64,000 bases of DNA, from contig NZ_FOMZ01000006.1 in the NCBI RefSeq assembly GCF_900112765.1, forward strand, positions 235,435 through 299,434, read 5' to 3'. Origin of the DNA: Actinopolyspora alba. GTDB lineage: Bacteria > Actinomycetota > Actinomycetes > Mycobacteriales > Pseudonocardiaceae. The translations under genes were made by a program, and so were the position numbers. Shown one piece after another: positions 1 to 64,000 of this stretch (positions within the stretch are counted from its first letter, which is position 1; each line of letters opens with the position of its first letter). Below the pieces are notes generated by a model. That model worked only from the letters and a program-made list of their open reading frames with translations. It did no database searches and was not told where the DNA came from.

Positions 1-1
1 C

Positions 2-565
2 GAGGGACTACGGCTGCTGACCTGGGACACCGAAGCACACCAGCTCCGGCGACGGCTGGCCTTCCTGCGCCGCACGTTCGGCGAACCCTGGCCCGGCACC
101 GACGAGACCGACCTGCTGGCCACGGTCGACACCTGGCTGGAACCCGAACTCTCGGCCGCACACTGCCGCGCCGACCTGGAACGCATCGACATCGGGCAAA
201 CACTGCACCGCCTGCTGCCGTGGCCCGAGGCCGGGCGGCTCGACGAACTGGCCCCGCCACGGATGCAGGTACCGTCCGGTGCGCGGATCCGCCTCGACTA
301 CGACGACGAACAACCCGTCCTGCCGGTACGGCTCCAGGAAGTCTTCGGCTGGACCAGCGTGCCCACCATCGCCGACGGCCGCGTCACGGTGCTGATGCGG
401 CTGCTCGACCCCGCCGGACGGCCCGCCGCCGTCACCGGCGACCTGACCTCGTTCTGGAACAACGGCTACCACCAGGTCCGCGCCGAACTGCGGGGCCAGT
501 ACCTCAAGCACCCGTGGCCGGAGGACCCGTGGAACGCCGCACCCGACCGACCACGCGGCGGCTGA
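2..565 (+). CDS. hrpB: ATP-dependent helicase HrpB, C-terminal part (partial at window start)
   Basis: The reading frame is open from the left edge and ends in TGA, so only the last 187 residues are present. The end carries the HrpB-type C-terminal signature: a segment reading LQEVFGWTSVPTIADGRV, then DLTSFWNNGYHQVRAEL, then the conserved RGQYLKHPWPEDP tail. HrpB is a DEAH-box RNA/DNA helicase of the DExH family; the helicase motifs lie outside the window. The gene converges on the minus-strand reductase gene with only a 9-base gap. Recognition rests on the C-terminal HrpB domain alone, which is distinctive. Confidence 0.85.
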   Translation, partial: EGLRLLTWDTEAHQLRRRLAFLRRTFGEPWPGTDETDLLATVDTWLEPELSAAHCRADLERIDIGQTLHRLLPWPEAGRLDELAPPRMQVPSGARIRLDYDDEQPVLPVRLQEVFGWTSVPTIADGRVTVLMRLLDPAGRPAAVTGDLTSFWNNGYHQVRAELRGQYLKHPWPEDPWNAAPDRPRGG

Positions 566-574
566 CAAGACCGG

Positions 575-1132
575 TTACCGGAGACGGTAGCGCACATGGA
601 CCATGCCATTACCGAAACGACGCTGGTCGAGCAGCTCAAGCTCGGCAGACACCCCGCGCGGAAAGAACGACTTACCACCACCCACCAAGACCGGAGCGAA
701 AAACAGCCCGCACTCATCGACCAGCCCCGCCTCGAACGCGTGAGCAGCCAGCTCCGGTCCACCCACGGCGAGATCGCGCTCGGCCGAGTTCTTCAGGCGC
801 CGCACCGCCTCGACGTCGAAGGTTCGTTCGATCCGGGTGCGGGTGGTGACCACCGTATCCAGCGTGCCGGAGTAGACGATCTTGTCGGCCGCCCGCCACA
901 GTCGCGCGAACTCACCCATGGCGGGGGAGTGTTCGGCCAGCGCGGGATCGGTCTCCCACCCGGTCATCAACTCGTAGAGCCTACGCCCGTACAGATGCGT
1001 ACCGACCGGCCGCTCCAGCTCGTTGATGAAGGCCAACACCTCCTCGTCGGGTACTGCCCAGTCAAAACGGCCGTGCTCGTCGGCGATGTAGCCGTCGAGC
1101 GAGGCCAGCGCGGAACAGATCAGCCTCGCCAT
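575..1132 (-). CDS. Dihydrofolate reductase family protein (RibD C-terminal-like)
   Basis: A 185-residue protein of the RibD_C/dihydrofolate-reductase-like fold. It opens MARLICSALASLDGYIAD, the usual start of this family, and has GRRLYELM, VVTTRTRIERTF and the C-terminal FFAPVLVGGGKSFFP motif of the NADPH-binding fold. These cytoplasmic proteins are usually annotated as deaminase/reductase; the substrate is unknown. I chose the ATG at 1132 because it starts the conserved N-terminus and has GGGAG just upstream; the longer frame to 1189 would add unconserved sequence. It follows the GNAT gene on the same strand, whose stop lies about 55 bases upstream, so co-transcription is plausible. Confidence 0.85.
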   Translation of the reverse strand: MARLICSALASLDGYIADEHGRFDWAVPDEEVLAFINELERPVGTHLYGRRLYELMTGWETDPALAEHSPAMGEFARLWRAADKIVYSGTLDTVVTTRTRIERTFDVEAVRRLKNSAERDLAVGGPELAAHAFEAGLVDECGLFFAPVLVGGGKSFFPRGVSAELELLDQRRFGNGMVHVRYRLR

Positions 1133-1185
1133 GGCACTCCCGTCCTGTGCGACGTGTCCGCTGCGGGCGCTTTCCCGCGGTCTCG

Positions 1186-1818
1186 TCACGACAGCACTTC
1201 ACTGCGGTAGTGGTACCGACACACCTCGGAAAACCCCATGCTCTCGTACAACCGCAGCGCCGGCGAGTTGCCACCGTCGACCTGCAGATACATCCCCTCG
1301 GCTCCCAGGTCCGACGCCCAGTCGGCCAACGACCGCAACACCTCACGAGCCGCACCCCGCCCACGCGCCCGCGGCAGCGTGGCCATCCCGAACACACCGG
1401 CCCACCCGCCGTCGACGACCGCCCGGCCCACCGCCACGAGTTCATCACCGTCGAGCACGCCGACATAGGCACTCGGCCGCTCCACCCGGGCGAGCATCTC
1501 CCACTCCGGCCGGCAACCACCGCCATCACCGTGCACCGCACGCCACACGTCGAACCACGCCCCAGTGGGTGACTCCGTCAACCGAGTCTCCGCACCGCTC
1601 GATCGCGCCCGGGCACGGACATCGCCCACCGACGCCGCCCACAACGACATCGGGGTGTGCCGGTAGTAGCCGCGTTCGGCCAACAGCACATCGAGCTCGA
1701 CCGGGCAGACACCCGGTGTGAGCTGAAAAGTCGTCGCCCTGCCGAACCCCGCGTAGAACCTCTCGACCGCCGAAACCGCACGCACCAGAAGACGGTACCG
1801 GACCGCCCCGCAGCGCAT
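1186..1818 (-). CDS. GNAT family N-acetyltransferase, apparently N-terminally shortened
   Basis: 210 residues. The C-terminal GNAT domain is clear: FGMATLPRARGRGAARE is the acetyl-CoA-binding loop (Q/R-x-x-G-x-G/A type), followed by YLQVDGGNSPALRLYESMGF. The upstream part (ERFYAGFGRATTFQLTP) matches the linker region of larger actinobacterial GNATs that have a leading segment ending in RANSV-type sequence before it. That leading segment is missing here: the frame above the ATG at 1818 is open but reads unlike the family and runs into the 3' end of the neighbouring oxidoreductase gene. It may be a functional short form or a decayed gene. Substrate unknown. Confidence 0.7.
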   Translation of the reverse strand: MRCGAVRYRLLVRAVSAVERFYAGFGRATTFQLTPGVCPVELDVLLAERGYYRHTPMSLWAASVGDVRARARSSGAETRLTESPTGAWFDVWRAVHGDGGGCRPEWEMLARVERPSAYVGVLDGDELVAVGRAVVDGGWAGVFGMATLPRARGRGAAREVLRSLADWASDLGAEGMYLQVDGGNSPALRLYESMGFSEVCRYHYRSEVLS

Positions 1819-1840
1819 CCCACTGTGGCGCGCCGGACGT

Positions 1841-2731
1841 TCACGCGGCCAGGTGCCGCCAACTGTCCGGCTCGGCCCGCAGGTACTCGGCGAAACTCCA
1901 CGGCCGCCGCCCGGTGACGTGCTCGACCGTGTGGCTGGTCACCGAGGTTTCCCCCGAGGCGATGGCCAAATACGACCCCACCCAGGCGTCGACCTGCCAC
2001 TGCTGGGCACCGGCCCGCGACTGGCGTGCCTCCTGCTCCTCCTCGGCGTGATAGGTGATGTCACGACCGGTGACCTCACCGAGCAGCCGGGCGGTTTCGT
2101 GCAGATCCAGCGGCTCCGGACCGGACACGTCGTAAACCCGGTCGGCGTGGTCGTCGTCGAGCAACACCTCCGTCGCCAACCGCGCCACGTCCCACCTGGC
2201 CACCCAGGCGGCCCGACCACTTCCAGCCGGCCCCCGGATCACCCCGTCGTCACCGACGAAACGCGGCACCAGGTCGGCATACATCGAATTGCGCAGCGCG
2301 GTCAACCGCATCCCGCCGGCGGCGATGGCCTGTTCAGTAGCCGAGTGCTCCCGAGCGAACGGGAAGGTAGCGTGCGGAGCGGCTCCCATGAACGAGGTGT
2401 AGACGACACGACGCACCCCCGCCTCGGCCGCCGCGTCGATCACCGTGCGATGCAGCCACAACCGGGCCGGATCCTCGTGAGCGGAAACGAACAGCACCGT
2501 GTCCACACCACGAAACGCCCGCAGCAACGCCGCCTGGTCCGCATAGGACGCCTGCACCACCGAACAGTTCTCCACCCGGGGAAGACGTTCGGGACTGCGA
2601 GCCACGAGCCGCTGCGGCACCCCACGCCGCTCGAGCAATCGACAGATCCCACTGCCGAGCTCACCGGTGGCGCCGGTAAGCGCGATCGACTCCGCCAACA
2701 TCGCACCCTTCAGCCGTGTGTGATCGATCAT
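1841..2731 (-). CDS. NmrA-like NAD(P)-binding oxidoreductase
   Basis: 296 residues. The nucleotide-binding loop ALTGATGELGSGICRLL is at about residues 17-33 and RRVVYTSFMGA follows the Rossmann strand, as in NmrA/quinone-oxidoreductase-2 (QorB/YtfG) type atypical short-chain dehydrogenases. The C-terminal half (YDVSGPEPLDLHETARLL) matches the same family. It probably reduces small quinones or senses the NADP redox state; which of these cannot be told from sequence. Starts are possible at 2731 and at the ATG at 2701 (MLAESIALTGATG), the latter placing the Rossmann fold at the usual distance from the N-terminus. Its stop lies 22 bases before the GNAT start on the same strand, suggesting an operon of three genes running to 575. 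Confidence 0.8.
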   Translation of the reverse strand: MIDHTRLKGAMLAESIALTGATGELGSGICRLLERRGVPQRLVARSPERLPRVENCSVVQASYADQAALLRAFRGVDTVLFVSAHEDPARLWLHRTVIDAAAEAGVRRVVYTSFMGAAPHATFPFAREHSATEQAIAAGGMRLTALRNSMYADLVPRFVGDDGVIRGPAGSGRAAWVARWDVARLATEVLLDDDHADRVYDVSGPEPLDLHETARLLGEVTGRDITYHAEEEQEARQSRAGAQQWQVDAWVGSYLAIASGETSVTSHTVEHVTGRRPWSFAEYLRAEPDSWRHLAA

Positions 2732-2777
2732 ATCCGAAACACGACCACCACGCTGTCCACAAGGACAACGACACGGT

Positions 2778-5700
2778 TCAGAGCAGACTCAGCTGCCGAG
2801 CAGCGGACCGTTTGCCACCGTCGTCACCATCGCGCACCGCCGTGTCACCCAGTTCGGCCAGGAACGGACTGGGCGTGCGCTGACCCGCGGTGGACGCCTG
2901 GCCACGACGCGCCGCACGGGTCAGGTACAACCGCCGCTGGGCCCGCGTCATCCCCACGAAGAACAACCGCCGCTCCTCGGCGGTGTCGTCGCGCTGCTCG
3001 CCCGGCCAACGCAGCGGCAACAACCCGTCCTCACAACCGGTCACGAACACAACCGGGTATTCCAGCCCCTTCGCGGCGTGCAGCGTCAAAAGCGACACCG
3101 CGTCCGCACGCGGGTCCAACGCGTCGACCTCCGCGCCCAGCATGACCTCCTGGCAAAACCCGAGCACATCCTCACCGAAACGTGAAGCCAGCGGGGTCAA
3201 CAACTCCACGGCCGTGTGCAGCTGTTCAACCTGCTCACCCAGTGTCTCGGCCACAGTGGCGGCGGCCTGCTCCAGCTGCCGCAGCACCGTTCCGGAACGG
3301 CGACCGGCATAACCGAGCTCCCGCAGCAACGGCTCCACCCCGGCGCGCGCCGCCAGCGGGTCGTGACTGCGTTTCTGCACCGGAAATCCGTGCCGGGTCA
3401 ACTCCTCGGCCAACATCCGCGACTGCGCATCGGTGCGGTAAACCACCGCGATGTCGCCGAACCCCAACGACGAGGTCTCGTAACCGTCGGCGCTGCCGCT
3501 GTCCAGCGAATGGAAGGTGGCACCGCCGAGCAATCCGTCGACGGTGCGGGCCACGAACCTCGCCTCGGCCCGCTCATCGGACGCCCGGTGCAGCACGATC
3601 GGGTGGTCACTGTCGGCACCCACCGGCCGCAGCGTCCGTCCCGGAACCAGACTCTCCGGACGAATCGCCCGCACCGCGCCCTCGACGATGCGCCGCCCAC
3701 TGCGATAGTTCCGCGTCAACGCCCGCACCGGAGCATCCGGATAGTCCCGCTCGAACCGCAGAAAAAACCCCACATCGGCGCCACGGAAACCGTAAATCGC
3801 CTGATCCGGGTCGCCGATGACGGTCAGATTGGCCGCGGCGGGCGCCAGCAACCGCAACAGTCGGTACTGCACCTCGTCGACATCCTGGTACTCGTCCACG
3901 CTGATCCAGCGATACCGCCGCCGATACCACTCGGCCAACTCCGGATCGGCCCGCAACAGCTCTACCGGCAGCACCAGCAGATCGTCGAAATCCACCAGCC
4001 CCTCCCGCCGCAGCGCCGCGGTGTAGTCGGGCAACAACTCCGCGACCTCACCGGAGACCTCACCACCCCGACGAGCACGCGAAAGCACCGAGACAAACTG
4101 CCGCGCCCTCCGCTCGTCACCGGTCAACGACACCAGAATCCGGTGTCGCCGGTCGACGTCGACCAGGGCGACGTCCTCGGGCAACCCCAGTGCGGCGTGG
4201 TTGTCCCGCACGATGCTCAACCCCAACGAGTGAAACGTCGCCACAGTGACCTCACGGCCCCGTTCTCCCACCAACGCGGTGATCCGTCGGCTCATCTCCG
4301 CCGCGGCCCGCCTGGTGAAAGTGATGGCCAAACAGCTCGAGGCGGGCACATCCCGTTCTTCGACCAGGTGAGCGATCCGGTGCGTGATCGTGCGGGTCTT
4401 ACCCGTACCCGGCCCGGCAACGATCATCAACGGCCCGGAATCCACTTCGGCAGCGGCCCGCTGCTCGGCATCGAGTTCGGCCAGCACCCCAGTGGCCGGG
4501 GCCACGTCGGCCCCGGCAGCATCCGGGGTATCCGGAACATCCCGGGCGCCGAAGGATTCCCCTTCCCGCTCCTCGAGCGGTACGGTGACCTCGTCAGCGA
4601 ACGGTGGGGAAGTGGTGGCGACCCCGCCGACGACCGTCTCCGAGCCACCCGCCGCCTCCGGCCGAGTAGCCGCCTCCGGCAGGGTAGGGGCGGTCAACTC
4701 GTCGTCGGCGAATAACGAGGCGGCACCGCCACCGCGCACCCGCGGGAGCTCTTCCGGCTCGAACACGCGAATCGTGCCGTACTCACCGTCAAAACCGGCT
4801 TCCCGGTGCACCGCGCCCGTACGCAGCCGCTCGATCGCCTCGGCCAACGCACCGCTGTCCCGCCGCAACCGCTCGACCGGGACATCCTCCAGGATGGCCA
4901 GCTCGGAACCGTGCCGCGCCGTGAGCTCGCTGATCTCACCGAAGACCTTCTTGCTCTTGGGCCCGACACCCCGGATCTCACCGACGATCTCCGGAAGCGG
5001 TATCAGATTGCGGTATCCCGCCGCGCCGGACGGGCGCACACCCTCCGGACGATCCGCCAACGCATCCACCCGATTGAGCACCCCCACCGTCAACGGTTTG
5101 CCACAGTCCGGACACCTGCGCCCATGACGCCGCGTCTCGGCCGGATCGAACCGCACCCCGCACTTGCGGTGCCCGTCGAGGTGGTACTTGCCCTCCTCGG
5201 GGAAGAACTCCACCGTCCCCTCGAAACCAACACCGGTCTCCAACGCGCGACGCATCGCGAAATAGTCCAGCTCGGTGTCGAACACAGTGGCTTCCCGAGC
5301 CAACATCGGCGGTGAGTGCGCGTCGGAATGACTCACCAGGGTGTACCCGTCCAACGCCGACAGTCGCCAGTTCATCTCCGGGTCACTGGACAACCCCGTC
5401 TCCAGCGCGAAAACGTGGCCCGCCAGATCCCGGTAGCACTCACCGATCGAATCGAACCCGGCCTTGGACCCCAGAACGGCGAACCACGGAGTCCAGATAT
5501 GAGCGGGCACCAGATACGAGCCCGCCCCGGACTCCAACGTGATCTCCAACAGATCCCGCGCGTCCAACCCCAGAATAGGACGCCCGTCCGAACCCAGATT
5601 GCCGATGTTTCCGAGTCTGCGGCTGAATTCCTCGGCCGCGTCGAAATCCGGGACATAGCACAAATGGTGAATCTTGCGAGTATAGTCCCCGTACTTGTAG

Positions 5701-5990
5701 ATCGTGGCGATCTCCACCGACAGCATGAACCGCACCGGAGTGTGGCACTCGGTGGGCAACGTACGCAGCACCGCACGCTCGTACTCCGGACGCAGCCGCA
5801 ACAGTCCCGGCTCGGCGGGTTCCAGAACCTCACGCAGGTGCGCACGCCAAGCCGGATGTGTGAAGTCCCCGGTACCCACCACCGTGACCCCCTTGCGACG
5901 CGCCCACCAGGCCAGGTGCTCGATGTCGCAGTCCTTGCTGCACGCGCGGGAGTACTTGGAGTGGATATGCAAGTCAGCGTAGAAGCGCAC
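2778..5990 (-). CDS. EndoQ-like PHP endonuclease fused to a UvrD/Rep-family DNA helicase
   Basis: About 1070 residues in two parts. Residues 1 to roughly 430 are an endonuclease Q/PHP-type nuclease: FYADLHIHSKYSRACSKD at the start, GTGDFTHPAW, SVEIATIYKYGDY, LVPAHIWTPWFAVLGSK, a SHSDAHSP metal motif and a four-cysteine zinc site (CGVRF...CPDCG). EndoQ nicks DNA 5' of deaminated bases and abasic sites. After an acidic low-complexity linker, residues ~505-1000 are a superfamily 1A helicase: Walker A VAGPGTGKTRT, Walker B VDEYQDVDE, VIGDPDQAIYGFRGAD, LTRNYRSGRR, TLHAAKGLEYPVVF and FVGMTRAQRRLYL. The GTG at 5990 was chosen because it places VRFYADLHIHS at the N-terminus, as in stand-alone EndoQ. 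A DNA-repair role is inferred. Confidence 0.88.
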   Translation of the reverse strand: MRFYADLHIHSKYSRACSKDCDIEHLAWWARRKGVTVVGTGDFTHPAWRAHLREVLEPAEPGLLRLRPEYERAVLRTLPTECHTPVRFMLSVEIATIYKYGDYTRKIHHLCYVPDFDAAEEFSRRLGNIGNLGSDGRPILGLDARDLLEITLESGAGSYLVPAHIWTPWFAVLGSKAGFDSIGECYRDLAGHVFALETGLSSDPEMNWRLSALDGYTLVSHSDAHSPPMLAREATVFDTELDYFAMRRALETGVGFEGTVEFFPEEGKYHLDGHRKCGVRFDPAETRRHGRRCPDCGKPLTVGVLNRVDALADRPEGVRPSGAAGYRNLIPLPEIVGEIRGVGPKSKKVFGEISELTARHGSELAILEDVPVERLRRDSGALAEAIERLRTGAVHREAGFDGEYGTIRVFEPEELPRVRGGGAASLFADDELTAPTLPEAATRPEAAGGSETVVGGVATTSPPFADEVTVPLEEREGESFGARDVPDTPDAAGADVAPATGVLAELDAEQRAAAEVDSGPLMIVAGPGTGKTRTITHRIAHLVEERDVPASSCLAITFTRRAAAEMSRRITALVGERGREVTVATFHSLGLSIVRDNHAALGLPEDVALVDVDRRHRILVSLTGDERRARQFVSVLSRARRGGEVSGEVAELLPDYTAALRREGLVDFDDLLVLPVELLRADPELAEWYRRRYRWISVDEYQDVDEVQYRLLRLLAPAAANLTVIGDPDQAIYGFRGADVGFFLRFERDYPDAPVRALTRNYRSGRRIVEGAVRAIRPESLVPGRTLRPVGADSDHPIVLHRASDERAEARFVARTVDGLLGGATFHSLDSGSADGYETSSLGFGDIAVVYRTDAQSRMLAEELTRHGFPVQKRSHDPLAARAGVEPLLRELGYAGRRSGTVLRQLEQAAATVAETLGEQVEQLHTAVELLTPLASRFGEDVLGFCQEVMLGAEVDALDPRADAVSLLTLHAAKGLEYPVVFVTGCEDGLLPLRWPGEQRDDTAEERRLFFVGMTRAQRRLYLTRAARRGQASTAGQRTPSPFLAELGDTAVRDGDDGGKRSAARQLSLL

Positions 5991-6103
5991 CCGCCGATCT
6001 TGCCAAACCGGCCACACCCGTCACGCCCGGGCCACACAGCACCCCGCACGAACCCGACGAAACCCCTCTGACGAGGCCGACACCTTCAGGGCCCGACAAA
6101 CAC

Positions 6104-6141
6104 GCGGGGCCGGTGGAAACATCCGCAACCACCGGCCCCGC
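6104..6141 (-). terminator. Strong hairpin terminator after mdh
   Basis: Perfect 13-base inverted repeat (GCGGGGCCGGTGG at 6104-6116 and its complement at 6129-6141) with a 12-base loop, lying 17 bases beyond the mdh stop codon. It has no long U tract, as is usual for high-GC actinobacterial terminators. It also separates mdh from the start of the EndoQ-helicase gene. Confidence 0.75.
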
Positions 6142-6157
6142 ACACCGCACGAACGGA

Positions 6158-7183
<1,026 letters not shown>

Positions 7184-7376
7184 CTATCCACCCGAACACC
7201 ACGAACCGGGCGCCCCCGCCACGGATCACACCCCGGACACCGGTCATACCGAAACGAAACCGATTCAGCCGAAACCCCGTACGACAATCCAACGACACGG
7301 TCGACACACCCGGTCACCACCACCGCACGACACACGCCGTGTTTCGCCACACACCACAATCCAGCAGAATGGAATC

Positions 7377-8093
7377 ATGCTGCAGGTCTGCCTCAACGGT
7401 CCCCGGGGCATTCGGGAACACCACCACCTACCCGTACAACCACCGGACCTCGCCGCGGCCGCAGCTCACAGCATCGCCGCGGGCGCCGAGGACGTCCACG
7501 TACACCCCAAAACCCCCGACGGTGCCGACAGCCTCGACGCCACCACGGTGGCCGCCGCCGTCAACGCGATCCGCGCCGCCGCCCCGGGCATCACAGTGGG
7601 AATCCCCACCACCGCCTGGACCACCCCCGACACACCCTCCCGACTCGACGCCATAGCGAGCTGGACCGTCCTCCCGGATCACGCCTCGGTCGACTGGCAC
7701 GAACCCGACGCCGAACGAATCGCCCAGGCACTGCTGAAACGCGGGATCGGCATCGAAGCCGGCATCCACTCCGGAACCGAGGCCGGTGAGCACTTCGCCG
7801 AATGGCCCCACCGCGAGCAGGCACTCCGCATCCTCGCCGAGGTCGTCGACCCCACCACGACGGGCGCGACAGCCACCGCCGAAACACTGCTGGCACGAAT
7901 CCGCCCCACCCGCACACCCATCCTGCTGCACGGCAGGGCCGCCGGTGCCTGGCCGGTACTGCGCCTCGCAGAGCAACAGGGCCTGCACACCCGAATCGGT
8001 CTGGAAGACACCCTGCTGCTTCCCGACGGCACCATCGCCGACGACAACGCCCAACTCGTCACCGCAGTACGCACCCGAGCGGCACACGGCTGA
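7377..8093 (+). CDS. BKACE-family (3-keto-5-aminohexanoate cleavage-like) protein
   Basis: 238 residues of the DUF849/BKACE family, which condenses a beta-keto acid with acetyl-CoA using a bound divalent metal. The metal motif DVHVHPKTPDG is near residue 40 and the glutamate-bearing IGLEDTLLLPDG is near the C-terminus, in the family order. The protein is shorter than typical BKACEs (about 270-310 residues), mainly by shortened inter-motif segments, so the substrate is likely different and unknown. The ATG at 7377 begins MLQVCLNGPRG, the expected first strand; the frame upstream is open but unlike the family. It is divergent from mdh with 232 bases between starts. Confidence 0.78.
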   Translation: MLQVCLNGPRGIREHHHLPVQPPDLAAAAAHSIAAGAEDVHVHPKTPDGADSLDATTVAAAVNAIRAAAPGITVGIPTTAWTTPDTPSRLDAIASWTVLPDHASVDWHEPDAERIAQALLKRGIGIEAGIHSGTEAGEHFAEWPHREQALRILAEVVDPTTTGATATAETLLARIRPTRTPILLHGRAAGAWPVLRLAEQQGLHTRIGLEDTLLLPDGTIADDNAQLVTAVRTRAAHG

Positions 8094-8857
8094 ACCGCAC
8101 GAATCGTCACCGCCCAGCGCGGTGGGGAAGTGGTACCTCGCAGTGCCGGTCAGTGAACCCGTACCTCGTGTTCGACTTCCCCGCGCTGTCCCGCGACGGA
8201 CAGTCACCACGACCCGATAACCGTTCTCGTGACGAATCGAGAGGTTCTCCACATGTTCGGCCTCGACTCGTACTCGAAGTAATCCGCGCCGCAGGTACCG
8301 AGCAGCACGACCACGAGTCGGACACCGACGCTTCTCCCGGACTTCCCGCGTCCGTACCGGACAGTGGCACAGCGCGGAGAAGAGTGGACTCGCCGTCGCG
8401 AAATCCATTACTTAACATAATGTGTCTTATCGGCTAAATTCGTGCCCGGTGTATCCGGTGGTTGCGGCGACCGCTCTCGGCGTTCTTTCACCTTCCACCG
8501 GAGACTGTTGGCGGTGCCCGCAGGTGCTGAGTGCCCGCTCAGCTAGCTGACATGTGGATTATCAGGGCCTTCAGGACGACTCCGACGGTGCTTCCGCTGC
8601 CTGGCGGGCCGGGACGATGATCTCGGGATGTCCATGGGTCCGTGGAAGCGCGGATTCGTCACCGTGATGACGCTGTCTCGTGCGGAGAGAAATCGGAGCG
8701 TGTCACCGTGCTCGTGCCGATGTCGGTCGAGACACACCGAACCGACACGTCCCCACTCCGAGCCGAACCTCCGTCCACTCCCATGAAACGTGGATAACAA
8801 ATATTATCCATCATTTGGTGTGTCGACTTTTCGCACCGGCGCCGACCGGTGGCGTGC
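8094..8857. other. 764-base stretch without a recognisable gene
   Basis: No reading frame here has recognisable sequence. A small 6-base-arm hairpin (8108-8124) could end the BKACE transcript. There is an unusually A/T-rich patch around 8405-8445 and another at 8790-8820. The stretch lies between the convergent BKACE and DHA2 transporter genes, so it is not expected to hold their promoters; it may be decayed coding DNA. Confidence 0.5.
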
Positions 8858-10324
8858 TCACCGAGGATTCCGGGTGCACGGATCCTGGCAGGCGTGGTTC
8901 ACGGCCGGCAGCGGCAGTGAACGCACCCGGGCGGCGTTTTCGACACCGACCGCCGCTGTCACGGCCCCTGCCACGCACAGTCCGGCGGAGATGAACATGG
9001 CCGTTGCGTACCCCTGCCCCAGCGGTTGTCCCGCGGCGATTCCGGACAGTCCCGCCAGCGGTGGCAGTACCGCCACCGCCAGCAGCCCGGCCATCCGCGA
9101 TATGGCGTTGTTGACGCCGGAGGCGACACCACCGTGTTCGCGTCCGACCGAGGCCAGTACGGCCGAGGTCAGCGGTGCCACGGTGACCGACAGTCCGAGG
9201 CCGAAGATCAGCACGGCGGGCAGCACGGTCGTCGCATAGGACGTTCCGGGCGTCACACGTGTCATCAGCACCAGCCCGCAGGCACACACCAGCGGGCCGA
9301 TGGTCATCGGCCACCGCGGACCGATCCGCTGTGCCAGTGCTCCCATTCTGCTGGACAGCAGCAGCATGACCACGGTGATCGGCAAGGTGGCGATTCCCGC
9401 GGCCATCGCCGAGTAGCCGAGCGTCTGCTGCAGCTGCAACGACAGCAGGAACAACGCCGAGCTCAGGGCACCGTAGACGGTGAACGTGGTGAGGTTGGCC
9501 CCGACGAACTGGCGCGAGCGGAACAGCGACAGCGGAAGCAACGGTGCGGACTGCTTCGCCTCGACGAACGGAAAGGTAAGCAGACCCGCTGTTCCGACGA
9601 GTGCCGCGAGCACGGTGACCGGGTTCCAGCCGTGTGTGGGGGTTTCGATCAGCGCGTACACGGCACCGGTCAGTCCGAGCGTGATCGCCATCGCGCCGGT
9701 GAGGTCGGGCGGTCCCGAGATGGTGGGGTCGCGGGTCTCGGGAACGTGGCGCCGGGTGACCAGCAGGGCGATCGCGGCGATGGGAAGGTTGATGAGGAAC
9801 ACCCAGCGCCAGGAGGCGGTGTCGACCAGCCACCCACCCACGAAGGGGCCGATCGCGGCGGCGATGCCGGTCAGTCCCGCCCAGGTGCCGACGGCTTTAC
9901 CGCGGTCGTCCTGGCTGATGGAGGCGTTGATCAGGGCGAGGCTGCCCGGAACCAGCAGTGCACCACCGATGCCCTGCACCAGCCGGGCGGTGATCAGTTC
10001 CGCTCCCCCGCTCGCCAGCCCGCAGCCCAGTGAGGCCAGGGTGAACAGCACCAGCCCGGCGCTGAAGACGCGTCTGCGGCCGTATCGGTCCCCGAGCGCC
10101 CCTCCCAGCAGCAGTAGTGAGCTCAGTGTCAGCAGGTAGGCGTCGAGCACCCACTGCAGCAGGGCGAAGGTGCCGCCGAGGTCACGGCTGATGGCGGGTA
10201 GCGCGACGTTGACCACCGAGCCGTCCAGGAAGGCGACTCCGGAGCCGAGCATGGTGGCGAGGATGATCCACCGCCCTTGTGCGGAGCGCAGTGGCACGGG
10301 GTCGTCGGCGCGGTGAGCGCTCAT
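8858..10324 (-). CDS. MFS drug exporter, DHA2 (EmrB/QacA) family
   Basis: 488 residues with about 14 hydrophobic membrane segments, the DHA2 number. Family motifs: FLDGSVVNVALPAISRDLG in helix 1, LQWVLDAYLL in helix 2, GDRYGRRRVFSAGL (motif A) after helix 2, and RLVQGIGGALLVPGSLALI (motif B/C region). These inner-membrane proton antiporters export hydrophobic drugs or antibiotics; the substrate cannot be told. The ATG at 10324 is followed by a short polar head (AHRADDPVPLRSAQGR) before helix 1. No TetR/MarR-type regulator is adjacent; the only upstream neighbour is a dehydrogenase fragment. Confidence 0.88.
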   Translation of the reverse strand: MSAHRADDPVPLRSAQGRWIILATMLGSGVAFLDGSVVNVALPAISRDLGGTFALLQWVLDAYLLTLSSLLLLGGALGDRYGRRRVFSAGLVLFTLASLGCGLASGGAELITARLVQGIGGALLVPGSLALINASISQDDRGKAVGTWAGLTGIAAAIGPFVGGWLVDTASWRWVFLINLPIAAIALLVTRRHVPETRDPTISGPPDLTGAMAITLGLTGAVYALIETPTHGWNPVTVLAALVGTAGLLTFPFVEAKQSAPLLPLSLFRSRQFVGANLTTFTVYGALSSALFLLSLQLQQTLGYSAMAAGIATLPITVVMLLLSSRMGALAQRIGPRWPMTIGPLVCACGLVLMTRVTPGTSYATTVLPAVLIFGLGLSVTVAPLTSAVLASVGREHGGVASGVNNAISRMAGLLAVAVLPPLAGLSGIAAGQPLGQGYATAMFISAGLCVAGAVTAAVGVENAARVRSLPLPAVNHACQDPCTRNPR

Positions 10325-10383
10325 CGGGTGAGGATAACCGCTGTGGACCGCTTCGGCCGGGGTGTTGTCGCGGACTGTGGTTC

Positions 10384-10440
10384 CTATCGTTTCGCCAGGC
10401 CACCGTCGACGATGTACTGACTGGCGGTGACGTAGGTGGC
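10384..10440 (-). pseudogene. Relic of a short-chain dehydrogenase C-terminus
   Basis: The last residues of a minus-strand frame read YVTASQYIVDGGLAKR and then stop. This is the nearly invariant C-terminal end of classical SDR oxidoreductases (YVTGQ-x-x-VDGG). Nothing upstream in any frame continues the SDR fold; the frame enters the opposite side of a small DUF6221 gene. It is therefore the stump of a deleted dehydrogenase gene. Confidence 0.6.
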
Positions 10441-10526
10441 GTCGCGGCGGGGCTCGTTGTCCGTTCCGCTCGTGGTTGGAGGTGGTTTCCCTGTTTCAGG
10501 TGGCGCGTGGTGTGGCCGCGTGGTGT

Positions 10527-10835
10527 TCAGGGGCGCCACCGGTGGTGGTAGCCGGGGCGGTCGTTGTAGGGCAGCCCGAGCAGGGCTCGGGTGAGGCATC
10601 CTCGTTCGTCCTCGTGGGGGAACGAGGTGTTGAGGGCGTCGCAGGGGCCGTGGCCGGTGCCGCAGTGCCGGTGCTGGTCGAGGATGCGGGCTTTGAGTTC
10701 GCATTCGCGGAATCCCCGGGTGATGCGGGCGGTGGAGCAGGTGGGGGTGCCGGATTCGCCGTCGCGTCGGGCGTCGGTGAGGCGTTCCAGGTCGTGCAGG
10801 ATCTGTGTGCGCAGGAATTCCCGGAACCGGTCCAC
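10527..10835 (-). CDS. DUF6221 family small protein
   Basis: 102 residues. The family pattern is visible: N-terminal FREFLRTQILHDLERL helix, ECELKARILDQHRHCG in the middle and the closing ALLGLPYNDRPGYHHRWRP, very like the LPYADHPGYREEWRP end of streptomycete DUF6221 proteins. A Cys/His-containing centre (CDALN, CSTARITRGFREC) might bind metal. Function is unknown; the family is confined to actinobacteria and often sits in accessory DNA, which fits the SDR stump next door. Its ATG at 10835 is the first in-frame start giving the conserved N-terminus. Confidence 0.75.
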   Translation of the reverse strand: MDRFREFLRTQILHDLERLTDARRDGESGTPTCSTARITRGFRECELKARILDQHRHCGTGHGPCDALNTSFPHEDERGCLTRALLGLPYNDRPGYHHRWRP

Positions 10836-11050
10836 GATCGCCCTCCTCGCCTGGTCCTGGCTTCGGCCGTCCCCGTTGGTGGTGTGGGGTGGCCACGGGT
10901 CTCATTGTCGATCATGGCCCGGGGTGGGGTCGGGCGTGGTGCGGCCGAGTGGGGCACGAATGCGCTGGGTATCGGCGTGTGTGGTTGTCGTGATCAGGGT
11001 GGGGGTCGCATGCTGTGGTTGTTACGGTCGTTGGTTCCGAGGGGGGCGTC

Positions 11051-11311
11051 ATGGCGTCGTGTGAGGTTTGTGGCAATGACTACTGGATGACGTTCGAGGT
11101 GCGTACGGCGGGTGATCAGGTGCATGTGTTCGACTCGTTCGAGTGCGCGGCGCACCGGTTGGCTCCGTCCTGCGAGCACTGTGGGTGCCGTGTGCTCGGG
11201 CACGGTGTGGAGGATTCCGGGCAGTTCTTCTGCTGCGCGCATTGTGCGCGGCAGGCTGGTGCGTCGATGGCCGATCAGCTGCGGGACGCGGTGGGGGCTC
11301 ATCCGGGCTGA
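11051..11311 (+). CDS. Small cysteine-rich (metallothionein/zinc-ribbon-like) protein
   Basis: 86 residues with ten cysteines, including CEVCG at the start, CEHCGCRVLGHG in the middle and FFCCAHCARQAG near the end. The paired CxxC arrangement suggests a zinc-ribbon or a bacterial metallothionein-like metal-binding protein. The ATG at 11051 is preceded by GGGGGG at a good distance; the longer frame to 11015 adds unconserved residues. Role unknown; metal storage or a structural zinc site are both possible. It stands alone between the DUF6221 gene and a convergent DinB-type gene. Confidence 0.7.
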   Translation: MASCEVCGNDYWMTFEVRTAGDQVHVFDSFECAAHRLAPSCEHCGCRVLGHGVEDSGQFFCCAHCARQAGASMADQLRDAVGAHPG

Positions 11312-11427
11312 GCGGGCCCTGTGAGCGTCGTTCCGGTCGCGGTTTCGGTGCCGATGTGTCCGGGTGGCCCCGGTGGGGGTTCCCGGACATCGGTTCGGTG
11401 TCGCCGGTTGTTTCGTGGTGGGTGTGG

Positions 11428-11940
11428 CTAGATGCCGGTGGTGCCGTCGAGGCGTTCGCGCAGCAGGTCGGCGTGGCCGTTGTGGCGGGCGTATTCCTCG
11501 ATCATGTGCACGTAGATCCAGCGCAGGTTGACGTGCTGGCCGCCGAGGTCGCCGGTGTCGGTCAACGAGTGCTCGCGGCAGCTGCGGCGGGCGTGTTCCA
11601 CCTCGGTGCGCCAGGTGTTCAGGGCGTCGTGCAGGGTGGCGTGCTCGGCCAGTTCGAATCCGCCGTCGGTTCCGTCGGTTCGGGCCTGCTCGGTGTGGGT
11701 GGTGGCCAGTTCCTCGGCGGCCAGGATTCGGCGGAACCAGGTGCGTTCCACCTCGGCCATGTGCTGGACGAGGCCGGTCAGGGTGAGTTCGGAAGGTGCC
11801 ACGGTGGCGGTGGCCGCCTGGGTGTCGTCCAGTCCTTCGCATTTTCGGGCGAGGGTGGCGCGGTGGAAGTCGAGCCACCCTTCGAGCACGCTGCGTTCGT
11901 CGGCGTCGAGGGGTGGCATGGGGCGTTCGGTGTTATTCAC
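11428..11940 (-). CDS. DinB/DUF664-type protein (mycothiol-transferase-like fold)
   Basis: 170 residues of the DinB-like four-helix family in its actinobacterial DUF664 form. The pattern LTLTGLVQHMAEVERTWF, ending in VNLRWIYVHMIEEYARHNGHADLLRERLDG, gives the three metal-ligand histidines (HMAEVE, HMIEEYARHNGHAD). Such proteins are thought to be metal- and thiol-dependent transferases; the substrate is unknown. ATG at 11940. A hydrolase relic starts 87 bases upstream on the opposite strand. Confidence 0.85.
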   Translation of the reverse strand: MNNTERPMPPLDADERSVLEGWLDFHRATLARKCEGLDDTQAATATVAPSELTLTGLVQHMAEVERTWFRRILAAEELATTHTEQARTDGTDGGFELAEHATLHDALNTWRTEVEHARRSCREHSLTDTGDLGGQHVNLRWIYVHMIEEYARHNGHADLLRERLDGTTGI

Positions 11941-12027
11941 CGGGTGATTATCGCACTCGGCGTGAGAGTTTCACTTTTCAGACTGGATCGGTGCGTTCGT
12001 TCCGGTGTTTCGTGTGACGATGCGTGG

Positions 12028-12207
12028 GTGAGTGAGCACTGGAGGCAGGCGGGGCGTGTCGGCAACGATCCGGGTGTGCGGAGTGCGTGGTCTGGGGGTC
12101 TGCGGATCAGCTACCGCGTGGACGGTTTCGGGCCGCGGACGGTGGTGTTTCTGCACGGGTTGGCCGGTTACTCGGGCGAGTGGGCCCGAACCGCCGCGGC
12201 GTGGTGA
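12028..12207 (+). pseudogene. Alpha/beta hydrolase gene, 5' fragment
   Basis: A GTG start at 12028 opens a frame reading LRISYRVDGFGPRTVVFLHG then LAGYSGEWARTAAAW and stopping at 12207. This is the normal first quarter of an alpha/beta hydrolase: N-terminal strands and the oxyanion-hole HGLAGYSGEW motif. The frame then breaks off, and the nucleophile-elbow part of what looks like the same gene appears 1.3 kb downstream (13531-13701). The fragment cannot be active by itself. Confidence 0.7.
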
Positions 12208-12286
12208 GAAGACGGAGCTGGCTGCGGCCAAACGCCGGATCGTCGAGCTGGAAACCGAGCTGCGAGCCACGCGTCGCGCGATATGG
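12206..12286 (+). mobile_element. Possible IS3-type transposase OrfA remnant
   Basis: A short frame overlapping the end of the hydrolase fragment reads EKTELAAAKRRIVELETELR followed by ATRRA. This resembles the leucine-zipper end of IS3-family OrfA proteins of actinobacteria. It sits exactly at the point where the hydrolase frame is broken, which is why I read it as the trace of an insertion. No terminal repeats or OrfB are present. The similarity is short and could be an unrelated coiled coil. Confidence 0.4.
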
Positions 12287-12324
12287 TCCGGCCCCAGTCG
12301 CTGACCTCGCAGCGCAACGACCGC

Positions 12325-12540
12325 TGTATCGGCCGTCCCGACGCCGTGGCCGAGGCGGTGGTGCTGCGCAAGGACGGCACCCGCGCCGAGCCGGGTGAGA
12401 TCGGCCTGTTCGCGACGAAGGGCCCGACCACCACTGCCGGGTACAGGCCCAAGGAGGACTTCCCTCAGGGGTGACCGGCAAGGTGCGCAAGCGGCTGCTG
12501 CGCGAGAAGTACGTGGCGCTGGAGGACTTTCTGCCTCGCG
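12325..12540 (+). pseudogene. Acyl-CoA/AMP ligase relic in two frames
   Basis: Two pieces of an adenylate-forming ligase are joined here. The first reads VLRKDGTRAEPGEIGLFATK then GPTTTAGY, the conserved motif region preceding the C-terminal subdomain, and stops at 12474. The second, in another frame overlapping that stop, reads TGKVRKRLLREKYV, the C-terminal catalytic-lysine region. About 100 residues between them are missing. No start or upstream AMP-binding core exists, so this is a remnant only. Confidence 0.65.
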
Positions 12541-12611
12541 GCGACGGCTCGAAGGTCGCCACCCCCTTCGAGGAGGCCTGTGGAACCGGAGCTGAGGTGG
12601 CGGTGCCCGGA

Positions 12612-13196
12612 TCAGCCGCGCGCGGCCCGCCCCTCGGAGCGGGCCGCGGTGGCGCCCTGCTCCCACTCGGTGGCGAGCATCGCGTAGACGGCGACATCGG
12701 CGCGTTCGCCCTTGAGTATCTCGCCCTGCACGAAGAAGGCCTCGCGCCGCATCCCGAGACGCTCCATCAGGCGCTGGGAACTGTGGTTGTTCCCGTTGCA
12801 AAGGCCGACGACCCGGTGGAACCCATAGTGCTCGAAGGCCAGGCGCAACACCTCGCGTCCGGCCTCGGTGGCGTAGCCGCGGCCGCTGTGGTCGGGGTTC
12901 ATCACGAACCCGATCTCGGCGCGACCCAGCTCGGCGCTGACCCACTCCAGGTTGAAGTCCCCGATGACCCGGCCGGTCTCGCGCAGCTCCACGGCGATCG
13001 CCAGGTTCTGGCCCTCGGTGGTCAGTTCGGTCTCGCCGCCCCGCTTGTCCAGCGCCGTCTTCGTCTCCTCCCAGGAGCGCGCGTCGAAGAACAGGTAACG
13101 GGTGACGTCCGGGCGTCGCTGGATCTCGTGCAGGTCGTCGAGATCGGACTCGGTGAACGAGCGGAGCAGAAGGCGTTCGGTGACGACGGGTCGCAT
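12612..13196 (-). CDS. GNAT family N-acetyltransferase (RimJ/RimL-like)
   Basis: 194 residues, intact. It begins VVTERLLLRSFTESDLDDLH, typical of the RimJ/RimL Acetyltransf_3 group, and carries IGFVMNPDHSGRGYATEAGR (acetyl-CoA loop) and GLCNGNNHSSQRLMERLGMR. It acetylates an amino group of a protein N-terminus, antibiotic or small metabolite; which one is not deducible. ATG at 13196 chosen because the conserved strand starts there. It is the only complete gene inside the 12.0-13.7 kb remnant block, lying opposite to the broken genes on both sides. Confidence 0.85.
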   Translation of the reverse strand: MRPVVTERLLLRSFTESDLDDLHEIQRRPDVTRYLFFDARSWEETKTALDKRGGETELTTEGQNLAIAVELRETGRVIGDFNLEWVSAELGRAEIGFVMNPDHSGRGYATEAGREVLRLAFEHYGFHRVVGLCNGNNHSSQRLMERLGMRREAFFVQGEILKGERADVAVYAMLATEWEQGATAARSEGRAARG

Positions 13197-13331
13197 GGGT
13201 GCGGTGGCTCCGAAACGGTGTCTCGCGTCGGGCGGCTGAAGGCGCGTCGCGTGGCTGGTCCCGACGAACGGCGTGGAAATGCTAGCAGTCCCCGACAGCA
13301 CTGTCCCACTTGATGCATGGGGAGGTCGTCG

Positions 13332-13475
13332 ATGAGCAGGACGCCACTGGCCGCCCTGGTCGCCGCGAGCGGGGTCGCCACGGTCGGCTCTACGATGACG
13401 CTGATCGCCGTTCCGTGGTTCGTGCTGCACACCACCGGCAGCGGGTTGAGCACGGGGTTGGTAGCCACGGCCTCA
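13332..13475 (+). pseudogene. MFS transporter relic, N-terminal fragment
   Basis: From the ATG at 13332 the frame reads a first MFS helix (LAALVAASGVATVGSTMTLI) and AVPWFVLHTTGSGLSTGLVA, the start of a NRE/MefA-like exporter. Similarity ends abruptly after about 48 residues at TA/SHPSL, and the remaining frame is unrelated. The rest of the transporter is absent from the window. Confidence 0.65.
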
Positions 13476-13530
13476 CATCCGTCCCTGACCTGGCGAAACA
13501 GAGTTAACCGTTGGTTTTTCGGCGTGTGCT

Positions 13531-13701
13531 ATCGGAAGACCGGTGACTGTGGTCGGCCAGTCGATGGGTGCGCACACCGCGTTGCTGCTCGCCGCGCGGC
13601 GGCCCGATTTGGTCGGGCGGCTGGTGATGGTCGAGGGTGATGTCGGAGGTGGAGGTGATGCGGCGGCGCGTGGCCTTCCCCGGGCATTCGTAGCTCGGTG
13701 A
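13531..13701 (+). pseudogene. Alpha/beta hydrolase gene, nucleophile-elbow fragment
   Basis: The frame reads PVTVVGQSMGAHTALLLAAR then RPDLVGRLVMVEGD and soon meets TGA at 13699-13701. GQSMGAHTA is a G-x-S-x-G nucleophile elbow. This is the expected continuation, after about 45 missing residues, of the fragment at 12028-12207. The Asp/His part of the triad is not seen downstream. Together the two pieces indicate one hydrolase gene disrupted by inserted and partly deleted DNA. Confidence 0.65.
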
Positions 13702-13750
13702 GGGTTCGTTGCTTGGCGGGGGCGCAGGGGTGGTGAGCGGCTGCGGTTCG

Positions 13751-14242
13751 CTACTGGTTGTGGGCGTGTGCCAGCGCGGTGGTGACGCTGTCGTGGCAGG
13801 TCAGGCTGGCGTTGATGCCGGTGAGGTCGAGTAGGCGGGCCACGCAGCCCTGCCCGGGGACCACGTGCATGTCGATGCCGCGTCGGTCGGCGCGGCGTTG
13901 GGCTTTGAGGAGCAGTTCGACTCCGGTGGTGTCGATGAACGAGACCGTGCTCAGGTCCACGATCAGTGTTCGCAGGGCGGCAGCGGTGAGGCGTTGCCGG
14001 ATGAGTTCGGTGACTCGGGGTGCCGCGGCGAGGTCGATGTCTCCGTTCATACTCACCACCACCACTCCGGGGGCGGGGCGTTGCACCGACATGCGCAGCG
14101 CCGGGTCGAGCCGGTGTTGTCCCTGTGCGAGTTCCTCCTCACCCGCTCGTCTGGTGGGCACGGTCGGGTGTGGCGGGCTCGCCGGGGCGGTGTCGGGCTG
14201 GTCGCTGTGGACCGACTGTGGGGTGGGTCGAGAAACGATCAC
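13751..14242 (-). CDS. STAS-domain anti-sigma factor antagonist
   Basis: 163 residues. After a ~50-residue polar N-terminus the STAS domain reads VVVVSMNGDIDLAAAPRVTE, then TLIVDLSTVSFIDTTGVELL, then CVARLLDLTGINASL. STAS antagonists bind serine kinases of the RsbW type and release a sigma factor. The usual phosphoacceptor motif is D-S/T-S/T-G; here it is DTTG, so a threonine would be phosphorylated. The GTG at 14242 is preceded by a perfect AGGAGG at 4 bases, which fixes the start over the longer frame to 14464. No kinase or sigma gene is adjacent, so the partner is elsewhere. Confidence 0.85.
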   Translation of the reverse strand: MIVSRPTPQSVHSDQPDTAPASPPHPTVPTRRAGEEELAQGQHRLDPALRMSVQRPAPGVVVVSMNGDIDLAAAPRVTELIRQRLTAAALRTLIVDLSTVSFIDTTGVELLLKAQRRADRRGIDMHVVPGQGCVARLLDLTGINASLTCHDSVTTALAHAHNQ

Positions 14243-14414
14243 GTTTCCTCCTGCGGCGTCCGCCGGGTGGCGAGGAGGGTGGCGGGCACGGCGTGTTGTG
14301 TGATTACGCTGTGTCGCGCTTTGACTACTGTTCGCCAGATGTGGTTCCCACCGTAGTGGCCCCGTTGGTGGTGCTACAACCGCTGTGTCGTCGGATCGGC
14401 GGATACATGCGAGG

Positions 14415-16382
14415 TCAGGGGCCGCTGTGTGGGGTGGTTTCGGCGAGCATGGGGATGATCCCACCGGCCAGCACGGCGTTGACCTGGCGTGGGGACAGCC
14501 GGTGGCCCATTCGGTAGTCGGTGCCGCGGGTGGTGTTGTGCAGCGTCAGTGTGTGGTGCTCGGGCAGCTGCCGGTGCAGGTCGTCGAGGCGAAGCACATC
14601 GCCGTGGCCGATGTCGTCGTAGTCGGCAGGGTCGGTGAATTCCAGCGGCAGGATGCCGAAGTTGATCAGGTTCTGCCAGTGGATCCGGGCGAAGGATTTG
14701 GCCGCCACCAGTCGTAGTCCCAGGTGGCGGGGTGTGATGGCGGCGTGTTCCCGGGAGGAGCCCTGCCCGTAGTTGTCGCCGCCGATCACCGCGTGCGGGT
14801 GGTGGTGTTGGCGGGCCCGCTGGGGGTAGTCGGGGTCGAGTCGGGTGAAGGTGAACTCGGCCAGTGCCGGGATGTTGGACCGCAGCGGTAACGCTTGCGC
14901 ACCGGCCGGTGAGATCTCGTCGGTGGAGACGTTGTCGCCGGTTTTGAGTAGCACGGCCGTTTCGAGACGCCGTGGCGCTGGCGCCAGGTCCGGCAGGGCG
15001 GAGATGTTGGGGCCTTTGACAGGCCGGGTGCGCAGCGACTCGGCTTCTTCGGGCGGTGCCAGCAGCATGGCGGTGTTGACGGCGCTGTGTTCGGGTTCTT
15101 CGACGGTGTCGTCGGTGAGGCCGAGCCGTTCGGCCAGTTCCCGGGGGTCGGTGATGGTGCCGGTCAGCGCGGCGGCAGCGGCGGTTTCCGGTGAGCACAG
15201 CCACACCGAGTCCTCGGGGGTGCCGGAGCGGCCGGGGAAGTTCCGGGGAAACGTTCGTAGCGAGTTCTGCCCCACCGCCGGGGCCTGGCCCATGCCGATG
15301 CAGCCCATGCAGCCGGACTGGTGGATGCGTGCTCCCGCGCCGATCAGGTCGGCGACGGCACCGGAGCGTGCCAGGTCCTGCAGGATCTCGCGGGAGGTGG
15401 GGTTGATGTCGACGCTGACCGCGTCGCTGGTGGAGCGGCCGCGCAGCATGCGGGCGGGGACCGCGAAGTCGCGCAGTCCCGGGTTGGCCGAGGAGCCGAT
15501 CACGGTTTGGCTCACCTCGCGGCCGGCGACGGCGCTGACCGGGACGACGTTGTCGGGCGCGGAGGGTTGGGCGATCAGCGGCTGCAGGCCGGTCAGGTCG
15601 ATTTCGTCGGTGAGGTCGTAGGCGGCGTCGGGGTCGGCGGCCAGCTCGGTGAAGTCGTGTTCGCGTCCTTCGGCGCGCAGGAACCGCCGCACGGCCTCGT
15701 CGGCGGGGAACACGGTGGTGGTGGCGCCGAGTTCGGCACCCATGTTGGCGATGACGTGGCGGTCCATGGCCGACAGGTCGGCCAGGCCGGGGCCGTGGTA
15801 TTCGATGATGCGGTCGACCCCGCCGTTGACGGTGTGTCTGCGCAGCATTTCCAGGATGACGTCCTTGGCCGAGACCCAGGGTGGTAGTTGCCCGGTCAGG
15901 CGTACTCCCCAGATTTCGGGCATGCGCAGGCGCAGGGGCTCGCCTGCGATGGCCAGGGCGACCTCGAGTCCGCCCACTCCGATGGCGAGCATGCCCAGTG
16001 ATCCGGCGGCGCAGGTGTGCGAGTCGGAGCCGACCATGGATTTGCCCGGGATGCCGAACCGCTGCATGTGGGTGGGGTGGGACACGCCGTTGCCGGGTTT
16101 GGAGTACCACAGCCCGTAGCGCTGCGCGGCGGTGCGCAGGAATTCGTGGTCCTCGGCGTTCTTCTCGTCGGCCTGCAGCAGGTTGTGGTCGACGTACTGC
16201 ACGCTGACCTCGGTGTGGGCGCGCCGCAGCCCCAGCGATTCCAGTTCCTGCATGACCAGTGTGCCGGTGGCGTCCTGGGTCAGGGTCTGGTCGACCGACA
16301 GCGCCACCTCGTTGCCGGGGGTCATGTGGCCGTCGACGAGGTGGTCGGCGATGAGTTTGTGCGCCAGGGTGTGTGCGGGCAC
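14415..16382 (-). CDS. acn: Aconitate hydratase (compact ~655-residue type)
   Basis: 655 residues. Fe-S cluster and active-site signatures are in order: SKPGNGVSHPTHMQRFGIPG, MVGSDSHTCAAGSLGMLAIG (first cluster cysteine), HQSGCMGCIGMGQAP (other two cysteines), then the swivel domain with VIGGDNYGQGSSREHAAITP and AAKSFARIHWQNLINFGILP. It interconverts citrate and isocitrate. This compact form is shorter than the ~900-residue AcnA usual in actinomycetes and closer to the mitochondrial-type arrangement; homoaconitase or another hydro-lyase activity cannot be excluded. The GTG at 16382 has GGGGAG upstream. It ends 172 bases from the STAS start and follows the SMP-30 gene by 163 bases on the same strand. 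Confidence 0.88.
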   Translation of the reverse strand: MPAHTLAHKLIADHLVDGHMTPGNEVALSVDQTLTQDATGTLVMQELESLGLRRAHTEVSVQYVDHNLLQADEKNAEDHEFLRTAAQRYGLWYSKPGNGVSHPTHMQRFGIPGKSMVGSDSHTCAAGSLGMLAIGVGGLEVALAIAGEPLRLRMPEIWGVRLTGQLPPWVSAKDVILEMLRRHTVNGGVDRIIEYHGPGLADLSAMDRHVIANMGAELGATTTVFPADEAVRRFLRAEGREHDFTELAADPDAAYDLTDEIDLTGLQPLIAQPSAPDNVVPVSAVAGREVSQTVIGSSANPGLRDFAVPARMLRGRSTSDAVSVDINPTSREILQDLARSGAVADLIGAGARIHQSGCMGCIGMGQAPAVGQNSLRTFPRNFPGRSGTPEDSVWLCSPETAAAAALTGTITDPRELAERLGLTDDTVEEPEHSAVNTAMLLAPPEEAESLRTRPVKGPNISALPDLAPAPRRLETAVLLKTGDNVSTDEISPAGAQALPLRSNIPALAEFTFTRLDPDYPQRARQHHHPHAVIGGDNYGQGSSREHAAITPRHLGLRLVAAKSFARIHWQNLINFGILPLEFTDPADYDDIGHGDVLRLDDLHRQLPEHHTLTLHNTTRGTDYRMGHRLSPRQVNAVLAGGIIPMLAETTPHSGP

Positions 16383-16545
16383 GGCGGGTCTCCCCTTTCG
16401 TGATCGTGTGCTCACCGGGTGCCGGTGCCCTGGGTGGGGCTCGGCCCGGGTGGGCCGTGTTCGGGTTACCCGTTGTGGTTGGTGTTGAAACGATCAGCCG
16501 GGCAGCACGCGGCGCGGTCGGGGATGTTCACCGCCGGTGGTTGCG

Positions 16546-17544
16546 TCAGTGTGGGGTCGCGGGCTCCAGCGGCAGGGTGGCCACGGCGCGGCTGGTCAGG
16601 CTGCCGAGGTAGAGCGTGCCCCGGTGCTGGCGCACTCCGGTGACCATCCCGAAGTCGCCCACCGGGGCGGCGAGTTCGTGCACCACTCGCCCGTGGGTGT
16701 CGACGGCCAGCAGCCACAGCGTTTCGGCGGGCTGCGGCTGCAGCGGTCGCGGTAGTGCGGCGGCCAGGCGCAGCAGCGCCGGGGCGTGGGTGTGGGCGGT
16801 GTCGAGCAGGTGGCTGCGTGCCGCGGCCTGGGTCACCCAGATCAGCCCGTCGGTGCCGGTGGAGATGTTGTCGGGGAAACCGGCCATCGCCGACAGCATC
16901 GTGTCGCTGCTGCCCGCGCGGGGCCCGGTCAGTGTCACGCGGCGCAGCCGGTAGGCGCCGGTTTCGGCCACCACCACGCTCGTCTCGTCGGGGGTCAGTG
17001 CCACCCCGTTGGCGAACTGCAGCCCGTCGAGCAGCACCTCGGCGGGCCCGTCCGGCGGTAGGCGCCACAACCGGCCGGTGCCGGAGTGTTCCATGAGGTC
17101 GTGCCGCCACCGGGACAGTGGGAACCGGCGGGAGGAGTCGCTGAAGTACACGGTGCCGTCGGTGGCCACCGCGGCGTTGTTGCACAGCGCCGGCCGTACC
17201 GGGCCGCCGCTGGCGAGCAGGGTGTGGACGTGGCCGTGCCGCGGGTCGATTCGCAGCAGCCCTCGTTCGGCGTCGCAGACCAGCAGCGCCCCGTCGGGCA
17301 GCGTTTCGATGCCCAGCGGACGGCCGCCGGTGTCGGCCAGCACCCGCAGCTGCCGCCCGTCCTGGTCGAGGGCGAGCAGGCGGCCGTCGTCGACGCCGGT
17401 GATGATCCGGTCGTGTTCGTCGAGCACGACGTCTTCGGGGCCGAGCCCGTTGACCGGCAGCAGGTGCGGGGCGGCGAGTCGTCGTGGCTGTGTGCGACGG
17501 GCCCGGGGTGGGCGCCATCCGCGGGGGCGGATCCCGGTGGTCAT
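16546..17544 (-). CDS. SMP-30/strictosidine-synthase-like beta-propeller protein
   Basis: 332 residues. The strictosidine-synthase-like pattern is clear: GLGPEDVVLDEHDRIITGVDD, LPDGALLVCDAERGLLRID, NNAAVATDGTVYFSDSSRRF, LDGLQFANGVALTPDETSVV and VAETGAYRLRRVTLTG, ending in FPDNISTGTDGLIWVT. Enzymes of this fold are lactonases or hydrolases of sugar lactones and esters with a bound Ca ion. There is no signal peptide, though the N-terminus is arginine-rich. The ATG at 17544 has GGAG six bases upstream. It lies 83 bases after the SAM hydrolase gene, so it may belong to the same transcript. Confidence 0.82.
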   Translation of the reverse strand: MTTGIRPRGWRPPRARRTQPRRLAAPHLLPVNGLGPEDVVLDEHDRIITGVDDGRLLALDQDGRQLRVLADTGGRPLGIETLPDGALLVCDAERGLLRIDPRHGHVHTLLASGGPVRPALCNNAAVATDGTVYFSDSSRRFPLSRWRHDLMEHSGTGRLWRLPPDGPAEVLLDGLQFANGVALTPDETSVVVAETGAYRLRRVTLTGPRAGSSDTMLSAMAGFPDNISTGTDGLIWVTQAAARSHLLDTAHTHAPALLRLAAALPRPLQPQPAETLWLLAVDTHGRVVHELAAPVGDFGMVTGVRQHRGTLYLGSLTSRAVATLPLEPATPH

Positions 17545-17627
17545 GGTCGGCTCCTGGTGGGGTGTGGGGACAACGACAGCGCTGCCGCCGGGTGACGCGG
17601 CGGTGTCGTGGTGTGGGGTCGTGGTGA

Positions 17628-18452
17628 TTACGTGTCCTGGTCGGCGGGTGTGATGTCGAGGAGCTGGTCGCGGTCGATGTCGAGGTGGGCGGCGGCCGAG
17701 GCGGTGTTGACGGCCACGGCCAGGTGTCCGGCCGAGTCGGGCAGGACCAGGCAGTCGCCTTCGGCGACGTCGCCGAAGGTGCGGCCGTACCGGGCGGTGA
17801 ACCGGCCGGTGGGGGTGGTGATCAGCAGCGGGTCGCCGTGGTGCCAGGGTGCCCGCGTCGCGGGCAGCGCCAGCTGCAGGTTGCCGAAGTGGTCGATGGT
17901 GATCACCTGTGCCCGCACGTTTCGGCCGTGGCTGCTGGAGTGGGGCGTGGGGGCTGCCACGAGTTGTTCGGGGGAGAGCGCGGGGCCCGCTGTGCGGATG
18001 TCGGCGCCCAGCGCGGCGGCCGCGGCCACGGGGGCGAAGATGTCGCGCCCGTGGAAGGTGGCCGAGACCTCGGGCAGCCACCAGTCCGGTTCGGCCAGTT
18101 CCACGGCGGTGGTGATCCCGCCGAGCCGGTCGGCCGGGGCGAGCAGCACACCGTTGTCCGGCCCGACGAGCAGGCTGCCGGAGGTGGTTTCCAGTGCGAT
18201 GCCGCGTCGAGCGGTTCCCACACCGGGGTCGACGACGACCAGGTGCACCGCCGTGGGCAGGTAGGGCACGGTCTGGGTCAGCACCGCCGAGGCGGCGGTG
18301 ATCGCCTGCGGCGGAATGTGGTGGCTGATGTCGAGGACCGGCACGCCGGGGGCGTGGCGGGCCAGCACTCCTCGGCAGGCGGCGACGAATCCGTCGGCGG
18401 TGCCGTAGTCGGTGGTAAACGAGATCCACGGGTAGCGCGGTTGATCGCTCAT
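17628..18452 (-). CDS. S-adenosyl-L-methionine hydroxide adenosyltransferase (DUF62)
   Basis: 274 residues of the SAM hydrolase/fluorinase superfamily. It begins ISFTTDYGTADGFVAACRGV (FTTDYG motif) and carries VLDISHHIPPQAI, the VVDPGVGTARRGIAL motif with the activating Asp and Arg, GPDNGVL, and TFHGRDIFAPVAA with the histidine of the Asp-Arg-His triad. These features indicate hydrolysis of SAM to adenosine and methionine rather than halogenation, because the fluorinase-specific insertion is absent. Its ATG overlaps the stop of the upstream Clp gene in the four bases ATGA (18449-18452), so the two are translationally coupled. Confidence 0.88.
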   Translation of the reverse strand: MSDQPRYPWISFTTDYGTADGFVAACRGVLARHAPGVPVLDISHHIPPQAITAASAVLTQTVPYLPTAVHLVVVDPGVGTARRGIALETTSGSLLVGPDNGVLLAPADRLGGITTAVELAEPDWWLPEVSATFHGRDIFAPVAAAAALGADIRTAGPALSPEQLVAAPTPHSSSHGRNVRAQVITIDHFGNLQLALPATRAPWHHGDPLLITTPTGRFTARYGRTFGDVAEGDCLVLPDSAGHLAVAVNTASAAAHLDIDRDQLLDITPADQDT

Positions 18453-20881
18453 GGCCCCATCGTGGCACCGTCGCCGCCGGCCGGGGTGGTGACCGGTGTG
18501 CTCGCTCGGTCCGGCTCGGTGGGGCGCTCGCCGTCGGCGTGCCGCTGTGCCCCGGCCAGCCGCACGGTCGGCGTGTCCTGCTCGTCGAGGTCGACGTGCA
18601 CGGTCTTGCCCTCCGGGGCGGGGTGCTCGGTCAGCAGGGTGGCGATGCGGTTGTGCAGTTCCCGTTCGATGACCCGCCGCAGCTGCCGCGCCCCGAACTC
18701 GCGGTGTTCGCCACGGTGCACGAGCCATCCCACGGCCCGCTCGGTGATATCCAGCCGCATCCCCCGGGTGCGCAGCCGCTGTCGGGTGTGTTCCAGCAGC
18801 GACTCGGCGATGTCGACCAGCGCGTCGGTGGTCAGCGGCTGGAACGGCACGATCTCGTCGATGCGGTTGACGAACTCGGGCCGCAGCCGCGCGCTCAGCG
18901 CGGCGACGGGGTCGAACGGGGGCTGGTCGGGCTCGGCGGCGAGCAGTGCCTGCTCGGCTCCGATGTTGGAGGTCATGATCACCACGGTGTTGCTGAAGTC
19001 CACGGTGGTGCCGTTGGAGTCGGTGAGTCTTCCCGCGTCGAGTACCTGCAGCAGCGTGTTGAGGATGTCGGGGTGGGATTTTTCGATCTCGTCGAGCAGC
19101 AGCACGCTGTAGGGGTGGGTGCGGATGCTGTTGGTGAGTTGGCCGGGTTCGTCGTGTCCGAGATAGCCGGGTGGGGCGCCGATCAGGCGGGACACGCTGT
19201 GTTTTTCCTGGAATTCGCCCATGTCGAACCGCACCGTGCGGTCGCTGTCGGAAAACAGCGCGGCCGCCAGCGCCCGCGCCAGTTCCGTTTTGCCCACCCC
19301 GGTGGGGCCGGTGAACACGAAGCTGCACAACGGGCGGTCCGGGTCGGACAGGCCGGTGCGGGCGCGGCGGATGGCGTCGGCGACGGTGCGGGTGGCCTGT
19401 GGCTGGCCGATGACGCGTTCGGACAGTCGGGTGTCGAGTTCGCGGAGTTTGACGCGTTCGGTGGTGCCGAGTTCGGTCAGCGGCAGGCCGGTGCGCTCAG
19501 CGACGACTTCGGTGACGGTGTCGGTTCCCAGCAGCGGCCGGGTGGCGGTGCCGGTGGGGGCGCGGTCGTGCCGCAGCCGCAGGCGGGCGCAGGCCTGGTC
19601 GAGCACGTCGACGGCCTTGTCGGGCAGGAAACGGTCGGGGATGTGGCGCTCGGCCAGCGCGGCGGCGTGCCGCAGCGCCCGTTCGTCGATGCGGATGTGG
19701 TGGTGCTGCTGGTAGCGCTGCCGCAGTCCCCGCAGGATCGCGGTGGTCTCGGCCACCGTGGGTTCGGGCACCGTGACGGGGTGGAACCGTCGTTCCAGGG
19801 CCGGGTCCTTTTCGATGTGCCTGCGGTATTCCTCGGTGGTGGTGGCGCCGATCAGGGGGAGTTCGCCACGTGCCAGGGCGGGTTTGACCACGGTGGCCGC
19901 GTCCAGCGCGCCGTCACCGGCTCCGGTGCCGATCAGCACGTGGATCTCGTCGACGAACACGATCAGGTCCTGTCGGTGTTCGGTGACTTCACGCAGCAGT
20001 TCCCGCAGCCGCCGTTCGAAGTCCCCCCGGTGTTGCGCTCCCGCGACGAGGCCGGTGACGTCGAGGGAGACGAGTCGACGGCCCGCCAGCAGCGGCGGCG
20101 CGGTGTTGGTGCTGATGCGGTGGGCCAGTCCTTCCACGATGGCGGTTTTGCCCACCCCCGCCTCCCCCAGCAGCACGGGGCTGTTCTTACCGCGCCGTGC
20201 CAGCACCTCCACGATCTGGTCGATCTGGTGGTCTCGCCCTGTCACGGGGTCGATGTCGCCCGCGGCGGCGCGGGCGGTGAGGTCCACACCGAACTCGTCC
20301 AGCCACGGCGTGGCGGGCTGGGTGGTGTCGTGGTGGTCCTGCTCGGTGTGCTCGGCGGGGCCGGTCCGGTGGTGCTCGCCCTGTTCGATCGCCCGTGCCA
20401 GGGCACGGCCAGCCGCGGAGTCGGCGTCGGTGGCCACGCCCAGCAGCAGGTGCCGCGTCCCGAGCTGGGCGGCGCCCTCGTGCCGCGCCTGCCGGTAGGA
20501 ACCCAGCAGGGCGTGCCGTGCGGCGCTGGTCAGCCAGGGGCGCGGGTCGGCCGAGCCGCCGGTGGCCTCGTGCGCTCCGGCCAGGGTGCGCAGGCTGCGG
20601 GCCAGCCGGTCCACGGCCACCCCGGTCTCACGCAGCATCGAGGCGGTGGGGCCGGTCTGGGTCAGTGCCCACAGCAGGTGGGTGTCGTCGAGGGCGGTGT
20701 GCCCCCAGTCGCGGGCGGCGTGCACGGCTGTGGACAGCACCGTGCGGGCCTGCTCGTCGAGCACACCGGTCTGCCCGCGGTGGGTGGTGTCGCTGCCGGT
20801 GTCATCCCCGCGGGCACGCAGCAGTTCGTCGAGCAGCGACTCGACACCCGGTGACGGTTCGAAGGCCCGGCCGCTACTCAC
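18449..20881 (-). CDS. Clp/Hsp100-type AAA+ ATPase, atypical, two ATPase domains
   Basis: 810 residues. A Clp N-domain (LSTAVHAARDWGHTALDDTH) is followed by AAA1 with Walker A LLGEAGVGKTAIVEGLAHRI and Walker B VFVDEIHVLIG, and AAA2 with FTGPTGVGKTELARALAAAL and VLLLDEIEKSHPDILNTLLQ. Between them only about 15 residues replace the UVR/coiled-coil middle domain of ClpC/ClpB (ARLRLRHDRAPTGTATRPLL). After the sensor MTSNIG the [L/I/V]GF ClpP-docking loop is also missing. It therefore looks like an unfoldase that neither feeds ClpP nor works as a classical ClpB. GTG start at 20881 with GGGAG upstream. Coupled to the downstream SAM hydrolase. Confidence 0.85.
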   Translation of the reverse strand: MSSGRAFEPSPGVESLLDELLRARGDDTGSDTTHRGQTGVLDEQARTVLSTAVHAARDWGHTALDDTHLLWALTQTGPTASMLRETGVAVDRLARSLRTLAGAHEATGGSADPRPWLTSAARHALLGSYRQARHEGAAQLGTRHLLLGVATDADSAAGRALARAIEQGEHHRTGPAEHTEQDHHDTTQPATPWLDEFGVDLTARAAAGDIDPVTGRDHQIDQIVEVLARRGKNSPVLLGEAGVGKTAIVEGLAHRISTNTAPPLLAGRRLVSLDVTGLVAGAQHRGDFERRLRELLREVTEHRQDLIVFVDEIHVLIGTGAGDGALDAATVVKPALARGELPLIGATTTEEYRRHIEKDPALERRFHPVTVPEPTVAETTAILRGLRQRYQQHHHIRIDERALRHAAALAERHIPDRFLPDKAVDVLDQACARLRLRHDRAPTGTATRPLLGTDTVTEVVAERTGLPLTELGTTERVKLRELDTRLSERVIGQPQATRTVADAIRRARTGLSDPDRPLCSFVFTGPTGVGKTELARALAAALFSDSDRTVRFDMGEFQEKHSVSRLIGAPPGYLGHDEPGQLTNSIRTHPYSVLLLDEIEKSHPDILNTLLQVLDAGRLTDSNGTTVDFSNTVVIMTSNIGAEQALLAAEPDQPPFDPVAALSARLRPEFVNRIDEIVPFQPLTTDALVDIAESLLEHTRQRLRTRGMRLDITERAVGWLVHRGEHREFGARQLRRVIERELHNRIATLLTEHPAPEGKTVHVDLDEQDTPTVRLAGAQRHADGERPTEPDRASTPVTTPAGGDGATMGP

Positions 20882-21129
20882 GTCACACTCCCGATCGGCG
20901 TGGCTGGTCGTGGTGTGGTCCCACGGTGATCACGCTGTCCATCCTGGCCAATACCGATGTGGCGGTGTCGGGGTGGTGGCACAGTGGGCCCCCGCAGCGC
21001 TGAAGCTCTCCTCAAGGGCGGGGGGCTCGGGGCTTCTACGGTGGACGGATGCGGTCTCGAGGGGAGTGGGCGCGGCCGGATCGTCGTGTTGTTGCCGCAC
21101 ATCCGCTTGCGGGCGCGAACCCTTCTCAC

Positions 21130-22033
21130 CTAGCGAGGTGTCCGCAGCGGAGCATCCACGTTGTCCGCGTGAGCGGCCTGGCCGTTGCTCGTCTGCCGGA
21201 GCAGTGCGAGAGCCTCCTCGGAGGGGGAGCCGGTGGAGGTCGTGCACACGATCAGCACCTGTTCCGGTGAGCGGGCGATCGCCAGTGTCTGCTGTGTCAC
21301 TGTCACCGTGCCGACGACGGGATGGTGCAGTTCGTAGGAGGTGGCGTCGCAGGGTGCCACGCGGTGGTCGTTCCAGAGTGCGACGAACTCCGGGCTGTTC
21401 ATCGTCAGTTCGCCGATCAGTTCCGCGAGCAGTGGGTCCTGCGGGTGCCTGCCGACGGTGATACGCAGGTTGCCGACCACCGCGCGGGCCTTGCGCTTCC
21501 AGTCCGTGTACAGCTCCCGGCAGTGTGGATCCAGGAACAGCATCCGACTCGTGTTCGGCCGCCCCGCCGGGTTGTCCGGGCTGTGGAAGTCCAGGTGCCC
21601 CGCCAGCAGGGCGTGCCCGAGGGCGTTCCACGCCAGCACGTCCGTACGTCGACCAAGCACCAGTGCCGGGACGCCGTCCACGGCGCGCAGGAGGTCCCGC
21701 GTCTCGTCGGCAAGCTTCTCGGGCCGGGGGGCGGCGCGCGCGGGGTGTGCGGCGGGCGGCCTCGGCGAGCCGGGTGAGGTGCTCGCACTCGTGCTCGTCG
21801 AGCAGCAGGGCGCGGGCGATCGCCTCGAGCACCTCGGTCGAGGCGCCGCGGGACAGGCCCTGCTCCAACCTCGTGTAGTACGAAACGCTGACGCCCGCCA
21901 GCTGTGCCAGTTCCTCACGCCGGAGCCCGGCCACCCGCCTGCGGGGACCGAAATCGCGCAGACCGACGTCTTCCGGTCGCAGCAGCGCCCGTCTGGCCTG
22001 CAGGAAATCGCCGAGTGGGCCGGGTCCGTCCAT
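21130..22033 (-). pseudogene. XRE/MmyB-type transcriptional regulator with a frameshift
   Basis: The N-terminal helix-turn-helix is in one frame from the ATG at 22033: RRRVAGLRREELAQLAGVSV then SYYTRLEQG. The MmyB-like ligand domain is in another frame: ADETRDLLRAVDGVPALVLG, then RTDVLAWNALGHALL, ending at 21130. The switch falls at a run of six G (C on the coding strand) at 21726-21731; removing one base joins the frames as RRPRPEKLADE. As written, the protein stops being a regulator after the HTH. A sequencing error in the homopolymer is possible, but the two divergent neighbours are also broken. It would have controlled the divergent hydrolase genes starting 137 bases away. Confidence 0.8.
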
Positions 22034-22169
22034 GCCGCCAGTATGCGGGGCACGGGCCGATCCGAGCCACACCCCACGAGGGGTAGGACAACGCGGGAGT
22101 GGCTCGTGCACGGCCGCGTGTCCAGGATCGGTGTCATTCGACCACATCACCCGAACAGGGACGGAGCAC

Positions 22170-23087
22170 ATGGAGCGCAATCCCGAGCAGATCACCCTGG
22201 GCGAGGTCACCGTCACCCGCGTCAAGGAGTTCTACGGCTCGGTCGGGATGACACCGGGCGAGTTCTTCCCGGACAGTCCTGACGGCTCGTGGGACGAGCA
22301 CCGCGACTGGCTGGCGCCCGACTTCTGAGACCCTGGAACGGACGAGTGCCACTCGGCGATCCAGTCCTGGCTGCTGCGCAGCGAGGGGCGCACGATCCTC
22401 GTCGACACCGGCGTGGGCAACCGGAAGGAACGGCCGTACTCGCCGGTGTGGAGCCGTCTGGACACGAGCTACCTCGACAACCTCGCCGCCGCCGGGGTGC
22501 GGCCCGAGGATGTCGACATCGTGGTCAACACGCACCTGCACGTCGACCACGTCGGCTGGAACACCCGGCTCGACGGCCGTACCTGGGTACCGACCTTCCC
22601 GAACGCCACCTACCTGATGACGCGGCGGGACTTCGAATTCTGGGACCCGGCCAACGAGAACAGGTCCGTGCTGGGCCGCGGGAACCAGAACGTCTTCGAG
22701 GACAGCGTCACGCCGGTCCACCAGGCCGGCCTGACCCACCTGTGGGAGGGGTCGCACCGGATCGACAAGAACCTGCGGCTCGCTCTCGCTCCCGGACACA
22801 CCCCCGGTTCGTCCGTGCTCGCGTTGGAGTCCGGCCACGACCGGGCCCTGTTCGTCGGGGACCTGGTGCATACCGCGCTGCAGATCGCAGAGCCGGAAAC
22901 CAACTCCTGCTTCTGCGAGGCCCCGGCCGAGTCCCGAGCCACCCGACACGAGCTGCTCGGCCACGCCGCTGAGAACAACGCGCTCGTTTTCCCCGCGCAC
23001 TTCGGCGGTCACGGCGCCGCGGAGGTCACGCGCAACGGGTCGAAGTTCGCGATCAAGGAGTGGGCGGCCTTCTCCCCCATCTCCTGA
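22170..23087 (+). pseudogene. MBL-fold metallo-hydrolase interrupted by an in-frame stop
   Basis: From the ATG at 22170 the frame reads ITLGEVTVTRVKEFYGSVGM to RDWLAPDF and then TGA at 22326-22328, after which the same frame continues with DPGTDECHSAIQSWLLRSEG and the rest of the domain to 23087. No frame change occurs. Family members have tryptophan at this spot (DFWDP), so one G-to-A change TGG to TGA explains the break. The metal motifs are intact: NTHLHVDHVGWN, LAPGHTPGS and FVGDLVHTALQ. Translation could restart at GTG 22413, but that protein would lack the first strands of the fold. Confidence 0.82.
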
Positions 23088-23112
23088 TACTCCCGGAAAG
23101 GAAGCGTTTCCC

Positions 23113-24338
23113 GTGCCCCACTACGCGAACCCGGTCGTCAAAACCCCGGCGGGTGCCGTGCGCGGCGTCCGCGACGCCTCCGGCGAGTTCTACCGCGCCA
23201 TCCCTTACGCGGCAGCACCGATCGGCGCACGCCGTTTCGCACCGCCCGTTCCGCACCCGGGCTGGTCCGGCGTCCGCGACGGCACGCAGCCCCCGCCGAC
23301 AGCTCCCCAACCGGTCCGCGACTTCGGCGGGCTCGACATGACCCCCTACTTCGGGCCTGGCTGGGTCCGGGGCGAGGAATACCTGACCGTCGACGTCAGC
23401 ACGCCTGCGACCGACGACGGCAGGCGCCCCGTCATGGTCTTCGTGCACGGCGGCGGATTCGTCGCCGGCTCGAGCCGCGCCGCGCTCTACGACGGCGACG
23501 CGTTCGCCCGCGACGGCATCGTCCTCGTGACGGTGAACTACCGTCTCGGCATACCCGGTTTCCTCGACCTGGAAGGCGCCCCGGCCAACCGCGGGCTGCT
23601 CGATGTGCTCGCCGCGCTCGGCTGGATACGCGCCACAGTCGCGACGTTCGGCGGTGACCCGGACAACGTCACGATCTTCGGCCAGTCCGCGGGCGCCACA
23701 CTCGTCGGAGCGCTACTCGCGACGCCGGAGGCCAAGGGCCTGTTCCGGCGGGCGATCATCCAGAGCGGCAGCGGCACCTTCACCCCGGAACAGGCGCGAC
23801 GGGTCACCACCACGGTCGCCGCCACGCTGGGCGTCGAACCAACGGCCGAAGCATTTGCCGCGATCCCGGACGAGCGCTTCCTGGAGATAAGGAAGACGTG
23901 CTCTCCCTCGCCGCCAGGTTGTACGCGGCCCCGGAGACCGCGGTCGCCGCGCACCGCGCGGCACTGCCGAACGCGACACCGGGCGAGCTGCGCTCTGCGA
24001 TGCTCGGGGAGGCGCTGTTCGGAGCCGGCACGACCCGCATGGCGCAAGCCCACGCACGGATCTCGGGCGGCCGCACACACGTCTACTCGTTCGGGTATCG
24101 CTCGACGGCCCTGACCGGACGACTCGGCGCCACCCACACCGTCGAACTTCCCTTCGTCTTCGACACCGCCGACAAACCGTGGCTGCACGGTGACACGGGC
24201 CTGCTCGGCCCCGACCCCGCCCCAGCAGGCCTCGCGGACCGGGTGCACACCGCCTGGGTCGAGTTCGCCGGCACCGGGAACCCGGGATGGGCCGCGTACG
24301 ACCCGCGACAGCCCGTGGCGGAGCTTCTCGGAGGCTGA
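23113..24338 (+). pseudogene. Type-B carboxylesterase with internal deletion and frameshift
   Basis: The first part, from GTG 23113, is a normal carboxylesterase N-half: RAIPYAAAPIGARRFAPP, MVFVHGGGFVAGSS (oxyanion hole) and VTIFGQSAGATLVGALL (nucleophile serine). After IPDERFLEI at about 23890 the frame shifts and jumps to a late segment (EDVLSLAARLYAAPE) that continues to GATHTVELPFVFDTADKPWL, holding the catalytic histidine, and ends at 24338. Roughly 90 residues that normally carry the acidic triad residue are missing. The product cannot be a working esterase. It lies 25 bases after the MBL relic and was probably co-transcribed. Confidence 0.8.
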
Positions 24339-24647
24339 GCCTTCCCACCGGGCCAGAGCGGAACCCGAACGGGCATCACCCCGTCCCACAAGCCGACGAA
24401 CGGATTTTTCCCGCAGGCGACTGCGATACCGCGGGTGCGGGCCATGGTCCGCCGGTCACTTCGAGGACGGGTGCGTGCACTGGTTCCAGCTGTACGTACG
24501 GCGCGGGTTCGACTAGCAGGACGAGGACCGATCGGCGGGCCTGCCGGTCGGGCAGCACGTCGAACGGCACCAGCACAGCTGCCGACCCATCTCACGTCGC
24601 CGTTCGGGTAACCCACCCGCCCCACGGGAGGAACCGGACAACGGGGG
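24339..24647. other. 309-base stretch without a supportable gene
   Basis: The region separates the esterase relic from the convergent phosphoribosyltransferase gene. A plus-strand frame contains GCVHWFQLYVRRGFD before a stop at 24516, faintly like the WFQLYV strand of FMN-dependent 2-hydroxyacid dehydrogenases, but it is too short to call. No hairpin or RNA was recognised. Confidence 0.5.
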
Positions 24648-25313
24648 CTACTGGGGCACGCCGTGGCCCAGCAGCCGGTGCAGCTCGTCGTCGGTGACCG
24701 GCTGGAAGTCGCGGTACCACTGCCCCACCGCGGTGAACGATCTCGGGCTGCTGGGGCACACCAGCAGGTCGACCTCGCCGGACAGCGCCGCCACGGCCTC
24801 GGGGGATCCGACCGGCACGGCCAGCACGACGCGGGCCGGCTCCTCCTGGTGGACTCGCCGTATCGCAGCACGGGCGGTGGCGCCGGTGGCCAGCCCGTCG
24901 TCGACGACGATCACGTCCCGGCCGGACAGCTCCACCGGCGCCTCGTGCTGGTAGGCCCGCTCCTGCCTGCGGGCCTCGGCCCGTTGCTGTTCGCACTGGG
25001 GGCTGAGTTGTTCGGCGTCGAGCCCGAAGGCCCGCAGCAGCCGCTGGTCGTAGGTGGGTGGGCCCTGCGCGGCCACCGCACCCAACGCCAGTTCCGGCTG
25101 GCCGGGTGCGCCGATCTTGCGGGCCACGCAGGCCCGCACCGGGGCGTGCAGCGCCGCGGCCACTTCCACGGCCACCGGCACCCCACCACGGGCCAGCCCC
25201 AGCACCACCGGGTCGACCAGCCGGTGCTGGGCCAGTTGTCCGGCCAGGACACGCCCCGCGTGGGCGCGGTCGGTGTAGACCGTGTCGCTGTCGAACGCAT
25301 CACGGTTGCCCAT
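24648..25313 (-). CDS. Phosphoribosyltransferase family protein
   Basis: 221 residues. The PRPP loop is VIVVDDGLATGATARAAIRR at about residues 125-144, and the N-terminus (LGLARGGVPVAVEVAAAL) has the RGG-VP motif of the actinobacterial orphan PRTase group, often fused or linked to dienelactone-hydrolase-like domains. The middle (ELALGAVAAQG) is also typical. Substrate base unknown; the group is often upregulated with dormancy or stress genes in mycobacteria. ATG at 25313 with GGAGG seven bases upstream decides the start. The ABC-class ATPase gene lies upstream on the same strand at a distance of 123 bases. Confidence 0.85.
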   Translation of the reverse strand: MGNRDAFDSDTVYTDRAHAGRVLAGQLAQHRLVDPVVLGLARGGVPVAVEVAAALHAPVRACVARKIGAPGQPELALGAVAAQGPPTYDQRLLRAFGLDAEQLSPQCEQQRAEARRQERAYQHEAPVELSGRDVIVVDDGLATGATARAAIRRVHQEEPARVVLAVPVGSPEAVAALSGEVDLLVCPSSPRSFTAVGQWYRDFQPVTDDELHRLLGHGVPQ

Positions 25314-25436
25314 GGTCGGCCTCCTTCGGACCACGGTGCGGATGTGACGCCGTCGACGTCCCGGGGTCCTTGGTGCCAGGGTGCCCACCTCGGTGTGCGG
25401 GGAAAACCCGCCTGCCACGGTGCGGGCGGGGTTCTC

Positions 25437-27167
25437 TCAGTCCCGGAAGGCCCCGACACGCAGTGTGCGCAGCCGGTTGAGCGCGGCGGCGAGTTCGAAA
25501 CGACGCGGCACGGCGAAATCGCCGACGTAGCGGTCGTCGACGGCGTGGATGCCGCGTTTGGCGACTTCGGCGTCGTAGGCGTCGAGCACCTCGTGCACGG
25601 TGCGGCTGCCGTCGAGCATGCCGGAGCGGACGCAGGTGACCAGCGCCAGACCGATGCCGGTGACCTGGCTGGGGTCGACCAGCTGCTCCACGGCCCGCAG
25701 TTCCACGGTGGACTGTCCCAGGGTCAACGCGTCGGTGCCGCGTGAACGCACCTTCGGCCGGTCGGTCTCCACCGACTTGGGGTCGGGCACGCGGGCGCGG
25801 GTGTCGGGAAACGTCTCGGCTTCCCGGTGCCGCCCGGTGGGTGTGGTGGCCAGTGCGCGGGCTCGGTCGGTGACCTCGTAGCAGCGGTAGGAGTCCAGCA
25901 TCAGCACCCGGTCGGCGACGTCCATGTAGTCACCGGAGCCGCCCATGACCATCACGGTCGACACCCCGTGCCGCTGATGCAGCGGGCGGATGAGGTCCAG
26001 AAACGGTGTCAACGGTTCGGAGTCCTTGGCCACCAGTTCCTGCATCCGCGCGTCGCGGATCATCAGGTTGGTCGCGGCGGTGTCCTCGTCCAGCAGCAGC
26101 GCGTTCGAGCCGGCTTCGACCGCTTCGACGATCGAGGCTGCCTGCGAGGTCGAGCCCGAGGCGTTGTCGGTGGAGAAGTCGCTGGTGTCCGAGCCGGTGG
26201 GCAGGTGGCTGACGAAGGGGCTGACGTCGACGCGGTGCACGCGCCTGCCGTCCTCGGCGCGGACCTTGACGGTGTCGGGGGTGCACACCACCAGTTCCCT
26301 GCCGTCGCCGGGAACATGGTCGTAGATGCCGTGCTCCAAAGCGCGCAGCAGGGTGGACTTGCCGTGGAAACCACCGCCGACGATCAGGCTGATGCCTTCG
26401 GGGATGCCCATGCCGGACACGCGCCCCCGGTTGGGCAGGTCGAACTCCACCCGCAACGATTCCGGGGAGGAGAAGGGCACTGCCTGCTGCAGCGGGCGGT
26501 CGTCGATGCCGCTGCGGCGGGGAAGCACCGCGCCGTCGGCGACGAAGGCCACCAGGTTGTGCGGGGCCAGCTGGTGCCGCAGCGCGTCGGTGTCCTCGAT
26601 GGAGTCGACGAACTCGCGCACCCGGGACTGGTCGGCGGTGTGCCACCGCAGCGCGGCCTCGACGGTGTCGGGCAGATCGCGGCACAGCGCCTGCTCGGCC
26701 TGCTTGCCGTCGATGCTGCGTCCACGTCCGGGCATGTCGATGCCCAGCCGCAGGATCACGGTGCCGTCGACGATCTGGCAGGCGCTGCGGTCGAGGACCT
26801 GTTGCCTGCCCGCGTCGACGCTGAGTTTGCTGTCCTTGAGTCGGCGGTGCACCGCCCGCACCAGCACCCCGGCGAGCCCGCGGGCTCGTGCCGGGCTGGA
26901 CCACAGATCAGGGGGAAACCCGGCGTGTTCGGGGGTGACGCGGACTTCGCAGCGACTGGCCGGGGCGTAGGGATCAGGCTGGACCCGCTGCACCTGCAGC
27001 GTGAACCCGTCGAAGGACCAGGTGCCGGTCAGCGACTTGTAGCGCCCGTAGCTGGCGCCGTGCATCGACCTGAGTTGGTCGCGTAGCCCCTGGGCGGTGC
27101 GATTGGTCGGTTCGGCCGATTGACCACGCCCACTCGGGCCACGATTGTTACTCGCTCGTTGTGCCAT
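25437..27167 (-). CDS. ABC-class ATPase of the COG3044 family
   Basis: 576 residues. It reads GISLIVGGGFHGKSTLLRAL as a variant Walker A, VSPFVSHLPTGSDTSDFST as the conserved family centre, a signature-like NASGSTSQAASIVEAVEAGS and Walker B NALLLDEDTAATNLMIRDAR. These are the hallmarks of the predicted ABC-class ATPases of unknown role (COG3044), which are cytoplasmic and have no membrane partner. The N-terminal ~220 residues form a family-specific nucleic-acid-binding-like domain; RNA binding is suspected for the family but not shown. ATG at 27167. Downstream sits the phosphoribosyltransferase. Confidence 0.85.
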   Translation of the reverse strand: MAQRASNNRGPSGRGQSAEPTNRTAQGLRDQLRSMHGASYGRYKSLTGTWSFDGFTLQVQRVQPDPYAPASRCEVRVTPEHAGFPPDLWSSPARARGLAGVLVRAVHRRLKDSKLSVDAGRQQVLDRSACQIVDGTVILRLGIDMPGRGRSIDGKQAEQALCRDLPDTVEAALRWHTADQSRVREFVDSIEDTDALRHQLAPHNLVAFVADGAVLPRRSGIDDRPLQQAVPFSSPESLRVEFDLPNRGRVSGMGIPEGISLIVGGGFHGKSTLLRALEHGIYDHVPGDGRELVVCTPDTVKVRAEDGRRVHRVDVSPFVSHLPTGSDTSDFSTDNASGSTSQAASIVEAVEAGSNALLLDEDTAATNLMIRDARMQELVAKDSEPLTPFLDLIRPLHQRHGVSTVMVMGGSGDYMDVADRVLMLDSYRCYEVTDRARALATTPTGRHREAETFPDTRARVPDPKSVETDRPKVRSRGTDALTLGQSTVELRAVEQLVDPSQVTGIGLALVTCVRSGMLDGSRTVHEVLDAYDAEVAKRGIHAVDDRYVGDFAVPRRFELAAALNRLRTLRVGAFRD

Positions 27168-27337
27168 CCCCCGATGGGTACCCGAGCCGTCGGCGAATAT
27201 CCAATCGAGTTCTCCCCGGCGCGTGTGACGGGGTCTGACGTGGCGCTTTCGGTAGCCTCCCAGCCGGGTCACGGCGACACGGTGCGTGTTTGAACGCGCG
27301 GTCGTCACCACCCGAATCATCGAGGAGGATCACCGTC

Positions 27338-28132
27338 GTGAGCGATGTCAGCTCCGCAGCCAACCGATCACGTCGACGCCCCGGAACGAAACCGCACCGC
27401 GCCGCCCGCCTGGCCGGTGTGCTCGCTGTCACCGTGGTGGGACTGGCCACACCCGCCGCCGCGGCCACCCACACCCCCGGCCCCCTCACCTCCGGCGCCA
27501 CCGTCGCCGGGATGGACGTCAGCGGGCACCAGGGCACGGTGAACTGGAACTCCGCCTGGCGCCGGGGCGCCCGATTCAGCTACGTCAAAGCCACCGAAGG
27601 CACCGGGTTCCGCAGCCCGACCTTCTCGGCGCAGTACGAAGGGGCGCTGCGCGTGGGAATGCTGCGCGGGGCCTACCACTTCGGCCGCCCCGACCTGTCC
27701 GGCGCGGCCGAACAGGCACGGTTCTTCGTCGCCAACGGCGGCGGGTGGTCCCCCGACGGGCACACCCTGCCGGGAGCGCTGGACATCGAGTACAACCCGT
27801 ACGGGCCCGACCACTGCTACGGACTCTCCCCCGCCGCCATGTCCGACTGGATCGCCGAGTTCAGCGACACCTACCGCGCGTTGACCGGCCGTTTCCCCGC
27901 CATCTACACCACCCGCCACTGGTGGAACACCTGCACCGCGGCCAACCCCGACTTCGCGGGCAACAATCCACTGTGGGTGGCACGATACGGCCCACGGGTG
28001 GGTGAACTTCCCGCCGGCTGGGGCAGTCACGCGATCTGGCAACACGACAACCGGGGAACGTTTCCCGGCGACCAGAACCTGTTCAACGGCGACATGGCCG
28101 CGCTGAAACGGTTCGCCACCACGGCCCCGTGA
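27338..28132 (+). CDS. Secreted GH25 lysozyme (muramidase)
   Basis: 264 residues. A twin-basic N-terminus, a hydrophobic stretch (LAGVLAVTVVGLATPAAAAT) and an AxA cleavage site form a signal peptide. The GH25 domain follows: VAGMDVSGHQGTVNWNSAW (first catalytic Asp), FSYVKATEGTGFRSP, GAYHFGRPD, ALDIEYNPYG with the catalytic D-x-E, and WQHDNRGTFPGDQNLFNGD. It cleaves the MurNAc-GlcNAc bond of peptidoglycan outside the cell. The GTG at 27338 is placed by a GAGGAGG ribosome-binding site; the TTG-type frame start at 27290 has none. It is divergent from the ATPase gene and converges on the LCP gene. Confidence 0.92.
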   Translation: MSDVSSAANRSRRRPGTKPHRAARLAGVLAVTVVGLATPAAAATHTPGPLTSGATVAGMDVSGHQGTVNWNSAWRRGARFSYVKATEGTGFRSPTFSAQYEGALRVGMLRGAYHFGRPDLSGAAEQARFFVANGGGWSPDGHTLPGALDIEYNPYGPDHCYGLSPAAMSDWIAEFSDTYRALTGRFPAIYTTRHWWNTCTAANPDFAGNNPLWVARYGPRVGELPAGWGSHAIWQHDNRGTFPGDQNLFNGDMAALKRFATTAP

Positions 28133-28169
28133 CACCCGCGGCCCCGTCTCCTCGGCACACACCCCGAGT

Positions 28170-28206
28170 CCGGACGGGCACCGGCCACCAGCCGGTGCCC
28201 GTCCGG
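28170..28206. terminator. Bidirectional terminator between lysozyme and LCP genes
   Basis: Perfect 16-base inverted repeat (CCGGACGGGCACCGGC at 28170-28185, complement at 28191-28206) with a 5-base loop. It lies in the 82-base gap between two converging genes and can serve both strands. Confidence 0.85.
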
Positions 28207-28214
28207 TGGCCCCG

Positions 28215-29327
28215 CTAGCCCAGCATCCGCTCGGAAACCGCCCGGTCGGCGGCGATGGCCTCGAACAGCCGCGACGCCCGCTGCGAATCCCACCGCACCA
28301 CCGACTGGCCGTTGAGCCTGCCGAACCCGGCGATGGGCACCGTGCCCGACAGTCCCTCGCCGGAGGAAATGTCACCCATCGCTGTTGCCAACCCCGCCAG
28401 GTGCCACGCGTGATCACCGTTGTCGAGCAGGAACGTGTCCCCGGTGGCCGAGATCAACGGAAACATCCGGAACGGGTTGAGCAACGTCGCCGGGCTGGTG
28501 GTCTTGTCGATCAACGCGCCCAGCAGTCTGCGCTGGTTCTCCACCCGCTGCAGGTCCCCCTCGGCGTAGGCGCGGCTGCGCACGAATCCCAACGCCTGCG
28601 ACCCGTCGAGCCGCTGGCACCCGGCTGAGAGGTTCACCCCCGCCTTGGGGTCGTTCAGCGGCTGGTCCAGACACATCTCGACCCCGCCGACCGACTCGAC
28701 CAGATTGGCGAATCCCCCCAGGCCGATCTCGGCGTAGTGATCCATGCGCACCCCGGTGATCGTTTCCACCGTGCGCACCAGCAACCGCGGGCCACCGAAC
28801 GCGAACGCCGCGTTGAGCTTGTTCCGCCCGTGCCCGGCGATGGGCACCGAGGAATCCCGCGGCAGACTGACCAGCACCGGCTTGCCCCCACCGGCGGGAA
28901 TGTGCATCAGCATCATGGTGTCGGTGCGCCTGCCCCCCGCATCGCCCGCCGAAAGCTCCTCACGCCGCGACTCGTCGAGCCCCTCGCGGCTGTCGGAGCC
29001 CACCAACAACCAGTTCGTGCCGGGCGTGTCCTCGACCCGTCCCGAGTAGTCGGCCAACGCGTCGGTGCGCTGCAGCGAACTGTCGACATAGACCACGAGC
29101 CCCACCAGCAGCAGCACCACCAGCAGCAGCGTGACACCGATCCCGCGGCCCCATCGTCGCTTCTTCCCGCGCTTGGGAGTCGAAGCCGCACCGGAATCGG
29201 AATGCCCGCGGGGCGACGACCTCCCTCCGCGCGAACCACCGGCACGGTAGTAGTCGTATCCGCCCCGCTGCTGCCCGCGAGACGCCGAGCCTCGTCCGTT
29301 CGGCTGCTTCGCCGACCAATCGCTCAT
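28215..29327 (-). CDS. LytR-CpsA-Psr (LCP) family cell-wall ligase
   Basis: 370 residues. A 60-residue polar, glycine/arginine-rich cytoplasmic N-terminus is followed by one transmembrane helix (VTLLLVVLLLVGLVVYV), then the extracellular LCP domain: NWLLVGSDSREGL, RRTDTMMLMHIPAGG, LVSLPRDSSVPIAG, NKLNAAFAFGGP and ALGFVRSR. LCP proteins transfer polyprenyl-phosphate-linked glycopolymers (arabinogalactan or teichoic acid) onto peptidoglycan. The conserved acidic and arginine residues for the pyrophosphate are present. ATG at 29327 chosen over 29375 because the longer frame lacks a ribosome site. Single gene with its own terminator. Confidence 0.9.
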   Translation of the reverse strand: MSDWSAKQPNGRGSASRGQQRGGYDYYRAGGSRGGRSSPRGHSDSGAASTPKRGKKRRWGRGIGVTLLLVVLLLVGLVVYVDSSLQRTDALADYSGRVEDTPGTNWLLVGSDSREGLDESRREELSAGDAGGRRTDTMMLMHIPAGGGKPVLVSLPRDSSVPIAGHGRNKLNAAFAFGGPRLLVRTVETITGVRMDHYAEIGLGGFANLVESVGGVEMCLDQPLNDPKAGVNLSAGCQRLDGSQALGFVRSRAYAEGDLQRVENQRRLLGALIDKTTSPATLLNPFRMFPLISATGDTFLLDNGDHAWHLAGLATAMGDISSGEGLSGTVPIAGFGRLNGQSVVRWDSQRASRLFEAIAADRAVSERMLG

Positions 29328-29512
29328 GCCCGGTAATTTATCCGCGCCCCCACCCTCACTGAAACGGGCCATCACCCGACAGGCACCCCGGAATCACCCG
29401 ACGAGCCCCACAGCCCCACCGGTCACCACGCAACGCGCCCCAGCCGACACCGAACGCCACCATCGGGCCCGTCGACTGTCCCGCCCCGAACACCGAAAGG
29501 CATCATCAAGTC

Positions 29513-30997
29513 ATGCACACCGACGACCAGCCGCACCACCCCAGGGAAAACACCGTCCTCGACGCCGTGCCCCGCGGTCTGCTCATCGACGGAACATGGC
29601 AGTCCGCCGCCGCGGAACGCACCTTCGACGTCGAAGACCCCTCCACCACCACAACCCTGTGCGCCGTGCCCGACGCCACCGCCGACGACGCGCTGCGCGC
29701 GCTCGACGCCGCCGACCGGGCCCAGCCCTCCTGGGCGTCGCACCCGCCCCGGCAACGCGGCGAGATCCTGCGGCGCGCCTTCGAGGCGATCACCAGCAGG
29801 CACGAGGACCTGTCCCTGCTGATGACGCTGGAAATGGGCAAACCACTGGCCGAATCCCGCGCCGAAGTCACCTACGCCGCCGAATTCTTCCGCTGGTTCG
29901 CCGAGGAAGCCGTCCGCATCGACGGCGACTACACCGTCTCACCCAACGGCAGCGGCCGGATGCTGGTCACACGCCAACCGGTCGGACCATCACTGATGGT
30001 CACCCCCTGGAACTTCCCCATGGCCATGGGCACCCGAAAAATCGGGCCCGCCGTGGCGGCGGGCTGCACCATGGTGATCAAACCCGCCCACCAGACACCG
30101 CTGACCATGCTGGCCCTGGGCGAGATCCTCACCGAAGCGGGCCTGCCCCACGGCGTGCTCAACATCATCACCGCCCGGCACGCCGACGAGGTGATGCGCC
30201 CGCTGATCACCGACCCCCGCGCCCGCAAACTCACCTTCACCGGCTCCACCCCGGTGGGACGCACCCTGATCGAACAATCCGCCCGACAAGTACTCAAAAC
30301 ATCCATGGAACTCGGCGGCAACGCCCCGTTCCTGGTCTTCGACGACGCCGACGTCGACGCCGCCGTGGACGGGGCCATGCTGGCCAAGATGCGCAACATC
30401 GGTGAAGCCTGCACCGCGGCCAACCGCTTCTACCTGCACCGCGACATCGCCGAGGAATTCACCGACAAACTCACCCGGCGCATGCGAGCACTGCGCCTGG
30501 GACGCGGCGTCGGCGACGACGTCGAAGTCGGCCCACTGATCGACTCCGCCCAACTCGACAAAGTCACCGAACTCGTCGACGACGCCGTCGGCCAAGGCGC
30601 GCGCGTACTCACCGGCGGCAAAGCCGAAACCGGGCCCGGCTACTACTACCCACCCACAGTCCTGACCGATGTTCCCCCAGCCGCCCGCCTGACCAGTGAA
30701 GAAGTGTTCGGCCCCGTAGCGCCGATCAGCACCTTCACCGACGAGGACGAAGCCATCACCGCCGCCAACAACACCGAGTTCGGGCTGGTCAGCTACGCCT
30801 ACACCCGGGACATGCCACGCGCGCTCCGCGTCAGCGAATCACTGCAGACCGGCATGGTCGGACTCAACCAGGGCGTGGTCTCCAACGCCGCCGCACCCTT
30901 CGGCGGGGTCAAACAGTCCGGCATCGGCCGCGAAGGCGGCAAGATCGGCATCGACGAATACCTGGAAACCAAATACATCGCCGTCGGCGGGCTGTGA
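29513..30997 (+). CDS. NAD(P)-dependent aldehyde dehydrogenase, succinate-semialdehyde type
   Basis: 494 residues. ALDH motifs are complete: VTPWNFPMAMGTRKIGPAVA, VIKPAHQTPLTMLALGE, FTGSTPVGRTLIEQ, the glutamate motif MELGGNAPFLVF, the catalytic cysteine in IGEACTAANRF, and EEVFGPVAPI. GLNQGVVSNAAAPFGGVKQS near the end is typical of GabD-like succinate-semialdehyde dehydrogenases, so GABA/succinic-semialdehyde catabolism is the best guess. The ATG at 29513 has GAAAGG nearby. A GntR/FCD regulator gene converges from downstream and may control it or a different promoter; no transaminase is adjacent. Confidence 0.88.
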   Translation: MHTDDQPHHPRENTVLDAVPRGLLIDGTWQSAAAERTFDVEDPSTTTTLCAVPDATADDALRALDAADRAQPSWASHPPRQRGEILRRAFEAITSRHEDLSLLMTLEMGKPLAESRAEVTYAAEFFRWFAEEAVRIDGDYTVSPNGSGRMLVTRQPVGPSLMVTPWNFPMAMGTRKIGPAVAAGCTMVIKPAHQTPLTMLALGEILTEAGLPHGVLNIITARHADEVMRPLITDPRARKLTFTGSTPVGRTLIEQSARQVLKTSMELGGNAPFLVFDDADVDAAVDGAMLAKMRNIGEACTAANRFYLHRDIAEEFTDKLTRRMRALRLGRGVGDDVEVGPLIDSAQLDKVTELVDDAVGQGARVLTGGKAETGPGYYYPPTVLTDVPPAARLTSEEVFGPVAPISTFTDEDEAITAANNTEFGLVSYAYTRDMPRALRVSESLQTGMVGLNQGVVSNAAAPFGGVKQSGIGREGGKIGIDEYLETKYIAVGGL

Positions 30998-31003
30998 CAG
31001 GGG

Positions 31004-31066
31004 CGCACTCCCGTATCCGAGCGGCGCCGTCGCCGCCACGACGGGCCGCCCGGATACGCGGGTGCG
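31004..31066. terminator. Imperfect inverted repeat between convergent ALDH and GntR genes
   Basis: Sixteen-base arms (31004-31019 and 31051-31066) pair with one G-U and one mismatch, enclosing a 31-base GC-rich loop. It fills the 70-base gap between two converging genes, as expected of a bidirectional terminator. Confidence 0.55.
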
Positions 31067-31067
31067 T

Positions 31068-31757
31068 CTACTGCTCGAACGAAGCCGTCAACCGCTGCAA
31101 CGCATCGTTCATGTGCTCCTCCAACCGCGACAGCAACAACCGCTCGTCCCCGGCCTCGATCGCATCCACCAGCCCCTTGTGCTCATCGACCAACGCCTGC
31201 GTGTCCGCCGGATACGTATCAACCAACGCGGCCAGACACATCCGCTTCTCCACCAACAACGTCTGCGCCATCCGCTGCAGCCGAGGGCTGCGAGAAGCCG
31301 CCACGAGCGTCTCGTGAAACTCCTGATCGGCCTCGGTGAGCCCGTCACGGTCATCCTTGGCCACGGCAGCGACCATCTTGGCGTGCGCCCCGGTCAGCTC
31401 CGCCACCGCGTCCACCCGGTGATGCCGCACGATCTGCTCACACGCGCTGCGCTCGACCGCCAGCCGCGCGACATACACATCGTGGACATCCTCGGGCTCC
31501 ATCGTGGTCACGAACAGACCCCGGTGGGGTTCACTGTGCAGCAGTCCTTCCTGAACGAGGCGCTGCATCGCCTCCCGCAGCGGCCCACGACTGACACCCA
31601 GCTGCGTGGCGAGATCGGCCTCACCCAGCTGACTCCCCGGAGCCAACGAGCCATACATGATCGCCGAACGCAACTGATCGGCGACGATCGCCGCCGTGGA
31701 CTTGCGCTGAACCGGTTCCAACTCCCCGGCCTGGTTCTGTTCGTCGACTCCCAACAT
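31068..31757 (-). CDS. GntR family regulator, FCD (FadR C-terminal) type
   Basis: 229 residues. The winged helix is AIVADQLRSAIMYGSLAPGS then QLGEADLATQLGVSRGPLRE AMQRLVQEGLL, and the FCD ligand domain carries DVYVARLAVERSACE, the metal histidine in DQEFHETLVAAS and the C-terminal HMNDALQRL. FCD regulators bind organic acids through a metal site. ATG at 31757 gives a conventional short N-terminus; earlier starts add an unrelated arginine/glycine-rich stretch. Its target is unclear: the convergent aldehyde dehydrogenase or something divergent beyond 32463. Confidence 0.87.
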   Translation of the reverse strand: MLGVDEQNQAGELEPVQRKSTAAIVADQLRSAIMYGSLAPGSQLGEADLATQLGVSRGPLREAMQRLVQEGLLHSEPHRGLFVTTMEPEDVHDVYVARLAVERSACEQIVRHHRVDAVAELTGAHAKMVAAVAKDDRDGLTEADQEFHETLVAASRSPRLQRMAQTLLVEKRMCLAALVDTYPADTQALVDEHKGLVDAIEAGDERLLLSRLEEHMNDALQRLTASFEQ

Positions 31758-32462
31758 CTCGCACCCTCTCGTCATTCGAGGTCCCCACCCCTGACCGCGG
31801 GAGCGGGGCGGCTGCGGCACGTCGACGACGCGCTCCCGGAAACAAGCCCGACCGGCCACCCGGACGGAACCGGCCCCCGACCGAACAAGACCCGGTGAAC
31901 ACGCATGACACACCACATCCGCGTCCGAAACAGCGACAGGAACGACACCCGAACGCGAAAACACACCGCGCCCGTTTCGCCCCCCGCACAGGTCTCGGCA
32001 CGATCGGCGTCTCGGTGACGGACGATCCTCGCTCGTCACGAGTAGCGGAGGCACACGTGCCGCCAACAGCGCATTCGCGCTCGCGGTACGCGCCACCGAA
32101 AACTCCCTTCACGTGTGCGCACCCGAACCGGCACGCACAACGGCGCCCGACCATCACAACTCAAGACGCCGATTGTTGACAATGCTACCCCCTCGGTCAC
32201 CGAGGCCCTAACCACGAAGGGCACTCGAACCCGACGAAAAAACCGAGCGTGACCACCAACCCCACGCCCCGTCACACAACGCTCCACAACCGGACGCGAC
32301 AGCCCAACCATCACGCACACCACCCCCCGTCGGCCAACCGCCACAACTCGCCAGGGCCGGCCGAGCACCACCGACACCCGCAACCGAACGGCCCTGAACA
32401 CACGGATTCGCTCTCCGCGCAACACCGATCGGTGCCACACCGCCCCACAGCCGTGACACGGT
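31758..32462. other. 705-base intergenic region between divergent genes
   Basis: The stretch lies between the start of the GntR gene (minus) and the start of the LLM oxidoreductase gene (plus), so it should hold both promoters. None of the reading frames is recognisable. A slightly AT-richer segment around 32160-32190 (TTGTTGACAATGCTACC) contains a TTGACA-like hexamer on the plus strand. No riboswitch fold or tRNA was found. Confidence 0.5.
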
Positions 32463-33392
32463 GTGCCGGTGACGGACGAACAGATCGAGATCTCGGTACA
32501 GGCCACACCGGACCAGCCAGCCACGTGGACACAGCTGGCACGCCGCTGCGAAAACCTGGGTGTTCGAGCGCTGCTGGCAGCCGACCACCCAGGCGTCGGC
32601 GCCTCACCGTTCGTGGCCCTGGCCGCGGCGGCAGCCGCCACCTCGACACTGCGAGTGGGCACCTACGTCCTCAACACCGGCGTGCGGGACCCGCTGCTGA
32701 TCGCCGCCGACGCGGCCACCCTGGACGTGATCTCCGACGGTCGCGCCGAAATCGGCCTCGGAGCCGGACACACCCCCGCCGAATGGGAAATGACCGGACA
32801 CACCCGCCCCTCACCGGCCGCGCGAGTGCGCAGGCTGAGCACGGTGGCCACGGCCGTACGCCAACTGCTCGACGGCTCCACCGTTCCCGCCGCCGACCTC
32901 GCGGCGCTGCGCGACGTGTCCCTGCAGGCACCCCGCCCGATCCAACAACGAGTACCGCTGCTGGTCGGCGGCGCCAACCCGGGCCTGCTGCGCTGGGGCG
33001 GGGCGCACGCCGACGCCGTCGGGCTGTCCGGACTGGGCCGCACCCTGTCCGACGGGCACTCCCACACCGTGTCCTGGTCACCCCCACGCGTGGACGCACA
33101 CGTCGAGCAGATCCACCACGGCGCACGGGCCGCTGGCACGAACCCACCCACCGTGGAGGCGCTCGTGCAGCAGGTCGTGATCACCGACGACCGTCACGCC
33201 GCTGCCGCGCCCCTCGCCGAACAGCTCGACACGCCGATCGAGGACATCCTGGCCGTGCCCTACCTCTGGATCGGCACCACCGACGAAATCATCGAGCAGC
33301 TCCACACCGCCCGGCACCGGTGGGGCATCACCCGCTGGGTCGTCCGCGGCGACGCCCTCGACCACGCCGTGCCCGTCCTCGACCGACTTTGA
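32463..33392 (+). CDS. LLM-class (F420-dependent type) oxidoreductase
   Basis: 309 residues of the luciferase-like monooxygenase fold. It has ARRCENLGVRALLAADHPG, LRVGTYVLNTGVRDPLLIAA, ATLDVISDGRAEIGLGAGHT followed by PAEWEMTG, and VPLLVGGANPGLLRWGGAHA DAVG, the normal motif order in the TIGR03621-like F420 group. Such enzymes use reduced F420 or FMN to reduce or oxygenate small organics; no substrate can be assigned. Starts at GTG 32463 or GTG 32469 are both possible, neither with a strong ribosome site. A DMT exporter gene follows by 109 bases in the same direction. Confidence 0.85.
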   Translation: MPVTDEQIEISVQATPDQPATWTQLARRCENLGVRALLAADHPGVGASPFVALAAAAAATSTLRVGTYVLNTGVRDPLLIAADAATLDVISDGRAEIGLGAGHTPAEWEMTGHTRPSPAARVRRLSTVATAVRQLLDGSTVPAADLAALRDVSLQAPRPIQQRVPLLVGGANPGLLRWGGAHADAVGLSGLGRTLSDGHSHTVSWSPPRVDAHVEQIHHGARAAGTNPPTVEALVQQVVITDDRHAAAAPLAEQLDTPIEDILAVPYLWIGTTDEIIEQLHTARHRWGITRWVVRGDALDHAVPVLDRL

Positions 33393-33501
33393 AGCACCCA
33401 CCGGCACTCCGCCCGGGACACAGGCGCGGCGCACCGAGCGCGATACGACAGCCCGAAAACGAATTGCTCGACCACACGGCGAACGACCATCGTGTCGGGA
33501 C

Positions 33502-34494
33502 ATGGACCGCGATGCCGGCATGATCCTCTCGCGAGCGGCTCGTGCACGACCCCATCCCGCGGTCGCTCTGGGCGCGCTCGGCATCGCCACATCCGGGATT
33601 TTCATCCACCTGTCCGGTACCTCACCGGGCACTGCCACGTTCTTCCGGTGCGCGCTCGCGTTGCCGTTGCTGTGGCCGCTGGCCCGCGGCGAACGACGCC
33701 GGACGGGTGGGTTGTCGTGGCGGAACTGCGCCGCCGCGGCAGCGGCAGGAACGTTCTTCGCCGCGGACGCGATGTTGTGGACGCAGGCGATCCTCGAGGT
33801 CGGAGCCGGGGTGACCGCGGTGCTGGTCAACACGCAGGTGATCATCGTTCCACTGCTGAGCTCACTCGTCGACCGCGAGCGGCTGGGCCGCTCCTTCCCG
33901 GTCATCGTTGGCTGCATGGCCACGGGCATCGTGCTCACCGGCGGGATCCTCGGCACCGGAGTATCCGGCGACGCTCCGGCACGAGGAACGGTTCACGCCG
34001 TCCTCGCCGCGTTGTGCTACTCGGGATTCCTGTTCCTGCTGCGCCGCGGCGGGCGCACCGAGGGAGTGCTCCGGTCCTACTGTGGCGTGCTCATCTCGGC
34101 AGCCGCTGTCTCGGTTATCGGTGGAGTACTGTGGCGGGGCGTCACCGTTACGCCCGGCTGGGGGGCGTTGGGGTGGCTGGCCCTGACCGCCGTGTGCGGC
34201 CAGGTCGGCGGCTGGCTGTTGGTCGCCCTGGCGACCTCACGGCTGAGCAGCACGGTCAGCTCGGCTCTGCTCATGCTGACCCCGGTCGGTGCTCTCCTCC
34301 TGGGTGCTCTCGTCCTCGGCGAACGGCCGACGCTCCCACAGCTGCTCGGCTGCGCCCTGATACTCGCCAGTGCCTACGCCGCCTCCGCGTCCGGCTCGTT
34401 CCACCGCCGCTTCACGAGCACCGGCGGGAAACCGCGTGACAGCGCCTCCTGGACCGATCGGGCTGAGCAGCCGGACCGGAACAACCTGCCCTGA
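33502..34494 (+). CDS. EamA/DMT superfamily transporter
   Basis: 330 residues with about ten hydrophobic helices in two EamA repeats: the first from VALGALGIATSGIFIHLSGT to VPLLSSLVD, the second from TVHAVLAALCYSGFLFLLRR to LLGALVLGERPTLPQLLGCA. ALVLGER at the end of repeat 2 is the standard EamA motif. The last ~35 residues are a hydrophilic tail. It exports or imports a small metabolite across the inner membrane; substrate unknown. ATG at 33502 begins with a short polar head. Possibly co-transcribed with the LLM oxidoreductase gene. Confidence 0.85.
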   Translation: MDRDAGMILSRAARARPHPAVALGALGIATSGIFIHLSGTSPGTATFFRCALALPLLWPLARGERRRTGGLSWRNCAAAAAAGTFFAADAMLWTQAILEVGAGVTAVLVNTQVIIVPLLSSLVDRERLGRSFPVIVGCMATGIVLTGGILGTGVSGDAPARGTVHAVLAALCYSGFLFLLRRGGRTEGVLRSYCGVLISAAAVSVIGGVLWRGVTVTPGWGALGWLALTAVCGQVGGWLLVALATSRLSSTVSSALLMLTPVGALLLGALVLGERPTLPQLLGCALILASAYAASASGSFHRRFTSTGGKPRDSASWTDRAEQPDRNNLP

Positions 34495-34540
34495 GGCGTG
34501 GCCGCATCGTGAGGGGCGTTTCGATTCGGGAACGAGAGCA

Positions 34541-34572
34541 CGTCCCGCGCCCGAGATCGCTGACGCGGGACG
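34541..34572. terminator. Hairpin between convergent EamA and pectate lyase genes
   Basis: Perfect 9-base arms (CGTCCCGCG at 34541-34549, CGCGGGACG at 34564-34572) with a 14-base loop, in the 118-base gap between two converging genes. Likely bidirectional terminator. Confidence 0.65.
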
Positions 34573-34612
34573 GACTACCTCGTCACTGTCGGGGTCCGGC
34601 AGTGGCGACGGA

Positions 34613-35401
34613 TCATTCGAATGTGATGTCGGACTGGTCGTAGAGGCAGTTCGCCCCTGGACCGCCGCCGACCTCTTCGGGCTCGCCGGAGTCCTCGGTG
34701 CCCTCGTACCAGGAGCAGATTCCCATCTCGGAGTCACCGACGATCGTGATATCGGAGAACTCGGCGGTGTCACCGTAGTTGATATTGACACCGGCCAGCG
34801 TGTCGCCGGGAGCGGTGGCGGTCACATTGTCGATGACCACGTGGCGGTCGAACTGGTCGCTGCAGTTGCCGCAGGAACGGTACAGCTTGCCGAAGTCCTC
34901 GACCTGGAAATCACTGATCGTCATGGTTCCCGCGCCGTTGGCCTGAAACACCTTGTCCTCGGCGTACTGGGCACCGCCGCCCTGCACGGTCATCGTGGCG
35001 GAGGCGTCGTCGGCGTCGAACGTCGCGGCGTCCTCGCCGACGTCCTCCCACCACACGTTGCGCAGGGCGCAGGAACCCTCGCAGTGGATCCCGTCGGCGG
35101 CCGGGGCGCCGATGATGACGTTTTGCAGCGTGGCCCCGTCAGCGAGCTCGAAGATCGGTGGCTGCCCCTCGTCCTGGCCACCACCGCCGAGTTCTCCCTC
35201 GCCGTAGTACCGGGTCAGACCACCATCCATCGTGCCCTCGACAGTGATCGTGGCATCAACGGCCTGCTCGCCCCGCGCATCCGGCACGGGCACTTCGGCG
35301 TGTCCGTACGGAACCGCCACCACCATTCCCAGCACCGTCATCGTGGACAACGTCGCCAGGTACAGACTCTTCCGAATTCGGGACGAAATACCTGTCAACA
35401 A
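34613..35401 (-). CDS. Secreted pectate lyase, polysaccharide lyase family 3
   Basis: About 262 residues. An N-terminal signal peptide (RIRKSLYLATLSTMTVLGMV then VAVPYGHA) precedes a PL3 right-handed beta-helix: IHCEGSCALRNVWWEDVGED, AATFD, YAEDKVFQANGAGTMTISDF, VEDFGKLYRSCGNC and DRHVVIDNVTA. The Asp/Glu calcium ligands, the catalytic lysine (DKVFQ) and the arginine in RHVVI are in place. It cleaves pectate by beta-elimination in a Ca-dependent way outside the cell. I prefer a TTG start at 35401 (or 35398), which has AGG-AAAAGG upstream and keeps the LacI-type operator at 35428-35439 out of the coding sequence; the longest frame starts at 35443. The protein is acidic. Confidence 0.87.
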   Translation of the reverse strand: MLTGISSRIRKSLYLATLSTMTVLGMVVAVPYGHAEVPVPDARGEQAVDATITVEGTMDGGLTRYYGEGELGGGGQDEGQPPIFELADGATLQNVIIGAPAADGIHCEGSCALRNVWWEDVGEDAATFDADDASATMTVQGGGAQYAEDKVFQANGAGTMTISDFQVEDFGKLYRSCGNCSDQFDRHVVIDNVTATAPGDTLAGVNINYGDTAEFSDITIVGDSEMGICSWYEGTEDSGEPEEVGGGPGANCLYDQSDITFE

Positions 35402-35421
35402 AGCTCTTACCTTTTCCTGTC

Positions 35422-35441
35422 GGGAAAGAAAACGCTTTCCC
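35422..35441. promoter_or_regulatory. LacI-family operator upstream of the pectate lyase gene
   Basis: The core GAAAACGCTTTC at 35428-35439 fits the LacI/CcpA-family operator pattern GAAAnCGnTTTC exactly, with central CG. It overlaps an inverted repeat GGGAAAG...CTTTCCC at 35422-35441. It lies about 27 bases upstream of the preferred start codon, where a repressor would block transcription. No LacI-type regulator gene is in the window. Confidence 0.65.
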
Positions 35442-35667
35442 AATCAGGCTAGGCCGGACCTGTCCCCTGCCCCAGTGCCCGATCTTCCCCGCCGATTACT
35501 CCGAACACGCCGTGCGCTCTGGTTCGCACGGTCCTCACCCACGCAACGGGCAACCATCCCGGACCACCGACCCCACCACCGTCATCACTGTCGAGAACTG
35601 GGCAGTAACCGCCGGCGCACGTAGAGTGTGGCCGACAAGATCACCCGACACCGAACGCGAGCACCCC

Positions 35668-36477
35668 ATGGACGAGAAGACAGCGGAACTCAACGGGGAC
35701 CGCCCGAACTCAGCCAGGCTCTACGACGTGTTCCTCGGCGGCAACCACAACACCGAAGCCGACCGGCAACTGGCAGAACGCATCAAGAAATCAGCGCCCC
35801 GATGGTCACTGGGAGCGCAACTCAACCGCTCTTTCCTGCGGTGCGCCGTGCACTACATGGCCGCGCAGGGAATCGACCAGTTCCTCGATCTCGGCTCGGG
35901 CATCCCCACCGTGGGAAACGTCCACGAAATCGCGGCACAACACAACCAGCGAGCGCGAGTGGTCTACGTCGACTACGAAACGATCGCCTACAACACCTCC
36001 CGCGCCGAACTGGCCGACAACCCCAACGTCACGATCCTCAACGCCGACCTGCGCGACCCCCGGTCCGTCCTCGAACACCCGGAAACCCGCGAACTGCTGG
36101 ACTTCTCCCGCCCCGTCGGGCTGCTCATCGTCGGTGTCCTGCTGTTCATCGGCCCGCAGGACCGGCCCGGTGACATCATCGCCACCTACCGCCAGCGACT
36201 CAGCTCCGGCAGCTACCTGGCGATCTCACAAGCCAGTGACGACAACCTGCCCGCCGACCTGCAGGCCGAGATCGACCAGGTCGTGGCCTCCTACGAACAC
36301 GCCGACGAACAACTCGTGCTGCGCAGCCACGACGAAGTCGCGGGCTGGTTCTCCGGAACCGAGCTGGTCCCACCCGGACTCGTGCACTACCCCGACTGGA
36401 GTCCCGCCCAACAAGCCTTGAGCGAGGAACAGCAAAGCTGCCGGTACGGCTACGTCGGAGTCGGACGCGTGCCCTGA
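35668..36477 (+). CDS. SAM-dependent methyltransferase, SAV2177/DUF574 family
   Basis: 269 residues of the actinobacterial SAV_2177 family. It starts ELNGDRPNSARLYDVFLGGN (the conserved P-x-x-AR-x-YD-x-LGG motif), then FLDLGSGIPTVGNVHEIAA as SAM-binding loop, RVVYVDYETIAYNTSRAEL, NADLRDP and LLIVGVLLFIGP. These proteins are abundant in Streptomyces and relatives; a few sit beside regulators or conservons, but the methyl acceptor is unknown. The ATG at 35668 is used because family homology begins there. Transcribed away from the pectate lyase gene and converging on the MFS gene. Confidence 0.88.
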   Translation: MDEKTAELNGDRPNSARLYDVFLGGNHNTEADRQLAERIKKSAPRWSLGAQLNRSFLRCAVHYMAAQGIDQFLDLGSGIPTVGNVHEIAAQHNQRARVVYVDYETIAYNTSRAELADNPNVTILNADLRDPRSVLEHPETRELLDFSRPVGLLIVGVLLFIGPQDRPGDIIATYRQRLSSGSYLAISQASDDNLPADLQAEIDQVVASYEHADEQLVLRSHDEVAGWFSGTELVPPGLVHYPDWSPAQQALSEEQQSCRYGYVGVGRVP

Positions 36478-36485
36478 AACCGAAC

Positions 36486-37790
36486 TCACCCCCGGTCAAT
36501 CCCACGGGCGCGCCGCGACTGCCGGAGCTGGCCGAGCGCGCCCACCACGATCACCAGCAACACCGGCACGTAGGCCAACCGGTAGGACGGGCCCGCCGCC
36601 AGTCCCTCGGTCATCCGCAGCACCCCGCCAACGGCGAGCTGGATCAGCACAGCGGCGGTGAAGCCACCCATGTTCGCGGTACCCACCGCCAGCCCCGACC
36701 GGTGTGCCGCGTTGACCGTTCTGGCCCCGTCGAAAGCCAGCATCGCCGCCCCACCACCGATTCCGATCAGCACCAGCAACACCGCCAACAACGCGGCGGG
36801 CAGCACGCCGGGCCAGCCGATCACGGTCAGCCACACCACGGCCAACAGCAACGACAACACCAGCACGAACCGCTCCCGACGTGCCGGCCGCCCCGCCACG
36901 AACTGCCCACACGCCCAAGCCCCCACCAGGAACCCCGCCACACACAGCAACACCCAGTTCCCCGCCGCCGCGGCACCGTAGCCCTGCGCCCGCATCAACC
37001 ACGGCGGCCCCCACAGCACCGTCACCGCCACGAACTGCCCCATCATCACGAAGTGCACCCAGAACGAGTGCCACGTGCCGGGCGTGGTCACCACAGCCCG
37101 CAGCGCCGCCCGCACCGGCTCGACCTCCCGAGCCGACGTCGGCCGGCCGACGGCATCACCGGACCCCACCACCTGGGGCCGGTCCCGCACCATCACCCAG
37201 GCCGACACCGCCAGCACCGCGGTCAACCCGGCCGCCCCCAGAAACGTGCCCAGCCACCCCAGCACACGCAGCGAGGTGGCGAGCGGAGCGGTGGCCGCCA
37301 ACTGGCCCACACCGCCGACCAACCCGGTCAGCGCCGCGATCCTTCCGAACCTCTCGGCCGGGAACCACCGCGCGGCCAGCCGCAGGACGTTGGTGAACAG
37401 GAACGCGTCACCGAGACCGATCAACGCACGTCCCGCCAACCCGCCCACCAGGGACGCGCTGACCGCGAACACCGCCGAGCCCACGGCCAACGCCAACGTG
37501 GCCCCGGTGATCAGTCGTCGCGGACCGATCCGGTCGGCCAGGACACCCGCCGGAATCTGCAACGCCAGGTAGATCCCCAGCTGCAGCGCCGAGAGAACGG
37601 ACAACGCGGCAGGACCGGCCGAGAACCGATCCAGCGCCGCATCGGCGGCCACCGCCAGGCTCGCCCGGTGAAACAGCGCCACGAAGTAACACGCCGCCGC
37701 CACCGACCACACGAGCCAGGCCCGTCGTGACGTCGCCGTCGGGACAGGCTCGGTGAGCGAGGATTCCGAAGTGCCGATCGTGACGCGCAC
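36486..37790 (-). CDS. MFS transporter, 12-helix
   Basis: 434 residues, about 12 membrane helices. Helix 1 (WLVWSVAAACYFVALFHRAS) with the FHR-S motif, ALQLGIYLALQIPAGVLADR then IGPRRLITG (motif A), and ALIGLGDAFLFTNVLRLAAR point to the anion/sugar-phosphate-like or NarK/NNP-like MFS group. Substrate unknown. GGAGG five bases before the GTG at 37790 makes this start better than the ATG at 37814, which lies inside the operator repeat. It is divergent from a GntR/FCD regulator, the classic arrangement of an organic-acid transporter controlled by its own regulator. Confidence 0.83.
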   Translation of the reverse strand: MRVTIGTSESSLTEPVPTATSRRAWLVWSVAAACYFVALFHRASLAVAADAALDRFSAGPAALSVLSALQLGIYLALQIPAGVLADRIGPRRLITGATLALAVGSAVFAVSASLVGGLAGRALIGLGDAFLFTNVLRLAARWFPAERFGRIAALTGLVGGVGQLAATAPLATSLRVLGWLGTFLGAAGLTAVLAVSAWVMVRDRPQVVGSGDAVGRPTSAREVEPVRAALRAVVTTPGTWHSFWVHFVMMGQFVAVTVLWGPPWLMRAQGYGAAAAGNWVLLCVAGFLVGAWACGQFVAGRPARRERFVLVLSLLLAVVWLTVIGWPGVLPAALLAVLLVLIGIGGGAAMLAFDGARTVNAAHRSGLAVGTANMGGFTAAVLIQLAVGGVLRMTEGLAAGPSYRLAYVPVLLVIVVGALGQLRQSRRARGIDRG

Positions 37791-37803
37791 ACCCACCTCC
37801 AAA

Positions 37804-37826
37804 CTTGTATGCATCTTAGATACAAG
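37804..37826. promoter_or_regulatory. Inverted-repeat operator between divergent MFS and GntR genes
   Basis: CTTGTAT (37804-37810) and its exact complement ATACAAG (37820-37826) are separated by 9 bases. TTGTAT-n-ATACAA repeats are typical binding sites of FCD-type GntR regulators. It sits upstream of both start codons (MFS 37790, GntR 37850), so it could give autoregulation and transporter control. Confidence 0.7.
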
Positions 37827-37849
37827 CCGGGTGGAAGTAGAATGACACC

Positions 37850-38557
37850 GTGTCGAACACAACACCCTCGGAGACGGCCCCGCCCACCTCCGGCGACCGG
37901 CAGCGGCAACCCGCCACGGACCGCGCCTACCGGCACGTCAGAGCAGGACTCCTGGACGGCAGCCACCCAGACGGACATCTGCTGTCCGAAGGGGAGATCG
38001 CCCGAACACTGGGCATGTCCCGCACCCCCGTGCGGGAAGCCTTCCTACGGCTGCAGAGCGAGGGATTCCTGCGGCTGTACCCCAAGCGGGGCGCCCTGGT
38101 CGTACCGATCACCCCGGCCGAAGCACATTCACTGCTGGAAGCCCGTCTCGCCCTGGAAAGCTTCGCGATCGACAAACTCGCCGCCCTCGGCGAGCAACAC
38201 CTCGTCGCGGTCGGACGACGACTGCTCGACCACCCCGCCTGCGACCCCGGTGAACTCTCCGACTCCGAGATGCACGAGGCCGACCGCGACTTCCACGCAC
38301 AGCTGGTCACCGCCGCCGACAGCCCCGTGGTCACCGACCTCTACAGCGCACTCCGCGATCGCCAACTGCGCATCACATCCACCGCCCGCACCCACGAATC
38401 ATCCCGGCGCGCGGCAGTCACCGAGCAGCACAACAGCCTGGCCACCGCGCTGCACCACGGGGACACCTCACTGGCCAAACGCAGACTGCGCGAGCACCTG
38501 GCCCACACCATGCGCGCCATCGGCATCAGCGAAGACCTCCCGCACGTGGAGCCGTGA
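37850..38557 (+). CDS. GntR family regulator, FCD type
   Basis: 235 residues. Winged helix: AYRHVRAGLLDGSHPDGHLL, then EGEIARTLGMSRTPVREAFL, RLQSEGFLRLYPKRGALVVP. The FCD domain follows: LLEARLALESFAIDKLAA, DRDFHAQLVTAADSP with the metal histidine, and HNSLATALHHGDTSLAKRRL. It probably binds an organic acid and represses the divergent MFS transporter and itself through the palindrome at 37804-37826. GTG start at 37850; no separate ribosome site is evident, so the message may be nearly leaderless. Confidence 0.88.
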   Translation: MSNTTPSETAPPTSGDRQRQPATDRAYRHVRAGLLDGSHPDGHLLSEGEIARTLGMSRTPVREAFLRLQSEGFLRLYPKRGALVVPITPAEAHSLLEARLALESFAIDKLAALGEQHLVAVGRRLLDHPACDPGELSDSEMHEADRDFHAQLVTAADSPVVTDLYSALRDRQLRITSTARTHESSRRAAVTEQHNSLATALHHGDTSLAKRRLREHLAHTMRAIGISEDLPHVEP

Positions 38558-38861
38558 CTCGCCTGACCCCACCGGATCCGTGCCCTCGAGCGTCCCGTGA
38601 CGACCAGCATCCGCGAGCGGGCCACGGGGCCAGCCGGAAACCGGCACCGTAATTGTTCACGCGAAAACCCTAAGCCCGCTCGCGGGCTCAATTCGTGCGG
38701 CCGCGGAAACCTCGTCACCACGAAAGAACGATCCGATCCCCACATTCTGGATGAACGCGATGTGTCCTCACAGAACATGGCACGAATCGAACGGCTCTCT
38801 CTAGCATCCCGTCAGGTGTCGCGATCGAACCCGACGACACTGTCCAGGGAAAGGTTCATCC
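38558..38861. other. 304-base region before the secreted esterase gene
   Basis: Contains a perfect 7-base hairpin with 2-base loop (38673-38688) that could end the GntR transcript, and an AT-richer stretch from 38730 to 38860 expected to hold the promoter of the esterase gene. AGGGAAAGG at about 38849-38857 is the likely ribosome-binding region. No gene is recognisable. Confidence 0.5.
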
Positions 38862-39839
38862 ATGCGGACGACAAAAACGAAGATCAGATTTCGGGCACTC
38901 GCGACCCTGGTCGCGGTGTTGTCATTGCTGGCGATACCGTTCACGGCGAAAACCGCCCGAGCGGCAACGATCGAAGAAGTGATTAATTTCGGCAGCAATC
39001 CGGGAAATCTGCGGATGTATCGCTATGCCCCCGACGGACTGGCCGCGGACCGCCCACTGGTGGTGGCCATGCACGGATGCACCCAGAACGCCACGGACTA
39101 CGGCACCCGGAGCGGTTGGGTGGAAACGGCAGAAAAGCACCGTTTCGCACTGCTGCTGCCGGAGCAGTCGAGCACCAACAACTTCAACCACTGCTTCAAC
39201 TGGTTCCAGGGAGCAGACACGACCCGAGGCTCCGGCGAGGCCGAATCCATCGCTCAAATGCGCAGGCACATGCTCGACAGTGTCGGCAGCGATCCGGGCA
39301 AGGTCTACGCCACCGGGTTGTCGGCGGGTGGGGCGATGACCGCTGCGATGCTCGCGGCCTACCCGGAACAGTACGAGGCGGGAGGCGTGGTCGCCGGTCT
39401 GCCGTACGGGTGCGCCACCTCGTTACTCGACGCCTACACCTGCATGTATCCGGGTAAGAACGACAGTCCCGAGTCGTGGGGCGATCTCGTGCGAGCGGCG
39501 AGTTCGCACTCCGGTCCCTGGCCCGGACTGGACGTCTGGCACGGCGATGCTGACTACACCGTGGCCGTGGCCAATCAACGCGAACTGATCGAGCAGTGGG
39601 CCAACGTGCACGGTACCGACGCGATCGCCGACAGCAGCGGATCGATCGGCGGTTACCCCTACTCCACGTATGAAAACACCGCAGGGACTACCGTCGTGCG
39701 GAGCTACACCATCACCGGCATGAGCCACGGACAGCCGGTGGCCCCTTCCTCGGGATGCGGAGCCACCGCAAGCCACATGCTCGATGTAGGCGTGTGCGCG
39801 GCGAGCATGATGACCGAGAACTGGCAGCTCGCCGACTGA
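38862..39839 (+). CDS. Secreted esterase of the PHB depolymerase/CE1 family
   Basis: 325 residues. A basic start (RTTKTKIRFR), hydrophobic core and AKTARAATIEE cleavage region form a signal peptide. The alpha/beta hydrolase domain shows PLVVAMHGCTQNATDYGTRS (oxyanion hole), VYATGLSAGGAMTAAMLAAY (nucleophile serine), LDVWHGDADYTVAV (aspartate) and ITGMSHGQPVAP (histidine): a complete triad. Homologues hydrolyse polyhydroxybutyrate or feruloyl/acetyl esters of xylan. With the pectate lyase nearby a role in plant-polymer breakdown is plausible. The ATG at 38862 has GGGAAAGG upstream. It lies alone between the regulator and a convergent membrane operon. Confidence 0.88.
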   Translation: MRTTKTKIRFRALATLVAVLSLLAIPFTAKTARAATIEEVINFGSNPGNLRMYRYAPDGLAADRPLVVAMHGCTQNATDYGTRSGWVETAEKHRFALLLPEQSSTNNFNHCFNWFQGADTTRGSGEAESIAQMRRHMLDSVGSDPGKVYATGLSAGGAMTAAMLAAYPEQYEAGGVVAGLPYGCATSLLDAYTCMYPGKNDSPESWGDLVRAASSHSGPWPGLDVWHGDADYTVAVANQRELIEQWANVHGTDAIADSSGSIGGYPYSTYENTAGTTVVRSYTITGMSHGQPVAPSSGCGATASHMLDVGVCAASMMTENWQLAD

Positions 39840-39872
39840 CCGGTCGTCCCGCTGTGCAACGGGCCCGGGGGC

Positions 39873-39916
39873 ACGTGCCGGGCGCGCCCTCGAGCGCGAA
39901 GGCACTCCCGGCACGT
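39873..39916. terminator. Hairpin between the esterase gene and the terC operon
   Basis: Perfect 10-base arms (ACGTGCCGGG at 39873-39882, CCCGGCACGT at 39907-39916) with a 24-base loop. It lies in the 81-base gap between the plus-strand esterase and the end of the minus-strand terC operon and can end both. Confidence 0.65.
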
Positions 39917-39920
39917 CGAC

Positions 39921-40094
39921 TCATCCCGCACGCGGTCCGCGCGGGAACAACGGTCTTCCTCCTCGATGGCGCGAGAAGCCGGAATCGCGCGAGGACCGCG
40001 GCGGTCGTGCCGACAGCAGCACCGCGCAACTGATCAGCAGCGTCACGACCACGAAAATCGTGACGCCGATCTCGACGAGAACCCAGATGGGCAT
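39921..40094 (-). CDS. Small single-helix membrane protein coupled to terC
   Basis: A 57-residue frame not large enough for most gene calls. It reads MPIWVLVEIGVTIFVVVTLL then ISCAVLLSARPPRSS, a single strong transmembrane helix, followed by a basic cytoplasmic tail rich in Arg and Ser ending PRGPRAG. A GGGAGG ribosome site lies 5 bases before the ATG and inside the last codons of terC; only 2 bases separate the terC stop (40097) from the start (40094). It is thus almost certainly translated with TerC. I do not recognise a family; an accessory subunit of the metal transporter is an inference from position. Confidence 0.6.
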   Translation of the reverse strand: MPIWVLVEIGVTIFVVVTLLISCAVLLSARPPRSSRDSGFSRHRGGRPLFPRGPRAG

Positions 40095-40096
40095 AG

Positions 40097-41104
40097 TCAC
40101 CTCCCGTGACTGGCCTCATCCACGACGCGGCTCCTGGCCCGCAGGCTGGCCACCGTCACCACCACGAGAATCAGCACGATCACCGACAGCGAGACCGGAG
40201 TGGCGATCTCGGGAACGGCGGGCCAGATCCCGTGCGCCCAGTGCAGCATCAGCTTCACACCGATGAACGCCAGGATCAGCGCCAGTCCGTGGTTGAGATA
40301 CACCAGTTTACTCAGCACCGAACTCAGCACGAAATACAACGCCCGCAGCCCCAGCAGCGCGAACGCGTTGGTGGTGAACACCAGGTAGGGGTCCTCGGTG
40401 ATGCCGTACACGGCGGGCACGGAATCCACGGCGAAGACCACGTCGGTGGCGAACACCGCCACCACAACGACGGCCATCGGTGTCAACGCACGACGGCCCG
40501 CCTGCCGCACGGTCAGGCTCGCTCCGTGGTACTCCTCCGTGACGGGCATCAACCGGCGCAGCAACCGCACCGAACGCATCTGCGACACGTCGCGTTCGAC
40601 GGACTCACCGCCGAGCGCCTCACGCAGAATCTTCACCGCCGTCACGAACAGAATCGCCCCGAACACCAGAAAAGCCCAGGTTCCCGCCTGCAGCAGCGCG
40701 GCTCCCATCGCGATGAACACGCCCCGCAGCACCAGCGCTCCCACGATGCCGTACAGCAGCACACGTTGCACCAGTGCCGTGGGAACGGCGAAAGCGGTCA
40801 GCAGCAGCATGAACACGAAGAGGTTGTCCACCGACAGGGATTTCTCCACCACGAATCCGGCGAAGAACTCCAGGGCCTGATCGGTGCCGAACCACCACCA
40901 CAGTCCGAGTCCGAACACCAGCGGCAGCGCCAGGTAGAACACCGACCAGCCGACCGCCTCGCGCATCGCCACCTCGTGCGGGCGGTGCGTGACCGCGAAA
41001 TCGGCGATCAACAGAACCAGCAGCACGCCGATACTGATCGCCCACAACCACGGCGTGCCCACCGACTGCGGGGTCGCGGCGACCATCAGGGGGGTATCCG
41101 ACAT
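40097..41104 (-). CDS. terC: TerC family membrane protein (likely manganese exporter)
   Basis: 335 residues, about nine membrane helices. TerC motifs: FFAGFVVEKSLSVDNLFVFM near residue 85, FATDVVFAVDSVPAVYGITE in the middle and FVLSSVLSKLVYLNHGLALI LAFIGVKL near the end; the aspartates of SVDN and AVDS are the putative metal ligands. TerC/Alx proteins export manganese and support metalation of secreted proteins. ATG at 41104 with GGGAGG at six bases. A yybP-ykoY manganese riboswitch precedes it, which strongly supports a manganese role, and a small membrane protein is coupled downstream. Confidence 0.92.
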   Translation of the reverse strand: MSDTPLMVAATPQSVGTPWLWAISIGVLLVLLIADFAVTHRPHEVAMREAVGWSVFYLALPLVFGLGLWWWFGTDQALEFFAGFVVEKSLSVDNLFVFMLLLTAFAVPTALVQRVLLYGIVGALVLRGVFIAMGAALLQAGTWAFLVFGAILFVTAVKILREALGGESVERDVSQMRSVRLLRRLMPVTEEYHGASLTVRQAGRRALTPMAVVVVAVFATDVVFAVDSVPAVYGITEDPYLVFTTNAFALLGLRALYFVLSSVLSKLVYLNHGLALILAFIGVKLMLHWAHGIWPAVPEIATPVSLSVIVLILVVVTVASLRARSRVVDEASHGR

Positions 41105-41106
41105 TC

Positions 41107-41138
41107 GAGACCTCCCGAACAACGTCGTTCGAGGTCTC
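41107..41138 (-). promoter_or_regulatory. Ribosome-site sequestering hairpin (riboswitch expression platform)
   Basis: On the minus strand the 3' strand of the riboswitch (GAGACCTC, 41138-41131) is an exact complement of GAGGTCTC (41114-41107), which contains part of the terC ribosome site GGGAGG. GAAC/GTTC next to them also pair. The hairpin competes with riboswitch helix P1, so metal binding should free the ribosome site. Confidence 0.7.
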
Positions 41139-41225
41139 CTTCACCCCTGGGCGGGGCCGCTTCCCGGGGACACCGTGTTGATGTCCGTACTGACCGGGCC
41201 AACGCGAGGAAGTACTCCCCTCTCG
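41130..41225 (-). ncRNA. yybP-ykoY (manganese) riboswitch upstream of terC
   Basis: The 96-base leader begins GAGAGGGGAGTACTTC and ends GAAGGAGACCTCG on the minus strand. This is the class pattern: helix P1 (GAGG/CCTC), internal loop GGAGTA opposite GAGA, then helix P2 (CTTC/GAAG), matching the GGGGAGUA...AGACC signature. Inside, GGACATCAACACGGTGTCC forms the second arm holding the metal-contacting loop. The 5' end coincides with the start point predicted from the promoter at 41230-41260. Known members sense Mn2+ and turn on Mn exporters including TerC/MntP. Confidence 0.85.
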
Positions 41226-41229
41226 ACGG

Positions 41230-41260
41230 AGTATAGGAGATGATTCGTCCGTCCTGGCAA
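41230..41260 (-). promoter_or_regulatory. Promoter of the riboswitch-terC transcript
   Basis: Minus strand: TTGCCA (41260-41255) and TATACT (41235-41230) with a 19-base spacer, slightly long for sigma-70-type promoters. Transcription would begin about 41223, exactly at the 5' edge of the riboswitch. Confidence 0.6.
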
Positions 41261-41436
41261 CTTGGTGCTTTTTGTCCTTTTGGTCATGTTTATTTCTTTT
41301 GGCACTGAAAGTGCAGTATACGATTACTTATCACGGCGCCTCACCGCGCGGGATGCGCGGAGCAGGAGCGCCGGCGGCGATTGTCGGGGTGCCTACCGGT
41401 CGGCACACATGGGTGGGCTGCCCGACGGACCGAAAA

Positions 41437-41772
41437 TCAACCCCGCCGCTGTCGCCGCAGCAGCCACACGATCGTCGTTCCCACGACGACGAGGATCCCG
41501 GCGCTCACGGCCAATTCGCCGTACGGGACCGGGCTGATCGCGACCGGCCCTGCCGGCTCCGCCTCGCGCATGCGTTCTTCGGTCCAGTACTCGCTGGTGG
41601 TGTGCTCGCTGTTCCGCTCGGTGTGCCGCGGCTGGACGCGGTGCGAGATCGTTTCCCTGTTCTCATCGCCCGAGGCAAGGAACTCGGGAACCGTGAAGAG
41701 CGCCACGATCAGCGCGACTCCGACGACGGCGACCCCGGTAACCAGCCAGGTGGTACGTGCCCGTGCCCTCAT
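41437..41772 (-). CDS. Small membrane protein with two transmembrane helices
   Basis: 111 residues. Helix 1 is TTWLVTGVAVVGVALIVALF and helix 2 is GELAVSAGILVVVGTTIVWL, separated by a ~45-residue charged segment (ENRETISHRVQPRHTERNSE), and the C-terminus is RRQRRG. The ATG at 41772 is preceded by GGGGAGGAG. This may be a PDGLE/CbiN-like or sortase-anchored-like accessory protein, but no family is recognised. It lies upstream of the terC riboswitch promoter in the same direction, with 176 bases between. Confidence 0.6.
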   Translation of the reverse strand: MRARARTTWLVTGVAVVGVALIVALFTVPEFLASGDENRETISHRVQPRHTERNSEHTTSEYWTEERMREAEPAGPVAISPVPYGELAVSAGILVVVGTTIVWLLRRQRRG

Positions 41773-41932
41773 GAGATTTCTCCTCCCCTGGGATTCCGGA
41801 GCGTCCCCGGGGAGGAGACGCTATCCGCCGCGGTTGTTCCTGTACATGTTGTCGCACCGTGCCAGGAAGGCGGGAACCTCATCAGGAGCGCGCTCGCCAC
41901 CGTGAACTCGTCAACCGCGGCGTCGCGGCATC

Positions 41933-42307
41933 TCAGCGCTCGCGAACGTTGGCTCGGACGGCATCGGGGATCGGTGTGGAACCGGTGTCGAGTTCGAGGA
42001 TCCGCCGCCCGATGCGCGGCTCGTGAAGCAGCTCCGCGAGAGTCTCGGCGACGTCCTCACGAGCTATTTGACCGTGAAATTCCGCCGGGCCGAGCGAGAC
42101 GGTTCCGCTCCCCGGCTCATCGAGCAGGAGCGAGGGGCGAAGGATCAGCCAATCCAGCTCACCGCGGGAGAGCGCGATGTCCGCGCTCAACTCGGACCGC
42201 TTGTCATCCCGGCGTACGAGCCCGCCGACGTTGACACCGCGAGAAAGCAGCTTCCGCGTGAGCAAACCGCCGACACCACCGGTCATGCCGGTGATGAAGA
42301 CATTCAC
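41933..42307 (-). pseudogene. SDR (NAD-dependent epimerase-like) gene with in-frame internal deletion
   Basis: Reads VNVFITGMTGGVGGLLTRKL then GVNVGGLVRRDDKRSELSAD, i.e. the Rossmann start of an atypical SDR, then switches directly to ELDWLILRPSLLLDEPGSG, a motif normally about 80 residues further on, and continues to the C-terminus. The middle, including the catalytic region, is gone without a frame change, leaving 124 residues against about 210 in the family. GTG at 42307 is the natural start. Expression is possible but catalysis unlikely. Confidence 0.65.
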
Positions 42308-42418
42308 GCTTTGTTTGTTCCTTTCTGCCGAGCACACCGCACGGTCGCCGTTACGTCGCGGGCAACCGTTGAACAGGCCCCGGTCCAACGGGAACGAAGG
42401 GTCCGTTTCGCGTCGGGG

Positions 42419-42829
42419 TCAGTCGAGGACCGCGGTCGCTTCGACCTCGACGAGCACGTCGGGTTCGAACAGGTAGTCGATTCCGATGAGCGAGGACGGT
42501 GGTAACGGATCCGGCAACCTGAGTTCGTCCCTGACACGCTCGATGCCCGCGAGGAAGTCGTCCATCTTCTCGGGGCTCCAGCCCGTCACGTAGAACCTCA
42601 GGCGCACGACGTCGGAAAAGCTCGCTCCGGCATCGTTCAAGCCGAGCGCGGTATTTCGCAGCGCCTGCGCGAGCTGTCCGGTGAGGTCCCCGGGTGCGAT
42701 GGGGTTCGCCTCGACATCGCGGGCGATCTGGCCGGCGACGTGGATCTGGCGGGTTCCCGTGCCGATCGCGACGTGGTGGTACGGCACGGGCCGCGTCATT
42801 CCTTCGGGGCTTCGAAGCAGCACGGTCAT
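42419..42829 (-). CDS. RidA/YjgF family protein
   Basis: 136 residues. The RidA fold is shown by IHVAGQIARDVEANPIAPGD, LTGQLAQALRNTALGLNDAG, VVRLRFYVTGWSPEKMDDF and SSLIGIDYLFEPDVLVEVEA. RidA proteins deaminate reactive enamines/imines. The usual substrate-binding arginine near the C-terminus (PR-x-C/A-V-E) is replaced (SSLIGIDYLFEPDVLVEV), so this is one of the Rid subfamilies of unknown activity, possibly catabolic. ATG at 42829 with GGAG upstream. It is divergent from the HxlR regulator, which is likely to control it. Confidence 0.85.
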   Translation of the reverse strand: MTVLLRSPEGMTRPVPYHHVAIGTGTRQIHVAGQIARDVEANPIAPGDLTGQLAQALRNTALGLNDAGASFSDVVRLRFYVTGWSPEKMDDFLAGIERVRDELRLPDPLPPSSLIGIDYLFEPDVLVEVEATAVLD

Positions 42830-42857
42830 GAGAGATCTCCTCGGCTTGTCCGTAGCG

Positions 42858-42910
42858 GGTATCTCATGTGTACTTGGTATCTTCAGGTAACTTCAACGAA
42901 ACCAGGTATC
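42858..42910. promoter_or_regulatory. Three GGTATC repeats in the RidA-HxlR divergent region
   Basis: GGTATC occurs at 42858-42863, 42876-42881 and 42905-42910, with a near copy GGTAAC between the last two, in an AT-richer 108-base gap between divergent starts. These may be binding sites of the HxlR regulator, which usually binds repeated GTAC/GTATC half-sites. Weak evidence. Confidence 0.35.
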
Positions 42911-42937
42911 GTGACCTAAACCCCGCAGCTCACGGCG

Positions 42938-43270
42938 GTGCATCGCGAGCTGATCGAGCAAGTGCTCGACAAATGGTCGCTCCAGGTACTCGAAACACTG
43001 TGCGAAGGAGCATCACGTTTCAACGAGCTACGCCACGCGATCCCCGCTGTGACGCAGAAGTCGCTCACCGCGACACTGCGACGCCTCGAACGCAACGGAA
43101 TGGTCGAACGTGTGATCATCAGCTCGCGTCCGATCGCCGTCGAATACCGGATCACCTCGCTGGGCGAGACCCTCGAAGAACTCATCGAGGCACTCCTGCA
43201 CTGGAGTACCGTCAACATGCCCGCCGTCCAGCGCGCACGCGCACGATTCGACGACGAGGCACAGCATTGA
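42938..43270 (+). CDS. HxlR family transcriptional regulator
   Basis: 110 residues, a normal HxlR length. The winged helix reads LIEQVLDKWSLQVLETLCEG, then SRFNELRHAIPAVTQKSLTA, TLRRLERNGMVERVI and VEYRITSLGETLEELIEALL. HxlR proteins respond to aldehydes, quinones or redox changes, often through a cysteine near the N-terminus; here the cysteine in TLCEG could serve. GTG at 42938 is the first start after an in-frame stop. It stands head-to-head with the RidA gene. Confidence 0.88.
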   Translation: MHRELIEQVLDKWSLQVLETLCEGASRFNELRHAIPAVTQKSLTATLRRLERNGMVERVIISSRPIAVEYRITSLGETLEELIEALLHWSTVNMPAVQRARARFDDEAQH

Positions 43271-43400
43271 ACGTTAATGAGCATCGCAGCTGTTCACAGC
43301 CTCGGAAGTGAGCACTTGGCCAGTTTCCGCCGAAGACTGAGCCAGCTCGGTGACCAGCGATAACGTTCAATCCTTCCCGGCTCTTCTTCAGCCCCCTGGA

Positions 43401-44684
43401 TCACGATGGTCGGCCGGGATCGCGGCCGGCAAGTCCGAGCAGGGCATCGAGCGGTGCCGGGTCGGTGCCGGTGTCGACGATCGGCCCGTACAGTCCCTCG
43501 CGACTGTCGATCGTGTCGGGTGTGGACATCGCGGCGGCGAAGCGCGTGCAGATCGCGACGTCGTGGTCGGTCGCGGTGAAACTCTGACCGGTGGCGCGGG
43601 CGAGGTCCCAACCGTGCAGGACGAGTTCGTCGAGCACGACGGTCGCGAGCTCGGTCGACGGCATGGTGAAACCGCCGGCCTCGGCCTCGCCCCGCCATGC
43701 CGACGGCTCTCGCCAGGCCGCGACGAGCGTGTCGAGGTCGCGAGTGAGCTGCTCACGCCAGTTGTCGGGCAGGTTCGCACCGTCGGGTGGCGGCTCGCCT
43801 GGGTGCTCGTGGCGCGCGGTGTGTGTGAACGCCTTGGTCAGCCCGCGCACATGGACGGCGAGATCACGTACGGTCCAGTCGGCACACGGCGTCGGCGCGT
43901 CGAGTTGGTCGTCGCGCACACCCACCACGACCCGGCGCATCTCGGCCGCGGCGTCGGCGAGGTCGAAGCCGACCTCGGCCGTACTGAGCTCGTCCGACGA
44001 TGTGCCGACGTCCAGGTATGCGATCAGTCGCTCGGCGAGTTCGACCGGACGACTCTTGGCCGCCATGTGCCCTCCGGGCATCACGTCGGCCTCGACGCCG
44101 AGCCGATCGCGGGCGACCCGCACCTGGAACTGGGCCGGGAACAGGCGGTCGTCAGCGCCGACCAGGACGTGGATCGGGACATCCGGCCACGCCTCGAAGG
44201 TGCACGGCTGTCCGAACGGTGTCTCGGCCGGTTCGCGATCGCCCTCGGCCATGTCGGCCTTCATGTCGTCGGGGATGTCGTGCAGGAAGACGTTCTCGAG
44301 GTTGAACTCGTCCGACCGTCCGGCCGCTTCGTCGGCAGCTCGGCGAGCCTCGCCCGAGCCGGTGGCCTCGAACCACTCCCCCGGCGACTCGCCGGGAATC
44401 GGAATCATCGCATTGAGCAGCACTATGCGGTCGATGGCATCGCTTTCGCCGATCATCGGCACGATGAAAGCGCCCATCGACTGTGCGACGAGCACGACAT
44501 CACGGTGGTCGCCGATCGCCTGGTCGGTGATGAGCGCGTACTCGCGCAGGCCCAGCGCCGGGTCGTCGCCCTCGACCTCGACCGGGATCGCGGCATGCCC
44601 CCGCGCTTCGAGCTCGGCCGCGGCCTCGCGCCAATACACCTCCCCGGCACCGCCGGCACCGGGGATCAGGACGAACGTCGCCAT
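43401..44684 (-). CDS. Fusion of an alpha/beta hydrolase and a TIGR03086 (mycothiol isomerase-like) domain
   Basis: 427 residues in two domains. Residues 1-230: EstA/RsbQ-like hydrolase, starting ATFVLIPGAGGAGEVYWREA, nucleophile elbow VVLVAQSMGAFIVPMI, IHVLVGADDRLFPAQFQ (Asp) and VMPGGHMAAKSRP (His), a full triad. Residues ~245-420: DinB-like TIGR03086 domain with DDQLDAPTPCADWTVRDLAV HVRG, ELVLHGWDLARATGQSF and FAAAMSTP, containing the likely metal histidines. Both parts usually occur as separate proteins. ATG at 44684 has GAGAGGAG upstream. An enzyme that opens a lactone or ester and isomerises the product through mycothiol is one possibility; this is speculation. Confidence 0.82.
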   Translation of the reverse strand: MATFVLIPGAGGAGEVYWREAAAELEARGHAAIPVEVEGDDPALGLREYALITDQAIGDHRDVVLVAQSMGAFIVPMIGESDAIDRIVLLNAMIPIPGESPGEWFEATGSGEARRAADEAAGRSDEFNLENVFLHDIPDDMKADMAEGDREPAETPFGQPCTFEAWPDVPIHVLVGADDRLFPAQFQVRVARDRLGVEADVMPGGHMAAKSRPVELAERLIAYLDVGTSSDELSTAEVGFDLADAAAEMRRVVVGVRDDQLDAPTPCADWTVRDLAVHVRGLTKAFTHTARHEHPGEPPPDGANLPDNWREQLTRDLDTLVAAWREPSAWRGEAEAGGFTMPSTELATVVLDELVLHGWDLARATGQSFTATDHDVAICTRFAAAMSTPDTIDSREGLYGPIVDTGTDPAPLDALLGLAGRDPGRPS

Positions 44685-44825
44685 CTCTGCTCCTCTCCCC
44701 GCAGAGACGTCACTCATCCGGTACCGACTCAGCAACGGACCCGAACTCAGCGCGGCACAGGAAGCTGACTTCTACAGCTTACAGCCGTCTCAGCCGGGGA
44801 TCCCCTATCCGGGCGGATGGGCCGG

Positions 44826-45100
44826 TTACGAGTTCCGCTCGAGCACACGGCGGACGAAGGCCTGCTTGGCGTTCGTACAGGTCCCACGATCGTGGCGATG
44901 TGCACGGGCAGCTTGAGCTTTCAGGCGTTGCGTACTCCTCGGCGAGGGCAGGGCCGGCACGGAGCACGCCGCGAAAGGCGAGTTTGCTCATACCAGCGCG
45001 GCTCGCCGAGCCGCATCAGGTGCAGATGAGCCGGCCGATGCCGCCCGACGGCGTCAGCGCGACCGAGGAACCTCGGTGACTCCGCCGGCTTGTCCGCGAT
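44826..45100 (-). pseudogene. GrpB family relic in three frames
   Basis: Pieces of a GrpB/UPF0157 C-terminal half succeed each other in three frames: GRHRPAHLHLMRLGEPRWYE (frame 1), SKLAFRGVLRAGPALAEEYA (frame 2), then LKAQAARAHRHDRGTCTNAK QAFVRRVLER to the stop at 44826-44828 (frame 3). This order matches PAVHLH..., ...LAFRDYLRA-P--A-EYA... and ...LK...YT-AK--FV--VL of the family. At least two frameshifts are needed, and the N-terminal half is missing. Confidence 0.68.
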
Positions 45101-45149
45101 AGCTACCGACACTCAAGTCCTCCGGCACACGATTCGGAACGAATGTTGC

Positions 45150-45464
45150 TCAAGCCTCTTCCCCCGGTGCGCCGGGGCCTTGTTCGGGGATCGCGTCGGG
45201 ACGGGCAGCATCGTGGGCGCGGCGCCGTGCCCACGACACGAGATGCCCGGCCACACACACGTCGGCATCCGGGCGGAAGTACCGCAGCAGCCGCGCGTCG
45301 GCGCGGTCCCAAACGACCAGCAGCACGTCGAGGATGCGCCGGTGCTCGTGGTCGGCCAGCCAGGCCTCGACATCGACGACCGGGTCGGTGGCGCGGTGGT
45401 GGTACCGTGCCAGCTGGCGGGCCACGTCGTGGAGCTCGGTGCGACGGTCGATGCGACGATCCAT
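45150..45464 (-). CDS. Hypothetical protein, 104 residues
   Basis: From the ATG at 45464 the frame reads RRTELHDVARQLARYHHRAT DPVVDVEAWLADHEHRRILD and then VLLVVWDRADARLLRYFRPD, with alternating hydrophobic and charged residues that suggest a compact helical protein. It is not a membrane protein. I do not recognise a family. Codon use is ordinary for the region, so it may be real. It lies between the GrpB relic and a hydrolase fragment in the decayed island, so it might also be a surviving piece of a larger gene. Confidence 0.45.
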   Translation of the reverse strand: MDRRIDRRTELHDVARQLARYHHRATDPVVDVEAWLADHEHRRILDVLLVVWDRADARLLRYFRPDADVCVAGHLVSWARRRAHDAARPDAIPEQGPGAPGEEA

Positions 45465-45584
45465 AGAATCACCCGGCTCCCAGCACACCGCACCGCAGCG
45501 CCCCGGCGATACCGATGATCGAGTACGTCGGACCCGCCGGGCGGGTGACACACCCTGGCCGCGAGCTCTTAGCGTTCAATCTAT

Positions 45585-45848
45585 AGGCTGGTCCAACGGC
45601 ATTTCCGGCCGAGGACGGAAAAACCGCCGGTCTTGGAGGATTCCGTGCTGCGCCGGTTGACCATGCCCGTGCTGGCCGTCGTCGGACAGCGAGACCGCGT
45701 GTTCAGCTCCGCGCAGACCCGACGACGACGTGCTCGAGCGGTACCGCACGCCACCGTCATAGCGCTGCCCGAAGCGGGACACCCGCTACCGCGCCAGGCC
45801 GAGGCCGTCGGCGAATTCCTCCGCGCACCGCGCGAAACACCCACCTGA
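45585..45848 (+). pseudogene. Alpha/beta hydrolase C-terminal fragment
   Basis: The frame opens after a stop at about 45570 and reads RLVQRHFRPRTEKPPVLEDS, VLRRLTMPVLAVVGQRDRVF and PHATVIALPEAGHPLPRQAE to the stop at 45848. VLAVVGQRDRVF holds the acid and EAGHPL the histidine of a hydrolase triad, but the oxyanion hole and nucleophile part are missing and no start is convincing (TTG at 45633 would drop part of the conserved sequence). A left-over of a deleted gene. Confidence 0.68.
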
Positions 45849-45898
45849 GTCCGAACCGCCTTCCCCCTTCCTCGTGGGAAGGCGGCTGTGGAGCTCGG

Positions 45899-48289
<2,391 letters not shown>

Positions 48290-48478
48290 CGTGCCTCCCA
48301 GTGTTGGGCGCGTCTCCGCCACCGCTGTCGACGGCTGTGCTCCCGAACGGTTCCGAACAATGCGTCCGATCGCGCACCGTCGGCACGACCGGCGGCGACT
48401 CGCCGTGGCCCTGCCGGTGACCTCGACGGGTGGGGCCGTGACCCGCCGTGCTGTCGGTGTCTGTTTCCGCCGGGCGCG

Positions 48479-48889
48479 TCAGCGCGACTGCTGAATACGA
48501 ATCAGATTTCCGGCGGGATCGCGGACGGCGCAGTCACGAACGCCGTAGGGCTGCTCGGCGGGTTCCTGAACGATCTCGGAATCGCCGACCCGCAGTCTGT
48601 CGAAGGTGGTGTCGAGGTCGTCGGTGGCCAGCAGCAGCATGGCGTAGGTCCCCTTTGCCATCATCTCGGTGATGGTGCGGCGTTCCTCATCGGTGACGCC
48701 TGGATCGGCGACGGGCGGGGCCAGGACCAGGGACGTAGCGGGCTGCCCGGCGGGGCCGACCGTGATCCAGCGCATCCTGCCGTTCCCGACGTCGTTGCGG
48801 ACCTCGAATCCCAGGACGTCCCGGTAGAACGCCAGGGAGGCTTCCGGGTCCTCGTGCGGAAGGAAGCTGGAGTGAATGGTGAGGCTCAT
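48479..48889 (-). CDS. VOC family protein (glyoxalase/dioxygenase-like)
   Basis: 136 residues with two beta-alpha-beta-beta-beta modules. It begins LTIHSSFLPHEDPEASLAFY RDVLGFEVRNDVG, has MRWITVGPAG, ATDDLDTTFDRLRV and ends with the C-terminal signature VRDCAVRDPAGNLIRIQQ. Metal-binding positions: His in SSFLPHEDP and Glu/Asp in the second half are not perfectly conserved, so antibiotic binding, glyoxalase or dioxygenase roles are all possible. ATG at 48889. The AraC regulator gene ends 6 bases upstream on the same strand, so the two form an operon. Confidence 0.88.
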   Translation of the reverse strand: MSLTIHSSFLPHEDPEASLAFYRDVLGFEVRNDVGNGRMRWITVGPAGQPATSLVLAPPVADPGVTDEERRTITEMMAKGTYAMLLLATDDLDTTFDRLRVGDSEIVQEPAEQPYGVRDCAVRDPAGNLIRIQQSR

Positions 48890-48895
48890 GGCGGT

Positions 48896-49345
48896 TCAGA
48901 CTAGTTGCGGAGGCGCGATCCCCGCTTCTCGATTCCTGATCGGTCTGCTCGCCCGCTTGGCCACGCACGCGGGCACACCGGCCGTGGTGTGCGTCGCGGT
49001 GTGCCGGTAAGTACTGGGAGGCATACCGACCAGCTCGGTGAACCGCGTGCTGAACGTGCCCAACGAGCGGCAGCCGACCGCGAAACAGACCTCGGTGACG
49101 CTGAGATCACCTCGACGCAACAACGCCATCGCGCGCTCGATGCGCCGCGTCATCAGGTAGGAGTACGGTGACTCGCCGTAGGCACGACGGAACGCGCGAC
49201 TGAGGTGTCCCGCCGACATGTGTACCCCCAGCGCGAGCGCTGCCACGTCCAGTGGCCGCTCGTACTCCCGGTCGATCCGGTCCCGGACCCGGCGCAACCG
49301 GGTGAGTTCGTCCAAATATCGCGATGCCGCGCAGCTGCTGGTCAC
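48896..49345 (-). CDS. AraC family transcriptional regulator (short, DNA-binding domain only)
   Basis: 149 residues. The double helix-turn-helix is LDVAALALGVHMSAGHLSRA FRRAYGESPYSYLMTRRIER then DLSVTEVCFAVGCRSLGTFS TRFTELVGMPPSTYR, preceded by only about 30 residues. There is no effector domain, as in SoxS/MarA-type regulators. The GTG at 49345 is a likely start; longer frames run into the DUF421 upstream region. It probably controls itself and the VOC gene 6 bases downstream. Confidence 0.85.
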   Translation of the reverse strand: MTSSCAASRYLDELTRLRRVRDRIDREYERPLDVAALALGVHMSAGHLSRAFRRAYGESPYSYLMTRRIERAMALLRRGDLSVTEVCFAVGCRSLGTFSTRFTELVGMPPSTYRHTATHTTAGVPACVAKRASRPIRNREAGIAPPQLV

Positions 49346-49533
49346 CCGGTCGATGTTGCCACGCCGCACGCGAATTGCCCACCGTCTCCGACGGTGGGAG
49401 CGGCGGCCCCTTCCCGCCGCGCTGCTTTCGTCGAACCGCGTGAGAAAAGCGGTTGACCTCGGCCGATGGTAGTTTGCGCCGGCAGCGTTCGAATCGTTCG
49501 CGGAAATTCCCGGCCCGCCCAAGGGGGCACCAA

Positions 49534-50157
49534 GTGATCGATGGTTTGCATGTGTCGTGGCAGACGCTGGCGCTCGTGGCGCTCTCGACAGTGTCGATCT
49601 ACATTTCACTGATCGCGTTCTCCCGCATCGCCGGGCTGCGTTCGTTCTCCCAGATGACGAACTTCGACTACGCGGCCACCGTGGCCTTCGGGTCGATCAC
49701 CGCCACCACAGCGGTCAGTTCCGAGGTGTCGCTGCTGCAGGGCATGTTCGCGCTGGCGGCGCTGTTCATCACGCAGAGCCTGTTGGCGTATCTGCGCAAG
49801 CTCCGCAGGGTCGAGCGGGTCACCGACAACCGGCCGTTGCTGCTCATGGACGGTTCCCGGGAACTGCGCGAGAACCTGGATCAGGCGCAGATGACCCGCA
49901 ACGACCTCTACGCGAAACTGCGGCTGGCCGGGATCACCCGGCTGGAGCAGCTCGAGGCGGTCGTGCTGGAGACCACGGGAGAGGTCTCGGTACTGACCGT
50001 CGACCCCAGGGGACGTCCCGTGGACAGCAGGTTGCTTTCCAGCGTCGACGGGCCGCAACGGCCGGTACGCAGTGGGCTACCCACCCACACCGCGGACTCC
50101 CCCGAGTCCACCGATCCCTCGTCCGGACCGTCCACCGGACCGGAGGAGGACCGGTAA
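49534..50157 (+). CDS. DUF421 (YetF-type) membrane protein
   Basis: 207 residues. Three N-terminal hydrophobic helices: TLALVALSTVSIYISLIAFS, FDYAATVAFGSITATTAVSS and SLLQGMFALAALFITQSLLA. Then the conserved cytoplasmic part: RPLLLMDGSRELRENLDQAQ MTRNDLYAKLRLAGI and EAVVLETTGEVSVL. The family's signature is the DG-x-x-x-x-x-x-L-x-x-x-x-x-x-x-x-L-x-x-LR region seen here. Role unknown. The C-terminal 40 residues are disordered (Pro/Ser/Thr). GTG at 49534 with AAGGGGG upstream. Divergent from AraC by 188 bases and converging on the DUF1963 gene. Confidence 0.85.
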   Translation: MIDGLHVSWQTLALVALSTVSIYISLIAFSRIAGLRSFSQMTNFDYAATVAFGSITATTAVSSEVSLLQGMFALAALFITQSLLAYLRKLRRVERVTDNRPLLLMDGSRELRENLDQAQMTRNDLYAKLRLAGITRLEQLEAVVLETTGEVSVLTVDPRGRPVDSRLLSSVDGPQRPVRSGLPTHTADSPESTDPSSGPSTGPEEDR

Positions 50158-50234
50158 CCCTCGGAGAACGGTGCCATCGGCACGGCACGACCAAGCAGAA
50201 CAACCTGGGGTGCCTCCGTGGGGGCGACACGCGG

Positions 50235-51212
50235 CTACTGCATGGCGGTGACGCAGGGATGCCTCCGGTCACGGCTACAGCAGTAGATCTGCAACGTGTA
50301 GCCACGTCCGATCCGAACCCCCGGGTGGCTCTCCCCGTCAGGAACTTCACCGAGTTCAGCGTTGTCCTCGACGGCACGCCAACTGGGGGTGAAATTCCCT
50401 CCTTCCATCATCAACAACGGTTCGACGTCGGACCCGCACTGTTCGCAGCCCAGTGGAATCGGATCGCGGAACGTCCACATCGATTCCCAACCGCCCACTT
50501 TCCAACCGGGCGGTATCGACAGGTCGTCGTCGTAATCCATGTGCCGTTCCTGCTCCCAGTGGCGGATACGTTCCGCGAGATTCTGCGGAATCAGGTGCAA
50601 CGGCGGGAATTCGATGATCCGCTCCGGGTTGAGCACACACGGGTGAGGAACGAACTCTTCATCCACCACCAGGGCCGGTTCCGGAGGTTCCAGCAGCACA
50701 TGCTCGATGTCGGCCGCACGGCGCCAGTACAACCACACGTTCGGGGTGTAGTCGTCCTCGTGGTCGAAAGGGCACCACAGCACCTGCAACAGATCGGCTC
50801 CCGGCGGACAGACCAGATCGGGGATCTCGGTGGCGTAAAGCTGCGCCACGGGCAGCAGCGGCATCGGGCTGAGCGCGTGCTCGGCTACCGGGACTCCTTC
50901 TTTCGAACGCCGCAGCGTTTCCAAGTCCTCGGCCGACAGCGGGGACGGCTCGCCGGTGACGAGTCCACGTGCGGCTCGGACCTCGTGCAACGAGGTCAGC
51001 TCGGGCGCGAAACCATACTTGTTGTGGTGACAGTCGTGACAGCGTGGCCACGGTTCCTCGACGGGCCACAGCAGTGGCCCACCGACCGAACTCCGCTCCA
51101 CGGTGGGGTCACCCCGTCGGGGGTGGAGCCTGGTGGTGGTTCTGGTCATCCCGGCCAGTTCCGGAAACACCTCGGCCATGTTCACCGGGCGTGGTGGGGT
51201 GGTGCGTGCCAT
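50235..51212 (-). CDS. DUF1963-like (YwqG) protein with cysteine motifs
   Basis: 325 residues. It opens with a RSSVGGPLLWPVEEPWPRCH stretch (family motif G-P-x-WP-x-CxxC), the CHDCHH metal-like site, LLPVAQLYATEIPDLVCPPG, LLQVLWCPFDHEDDYTPNVW LYWRRA and ends IYCCSRDRRHPCVTAMQ. A central CEQCGSDVEPLLMMEGG gives a second CxxC. The family fold is DUF1963/YwqG; it is cytoplasmic and its function is unknown, but the cysteines imply a structural zinc. ATG at 51212. It ends 78 bases from the DUF421 stop on the opposite strand. Confidence 0.82.
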   Translation of the reverse strand: MARTTPPRPVNMAEVFPELAGMTRTTTRLHPRRGDPTVERSSVGGPLLWPVEEPWPRCHDCHHNKYGFAPELTSLHEVRAARGLVTGEPSPLSAEDLETLRRSKEGVPVAEHALSPMPLLPVAQLYATEIPDLVCPPGADLLQVLWCPFDHEDDYTPNVWLYWRRAADIEHVLLEPPEPALVVDEEFVPHPCVLNPERIIEFPPLHLIPQNLAERIRHWEQERHMDYDDDLSIPPGWKVGGWESMWTFRDPIPLGCEQCGSDVEPLLMMEGGNFTPSWRAVEDNAELGEVPDGESHPGVRIGRGYTLQIYCCSRDRRHPCVTAMQ

Positions 51213-51368
51213 AACGGGTGGTGCTCCTCGTCGTCGGTGAGCATATCCCACCACGCACCACCGACGTCCTCGCCGCACCCACGGCTGCCCCGCTCCCGTC
51301 CGGGCGAGCACCGCACCGCGTACCGGCCCGGTCGACACGCCCACGCCGACCGGGCCGGGCGGTGGGAC

Positions 51369-52562
51369 TCACCCGTCGGCGCGCTGCTGGGAGTTTCCCG
51401 CTCCCCCGAGGGCCTGCTGGTCCGCCGAGCCGCTGGCCCGTGGTGTGCTGCTCAGGTCGGTGGGAACTTCCTTGCGGGCCACCGCTTCGGCCGCGCGCAC
51501 CGCCTCGGCCACCTCGGGGTTGGAGGCCATCTCGAACCAGGAGGACACCGACGGATCGTCCTGCTCCGGGGGCTCGCTGGGAACTTCCTGCTCGGGCGGT
51601 TCGTAGCGGAACACGCCCTCCTCGTCGGGGCTGCCGAGCATGCGGGCGAAGCCCTCCAGGGACTTGCTGAACTCGCTGGGCACCACCCAGACCTTGTTGG
51701 CGTCGCCCTGGGCCATCTCGGGCAGGGTCTGCAGATACTGGTAGGCCAGCATCTCGGGAGTGGGCTTGGCGCGTTTGACGGCGGCGAAGGTTTTCTCGAT
51801 CGCCTTGGCCTCGCCCTGGGCGGTGAGGTACTTGCTGGCCCGCTCACCCTGCGAACGCAGAATGTTGGATTGGCGTTCACCTTCGGCGTTGAGGATCGCG
51901 GCCTGCTTGGACCCCTCCGCGGCCAGGATCTGCGACTGCTTCTGCCCCTCGGCCGTTTTGATGGCGGATTCGCGTTCACCTTCGGCGTTGAGGATCATCG
52001 CGCGCTTCTCCCGGTCGGCGCGCATCTGTTTTTCCATCGAGTCCTGGATCGACGGCGGCGGGTCGATCGCCTTGAGCTCAACCCGGGCGACCCTGATCCC
52101 CCAACGGCTGGTCTCGCTGTCCAACACCCCCCGCAGCTGGCTGTTGATCTGGTCCCGCGAGGTCAACGTCTCCTCCAGGCTCATACCACCGACCACGTTC
52201 CGCAGCGTGGTGGTGGTCAACTGCTCGACCCCCTCGATGTAGTTGGAGATCTCGTACACCGCCGAACGGGATTCGGTGACCTGGAAATACACCACGGTGT
52301 CGATGGACACTGTGAGGTTGTCCTGAGTGATCACCGACTGCGGTGGGAACGAAACCACCTGCTCCCGCAGATCGATCTTGGCGCGCACCCGGTCCAGGAA
52401 CGGAAACAGCATGTTCAGTCCCGGGTGGGCCACGGTGCGGAACCGTCCCAGACGTTCGATGACAGCGCTGGTGGCCTGCGGCACGACCAGTACGGTCTTG
52501 GCCAGCAGCACGATCACCAGCAGTACGACCACCAGCAGCACAATCCACACGGCAGGATTCAC
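51369..52562 (-). CDS. SPFH/band-7 membrane protein (stomatin/QmcA-like)
   Basis: 397 residues. One N-terminal membrane helix (VWIVLLVVVLLVIVLLAKTV) precedes the SPFH domain: VVPQATSAVIERLGRFRTVA, LREQVVSFPPQSVITQDNLT and LRGVLDSETSRWGIRVARVE. An alanine/glutamate-rich coiled-coil follows, with repeats of AEGER/AEGSKQ type, then a flexible acidic tail. Such proteins make scaffolds with NfeD in membrane microdomains. GTG at 52562 has GAGGAGG at a good distance. The NfeD gene lies 10 bases upstream, so they are co-translated partners (Rv1488-like). Confidence 0.92.
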   Translation of the reverse strand: MNPAVWIVLLVVVLLVIVLLAKTVLVVPQATSAVIERLGRFRTVAHPGLNMLFPFLDRVRAKIDLREQVVSFPPQSVITQDNLTVSIDTVVYFQVTESRSAVYEISNYIEGVEQLTTTTLRNVVGGMSLEETLTSRDQINSQLRGVLDSETSRWGIRVARVELKAIDPPPSIQDSMEKQMRADREKRAMILNAEGERESAIKTAEGQKQSQILAAEGSKQAAILNAEGERQSNILRSQGERASKYLTAQGEAKAIEKTFAAVKRAKPTPEMLAYQYLQTLPEMAQGDANKVWVVPSEFSKSLEGFARMLGSPDEEGVFRYEPPEQEVPSEPPEQDDPSVSSWFEMASNPEVAEAVRAAEAVARKEVPTDLSSTPRASGSADQQALGGAGNSQQRADG

Positions 52563-52572
52563 ATCCGCCTCC

Positions 52573-53013
52573 TCACGGTTCGGCCCACACCACGGCGACG
52601 GCCCCCGAAATCTCCATGACCATCACCGTGCGCCCCACATCCAGCACCTGTGTCTCGTCGAAAGAGCGCGCCGACCACACGTCCCCGCCGATGCGCACCC
52701 GGCCGTCGTGGGCATCCACCGCGGATTCCACGGTGGCACGTTTGCCGATGAGCGCATCCACGTTCGTGCGCGGTTCGATTCCCTCGGTCGTCTCACGCAG
52801 CAGTCTGCGTTTGACCGCCGGGCGCGCCAGGAACACCAGTCCGCCGGAGAGTGCGGCGAAGATCACCGCGTCCAGCCACAGCGGCGCACCCAGCGCCGCC
52901 GCTCCGGCGGTTCCCATCGCGGCGAGCCCGAGCATCAACAGCACGAACTCACCTGAAGTGGCTTCGGCGGCCACCAGGAGCACCCCGGCGATCAACCACA
53001 CCAACGCGGCCAT
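52573..53013 (-). CDS. NfeD-like membrane protein
   Basis: 146 residues. Short NfeD form: helices VWLIAGVLLVAAEATSGEFV, LMLGLAAMGTAGAAALG and LWLDAVIFAALSGGLVFLAR, followed by the C-terminal OB-fold soluble domain with LIGKRATVESAVDAHDGRVR IGGDVWSARS and VGRTVMVMEISG. It partners with the SPFH protein encoded directly downstream and with it shapes membrane lipid domains. It has no N-terminal ClpP-like protease domain, as expected of the short form. ATG at 53013. Matches the Rv1487 position in the conserved block. Confidence 0.9.
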   Translation of the reverse strand: MAALVWLIAGVLLVAAEATSGEFVLLMLGLAAMGTAGAAALGAPLWLDAVIFAALSGGLVFLARPAVKRRLLRETTEGIEPRTNVDALIGKRATVESAVDAHDGRVRIGGDVWSARSFDETQVLDVGRTVMVMEISGAVAVVWAEP

Positions 53014-53100
53014 ACACCCATGGTGACAGATCGACTTCTCTTCGTGACCGTTCAAGTCGTCCGCGAGGGGGTGCTGTCGGCGGGCGAAGCGGGTGGGCGG

Positions 53101-54084
53101 CTATTCCTCGGCGAGGGTGACGAAGTCGACGAGCCGTTCCACCGCCCCCAGCAGTGGGGCCCGCAGGTCCCGGAAGTCACCGACCGCGTCGAGGATCCTG
53201 CGCCAGCCCTCGGACGGATCCGTCCAGCCCAGTTCGCGGCACACCCCGGTCTTCCAGTCCTGCCGCCTGTCGATGTCCGGCCACTCGGTTATCCCCACCG
53301 TGGCCGGGCACACGGCCTGCCAGACGTCCACGTAAGGATGCCCGGTCACCAGCACGTCGTCGCCGCTGACGCGCTCGGCGATGCGGGTCTCCTTGCTGCC
53401 GGTGACGAAGTGGTCGACCAGCACTCCCAGCCTGCGCTCGGGGCCGGGTGAGAATTCGGTGACGTGGTGCTGCAGATCGTCCAGCCCGTGCAGCGGCTCG
53501 ACCACCACACCGGCGACGCGAAGATCATGTCCCCACACCCGTTCGAGCAGTTCCGCGTCGTGCAGACCTTCGACCCAGATCCTGCTGGCACGGGCCGTGC
53601 GCGCCGGGGCGTCGGAAACCGCCACCGAACCGGAGGCCGAACGGCGCGACACCCGGCCAGCGGTGGAAGGGACGGGCACGAGCGTGACCGGTGTTCCCTC
53701 GTGGCGGAACCCTCCGGTTCGCATCGGAAAGGCACGTTGCCTGCCGTGACGGTTCTCGAGAATCACGTTGTGCTTGGTGAACTCGCCACGTTCCAGCCGC
53801 ACGATCGCGCCGCAGAACTCACCGGCGGCGTCCTCGACGACTGTGCCGGGCTCGGCGGGCAGCTCGGGAGGGGAATCGCGTCGGCGCCGAGCGGTACCGG
53901 TGAGCACGTCGCGGCCGTAGTCGATCGAACGCACGACGATCAGCCTACCCGGCCACGGCCCCACGGTGACGGTGCCGGGCCGAGGTGCCGCTCGGTTCGC
54001 CGCGCTGTTCGGTTCGCGGGGAGCACGGCGGAGATCCCACCCGTTGGCGGCGATCACGGTCACATCGGTATCGTCAGTGGACAT
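53101..54084 (-). CDS. DUF3097 family protein
   Basis: 327 residues of an actinobacteria-specific family of unknown function. Conserved segments: VEDAAGEFCGAIVRLERGEF, KHNVILENRHGRQRAFPMRT, SRIWVEGLHDAELLERVWGH, VGVLVDHFVTGSKETRIAER is represented here as RLGVLVDHFVTGSKETRIAE, and VLVTGHPYVDVWQAV, with the acidic patch of a Toprim-like nuclease fold (EGLHDAEL, LVDHF, GHPYVD). The N-terminal ~40 residues are variable. The start ATG at 54084 overlaps the first bases of the divergent gene at 54083. It lies 87 bases downstream of which NfeD starts in the same direction. Confidence 0.85.
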   Translation of the reverse strand: MSTDDTDVTVIAANGWDLRRAPREPNSAANRAAPRPGTVTVGPWPGRLIVVRSIDYGRDVLTGTARRRRDSPPELPAEPGTVVEDAAGEFCGAIVRLERGEFTKHNVILENRHGRQRAFPMRTGGFRHEGTPVTLVPVPSTAGRVSRRSASGSVAVSDAPARTARASRIWVEGLHDAELLERVWGHDLRVAGVVVEPLHGLDDLQHHVTEFSPGPERRLGVLVDHFVTGSKETRIAERVSGDDVLVTGHPYVDVWQAVCPATVGITEWPDIDRRQDWKTGVCRELGWTDPSEGWRRILDAVGDFRDLRAPLLGAVERLVDFVTLAEE

Positions 54085-54877
54085 GCCATGTCCGAGCGCA
54101 ACGATGGTGGTGTGGACGTCCGCGTGGCTGCACGGCGCGGCCGCGTCGGACGACGTGCTCGATGCCGCGCAGGCGTGGGCCGAGGTTCATCAGGTGTGGG
54201 CCGCCGACGAGGCCACGGCGGCACGGTTGGGACTTCCCGCTCCCGGCGTGAACGACGCGGGGTTGGCGCTGCTGCTTGCGGCGATACGCAAGGCCGGTGG
54301 TGATTCCGGCAGCCTGGCGTTACCGGTGGCGGGTGATGTTCGCGGTCTCGACGGGGCCTCGGAATTCGCGCGGCACGCGCTGCGGCGGGGCGAGGCCGCC
54401 GTGTTCCCGTGGGCGGGGCTGGGGCTGGTGCCGGAACGTGTCGCCGAAGGAGTGCTGCGCTGGACGGTTCACGAGGTGGGTGAGATCGCCCCCGCCGAGC
54501 ACACTCCCGTGGGAGAGGCCGAGCACGGCATGTCCTCGGCCATGCGCGAGGCGGCCAGCACGCTGACCGAACTGGACGTCTCACGACGCCGCCCCGGCGT
54601 TCGTGGTGAGATCGCCGAAACAGTCTCGGCACGGCCACAGCCCTCGTGGCCGCAGGGGGTGCCGCAACGTTGCCTTCGCGTGCTGCAACGCAGCACGGAA
54701 GTGGAGGCGATCCTGCGGGTGGCCACCGACGACGCCCCGGGCGGGGCGATGTCCGCCTCGGCGGACAGAGCACGCGGTCAGGCACTCAACCCGCTGTTCG
54801 AATCGGTGCGCACCGCTCGTCGGGCAGCGGTGGACGAGATGGTGCGGGTGCTGCGCCAGCGGGCCGAGCGGCACTGA
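54083..54877 (+). CDS. Conserved actinobacterial hypothetical protein (Rv1486c-like)
   Basis: 264 residues. It has WTSAWLHGAAASDDVLDAAQ AWAEVHQVWAADEATAARLG, DAGLALLLAAIRKAGG, RRGEAAVFPWAGLGLVPERV and a C-terminal helix-rich region ending RAAVDEMVRVLRQRAE. No catalytic motif is recognised. Its position between hemH and the NfeD/SPFH pair, in the opposite orientation, is that of M. tuberculosis Rv1486c, a conserved protein of unknown role. The start may be ATG 54083 or ATG 54104; the former overlaps the divergent DUF3097 start codon by two bases. Confidence 0.72.
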   Translation: MPCPSATMVVWTSAWLHGAAASDDVLDAAQAWAEVHQVWAADEATAARLGLPAPGVNDAGLALLLAAIRKAGGDSGSLALPVAGDVRGLDGASEFARHALRRGEAAVFPWAGLGLVPERVAEGVLRWTVHEVGEIAPAEHTPVGEAEHGMSSAMREAASTLTELDVSRRRPGVRGEIAETVSARPQPSWPQGVPQRCLRVLQRSTEVEAILRVATDDAPGGAMSASADRARGQALNPLFESVRTARRAAVDEMVRVLRQRAERH

Positions 54878-54898
54878 CACCGCGGCGGACCGGTCGAC

Positions 54899-54946
54899 GT
54901 GGTTTCCCGACCGGAACGGACGGAGTCACCCCGGACGGGAAACCAC
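54899..54946. terminator. Bidirectional terminator between the Rv1486c-like gene and hemH
   Basis: Perfect 11-base arms (GTGGTTTCCCG at 54899-54909, CGGGAAACCAC at 54936-54946) with a 26-base loop, in the 112-base gap between converging genes. Confidence 0.6.
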
Positions 54947-54989
54947 CGGTAAACACGGGCCGACCCGCAGCGCGGCGGCCGCTACGTGC

Positions 54990-56030
54990 TCAGCAACACC
55001 CCTGCGGCACGCACAACTCACCATTGACCCCACAGCCCGCCTTGACCAACGGGGACAACTTGCGGACCCGCTGGTCCTCGACGTGCTCGGAAACCAGTTC
55101 GGCGATCATCCGGGCGTAGCGCGGGTCGGTGCCGGCGGTCTCGGCACGAGCGAACCCCAACCCGAGTTCATCGGCCTTCTCCGCGGCCTCGTTGTCCAGG
55201 TCCCAGACGACCTCGAGATGATCGGAGACGAAACCGACCGGGCTGGTGACCACGGCGGGCACCCCCTTGGCGGGCAGCTGCTCCAGATGGTCACAGACGT
55301 CGGGCTCCAGCCACGGCACGCTCGGCGGCCCAGAACGGGACTGCCACACGAGATCGTAGCCGGTGACCCCCACGGCCTCGGCGACCAGGCGAGCGGCCTC
55401 CTGCACCTGCCGCGAGTACCACTGGGGACGACCGTCGGCACCGCTTCGCTCCTCCGCGCTCAGCGGGACCGAATGGGCGGTGAACACCAGACGGGCCTGC
55501 GCACGAACGTCTTCCGGCAACGCGGCGTAGGCCCGTGTCACCGCGTCGGCGTTGGCGGCCACGAACAGCGGGTGATCGTAGAACTGCCGGAGCTTGACCA
55601 GTTCGGGAGCCCGCCGCTCCCCCACGGCCGAACGGGCGCGTGCGATGTCCTCGTGGTACTGGCGGCACCCCGAATAGCCACCCCAGGCGGAGGTGGCGAA
55701 CACCAGCGCACGCCGCACCCCGTCAGCGGCCATCCGCTCGACGGTGTCCTCGACCATCGGATGCCAGTTACGGTTGCCGAAGTACACCGGTAGGTTCAGA
55801 CCACGCTCGGCGAGCTCACCCTCCAACGAGCCCATGATCTCGCGATTGAGACGGTTGATCGGCGACACTCCGCCGAAGTGGTGGTAATGCTCGGCCACCT
55901 CGTCGAGCCGTTCCGGGGGAACGTTGCGACCACGAGTCACGTTTTCCAGGAAAGGCCGTACCTCCTCATGTCCTTCCGGGCCACCGAAGGAAAGGTACAG
56001 CAGCGCGTCAACGTTATCCGAGCTGTTCAC
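54990..56030 (-). CDS. hemH: Ferrochelatase (coproporphyrin III type expected)
   Basis: 346 residues. Signatures: [75 protein letters not shown] with the metal histidine, [20 protein letters not shown]. The C-terminus [17 protein letters not shown] and the mid-chain GGYSGCRQY hold cysteines in the arrangement of the [2Fe-2S] cluster of actinobacterial ferrochelatases. In actinobacteria the enzyme inserts iron into coproporphyrin III (CpfC). GTG at 56030 gives the standard N-terminus. It follows fabI by 102 bases in the same direction, as hemZ follows inhA in mycobacteria. Confidence 0.93.
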
Positions 56031-56132
56031 GCGACCATGATAGGCAGAGCCGACGTCTCGGCCGCACAGGCGGGGTGCGCGGCCGAGCCGGGTGTTCCAC
56101 GCGCCGCGGGGAACGACGCGCACTCGGCAGCC

Positions 56133-56900
56133 TCAGGCCCCCAACGCGTGGAAACCACCATCGGTCATGATCATCGATCCCGTGGTCTTGGGCAGCCAGT
56201 CCGACAACACGGTGCACACGGTGCGCCCCACCGGCTCCGGATCCTCGACGTCCCACCCCAGCGGGGCACGCTCCCCCCAGGTGTCCTCCAACTGTTGGAA
56301 ACCGGGGATCGACTTGGCGGCCATGGTCCGCACCGGACCGGCACTGACCAGGTTGACCCGAACACCGCGCGGCCCGAGCTCACGTGCCAGATACCGCGAG
56401 GTCGACTCCAGCGCCGCCTTCGCCACACCCATCCAGTCGTAGGCGGGCCAGGCCACCCGGGCATCGAAGTCCATCCCGACCACCGAAGAACCCTCACCCA
56501 ACAACGGCAGGCACGCCCTGGTCAAGGAGTTCAGCGAGTACGCCGAGATCTGCAGCGTGTTGGACACGTCCTCCCAGGGAGCGGCCATGAAATCCGCACC
56601 CAGGCAGGATTCGGGAGCGTAACCGATCGAGTGCACCACACCGTCGAGACCGTCGACGTGCTCGGCGACCGAACCGGCCAGCCCCGCCAACTGCTCCTCG
56701 TTGGTGACATCGAGCTCGATCACCGGTGCCTTGTGCGGCAACCGGCCGGCGATGCGTTCCACCAGCTTGAGCCGACCGAAACCGGTCAGCACCACCTGCG
56801 CCCCCTGCTCCTGGGCGACCTTGGCGGTGTGAAACGCGATCGAGGAATCGGTGATCACTCCGGTGATCAGGATTCGCTTACCTTCCAGCAGTCCAGTCAC
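56133..56900 (-). CDS. fabI: Enoyl-[acyl-carrier-protein] reductase, InhA/FabI type
   Basis: 255 residues, close to InhA in length. [20 protein letters not shown] is the NADH-binding N-terminus, [20 protein letters not shown] the InhA loop carrying the isoniazid-target serine region, [20 protein letters not shown] the catalytic Tyr/Lys helix (Y-x6-K) and [11 protein letters not shown] the end. It reduces trans-2-enoyl-ACP in fatty-acid synthesis. Start is GTG 56900 with GAGGGA upstream. fabG lies 88 bases upstream and hemH downstream on the same strand, the mycobacterial fabG1-inhA-hemZ order. Confidence 0.94.
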
Positions 56901-56988
56901 TTGCCGTTTCCCTCTACTGATCGTTTTTTACTCGGTTCGGAAACCACACACGGACACCCCCGGCCCGGCGCGACGGGGCGAAAGGGCT

Positions 56989-57693
56989 TCAGTGCCCCAT
57001 GCCGACCCCGCCGTCGACGGGGATGACCGCTCCGGTGACATAACCGGCGCTGTCCGAGGCCAACCACCGCACGGCACCCGCGATCTCGTCCGGCTCGGCG
57101 TAGCGCCCCAACGGCACCTGCTCCAGAATCTGCTTCCTGCGCTCCTCGGACAGCTCCTCGGTCATGTCGGTGGCCACGAACCCCGGCGTGACCACATTGG
57201 AGGTGATACCGCGGGAACCGAGCTCCCGCGCCAACGACCGGGCGAAACCGATCAGTCCGGCCTTGCTCGCCGCGTAGTTGGCCTGCCCCGGAGCACCGGA
57301 CAGGGCGACCGTGGACGAGATGAAGATCATCCGGCCTTTCCGGTTACGCAGCATGCTGCTGGTCGCGCGCTTGGCCACCCGGTAGGCACCGGTGAGGTTG
57401 GCCTCCACGACCCGCTGGAACTGCTCCTCGCCCATCCGCAACAGCAGCCCGTCGTCGGTGATGCCCGCATTGGCCACCACTACCTCCACCCGGCCCTGGG
57501 CGGCCTCGACCTCGTCGAAAGCGGCCGTCACCTGGTCGGGATCGGTCACATCGCACCGCACGCCCAACATCCCCTCGGGCGCTCCCGACCCGCGATGGGT
57601 GATCGCCACGTTGTCGCCGGCAGCCTGAAAGGCCCTGGCTATGGCCAATCCGATACCCCGATTGCCGCCGGTGACCAACACGGACCGTGTCAC
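56989..57693 (-). CDS. fabG: 3-oxoacyl-[ACP] reductase FabG
   Basis: 234 residues. Classical SDR: VLVTGGNRGIGLAIARAFQA (TGGxxGIG), VANAGITDDGLLLRM (NAGIT), FISSTVALSGAPGQANYAAS KAG with Ser-Tyr-Lys, VVTPGFVATDMTEELSEERR and YVTGAVIPVDGGVGMGH. It is MabA/FabG1-like: beta-ketoacyl-ACP reductase with NADPH. GTG at 57693 with GGGAG/GGAGGG upstream; the frame to 57723 has no support. First gene of the fabG-fabI-hemH operon; 309 bases of non-coding DNA upstream should hold the operon promoter. Confidence 0.93.
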   Translation of the reverse strand: MTRSVLVTGGNRGIGLAIARAFQAAGDNVAITHRGSGAPEGMLGVRCDVTDPDQVTAAFDEVEAAQGRVEVVVANAGITDDGLLLRMGEEQFQRVVEANLTGAYRVAKRATSSMLRNRKGRMIFISSTVALSGAPGQANYAASKAGLIGFARSLARELGSRGITSNVVTPGFVATDMTEELSEERRKQILEQVPLGRYAEPDEIAGAVRWLASDSAGYVTGAVIPVDGGVGMGH

Positions 57694-58002
57694 TCCCACA
57701 CTCCCTCCGAAAAACACTGTCAACCGCCGTTCGTCGTCCAGCGGCGTTGACCGGAACCGCCGCTGAGGCTATCGGCCCGGTGTGTGCGCACCGACATCGG
57801 ATCGGGGCAGGCAGGACGACGAGAACGGCTCACCCCCGGTGGGGAGCACCACCGGGCCAGCCGAGCAACACTGCGGCGGAACAACCACGGCCGGACGGGT
57901 AACATCCCCCGGGAACAGCGTCGATCGAGACCACATCGGGCGGCAGCCGCTGACCGGCACGGCGACGGTGGCACACCGCCCCGCTCGGGAGGAGGCCTCG
58001 CG
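57694..58002. other. 309-base divergent intergenic region
   Basis: Lies between the fabG start (minus) and the oxidoreductase start (plus) and should hold both promoters. No small gene is recognisable; frames here are arginine-rich shadows. AGGAGG near 57990 is the ribosome site for the downstream gene. Confidence 0.5.
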
Positions 58003-60903
58003 GTGAGCAGAACGGCCCCCACCGCCGCGGACGTCCCGGAATTCGCGTCCCCGCTGCGTTCCGCGATATCAGGGCAGGCCCGGTTCGATCCCGGCACCCG
58101 AGCCCTCTACGCCACCGACGCCTCCAACTACCGCCAGGTACCCGCCGGTGTGGTGTTTCCCCGGCAGGACTCCGATGTGGCCGCCACACTGGCCATCGCA
58201 CGCGAGTACGGACTGTCGATCACCTCACGAGGCGCGGGAACCAGTATCGCGGGCAATGCCATGGGACCCGGACTGGTACTGGACTTCTCCCGACACATGA
58301 ACCGGATCGAGCACCTCGACCCCGATCGCCGACTCGCACGGGTACAGCCGGGAGTCGTACTGGACACGCTCCGGCAGGCGGCACAACCGCACGGACTGAC
58401 CTTCGGCCCCGACCCCTCCACGCACAGCCGCTGCACGCTCGGCGGCATGATCGGCAACAACTCCTGCGGCACACACTCGGTGGCCTGGGGCAAAACGGTC
58501 GACAACATCCGCGAACTGGACGTGCTGCTGTCCGACGGCACCCGACTGACCCTCGGAGCGACCCCACCGGACACACTGGACACACTGTGCGCACGGGGCG
58601 ACCGCACCGGAAGACTGTACGGCGAACTGCGCCGACTGGCCGAGTACTACGAGCCGAACCTGCGCGCGGACATGCCCACACCACGCAGACGCGTCTCCGG
58701 CTACAACCTGGACCAGCTGCTGCCCGACAACGAATTCAACCTCGCGCGTGCCCTGGTCGGCTCGGAGGGGACCTGCGCCACCGTTCTGTCGGCCACCGTG
58801 GAACTGGTCGAGACTCCCGCCGCCCGCGCGATGGTGGTACTGGGATTCGACAACACCTACGACGCCGCCGACGAAGTCACCCACCTGCTCCACCGGGACA
58901 CGCTGGCCATCGAGGGAATCAGCGGTGAACTCGTCGACGTCGTCGGTGACCGCAACCCCGACTCCCCCGCGCTGCCCCTGCTGCCCGCCGGGCGAAGCTG
59001 GCTACTGGTCGAAACCGGCGGAGCCGACCAGGACACGGCCCGACACACCGCCGAAACGATCGCGAACTCGTTCGGCGAACGCGCCACCACCGCGGTACAC
59101 ACCGCACCGGAACGGATGGCAGCACTGTGGAAGATCCGGGAAGAAGGCTCCGGATACGCCACCAGGATGGCCGACGGTTCGGAACGCTGGTCCGGCTGGG
59201 AGGACGCCGCGGTCCCCCCACACCGCCTCGGAACCTACCTGCGCGAGTTCGACGCCCTGCTGGATCACTTCGGGTACCACGGGGTCAACTACGGACACTA
59301 CGGTGACGGGTGCATCCACGTGCGCATCGACTTCGACCTGATGTCACGTGCCGGAGCCGCCGAGTACCGAAATTTCCTGGAATCGGCCGCCGAACTGACC
59401 GCAGCCCACGGCGGCTCGCTGTCCGGCGAGCACGGCGACGGCCGGGCCCGCTCGGAATTGTTGTCCCGGATGTATCCCCAGCCGATCCTGGACGCCTTCG
59501 AACGGTTCAAAACCGCGTTCGATCCGGAAGGGCTGCACAACCCGGGCATTCTGACCCGACCGTCACCGGTGGACAGTGATCTGCGGCTGCTGGTCGCTCC
59601 CCCACGCATCCCCAGCAGAACCACGCTCGCCCTGGGATCCGACGACGGCGACCTGGCTCCCGCCACCCGCCGATGCGTGGGAATGGGCAAGTGCCTCAAC
59701 TCCTCGGGCGGAGTGATGTGCCCGAGCTACCGGGCGACCCGGGACGAGAAGCACTCCACCCGCGGCCGAGCTCACCTGCTGTTCGAGATGCTCGCGGGCG
59801 AAACGGTGCGGGGCGGGTGGCGCTCCGAGGAGGTTCACGAGGCACTGGATCTGTGCCTGTCCTGCAAGGGATGCAAAACCGACTGCCCGGTCGGGGTGGA
59901 CATGGCCTCCTACAAGGCCGAGTTCCTGCACCGGTACCACCACAACCGACCACGGCCCGCCGCGCACTACTCGATGGGTTTCCTGCCGCTGTGGCTACGC
60001 CTGGCGGCACACGCACCGTGGCTGGCCAACCGAATCACGCGAGGCCGGACCGCCCCCCTGCTCAAACGACTCGGCGGAATAGCCCCCGAGCGGGAGCTAC
60101 CGAGCATCGCACCGCGGACACTGCGGCGACGGCACCGCGCGCGCGGAAACCACGACGGCGAGTCCGAAACGGTGGTGCTGTTCCCGGACACCTTCACCAA
60201 CTACCTCGAACCCACCATCGGAAGCGACGCGATCGCCGGGCTACGACGCCTGGGATACCAGGTCGAACTCCCCACCGGCTCGATGTGCTGCGGCCTGACC
60301 TGGCACTCGACCGGCCAACTGGGCATCGCCCGCCGGGTGCTGCGACGCACCGCACGCAACCTGCGCCCGAAGCTGCGAACCGGAACCCCCCTGGTGGGAC
60401 TGGAACCCAGCTGCACCGAGTTCCTGCGCAACGACGCGCTGGAACTGTGCCCCGACGACGAGGACGTGCGCACCGTGGCCGAGTCGACGACCACCTTCGC
60501 CGAGCAGGTCGCCCCGTCACGGCACCAATGGCGCCGTGAGACCACCGAGACGGCAGACGAGGCGCTGATGCAGGTGCACTGCCACCAATACGCGGAGTCG
60601 GGCGCCGAGGCGGACCGAGCCGTGCTGGAAGCCACCGGACTGCGCACCCGAGTACTGGACTCCGGCTGCTGCGGACTGGCGGGCAACTTCGGCTTCGAAC
60701 GCGGCCACTACGACGTCTCGATGGCCTGCGCCGAGGACAGCCTGCTGCCGGAAGTACGCGCGGCGCACGACGACACGACGATCCTCGCCGACGGGTTCAG
60801 CTGCCGAACGCAGCTACGCCACGCCACCGAGGCCGAGCCCGTTCACCTGGCTACCCTGCTAGCCCGCACGCTGGGAGTCGCGACGGACGAACACGACCGG
60901 TGA
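58003..60903 (+). CDS. FAD- and Fe-S-containing D-lactate/2-hydroxyacid dehydrogenase (GlcD-GlcF-type fusion)
   Basis: 966 residues. The N-terminal half is a PCMH-type FAD-binding dehydrogenase: SITSRGAGTSIAGNAMGPGL, CTLGGMIGNNSCGTHSVAWG and VSGYNLDQLL, ending in GVNYGHYGDGCIHVRIDFDL and SLSGEHGDGRARSELL. Then two ferredoxin-like [4Fe-4S] clusters (CVGMGKCLNSSGGVMCPSYR, CLSCKGCKTDCPVGV) and a CCG-type domain pair (SMCCGLTWHS, DSGCCGLAGNFG). It transfers electrons from D-lactate, glycolate or a similar 2-hydroxyacid to the respiratory chain. GTG at 58003 with AGGAGG fixes the start. It is transcribed against its neighbours fabG and VWA, interrupting an otherwise conserved block. Confidence 0.92.
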   Translation: MSRTAPTAADVPEFASPLRSAISGQARFDPGTRALYATDASNYRQVPAGVVFPRQDSDVAATLAIAREYGLSITSRGAGTSIAGNAMGPGLVLDFSRHMNRIEHLDPDRRLARVQPGVVLDTLRQAAQPHGLTFGPDPSTHSRCTLGGMIGNNSCGTHSVAWGKTVDNIRELDVLLSDGTRLTLGATPPDTLDTLCARGDRTGRLYGELRRLAEYYEPNLRADMPTPRRRVSGYNLDQLLPDNEFNLARALVGSEGTCATVLSATVELVETPAARAMVVLGFDNTYDAADEVTHLLHRDTLAIEGISGELVDVVGDRNPDSPALPLLPAGRSWLLVETGGADQDTARHTAETIANSFGERATTAVHTAPERMAALWKIREEGSGYATRMADGSERWSGWEDAAVPPHRLGTYLREFDALLDHFGYHGVNYGHYGDGCIHVRIDFDLMSRAGAAEYRNFLESAAELTAAHGGSLSGEHGDGRARSELLSRMYPQPILDAFERFKTAFDPEGLHNPGILTRPSPVDSDLRLLVAPPRIPSRTTLALGSDDGDLAPATRRCVGMGKCLNSSGGVMCPSYRATRDEKHSTRGRAHLLFEMLAGETVRGGWRSEEVHEALDLCLSCKGCKTDCPVGVDMASYKAEFLHRYHHNRPRPAAHYSMGFLPLWLRLAAHAPWLANRITRGRTAPLLKRLGGIAPERELPSIAPRTLRRRHRARGNHDGESETVVLFPDTFTNYLEPTIGSDAIAGLRRLGYQVELPTGSMCCGLTWHSTGQLGIARRVLRRTARNLRPKLRTGTPLVGLEPSCTEFLRNDALELCPDDEDVRTVAESTTTFAEQVAPSRHQWRRETTETADEALMQVHCHQYAESGAEADRAVLEATGLRTRVLDSGCCGLAGNFGFERGHYDVSMACAEDSLLPEVRAAHDDTTILADGFSCRTQLRHATEAEPVHLATLLARTLGVATDEHDR

Positions 60904-61017
60904 ACGGTCCGGACTCCTCCCACCCGGCACCGCTGCCACGCTCACGTCACGGCTGTCCGCTCGGACCCGAGAGAGGTGCGGAGCCGCCCGCGACGACGGC
61001 TCGGAACAACCACCGCT

Positions 61018-62001
61018 TCAGGGCAACCGCTGCCCCACCAGCAGTGCCACACCCGCCGCCACGATCGCGGCGAGCGTGCCGAGCACGAACCACGGTTTGC
61101 TCGCATCGGCCCGCTTGATCTCGTAACCGATCTGTTCCTGCAGCGTGTCGTAGACCTGCCGCAACTGTTCGGCACTGGCCGCCTTGTAGAAGTCACCACC
61201 GGAAAGATCGGCGATACGCCGCATCGCATCGTCGTCGACCTCCACCGGCTGCCGCTGCCCCTGGATCCGGATACTGCCGTGCTCGGTGCCGAACGAGATG
61301 GTGGAGATGGGCACCCCGGCCTGCTTGGCCGCCTTCGCCTGGGTGTAGGCCCCCCGCGGCGCGTCCAGCTCCCGCGGGATGGTCTGCCCACCGTCGGCCA
61401 TCAGCACGATCCGGGCAGGCGGAGGTCCCTGCCCACCACCGAGCATTCGCCCGAAGGAATCGATGGCCGACAGGGAAGCCTTGATCCCCTCGCCGGTGGC
61501 AGTGGCCTCCGACAGCTGCAGACCGTCGATGGCCTGTTTGACGCTGGGCCGGTCGGTGGTGGGCATGACCATCACCGTGGCCGTACCCGCGAAGGAGACC
61601 AGACCGAGGTTGATTCCCGGAGTGAGCTTGTCGGCGAACTCCTTGGCAGCCTGCTTGGCAGCGCGCAACCGACTGGGGCTGACGTCCTGCGCCTTCATGG
61701 AAAGCGAGACGTCCATCGTCAGCAGCACGGTGGCACGGTTGCGCGGGATGCGCTGCTCCGACGTGGGACCGGCCAGCCCGATGGTCAGCAGGATCAGCGC
61801 CACACCGAGCAGCGCCATCGGCACGTGCTTGGGCCAGCCCTGGCGGCTGGGAGCGACGCGCTCCAGCAGCTCGAGATTGCTGAAGCGCATCGTGCTGCGC
61901 TTGCGCCTGCGCTGCGTCCACAAGTAGCCGACGACCAGAACCGCCACCAGGATCAGCAGCAGGAACCACGCGGGGTTGGTGAATCCGCTCAGACTGGGCA
62001 T
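61018..62001 (-). CDS. VWA-domain membrane protein (BatA-like, Rv1481-type)
   Basis: 327 residues. An N-terminal helix (PAWFLLLILVAVLVVGYLW), a second at GWPKHVPMALLGVALILLTI, and a VWA domain with MIDAS VLLTMDVSLSMKAQDVSPSR (D-x-S-x-S), TTDRPSVKQAIDGLQ and IVLMADGGQTIP, plus a C-terminal helix (VLGTLAAIVAAGVALLVGQR). VWA/BatA proteins work with MoxR and DUF58 in metal-dependent chaperone or maturation roles. ATG at 62001 overlaps the DUF58 stop by one base (TGATG), so they are translationally coupled. Same order as Rv1479-Rv1480-Rv1481. Confidence 0.9.
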   Translation of the reverse strand: MPSLSGFTNPAWFLLLILVAVLVVGYLWTQRRRKRSTMRFSNLELLERVAPSRQGWPKHVPMALLGVALILLTIGLAGPTSEQRIPRNRATVLLTMDVSLSMKAQDVSPSRLRAAKQAAKEFADKLTPGINLGLVSFAGTATVMVMPTTDRPSVKQAIDGLQLSEATATGEGIKASLSAIDSFGRMLGGGQGPPPARIVLMADGGQTIPRELDAPRGAYTQAKAAKQAGVPISTISFGTEHGSIRIQGQRQPVEVDDDAMRRIADLSGGDFYKAASAEQLRQVYDTLQEQIGYEIKRADASKPWFVLGTLAAIVAAGVALLVGQRLP

Positions 62002-62957
62002 CAAACCACTCCCCCGGACCAGCCGCGTTTGCGGGCGACGACGAAGCGGACTATGTCGGCGATCCAGTCCGAGTCGGTGCGCAACACCAGGTGGGCCGCC
62101 CCTACCCGCCGCAGCTCCGCGGCGACCCGTTCCCGGTGGGCCGCGGCGGCCGCGGCGAACTCACGTCGTAACAATGGTGTGGTGGTCACCTCACGCTGTT
62201 TGCCGGTCTCGGGATCGCTCAACTGGACGGTGCCCACGCTCGGGAGCTCGACATCGCGCGGATCGACGACCTCGATCGCGAGCAGCGAGTGCCGGGCGGA
62301 CAGCCCGCGCATCGCTCGTTGCCATTCGACCCGTCCGAGAAAGTCGGAGATCACCACGGCCAGACCCCGGCGACGTGGCGGTCTGCGCAGCGCCTCCACC
62401 AGCGAGGCCAGCTCTCCGGAGGCCCCTTCGGGCGGATGCGGCACTTCGGCGGTTCGGCGCAGCAACGCCCTGGCGTAGTCGCTGCCCCCTCTGGCGGGGA
62501 TCCGGGTGAGTTCCTGCCCGTTGGAGACCACGGCACCGAGCCGGTTACCACCGCCCGCGGTCAGGTGTCCCACCGCGGCCAGCCCCGCTATCGCCAGCTC
62601 ACGCTTGGTGCATCCGGCCGTTCCGAAGTCCAGGCTCGCGGACAGGTCCACGGCCGCCCAGGTCTCCAGTTCACGGTCGGCCACCGTCTCGCGGATGTGC
62701 GGTTCGGTGGTGCGGGCGGTCACGGCCCAGTCCATCCGCCGCACGTCGTCGCCGGGCTGGTACGTCCGTGCCTCGCCGGGCTCGGTCCCCGGCCCCGGCA
62801 CGAGCCCCAGATGATTGCCCTGCAGCAGGCCGTCGAGCCTGCCGCGCACCGTCAGTTCCAGGGAGCGCAGTGCTTCCCGCATACGTCCGGCCTGCAACGC
62901 GGGTGGCGCCCATTCGGGGCGGTCACCGCTGGTCGACACGGCGAATCGACTCCTCAC
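62001..62957 (-). CDS. DUF58 domain protein (Rv1480-type)
   Basis: 318 residues. DUF58 hallmarks: GLVPGPGTEPGEARTYQPGD DVRRMDWAVTARTTEPHIRE, AAVDLSASLDFGTAG (MIDAS-like D-x-S-x-S), AIAGLAAVGHLTAGG and LAVVISDFLGRVEWQRAM. It is a soluble VWA-like protein that works with the MoxR ATPase. GTG at 62957 overlaps the MoxR stop in the four bases GTGA, so the genes are coupled. A TGATG overlap joins it to the VWA gene downstream. Confidence 0.92.
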   Translation of the reverse strand: MRSRFAVSTSGDRPEWAPPALQAGRMREALRSLELTVRGRLDGLLQGNHLGLVPGPGTEPGEARTYQPGDDVRRMDWAVTARTTEPHIRETVADRELETWAAVDLSASLDFGTAGCTKRELAIAGLAAVGHLTAGGGNRLGAVVSNGQELTRIPARGGSDYARALLRRTAEVPHPPEGASGELASLVEALRRPPRRRGLAVVISDFLGRVEWQRAMRGLSARHSLLAIEVVDPRDVELPSVGTVQLSDPETGKQREVTTTPLLRREFAAAAAAHRERVAAELRRVGAAHLVLRTDSDWIADIVRFVVARKRGWSGGVV

Positions 62958-64000
62958 TGGTTGGTGATGCCGGGGGACGGCTGCTGGCCGTGGGCGGCTC
63001 CCGGCACGGCTGGAGCGCCCGCCTGCGGCGCACCGTTGTGCTGCCCGGCGTTCTGCTGGGGACGCGCCGATACCTGCGGCAGCGGGACGGTCTGCAGCAC
63101 CCGGTTGACGACGTGGTCCACGGGCACCCCGTCGGCCACCGCGTCGTAGGAGAGCACGATGCGGTGGCGGAACACGTCCGGGACCACGTCGACGACGTCC
63201 TGCGGCAGGACGTAGTCGCGGCCGCGCAGCAGGGCGAGCGCGCGGGCACCACCGACGACACCGAGGGTGGCGCGTGGTGAGGCACCGTAGGAGACCCAGC
63301 CCGCGATGTCGGACAGCCCGTGTTCGTTGGGCGAGCGGGTGGCCAGCACCAGACGGACGACGTAGTCGACCAGCGCGTGGTGCACGAACACGTTGGAGGC
63401 CACCTGCTGCAACCGGGAGAGCTCACCGGGTTCGAGCACGGCCTGCGGTTCCGGTGGGGAGACCCCCATCCGGTAGACGATCTCGCGTTCCTCCTCGGCC
63501 GTGGGGTACTCCACCAGCAGTTTGAACAGGAAACGGTCCCGCTGCGCCTCGGGCAGCGGATACACACCCTCGTTCTCGATGGGGTTCTGCGTGGCGAGCA
63601 CCTGGAAGGGTTGCGGCGTGGGATAGCTGTGCCCACCCAGCGAGACGTGCTGCTCGGCCATGACCTCCAGCAGGGCCGACTGGATCTTGGCAGGGGCGCG
63701 GTTGACCTCGTCCGCCAGCACGAAGTTGGCCATGATGGGACCGAGTTCGACGTCGAACCGCTCGCTGCCCTGACGGTAGATCCTGGTTCCCAGCAGATCG
63801 GCGGGCACGAGGTCCGGGGTGAACTGCAGGCGGGAGAAGCTGCCCCCCACCACCGTGGAGAAGGTCTCCACGGCCAGTGTCTTGGCGACGCCCGGGATGC
63901 CCTCGAGCAGGATGTGTCCCCCCGCCAGCAGCCCCACCAGGATGCGCTCCACGAGTCGGTCCTGGCCGACGATCACACGTTTGACCTCGAAGACGGTGCG
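62954..64000 (-). CDS. moxR: MoxR family AAA+ ATPase (partial at window end)
   Basis: The frame runs from a stop at 62954 through the right edge of the window; 348 codons are visible and the first residues lie beyond it. MoxR-type ATPase: Walker A HILLEGIPGVAKTLAVETFS, LQFTPDLVPADLLGTRIYRQ, Walker B FVLADEVNRAPAKIQSALLE VMAE, sensor 1 LATQNPIENEGVYPLPEAQR DRFLFKL, and GASPRATLGVVGGARALALL in sensor 2. It remodels DUF58/VWA partners encoded by the next two genes. The last ~45 residues are a Pro/Gly/Gln-rich tail. Rv1479 (moxR1) counterpart. Confidence 0.93.
   Translation of the reverse strand, partial: RTVFEVKRVIVGQDRLVERILVGLLAGGHILLEGIPGVAKTLAVETFSTVVGGSFSRLQFTPDLVPADLLGTRIYRQGSERFDVELGPIMANFVLADEVNRAPAKIQSALLEVMAEQHVSLGGHSYPTPQPFQVLATQNPIENEGVYPLPEAQRDRFLFKLLVEYPTAEEEREIVYRMGVSPPEPQAVLEPGELSRLQQVASNVFVHHALVDYVVRLVLATRSPNEHGLSDIAGWVSYGASPRATLGVVGGARALALLRGRDYVLPQDVVDVVPDVFRHRIVLSYDAVADGVPVDHVVNRVLQTVPLPQVSARPQQNAGQHNGAPQAGAPAVPGAAHGQQPSPGITNQ

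Follow-up and report, generated by a model that had tools for sequence, protein, structure and literature searches.

Organization of the terC locus

The window, i.e., the whole 64,000-nucleotide stretch of DNA that was analyzed, carries on its minus strand a terC/alx gene (40097–41104). The encoded protein of 335 aa matches the Pfam family PF03741 (E-value 1.3e-44) as well as the NCBIfam model TIGR03718 (R_switched_Alx; 356 bits at a cut-off of 246), whose name reflects that a riboswitch is frequently present upstream of such genes. The start codon of terC (ATG, 41104–41102) is preceded at a distance of 6 nt by the Shine-Dalgarno sequence GGGAGG (41116–41111, minus strand). Read 5′ to 3′ on the minus strand, the upstream region contains the hexamer TATACT (41235–41230), which reads as a −10 box, followed by a leader running up to the start codon. 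Leaders from the same genus exhibit this box as TATACT in nine of ten cases and as TACAAT in the remaining one. A −35-like TTGCCA is located at 41260–41255 on the same strand, with a spacer of 19 nt to TATACT that is on the long side, and transcription presumably starts downstream of TATACT. Within the leader, GGGGAGTA is found at 41220–41213 and GAGACC at 41138–41133 (minus strand). An earlier sequence-only reading of this DNA had named the promoter and the motifs of the leader, and a check of the sequence found them at their places.

The leader of terC is preceded by an open frame of 111 aa without Pfam family (41437–41772, minus strand). On the other side, a PHB-depolymerase-type esterase gene (38862–39839, plus strand) is convergent with terC, and further along (36486–38557) a GntR/FCD regulator gene on the plus strand adjoins an MFS transporter gene of opposite orientation.

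Fold and conservation of the leader RNA

The leader DNA was present in 25 of the 61 genomes searched (the own genome counted), including all ten of the genus and three of the 24 from other families of the order. The RNAalifold consensus of these 25 leaders comprises P1 (GAGG/CCUC), L1 (GGAGUA/GAGA), P1.2 (CUUC/GAAG), P3 with a 7-nt bulge and P4. Together with covariation and a model built in this study (R1), it delimits a compact aptamer of the yybP-ykoY (Mn2+) type without P2 at 41131–41226 (minus strand, as all of its parts). The 5′ strand of the switch helix P1 (GAGG, 41219–41222) pairs with CCUC at 41134–41131, and CUUC of P1.2 (41209–41212) pairs with GAAG at 41142–41139. Between them lie the two sides of L1, GGAGUA (41213–41218) and GAGA (41135–41138). 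P3, which is supported by covariation over 85 sequences, encloses with its lower and upper parts (41158–41204) the bulge L3, UCAGUAC (41187–41193), in which A41191 corresponds to the adenosine that binds Mn2+ in solved structures. The P4 hairpin GCCCC/GGGGU (41143–41157) follows from the consensus fold and from covariation.

The sequence-only reading had described P1 and P2 helices. Both helices do exist, as P1 and the inner P1.2 of a single stem, but a true P2 is absent from the consensus of the 25 leaders. The gap between P1.2 and P3 amounts to 4 nt in the window element and to 3–13 nt over 85 elements, which leaves no four-way junction with P2. Likewise, the 3′ strand that had been assigned to P1 turned out to be correct for CCUC, whereas the preceding GAGA is the 3′ side of L1.

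Among the 25 leaders, 94.5% of the alignment cells at paired positions do pair and 16 of 29 pairs are altered on both sides. Five measures of pairing and covariation were reached by none of 500 shuffles and lay above all six slid versions. They again exceeded all 500 shuffles and six slid versions with 85 sequences, although this larger alignment, having been adjusted to the structure, is biased in its favor. In the latter set, 13 of the 16 pairs of P3 are altered on both sides, P1.2 shows changes from U-A to C-G, and P1 occurs as GAGG/CCUC (73 elements), AAGG/CCUU (nine), GGGG/CCCC, GAGG/CUUC and GAGG/CCUG (one each). Both sides of L1 as well as the L3 adenosine are kept in 85 of 85 elements, of which, to be sure, 34 had been chosen by a pattern containing these motifs. 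In the other 51 elements (23 from DNA similarity and 28 from R1), GGAGUA, GAGA and the L3 adenosine are present in all 51 and UCANNNC in 50, with the reservation that R1, the source of 28 of them, itself favors the GGAGUA, GAGA and L3 motifs. Two loci were excluded: L026, the second of two identical copies in genome G014, was left out of alignment A3, and L027 was short of the limit.

Relation to known yybP-ykoY RNAs

The alx leader of E. coli, like the leader of this study, exhibits the order P1-L1-P1.2-P3(L3)-P4 with GGAGUA/GAGA, precedes a TerC-family gene, has a P1 3′ strand able to form another hairpin and, according to our own reading of the alignment, offers no room for P2. L3 comprises 7 nt in both (UCAUUAC in alx, UCAGUAC here). 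The P4 of alx is, however, longer, and its second hairpin is separated from the alx start codon by about 65 nt, whereas the corresponding hairpin described below contains the Shine-Dalgarno sequence. Reporters of E. coli alx and mntP were found to be activated by Mn (PMC9603457).

The RNAs of L. lactis and X. oryzae, for which structures have been solved, share with the element L1, the invariant adenosine of L3, a P1 that serves as the switch helix and the GAGACC 3′ end (PMC6754395; PMC9190785). For L. lactis, the crystal structure shows an L3 (UCA41AU43UC) of the same place and length as here, with Mn2+ bound by N7 of A41; the X. oryzae counterpart is A48 (PMC6754395). Binding of Mn2+ by the L3 counterpart is likewise given in PMC9190785, which lists the sites. 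Unlike the element described here, these two RNAs are four-way junctions with P2. P2 is nevertheless not defining for the class, as it is lacking from alx in our own reading and as a three-way-junction member, the yybP-ykoY RNA of a pneumococcal ATPase gene, is covered in a review (PMC9495176). The S. pneumoniae mgtA riboswitch of that review, a three-way junction with transcription control of a Ca2+/Mn2+ ATPase, could be compared by its description only.

The same holds true for the leader of cg2157 (terC) from C. glutamicum, a member of the same phylum, for which a match to RF00080 of 49.13 bits in a 2013 Rfam copy and a transcript in RNAseq data are given (PMC3890552). As this leader was annotated as RF00080 and as actinobacterial yybP-ykoY RNAs are mentioned elsewhere (PMC8164766), the element belongs to an already known kind. 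An actinobacterial form without P2 was not described in the excerpts consulted (e.g., PMC11087558; PMC3766115; PMC13274385). Less noticed so far, it seems, are the frequency of the compact form within the class and the failure of the current library model to detect it.

Searches with RF00080 and with models built in this study

The sequence-only reading had named the lack of an RF00080 hit as a result that would refute its assignment, and no such hit was obtained: the model (Rfam release 15, cut-off 45 bits) matched neither the window, even at an E-value of up to 10, nor the own genome, and the loci of 11 hand-picked relatives yielded no match at an E-value of up to 0.1. Matches of the window to unrelated Rfam families, at the gathering cut-off and at an E-value of up to 10, were taken as chance. 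With the same library, the E. coli alx leader (L031, 8374–8498) was not reported at an E-value of up to 1 and mntP, through which RF00080 presumably matched the E. coli control genome, reached 41.6 bits and thus remained below the cut-off of 45. The absence of an RF00080 match is therefore an unfair test.

Model R1 was built from actinobacterial leaders only and R2 more broadly, both without alx. R1 matched the alx leader over its full length (40.4 bits, E-value 2.2e-7 in 101,560 bases) and R2 did so with 53.7 bits; the 100.4 bits of R1 for the window element refer to a sequence that is among its training rows. At four loci matched by RF00080 below its cut-off, R1 scored weaker than for alx (37.3, 29.1, 20.5 and 18.9 bits), and mntP, a P2-bearing form, was matched by neither R1 nor R2. 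Further matches of R1 or R2 at 23388, 9056 and 36573 of the window and at L130 (E-value 0.88) were taken as chance. With the consensus fold, the covariation and these matches to alx, the assignment to the yybP-ykoY class made by the sequence-only reading is borne out.

In the genome of 5.24 Mb, R2 yielded only two significant matches, and these lie upstream of its only two TerC genes. The second element (contig C28, 333083–333195, i.e., L129 1501–1613; 51.9 bits, E-value 1.5e-8) is located immediately upstream of the second TerC gene; the proteins of the two TerC genes share 50% identity. This second element possesses a P1 of its own, an L3 of UCAUCAC and a Shine-Dalgarno hairpin formed by CCUCCGGU and ACCGGAGG.

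An alternative hairpin at the ribosome binding site

The 3′ strand of P1, CCUC, is at the same time an anti-Shine-Dalgarno strand and thereby common to two mutually exclusive helices. As already noticed from the sequence, GAGACCTC (41138–41131) is exactly complementary to GAGGTCTC (41114–41107), which overlaps the ribosome site GGGAGG; both this pairing and P1 were confirmed in the sequence. Beyond a GG bulge, GAAC/GUUC lengthens the alternative (OFF) hairpin, which is formed by GAGACCUC-GAAC and GUUC-GG-GAGGUCUC (41107–41138, minus strand), has the 3′ side of L1 as its 5′ end and amounts to −15.9 kcal/mol when folded alone.

The coupling of the two strands extends to relatives. Over 35 strand types, drawn from 92 compact elements (92 of 96 kept, rows L028–L031 set aside), pairing of the strand with its own downstream region averaged −12.3 kcal/mol vs. 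−8.9 kcal/mol (SD 0.4) for permuted partners, a value reached in none of 10,000 permutations. With repeated strand types kept (88 unique elements) the effect is present in a diluted form (−14.3 vs. −10.8 kcal/mol). In a plain swap test on these 88 elements, 28% of the foreign partners pair at least equally well, and for the type of the window 45 of 87 do so; in many relatives the partner strand, too, has GAGG near the start codon. A strict count found an exact complement of at least 7 nt in only 16 of the 35 types, but bulged or G-U-containing hairpins, that of the window among them, escape this count. The translational-switch anatomy at a terC gene proposed by the sequence-only reading thus agrees with the TIGR03718 match, with the coupled alternative hairpin and with the elements at both TerC genes.

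In the predicted folds of an RNA ending at AUG, the probabilities of being unpaired rose for AGG of the Shine-Dalgarno sequence from 0.20, 0.06 and 0.04 in the free RNA to 0.98, 1.0 and 0.98 with the aptamer imposed. Hiding and exposure of the ribosome site had been expected from the sequence, and AGG behaved accordingly. GGG, however, changed from 0.55, 0.83 and 0.37 to 0.02–0.03, as it becomes part of a local hairpin of small size. When the RNA is extended further into the coding region, pairing is again predicted for most of the exposed site, even with the aptamer imposed. Because of this local hairpin and of the pairing with longer coding sequence, release of the Shine-Dalgarno sequence is incomplete on paper. 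When tertiary contacts are left out of account, folding favors the hidden state by 8.9–10.2 kcal/mol. For a single ion this would be a large gap, unless the order of folding plays a part, and the ON state must therefore presumably rely on docking, metal, folding order and ribosomes.

Proposed mechanism and alternative explanations

Taken together, the leader is very probably a compact yybP-ykoY-type Mn2+ riboswitch without P2, by which the translation of a TerC/Alx protein of metal homeostasis is turned on. The structure with its conservation, the two exclusive pairings, the gene and the relation to the E. coli alx leader are shown by this analysis, whereas Mn2+ as ligand, the docking of L1 with L3 and the direction of regulation are inferred. 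At high Mn2+, L1 and L3 would dock around the ion, with A41191 as one of its ligands, and P1 (GAGG/CCUC) would be held, leaving the core of the Shine-Dalgarno sequence free. At low Mn2+, P1 would open and CCUC, with the flanking GAGA and GAAC, would pair with the Shine-Dalgarno region and hide the site.

The same fold could also respond to another signal that is weightier in the cell, namely alkaline pH, alone or with Mn2+, or Ca2+. The closest validated match to R1 and R2 is alx, the reporter of which was activated 3.5-fold by pH 8.5 alone and highest by Mn and pH together (PMC9603457), and for the three-way-junction RNA of S. pneumoniae, binding of Ca2+ is reported to be tighter than that of Mn2+ (PMC9495176). 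On the other hand, the L1 and L3 positions of the metal site are kept, though they would be equally usable by Ca2+, and the literature ties TerC/Alx to Mn in both E. coli and B. subtilis. Such a different main signal appears unlikely, yet it is the most serious competitor of Mn2+ sensing. Transcription attenuation, in which the alternative hairpin would stop or pause transcription rather than hide the ribosome site, would fit with the antitermination of other members such as L. lactis (PMC6754395) and with the strength of the hairpin. The latter is, however, followed by GA and ATG instead of a U run, for which reason it was rejected as a terminator; it contains the Shine-Dalgarno sequence, and the GAGG of the partner strand near the start codon in many relatives likewise speaks against attenuation. 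This makes attenuation quite improbable, while Rho-dependent coupling at the leader could still occur. That the region is a mere conserved promoter with a leader hairpin, resembling yybP-ykoY by chance and sensing no ligand, would agree with the lack of an Rfam family and with the fold energy of the single leader sequence, which is not unusual (z-score −0.55; 51 of 200 shuffles fold equally well), but is hardly credible in view of covariation beyond all 500 shuffles, the match to the held-out alx leader and the elements at both TerC genes of the genome.

A Mn2+-responsive translational switch at both genes would provide a testable account of how this Actinopolyspora strain tunes its two TerC proteins to manganese.

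Distribution and downstream genes

In large genome searches, R1 matched at least 33 of the 396 genomes sampled from the phylum and R2 at least 247 of the 394 sampled from the class. In what is apparently the same sample of the class, RF00080 attained an E-value of up to 0.001 in at least six of 394 genomes and its cut-off in none. These counts are lower bounds, as the filters were strict and few candidates were scored per genome. They suggest that alx-type Mn riboswitches go undetected in large numbers with a current RNA library. If this gap is real, actinomycete Mn regulons could be listed and tested.

A TerC gene was found downstream of the element at 19 of the 30 R1 loci examined (out of 36 R1 matches, the own locus included), at 41 of 43 pattern loci, several of which are the same places as loci from DNA similarity, and at 21 of 23 newly examined R2 loci. 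Among the 11 R1 loci without TerC, six look like loci of P-type cation ATPases (L047 and L050 according to Pfam, four by eye). At L055 (1501–1591) the element is located upstream of a gene for a membrane peptidase of family M50 that also has a match to CBS, at L060 the downstream gene is ambiguous, and at L054 the contig ends downstream of the element. The remaining two, L037 and L038, belong with a further locus, L118, to three genomes of one genus (g89), in which the element precedes a protein of approximately 290 aa that looks similar by eye in all three and at L038 matched no Pfam or NCBIfam family; no TerC is present there among the frames of at least 180 aa within approximately 4.7–5 kb.

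We lean slightly toward a wider generalization: throughout the Actinomycetes, TerC and some cation ATPases may usually be regulated by a compact subclass of yybP-ykoY riboswitches that form a three-way junction and whose P1 5′ strand is repeated in the Shine-Dalgarno region. This subclass may have been overlooked as the current Rfam model asks for a longer form, and may also control genes so far unlinked to Mn, such as the M50/CBS membrane protease and the protein of the one genus.

The two pattern loci without TerC downstream stem from Saccharothrix sp. ALI-22-I (L105), where the element may be a remnant, and from Aeromicrobium camelliae (L089). At two other loci, matches to the Cobalamin riboswitch were observed near the element on the other strand, one about 0.1 kb away and over the cut-off (L023, 1704–1816; 32.9 bits), the other about 0.9 kb away and under it (L018, 2468–2582; 29.1 bits).
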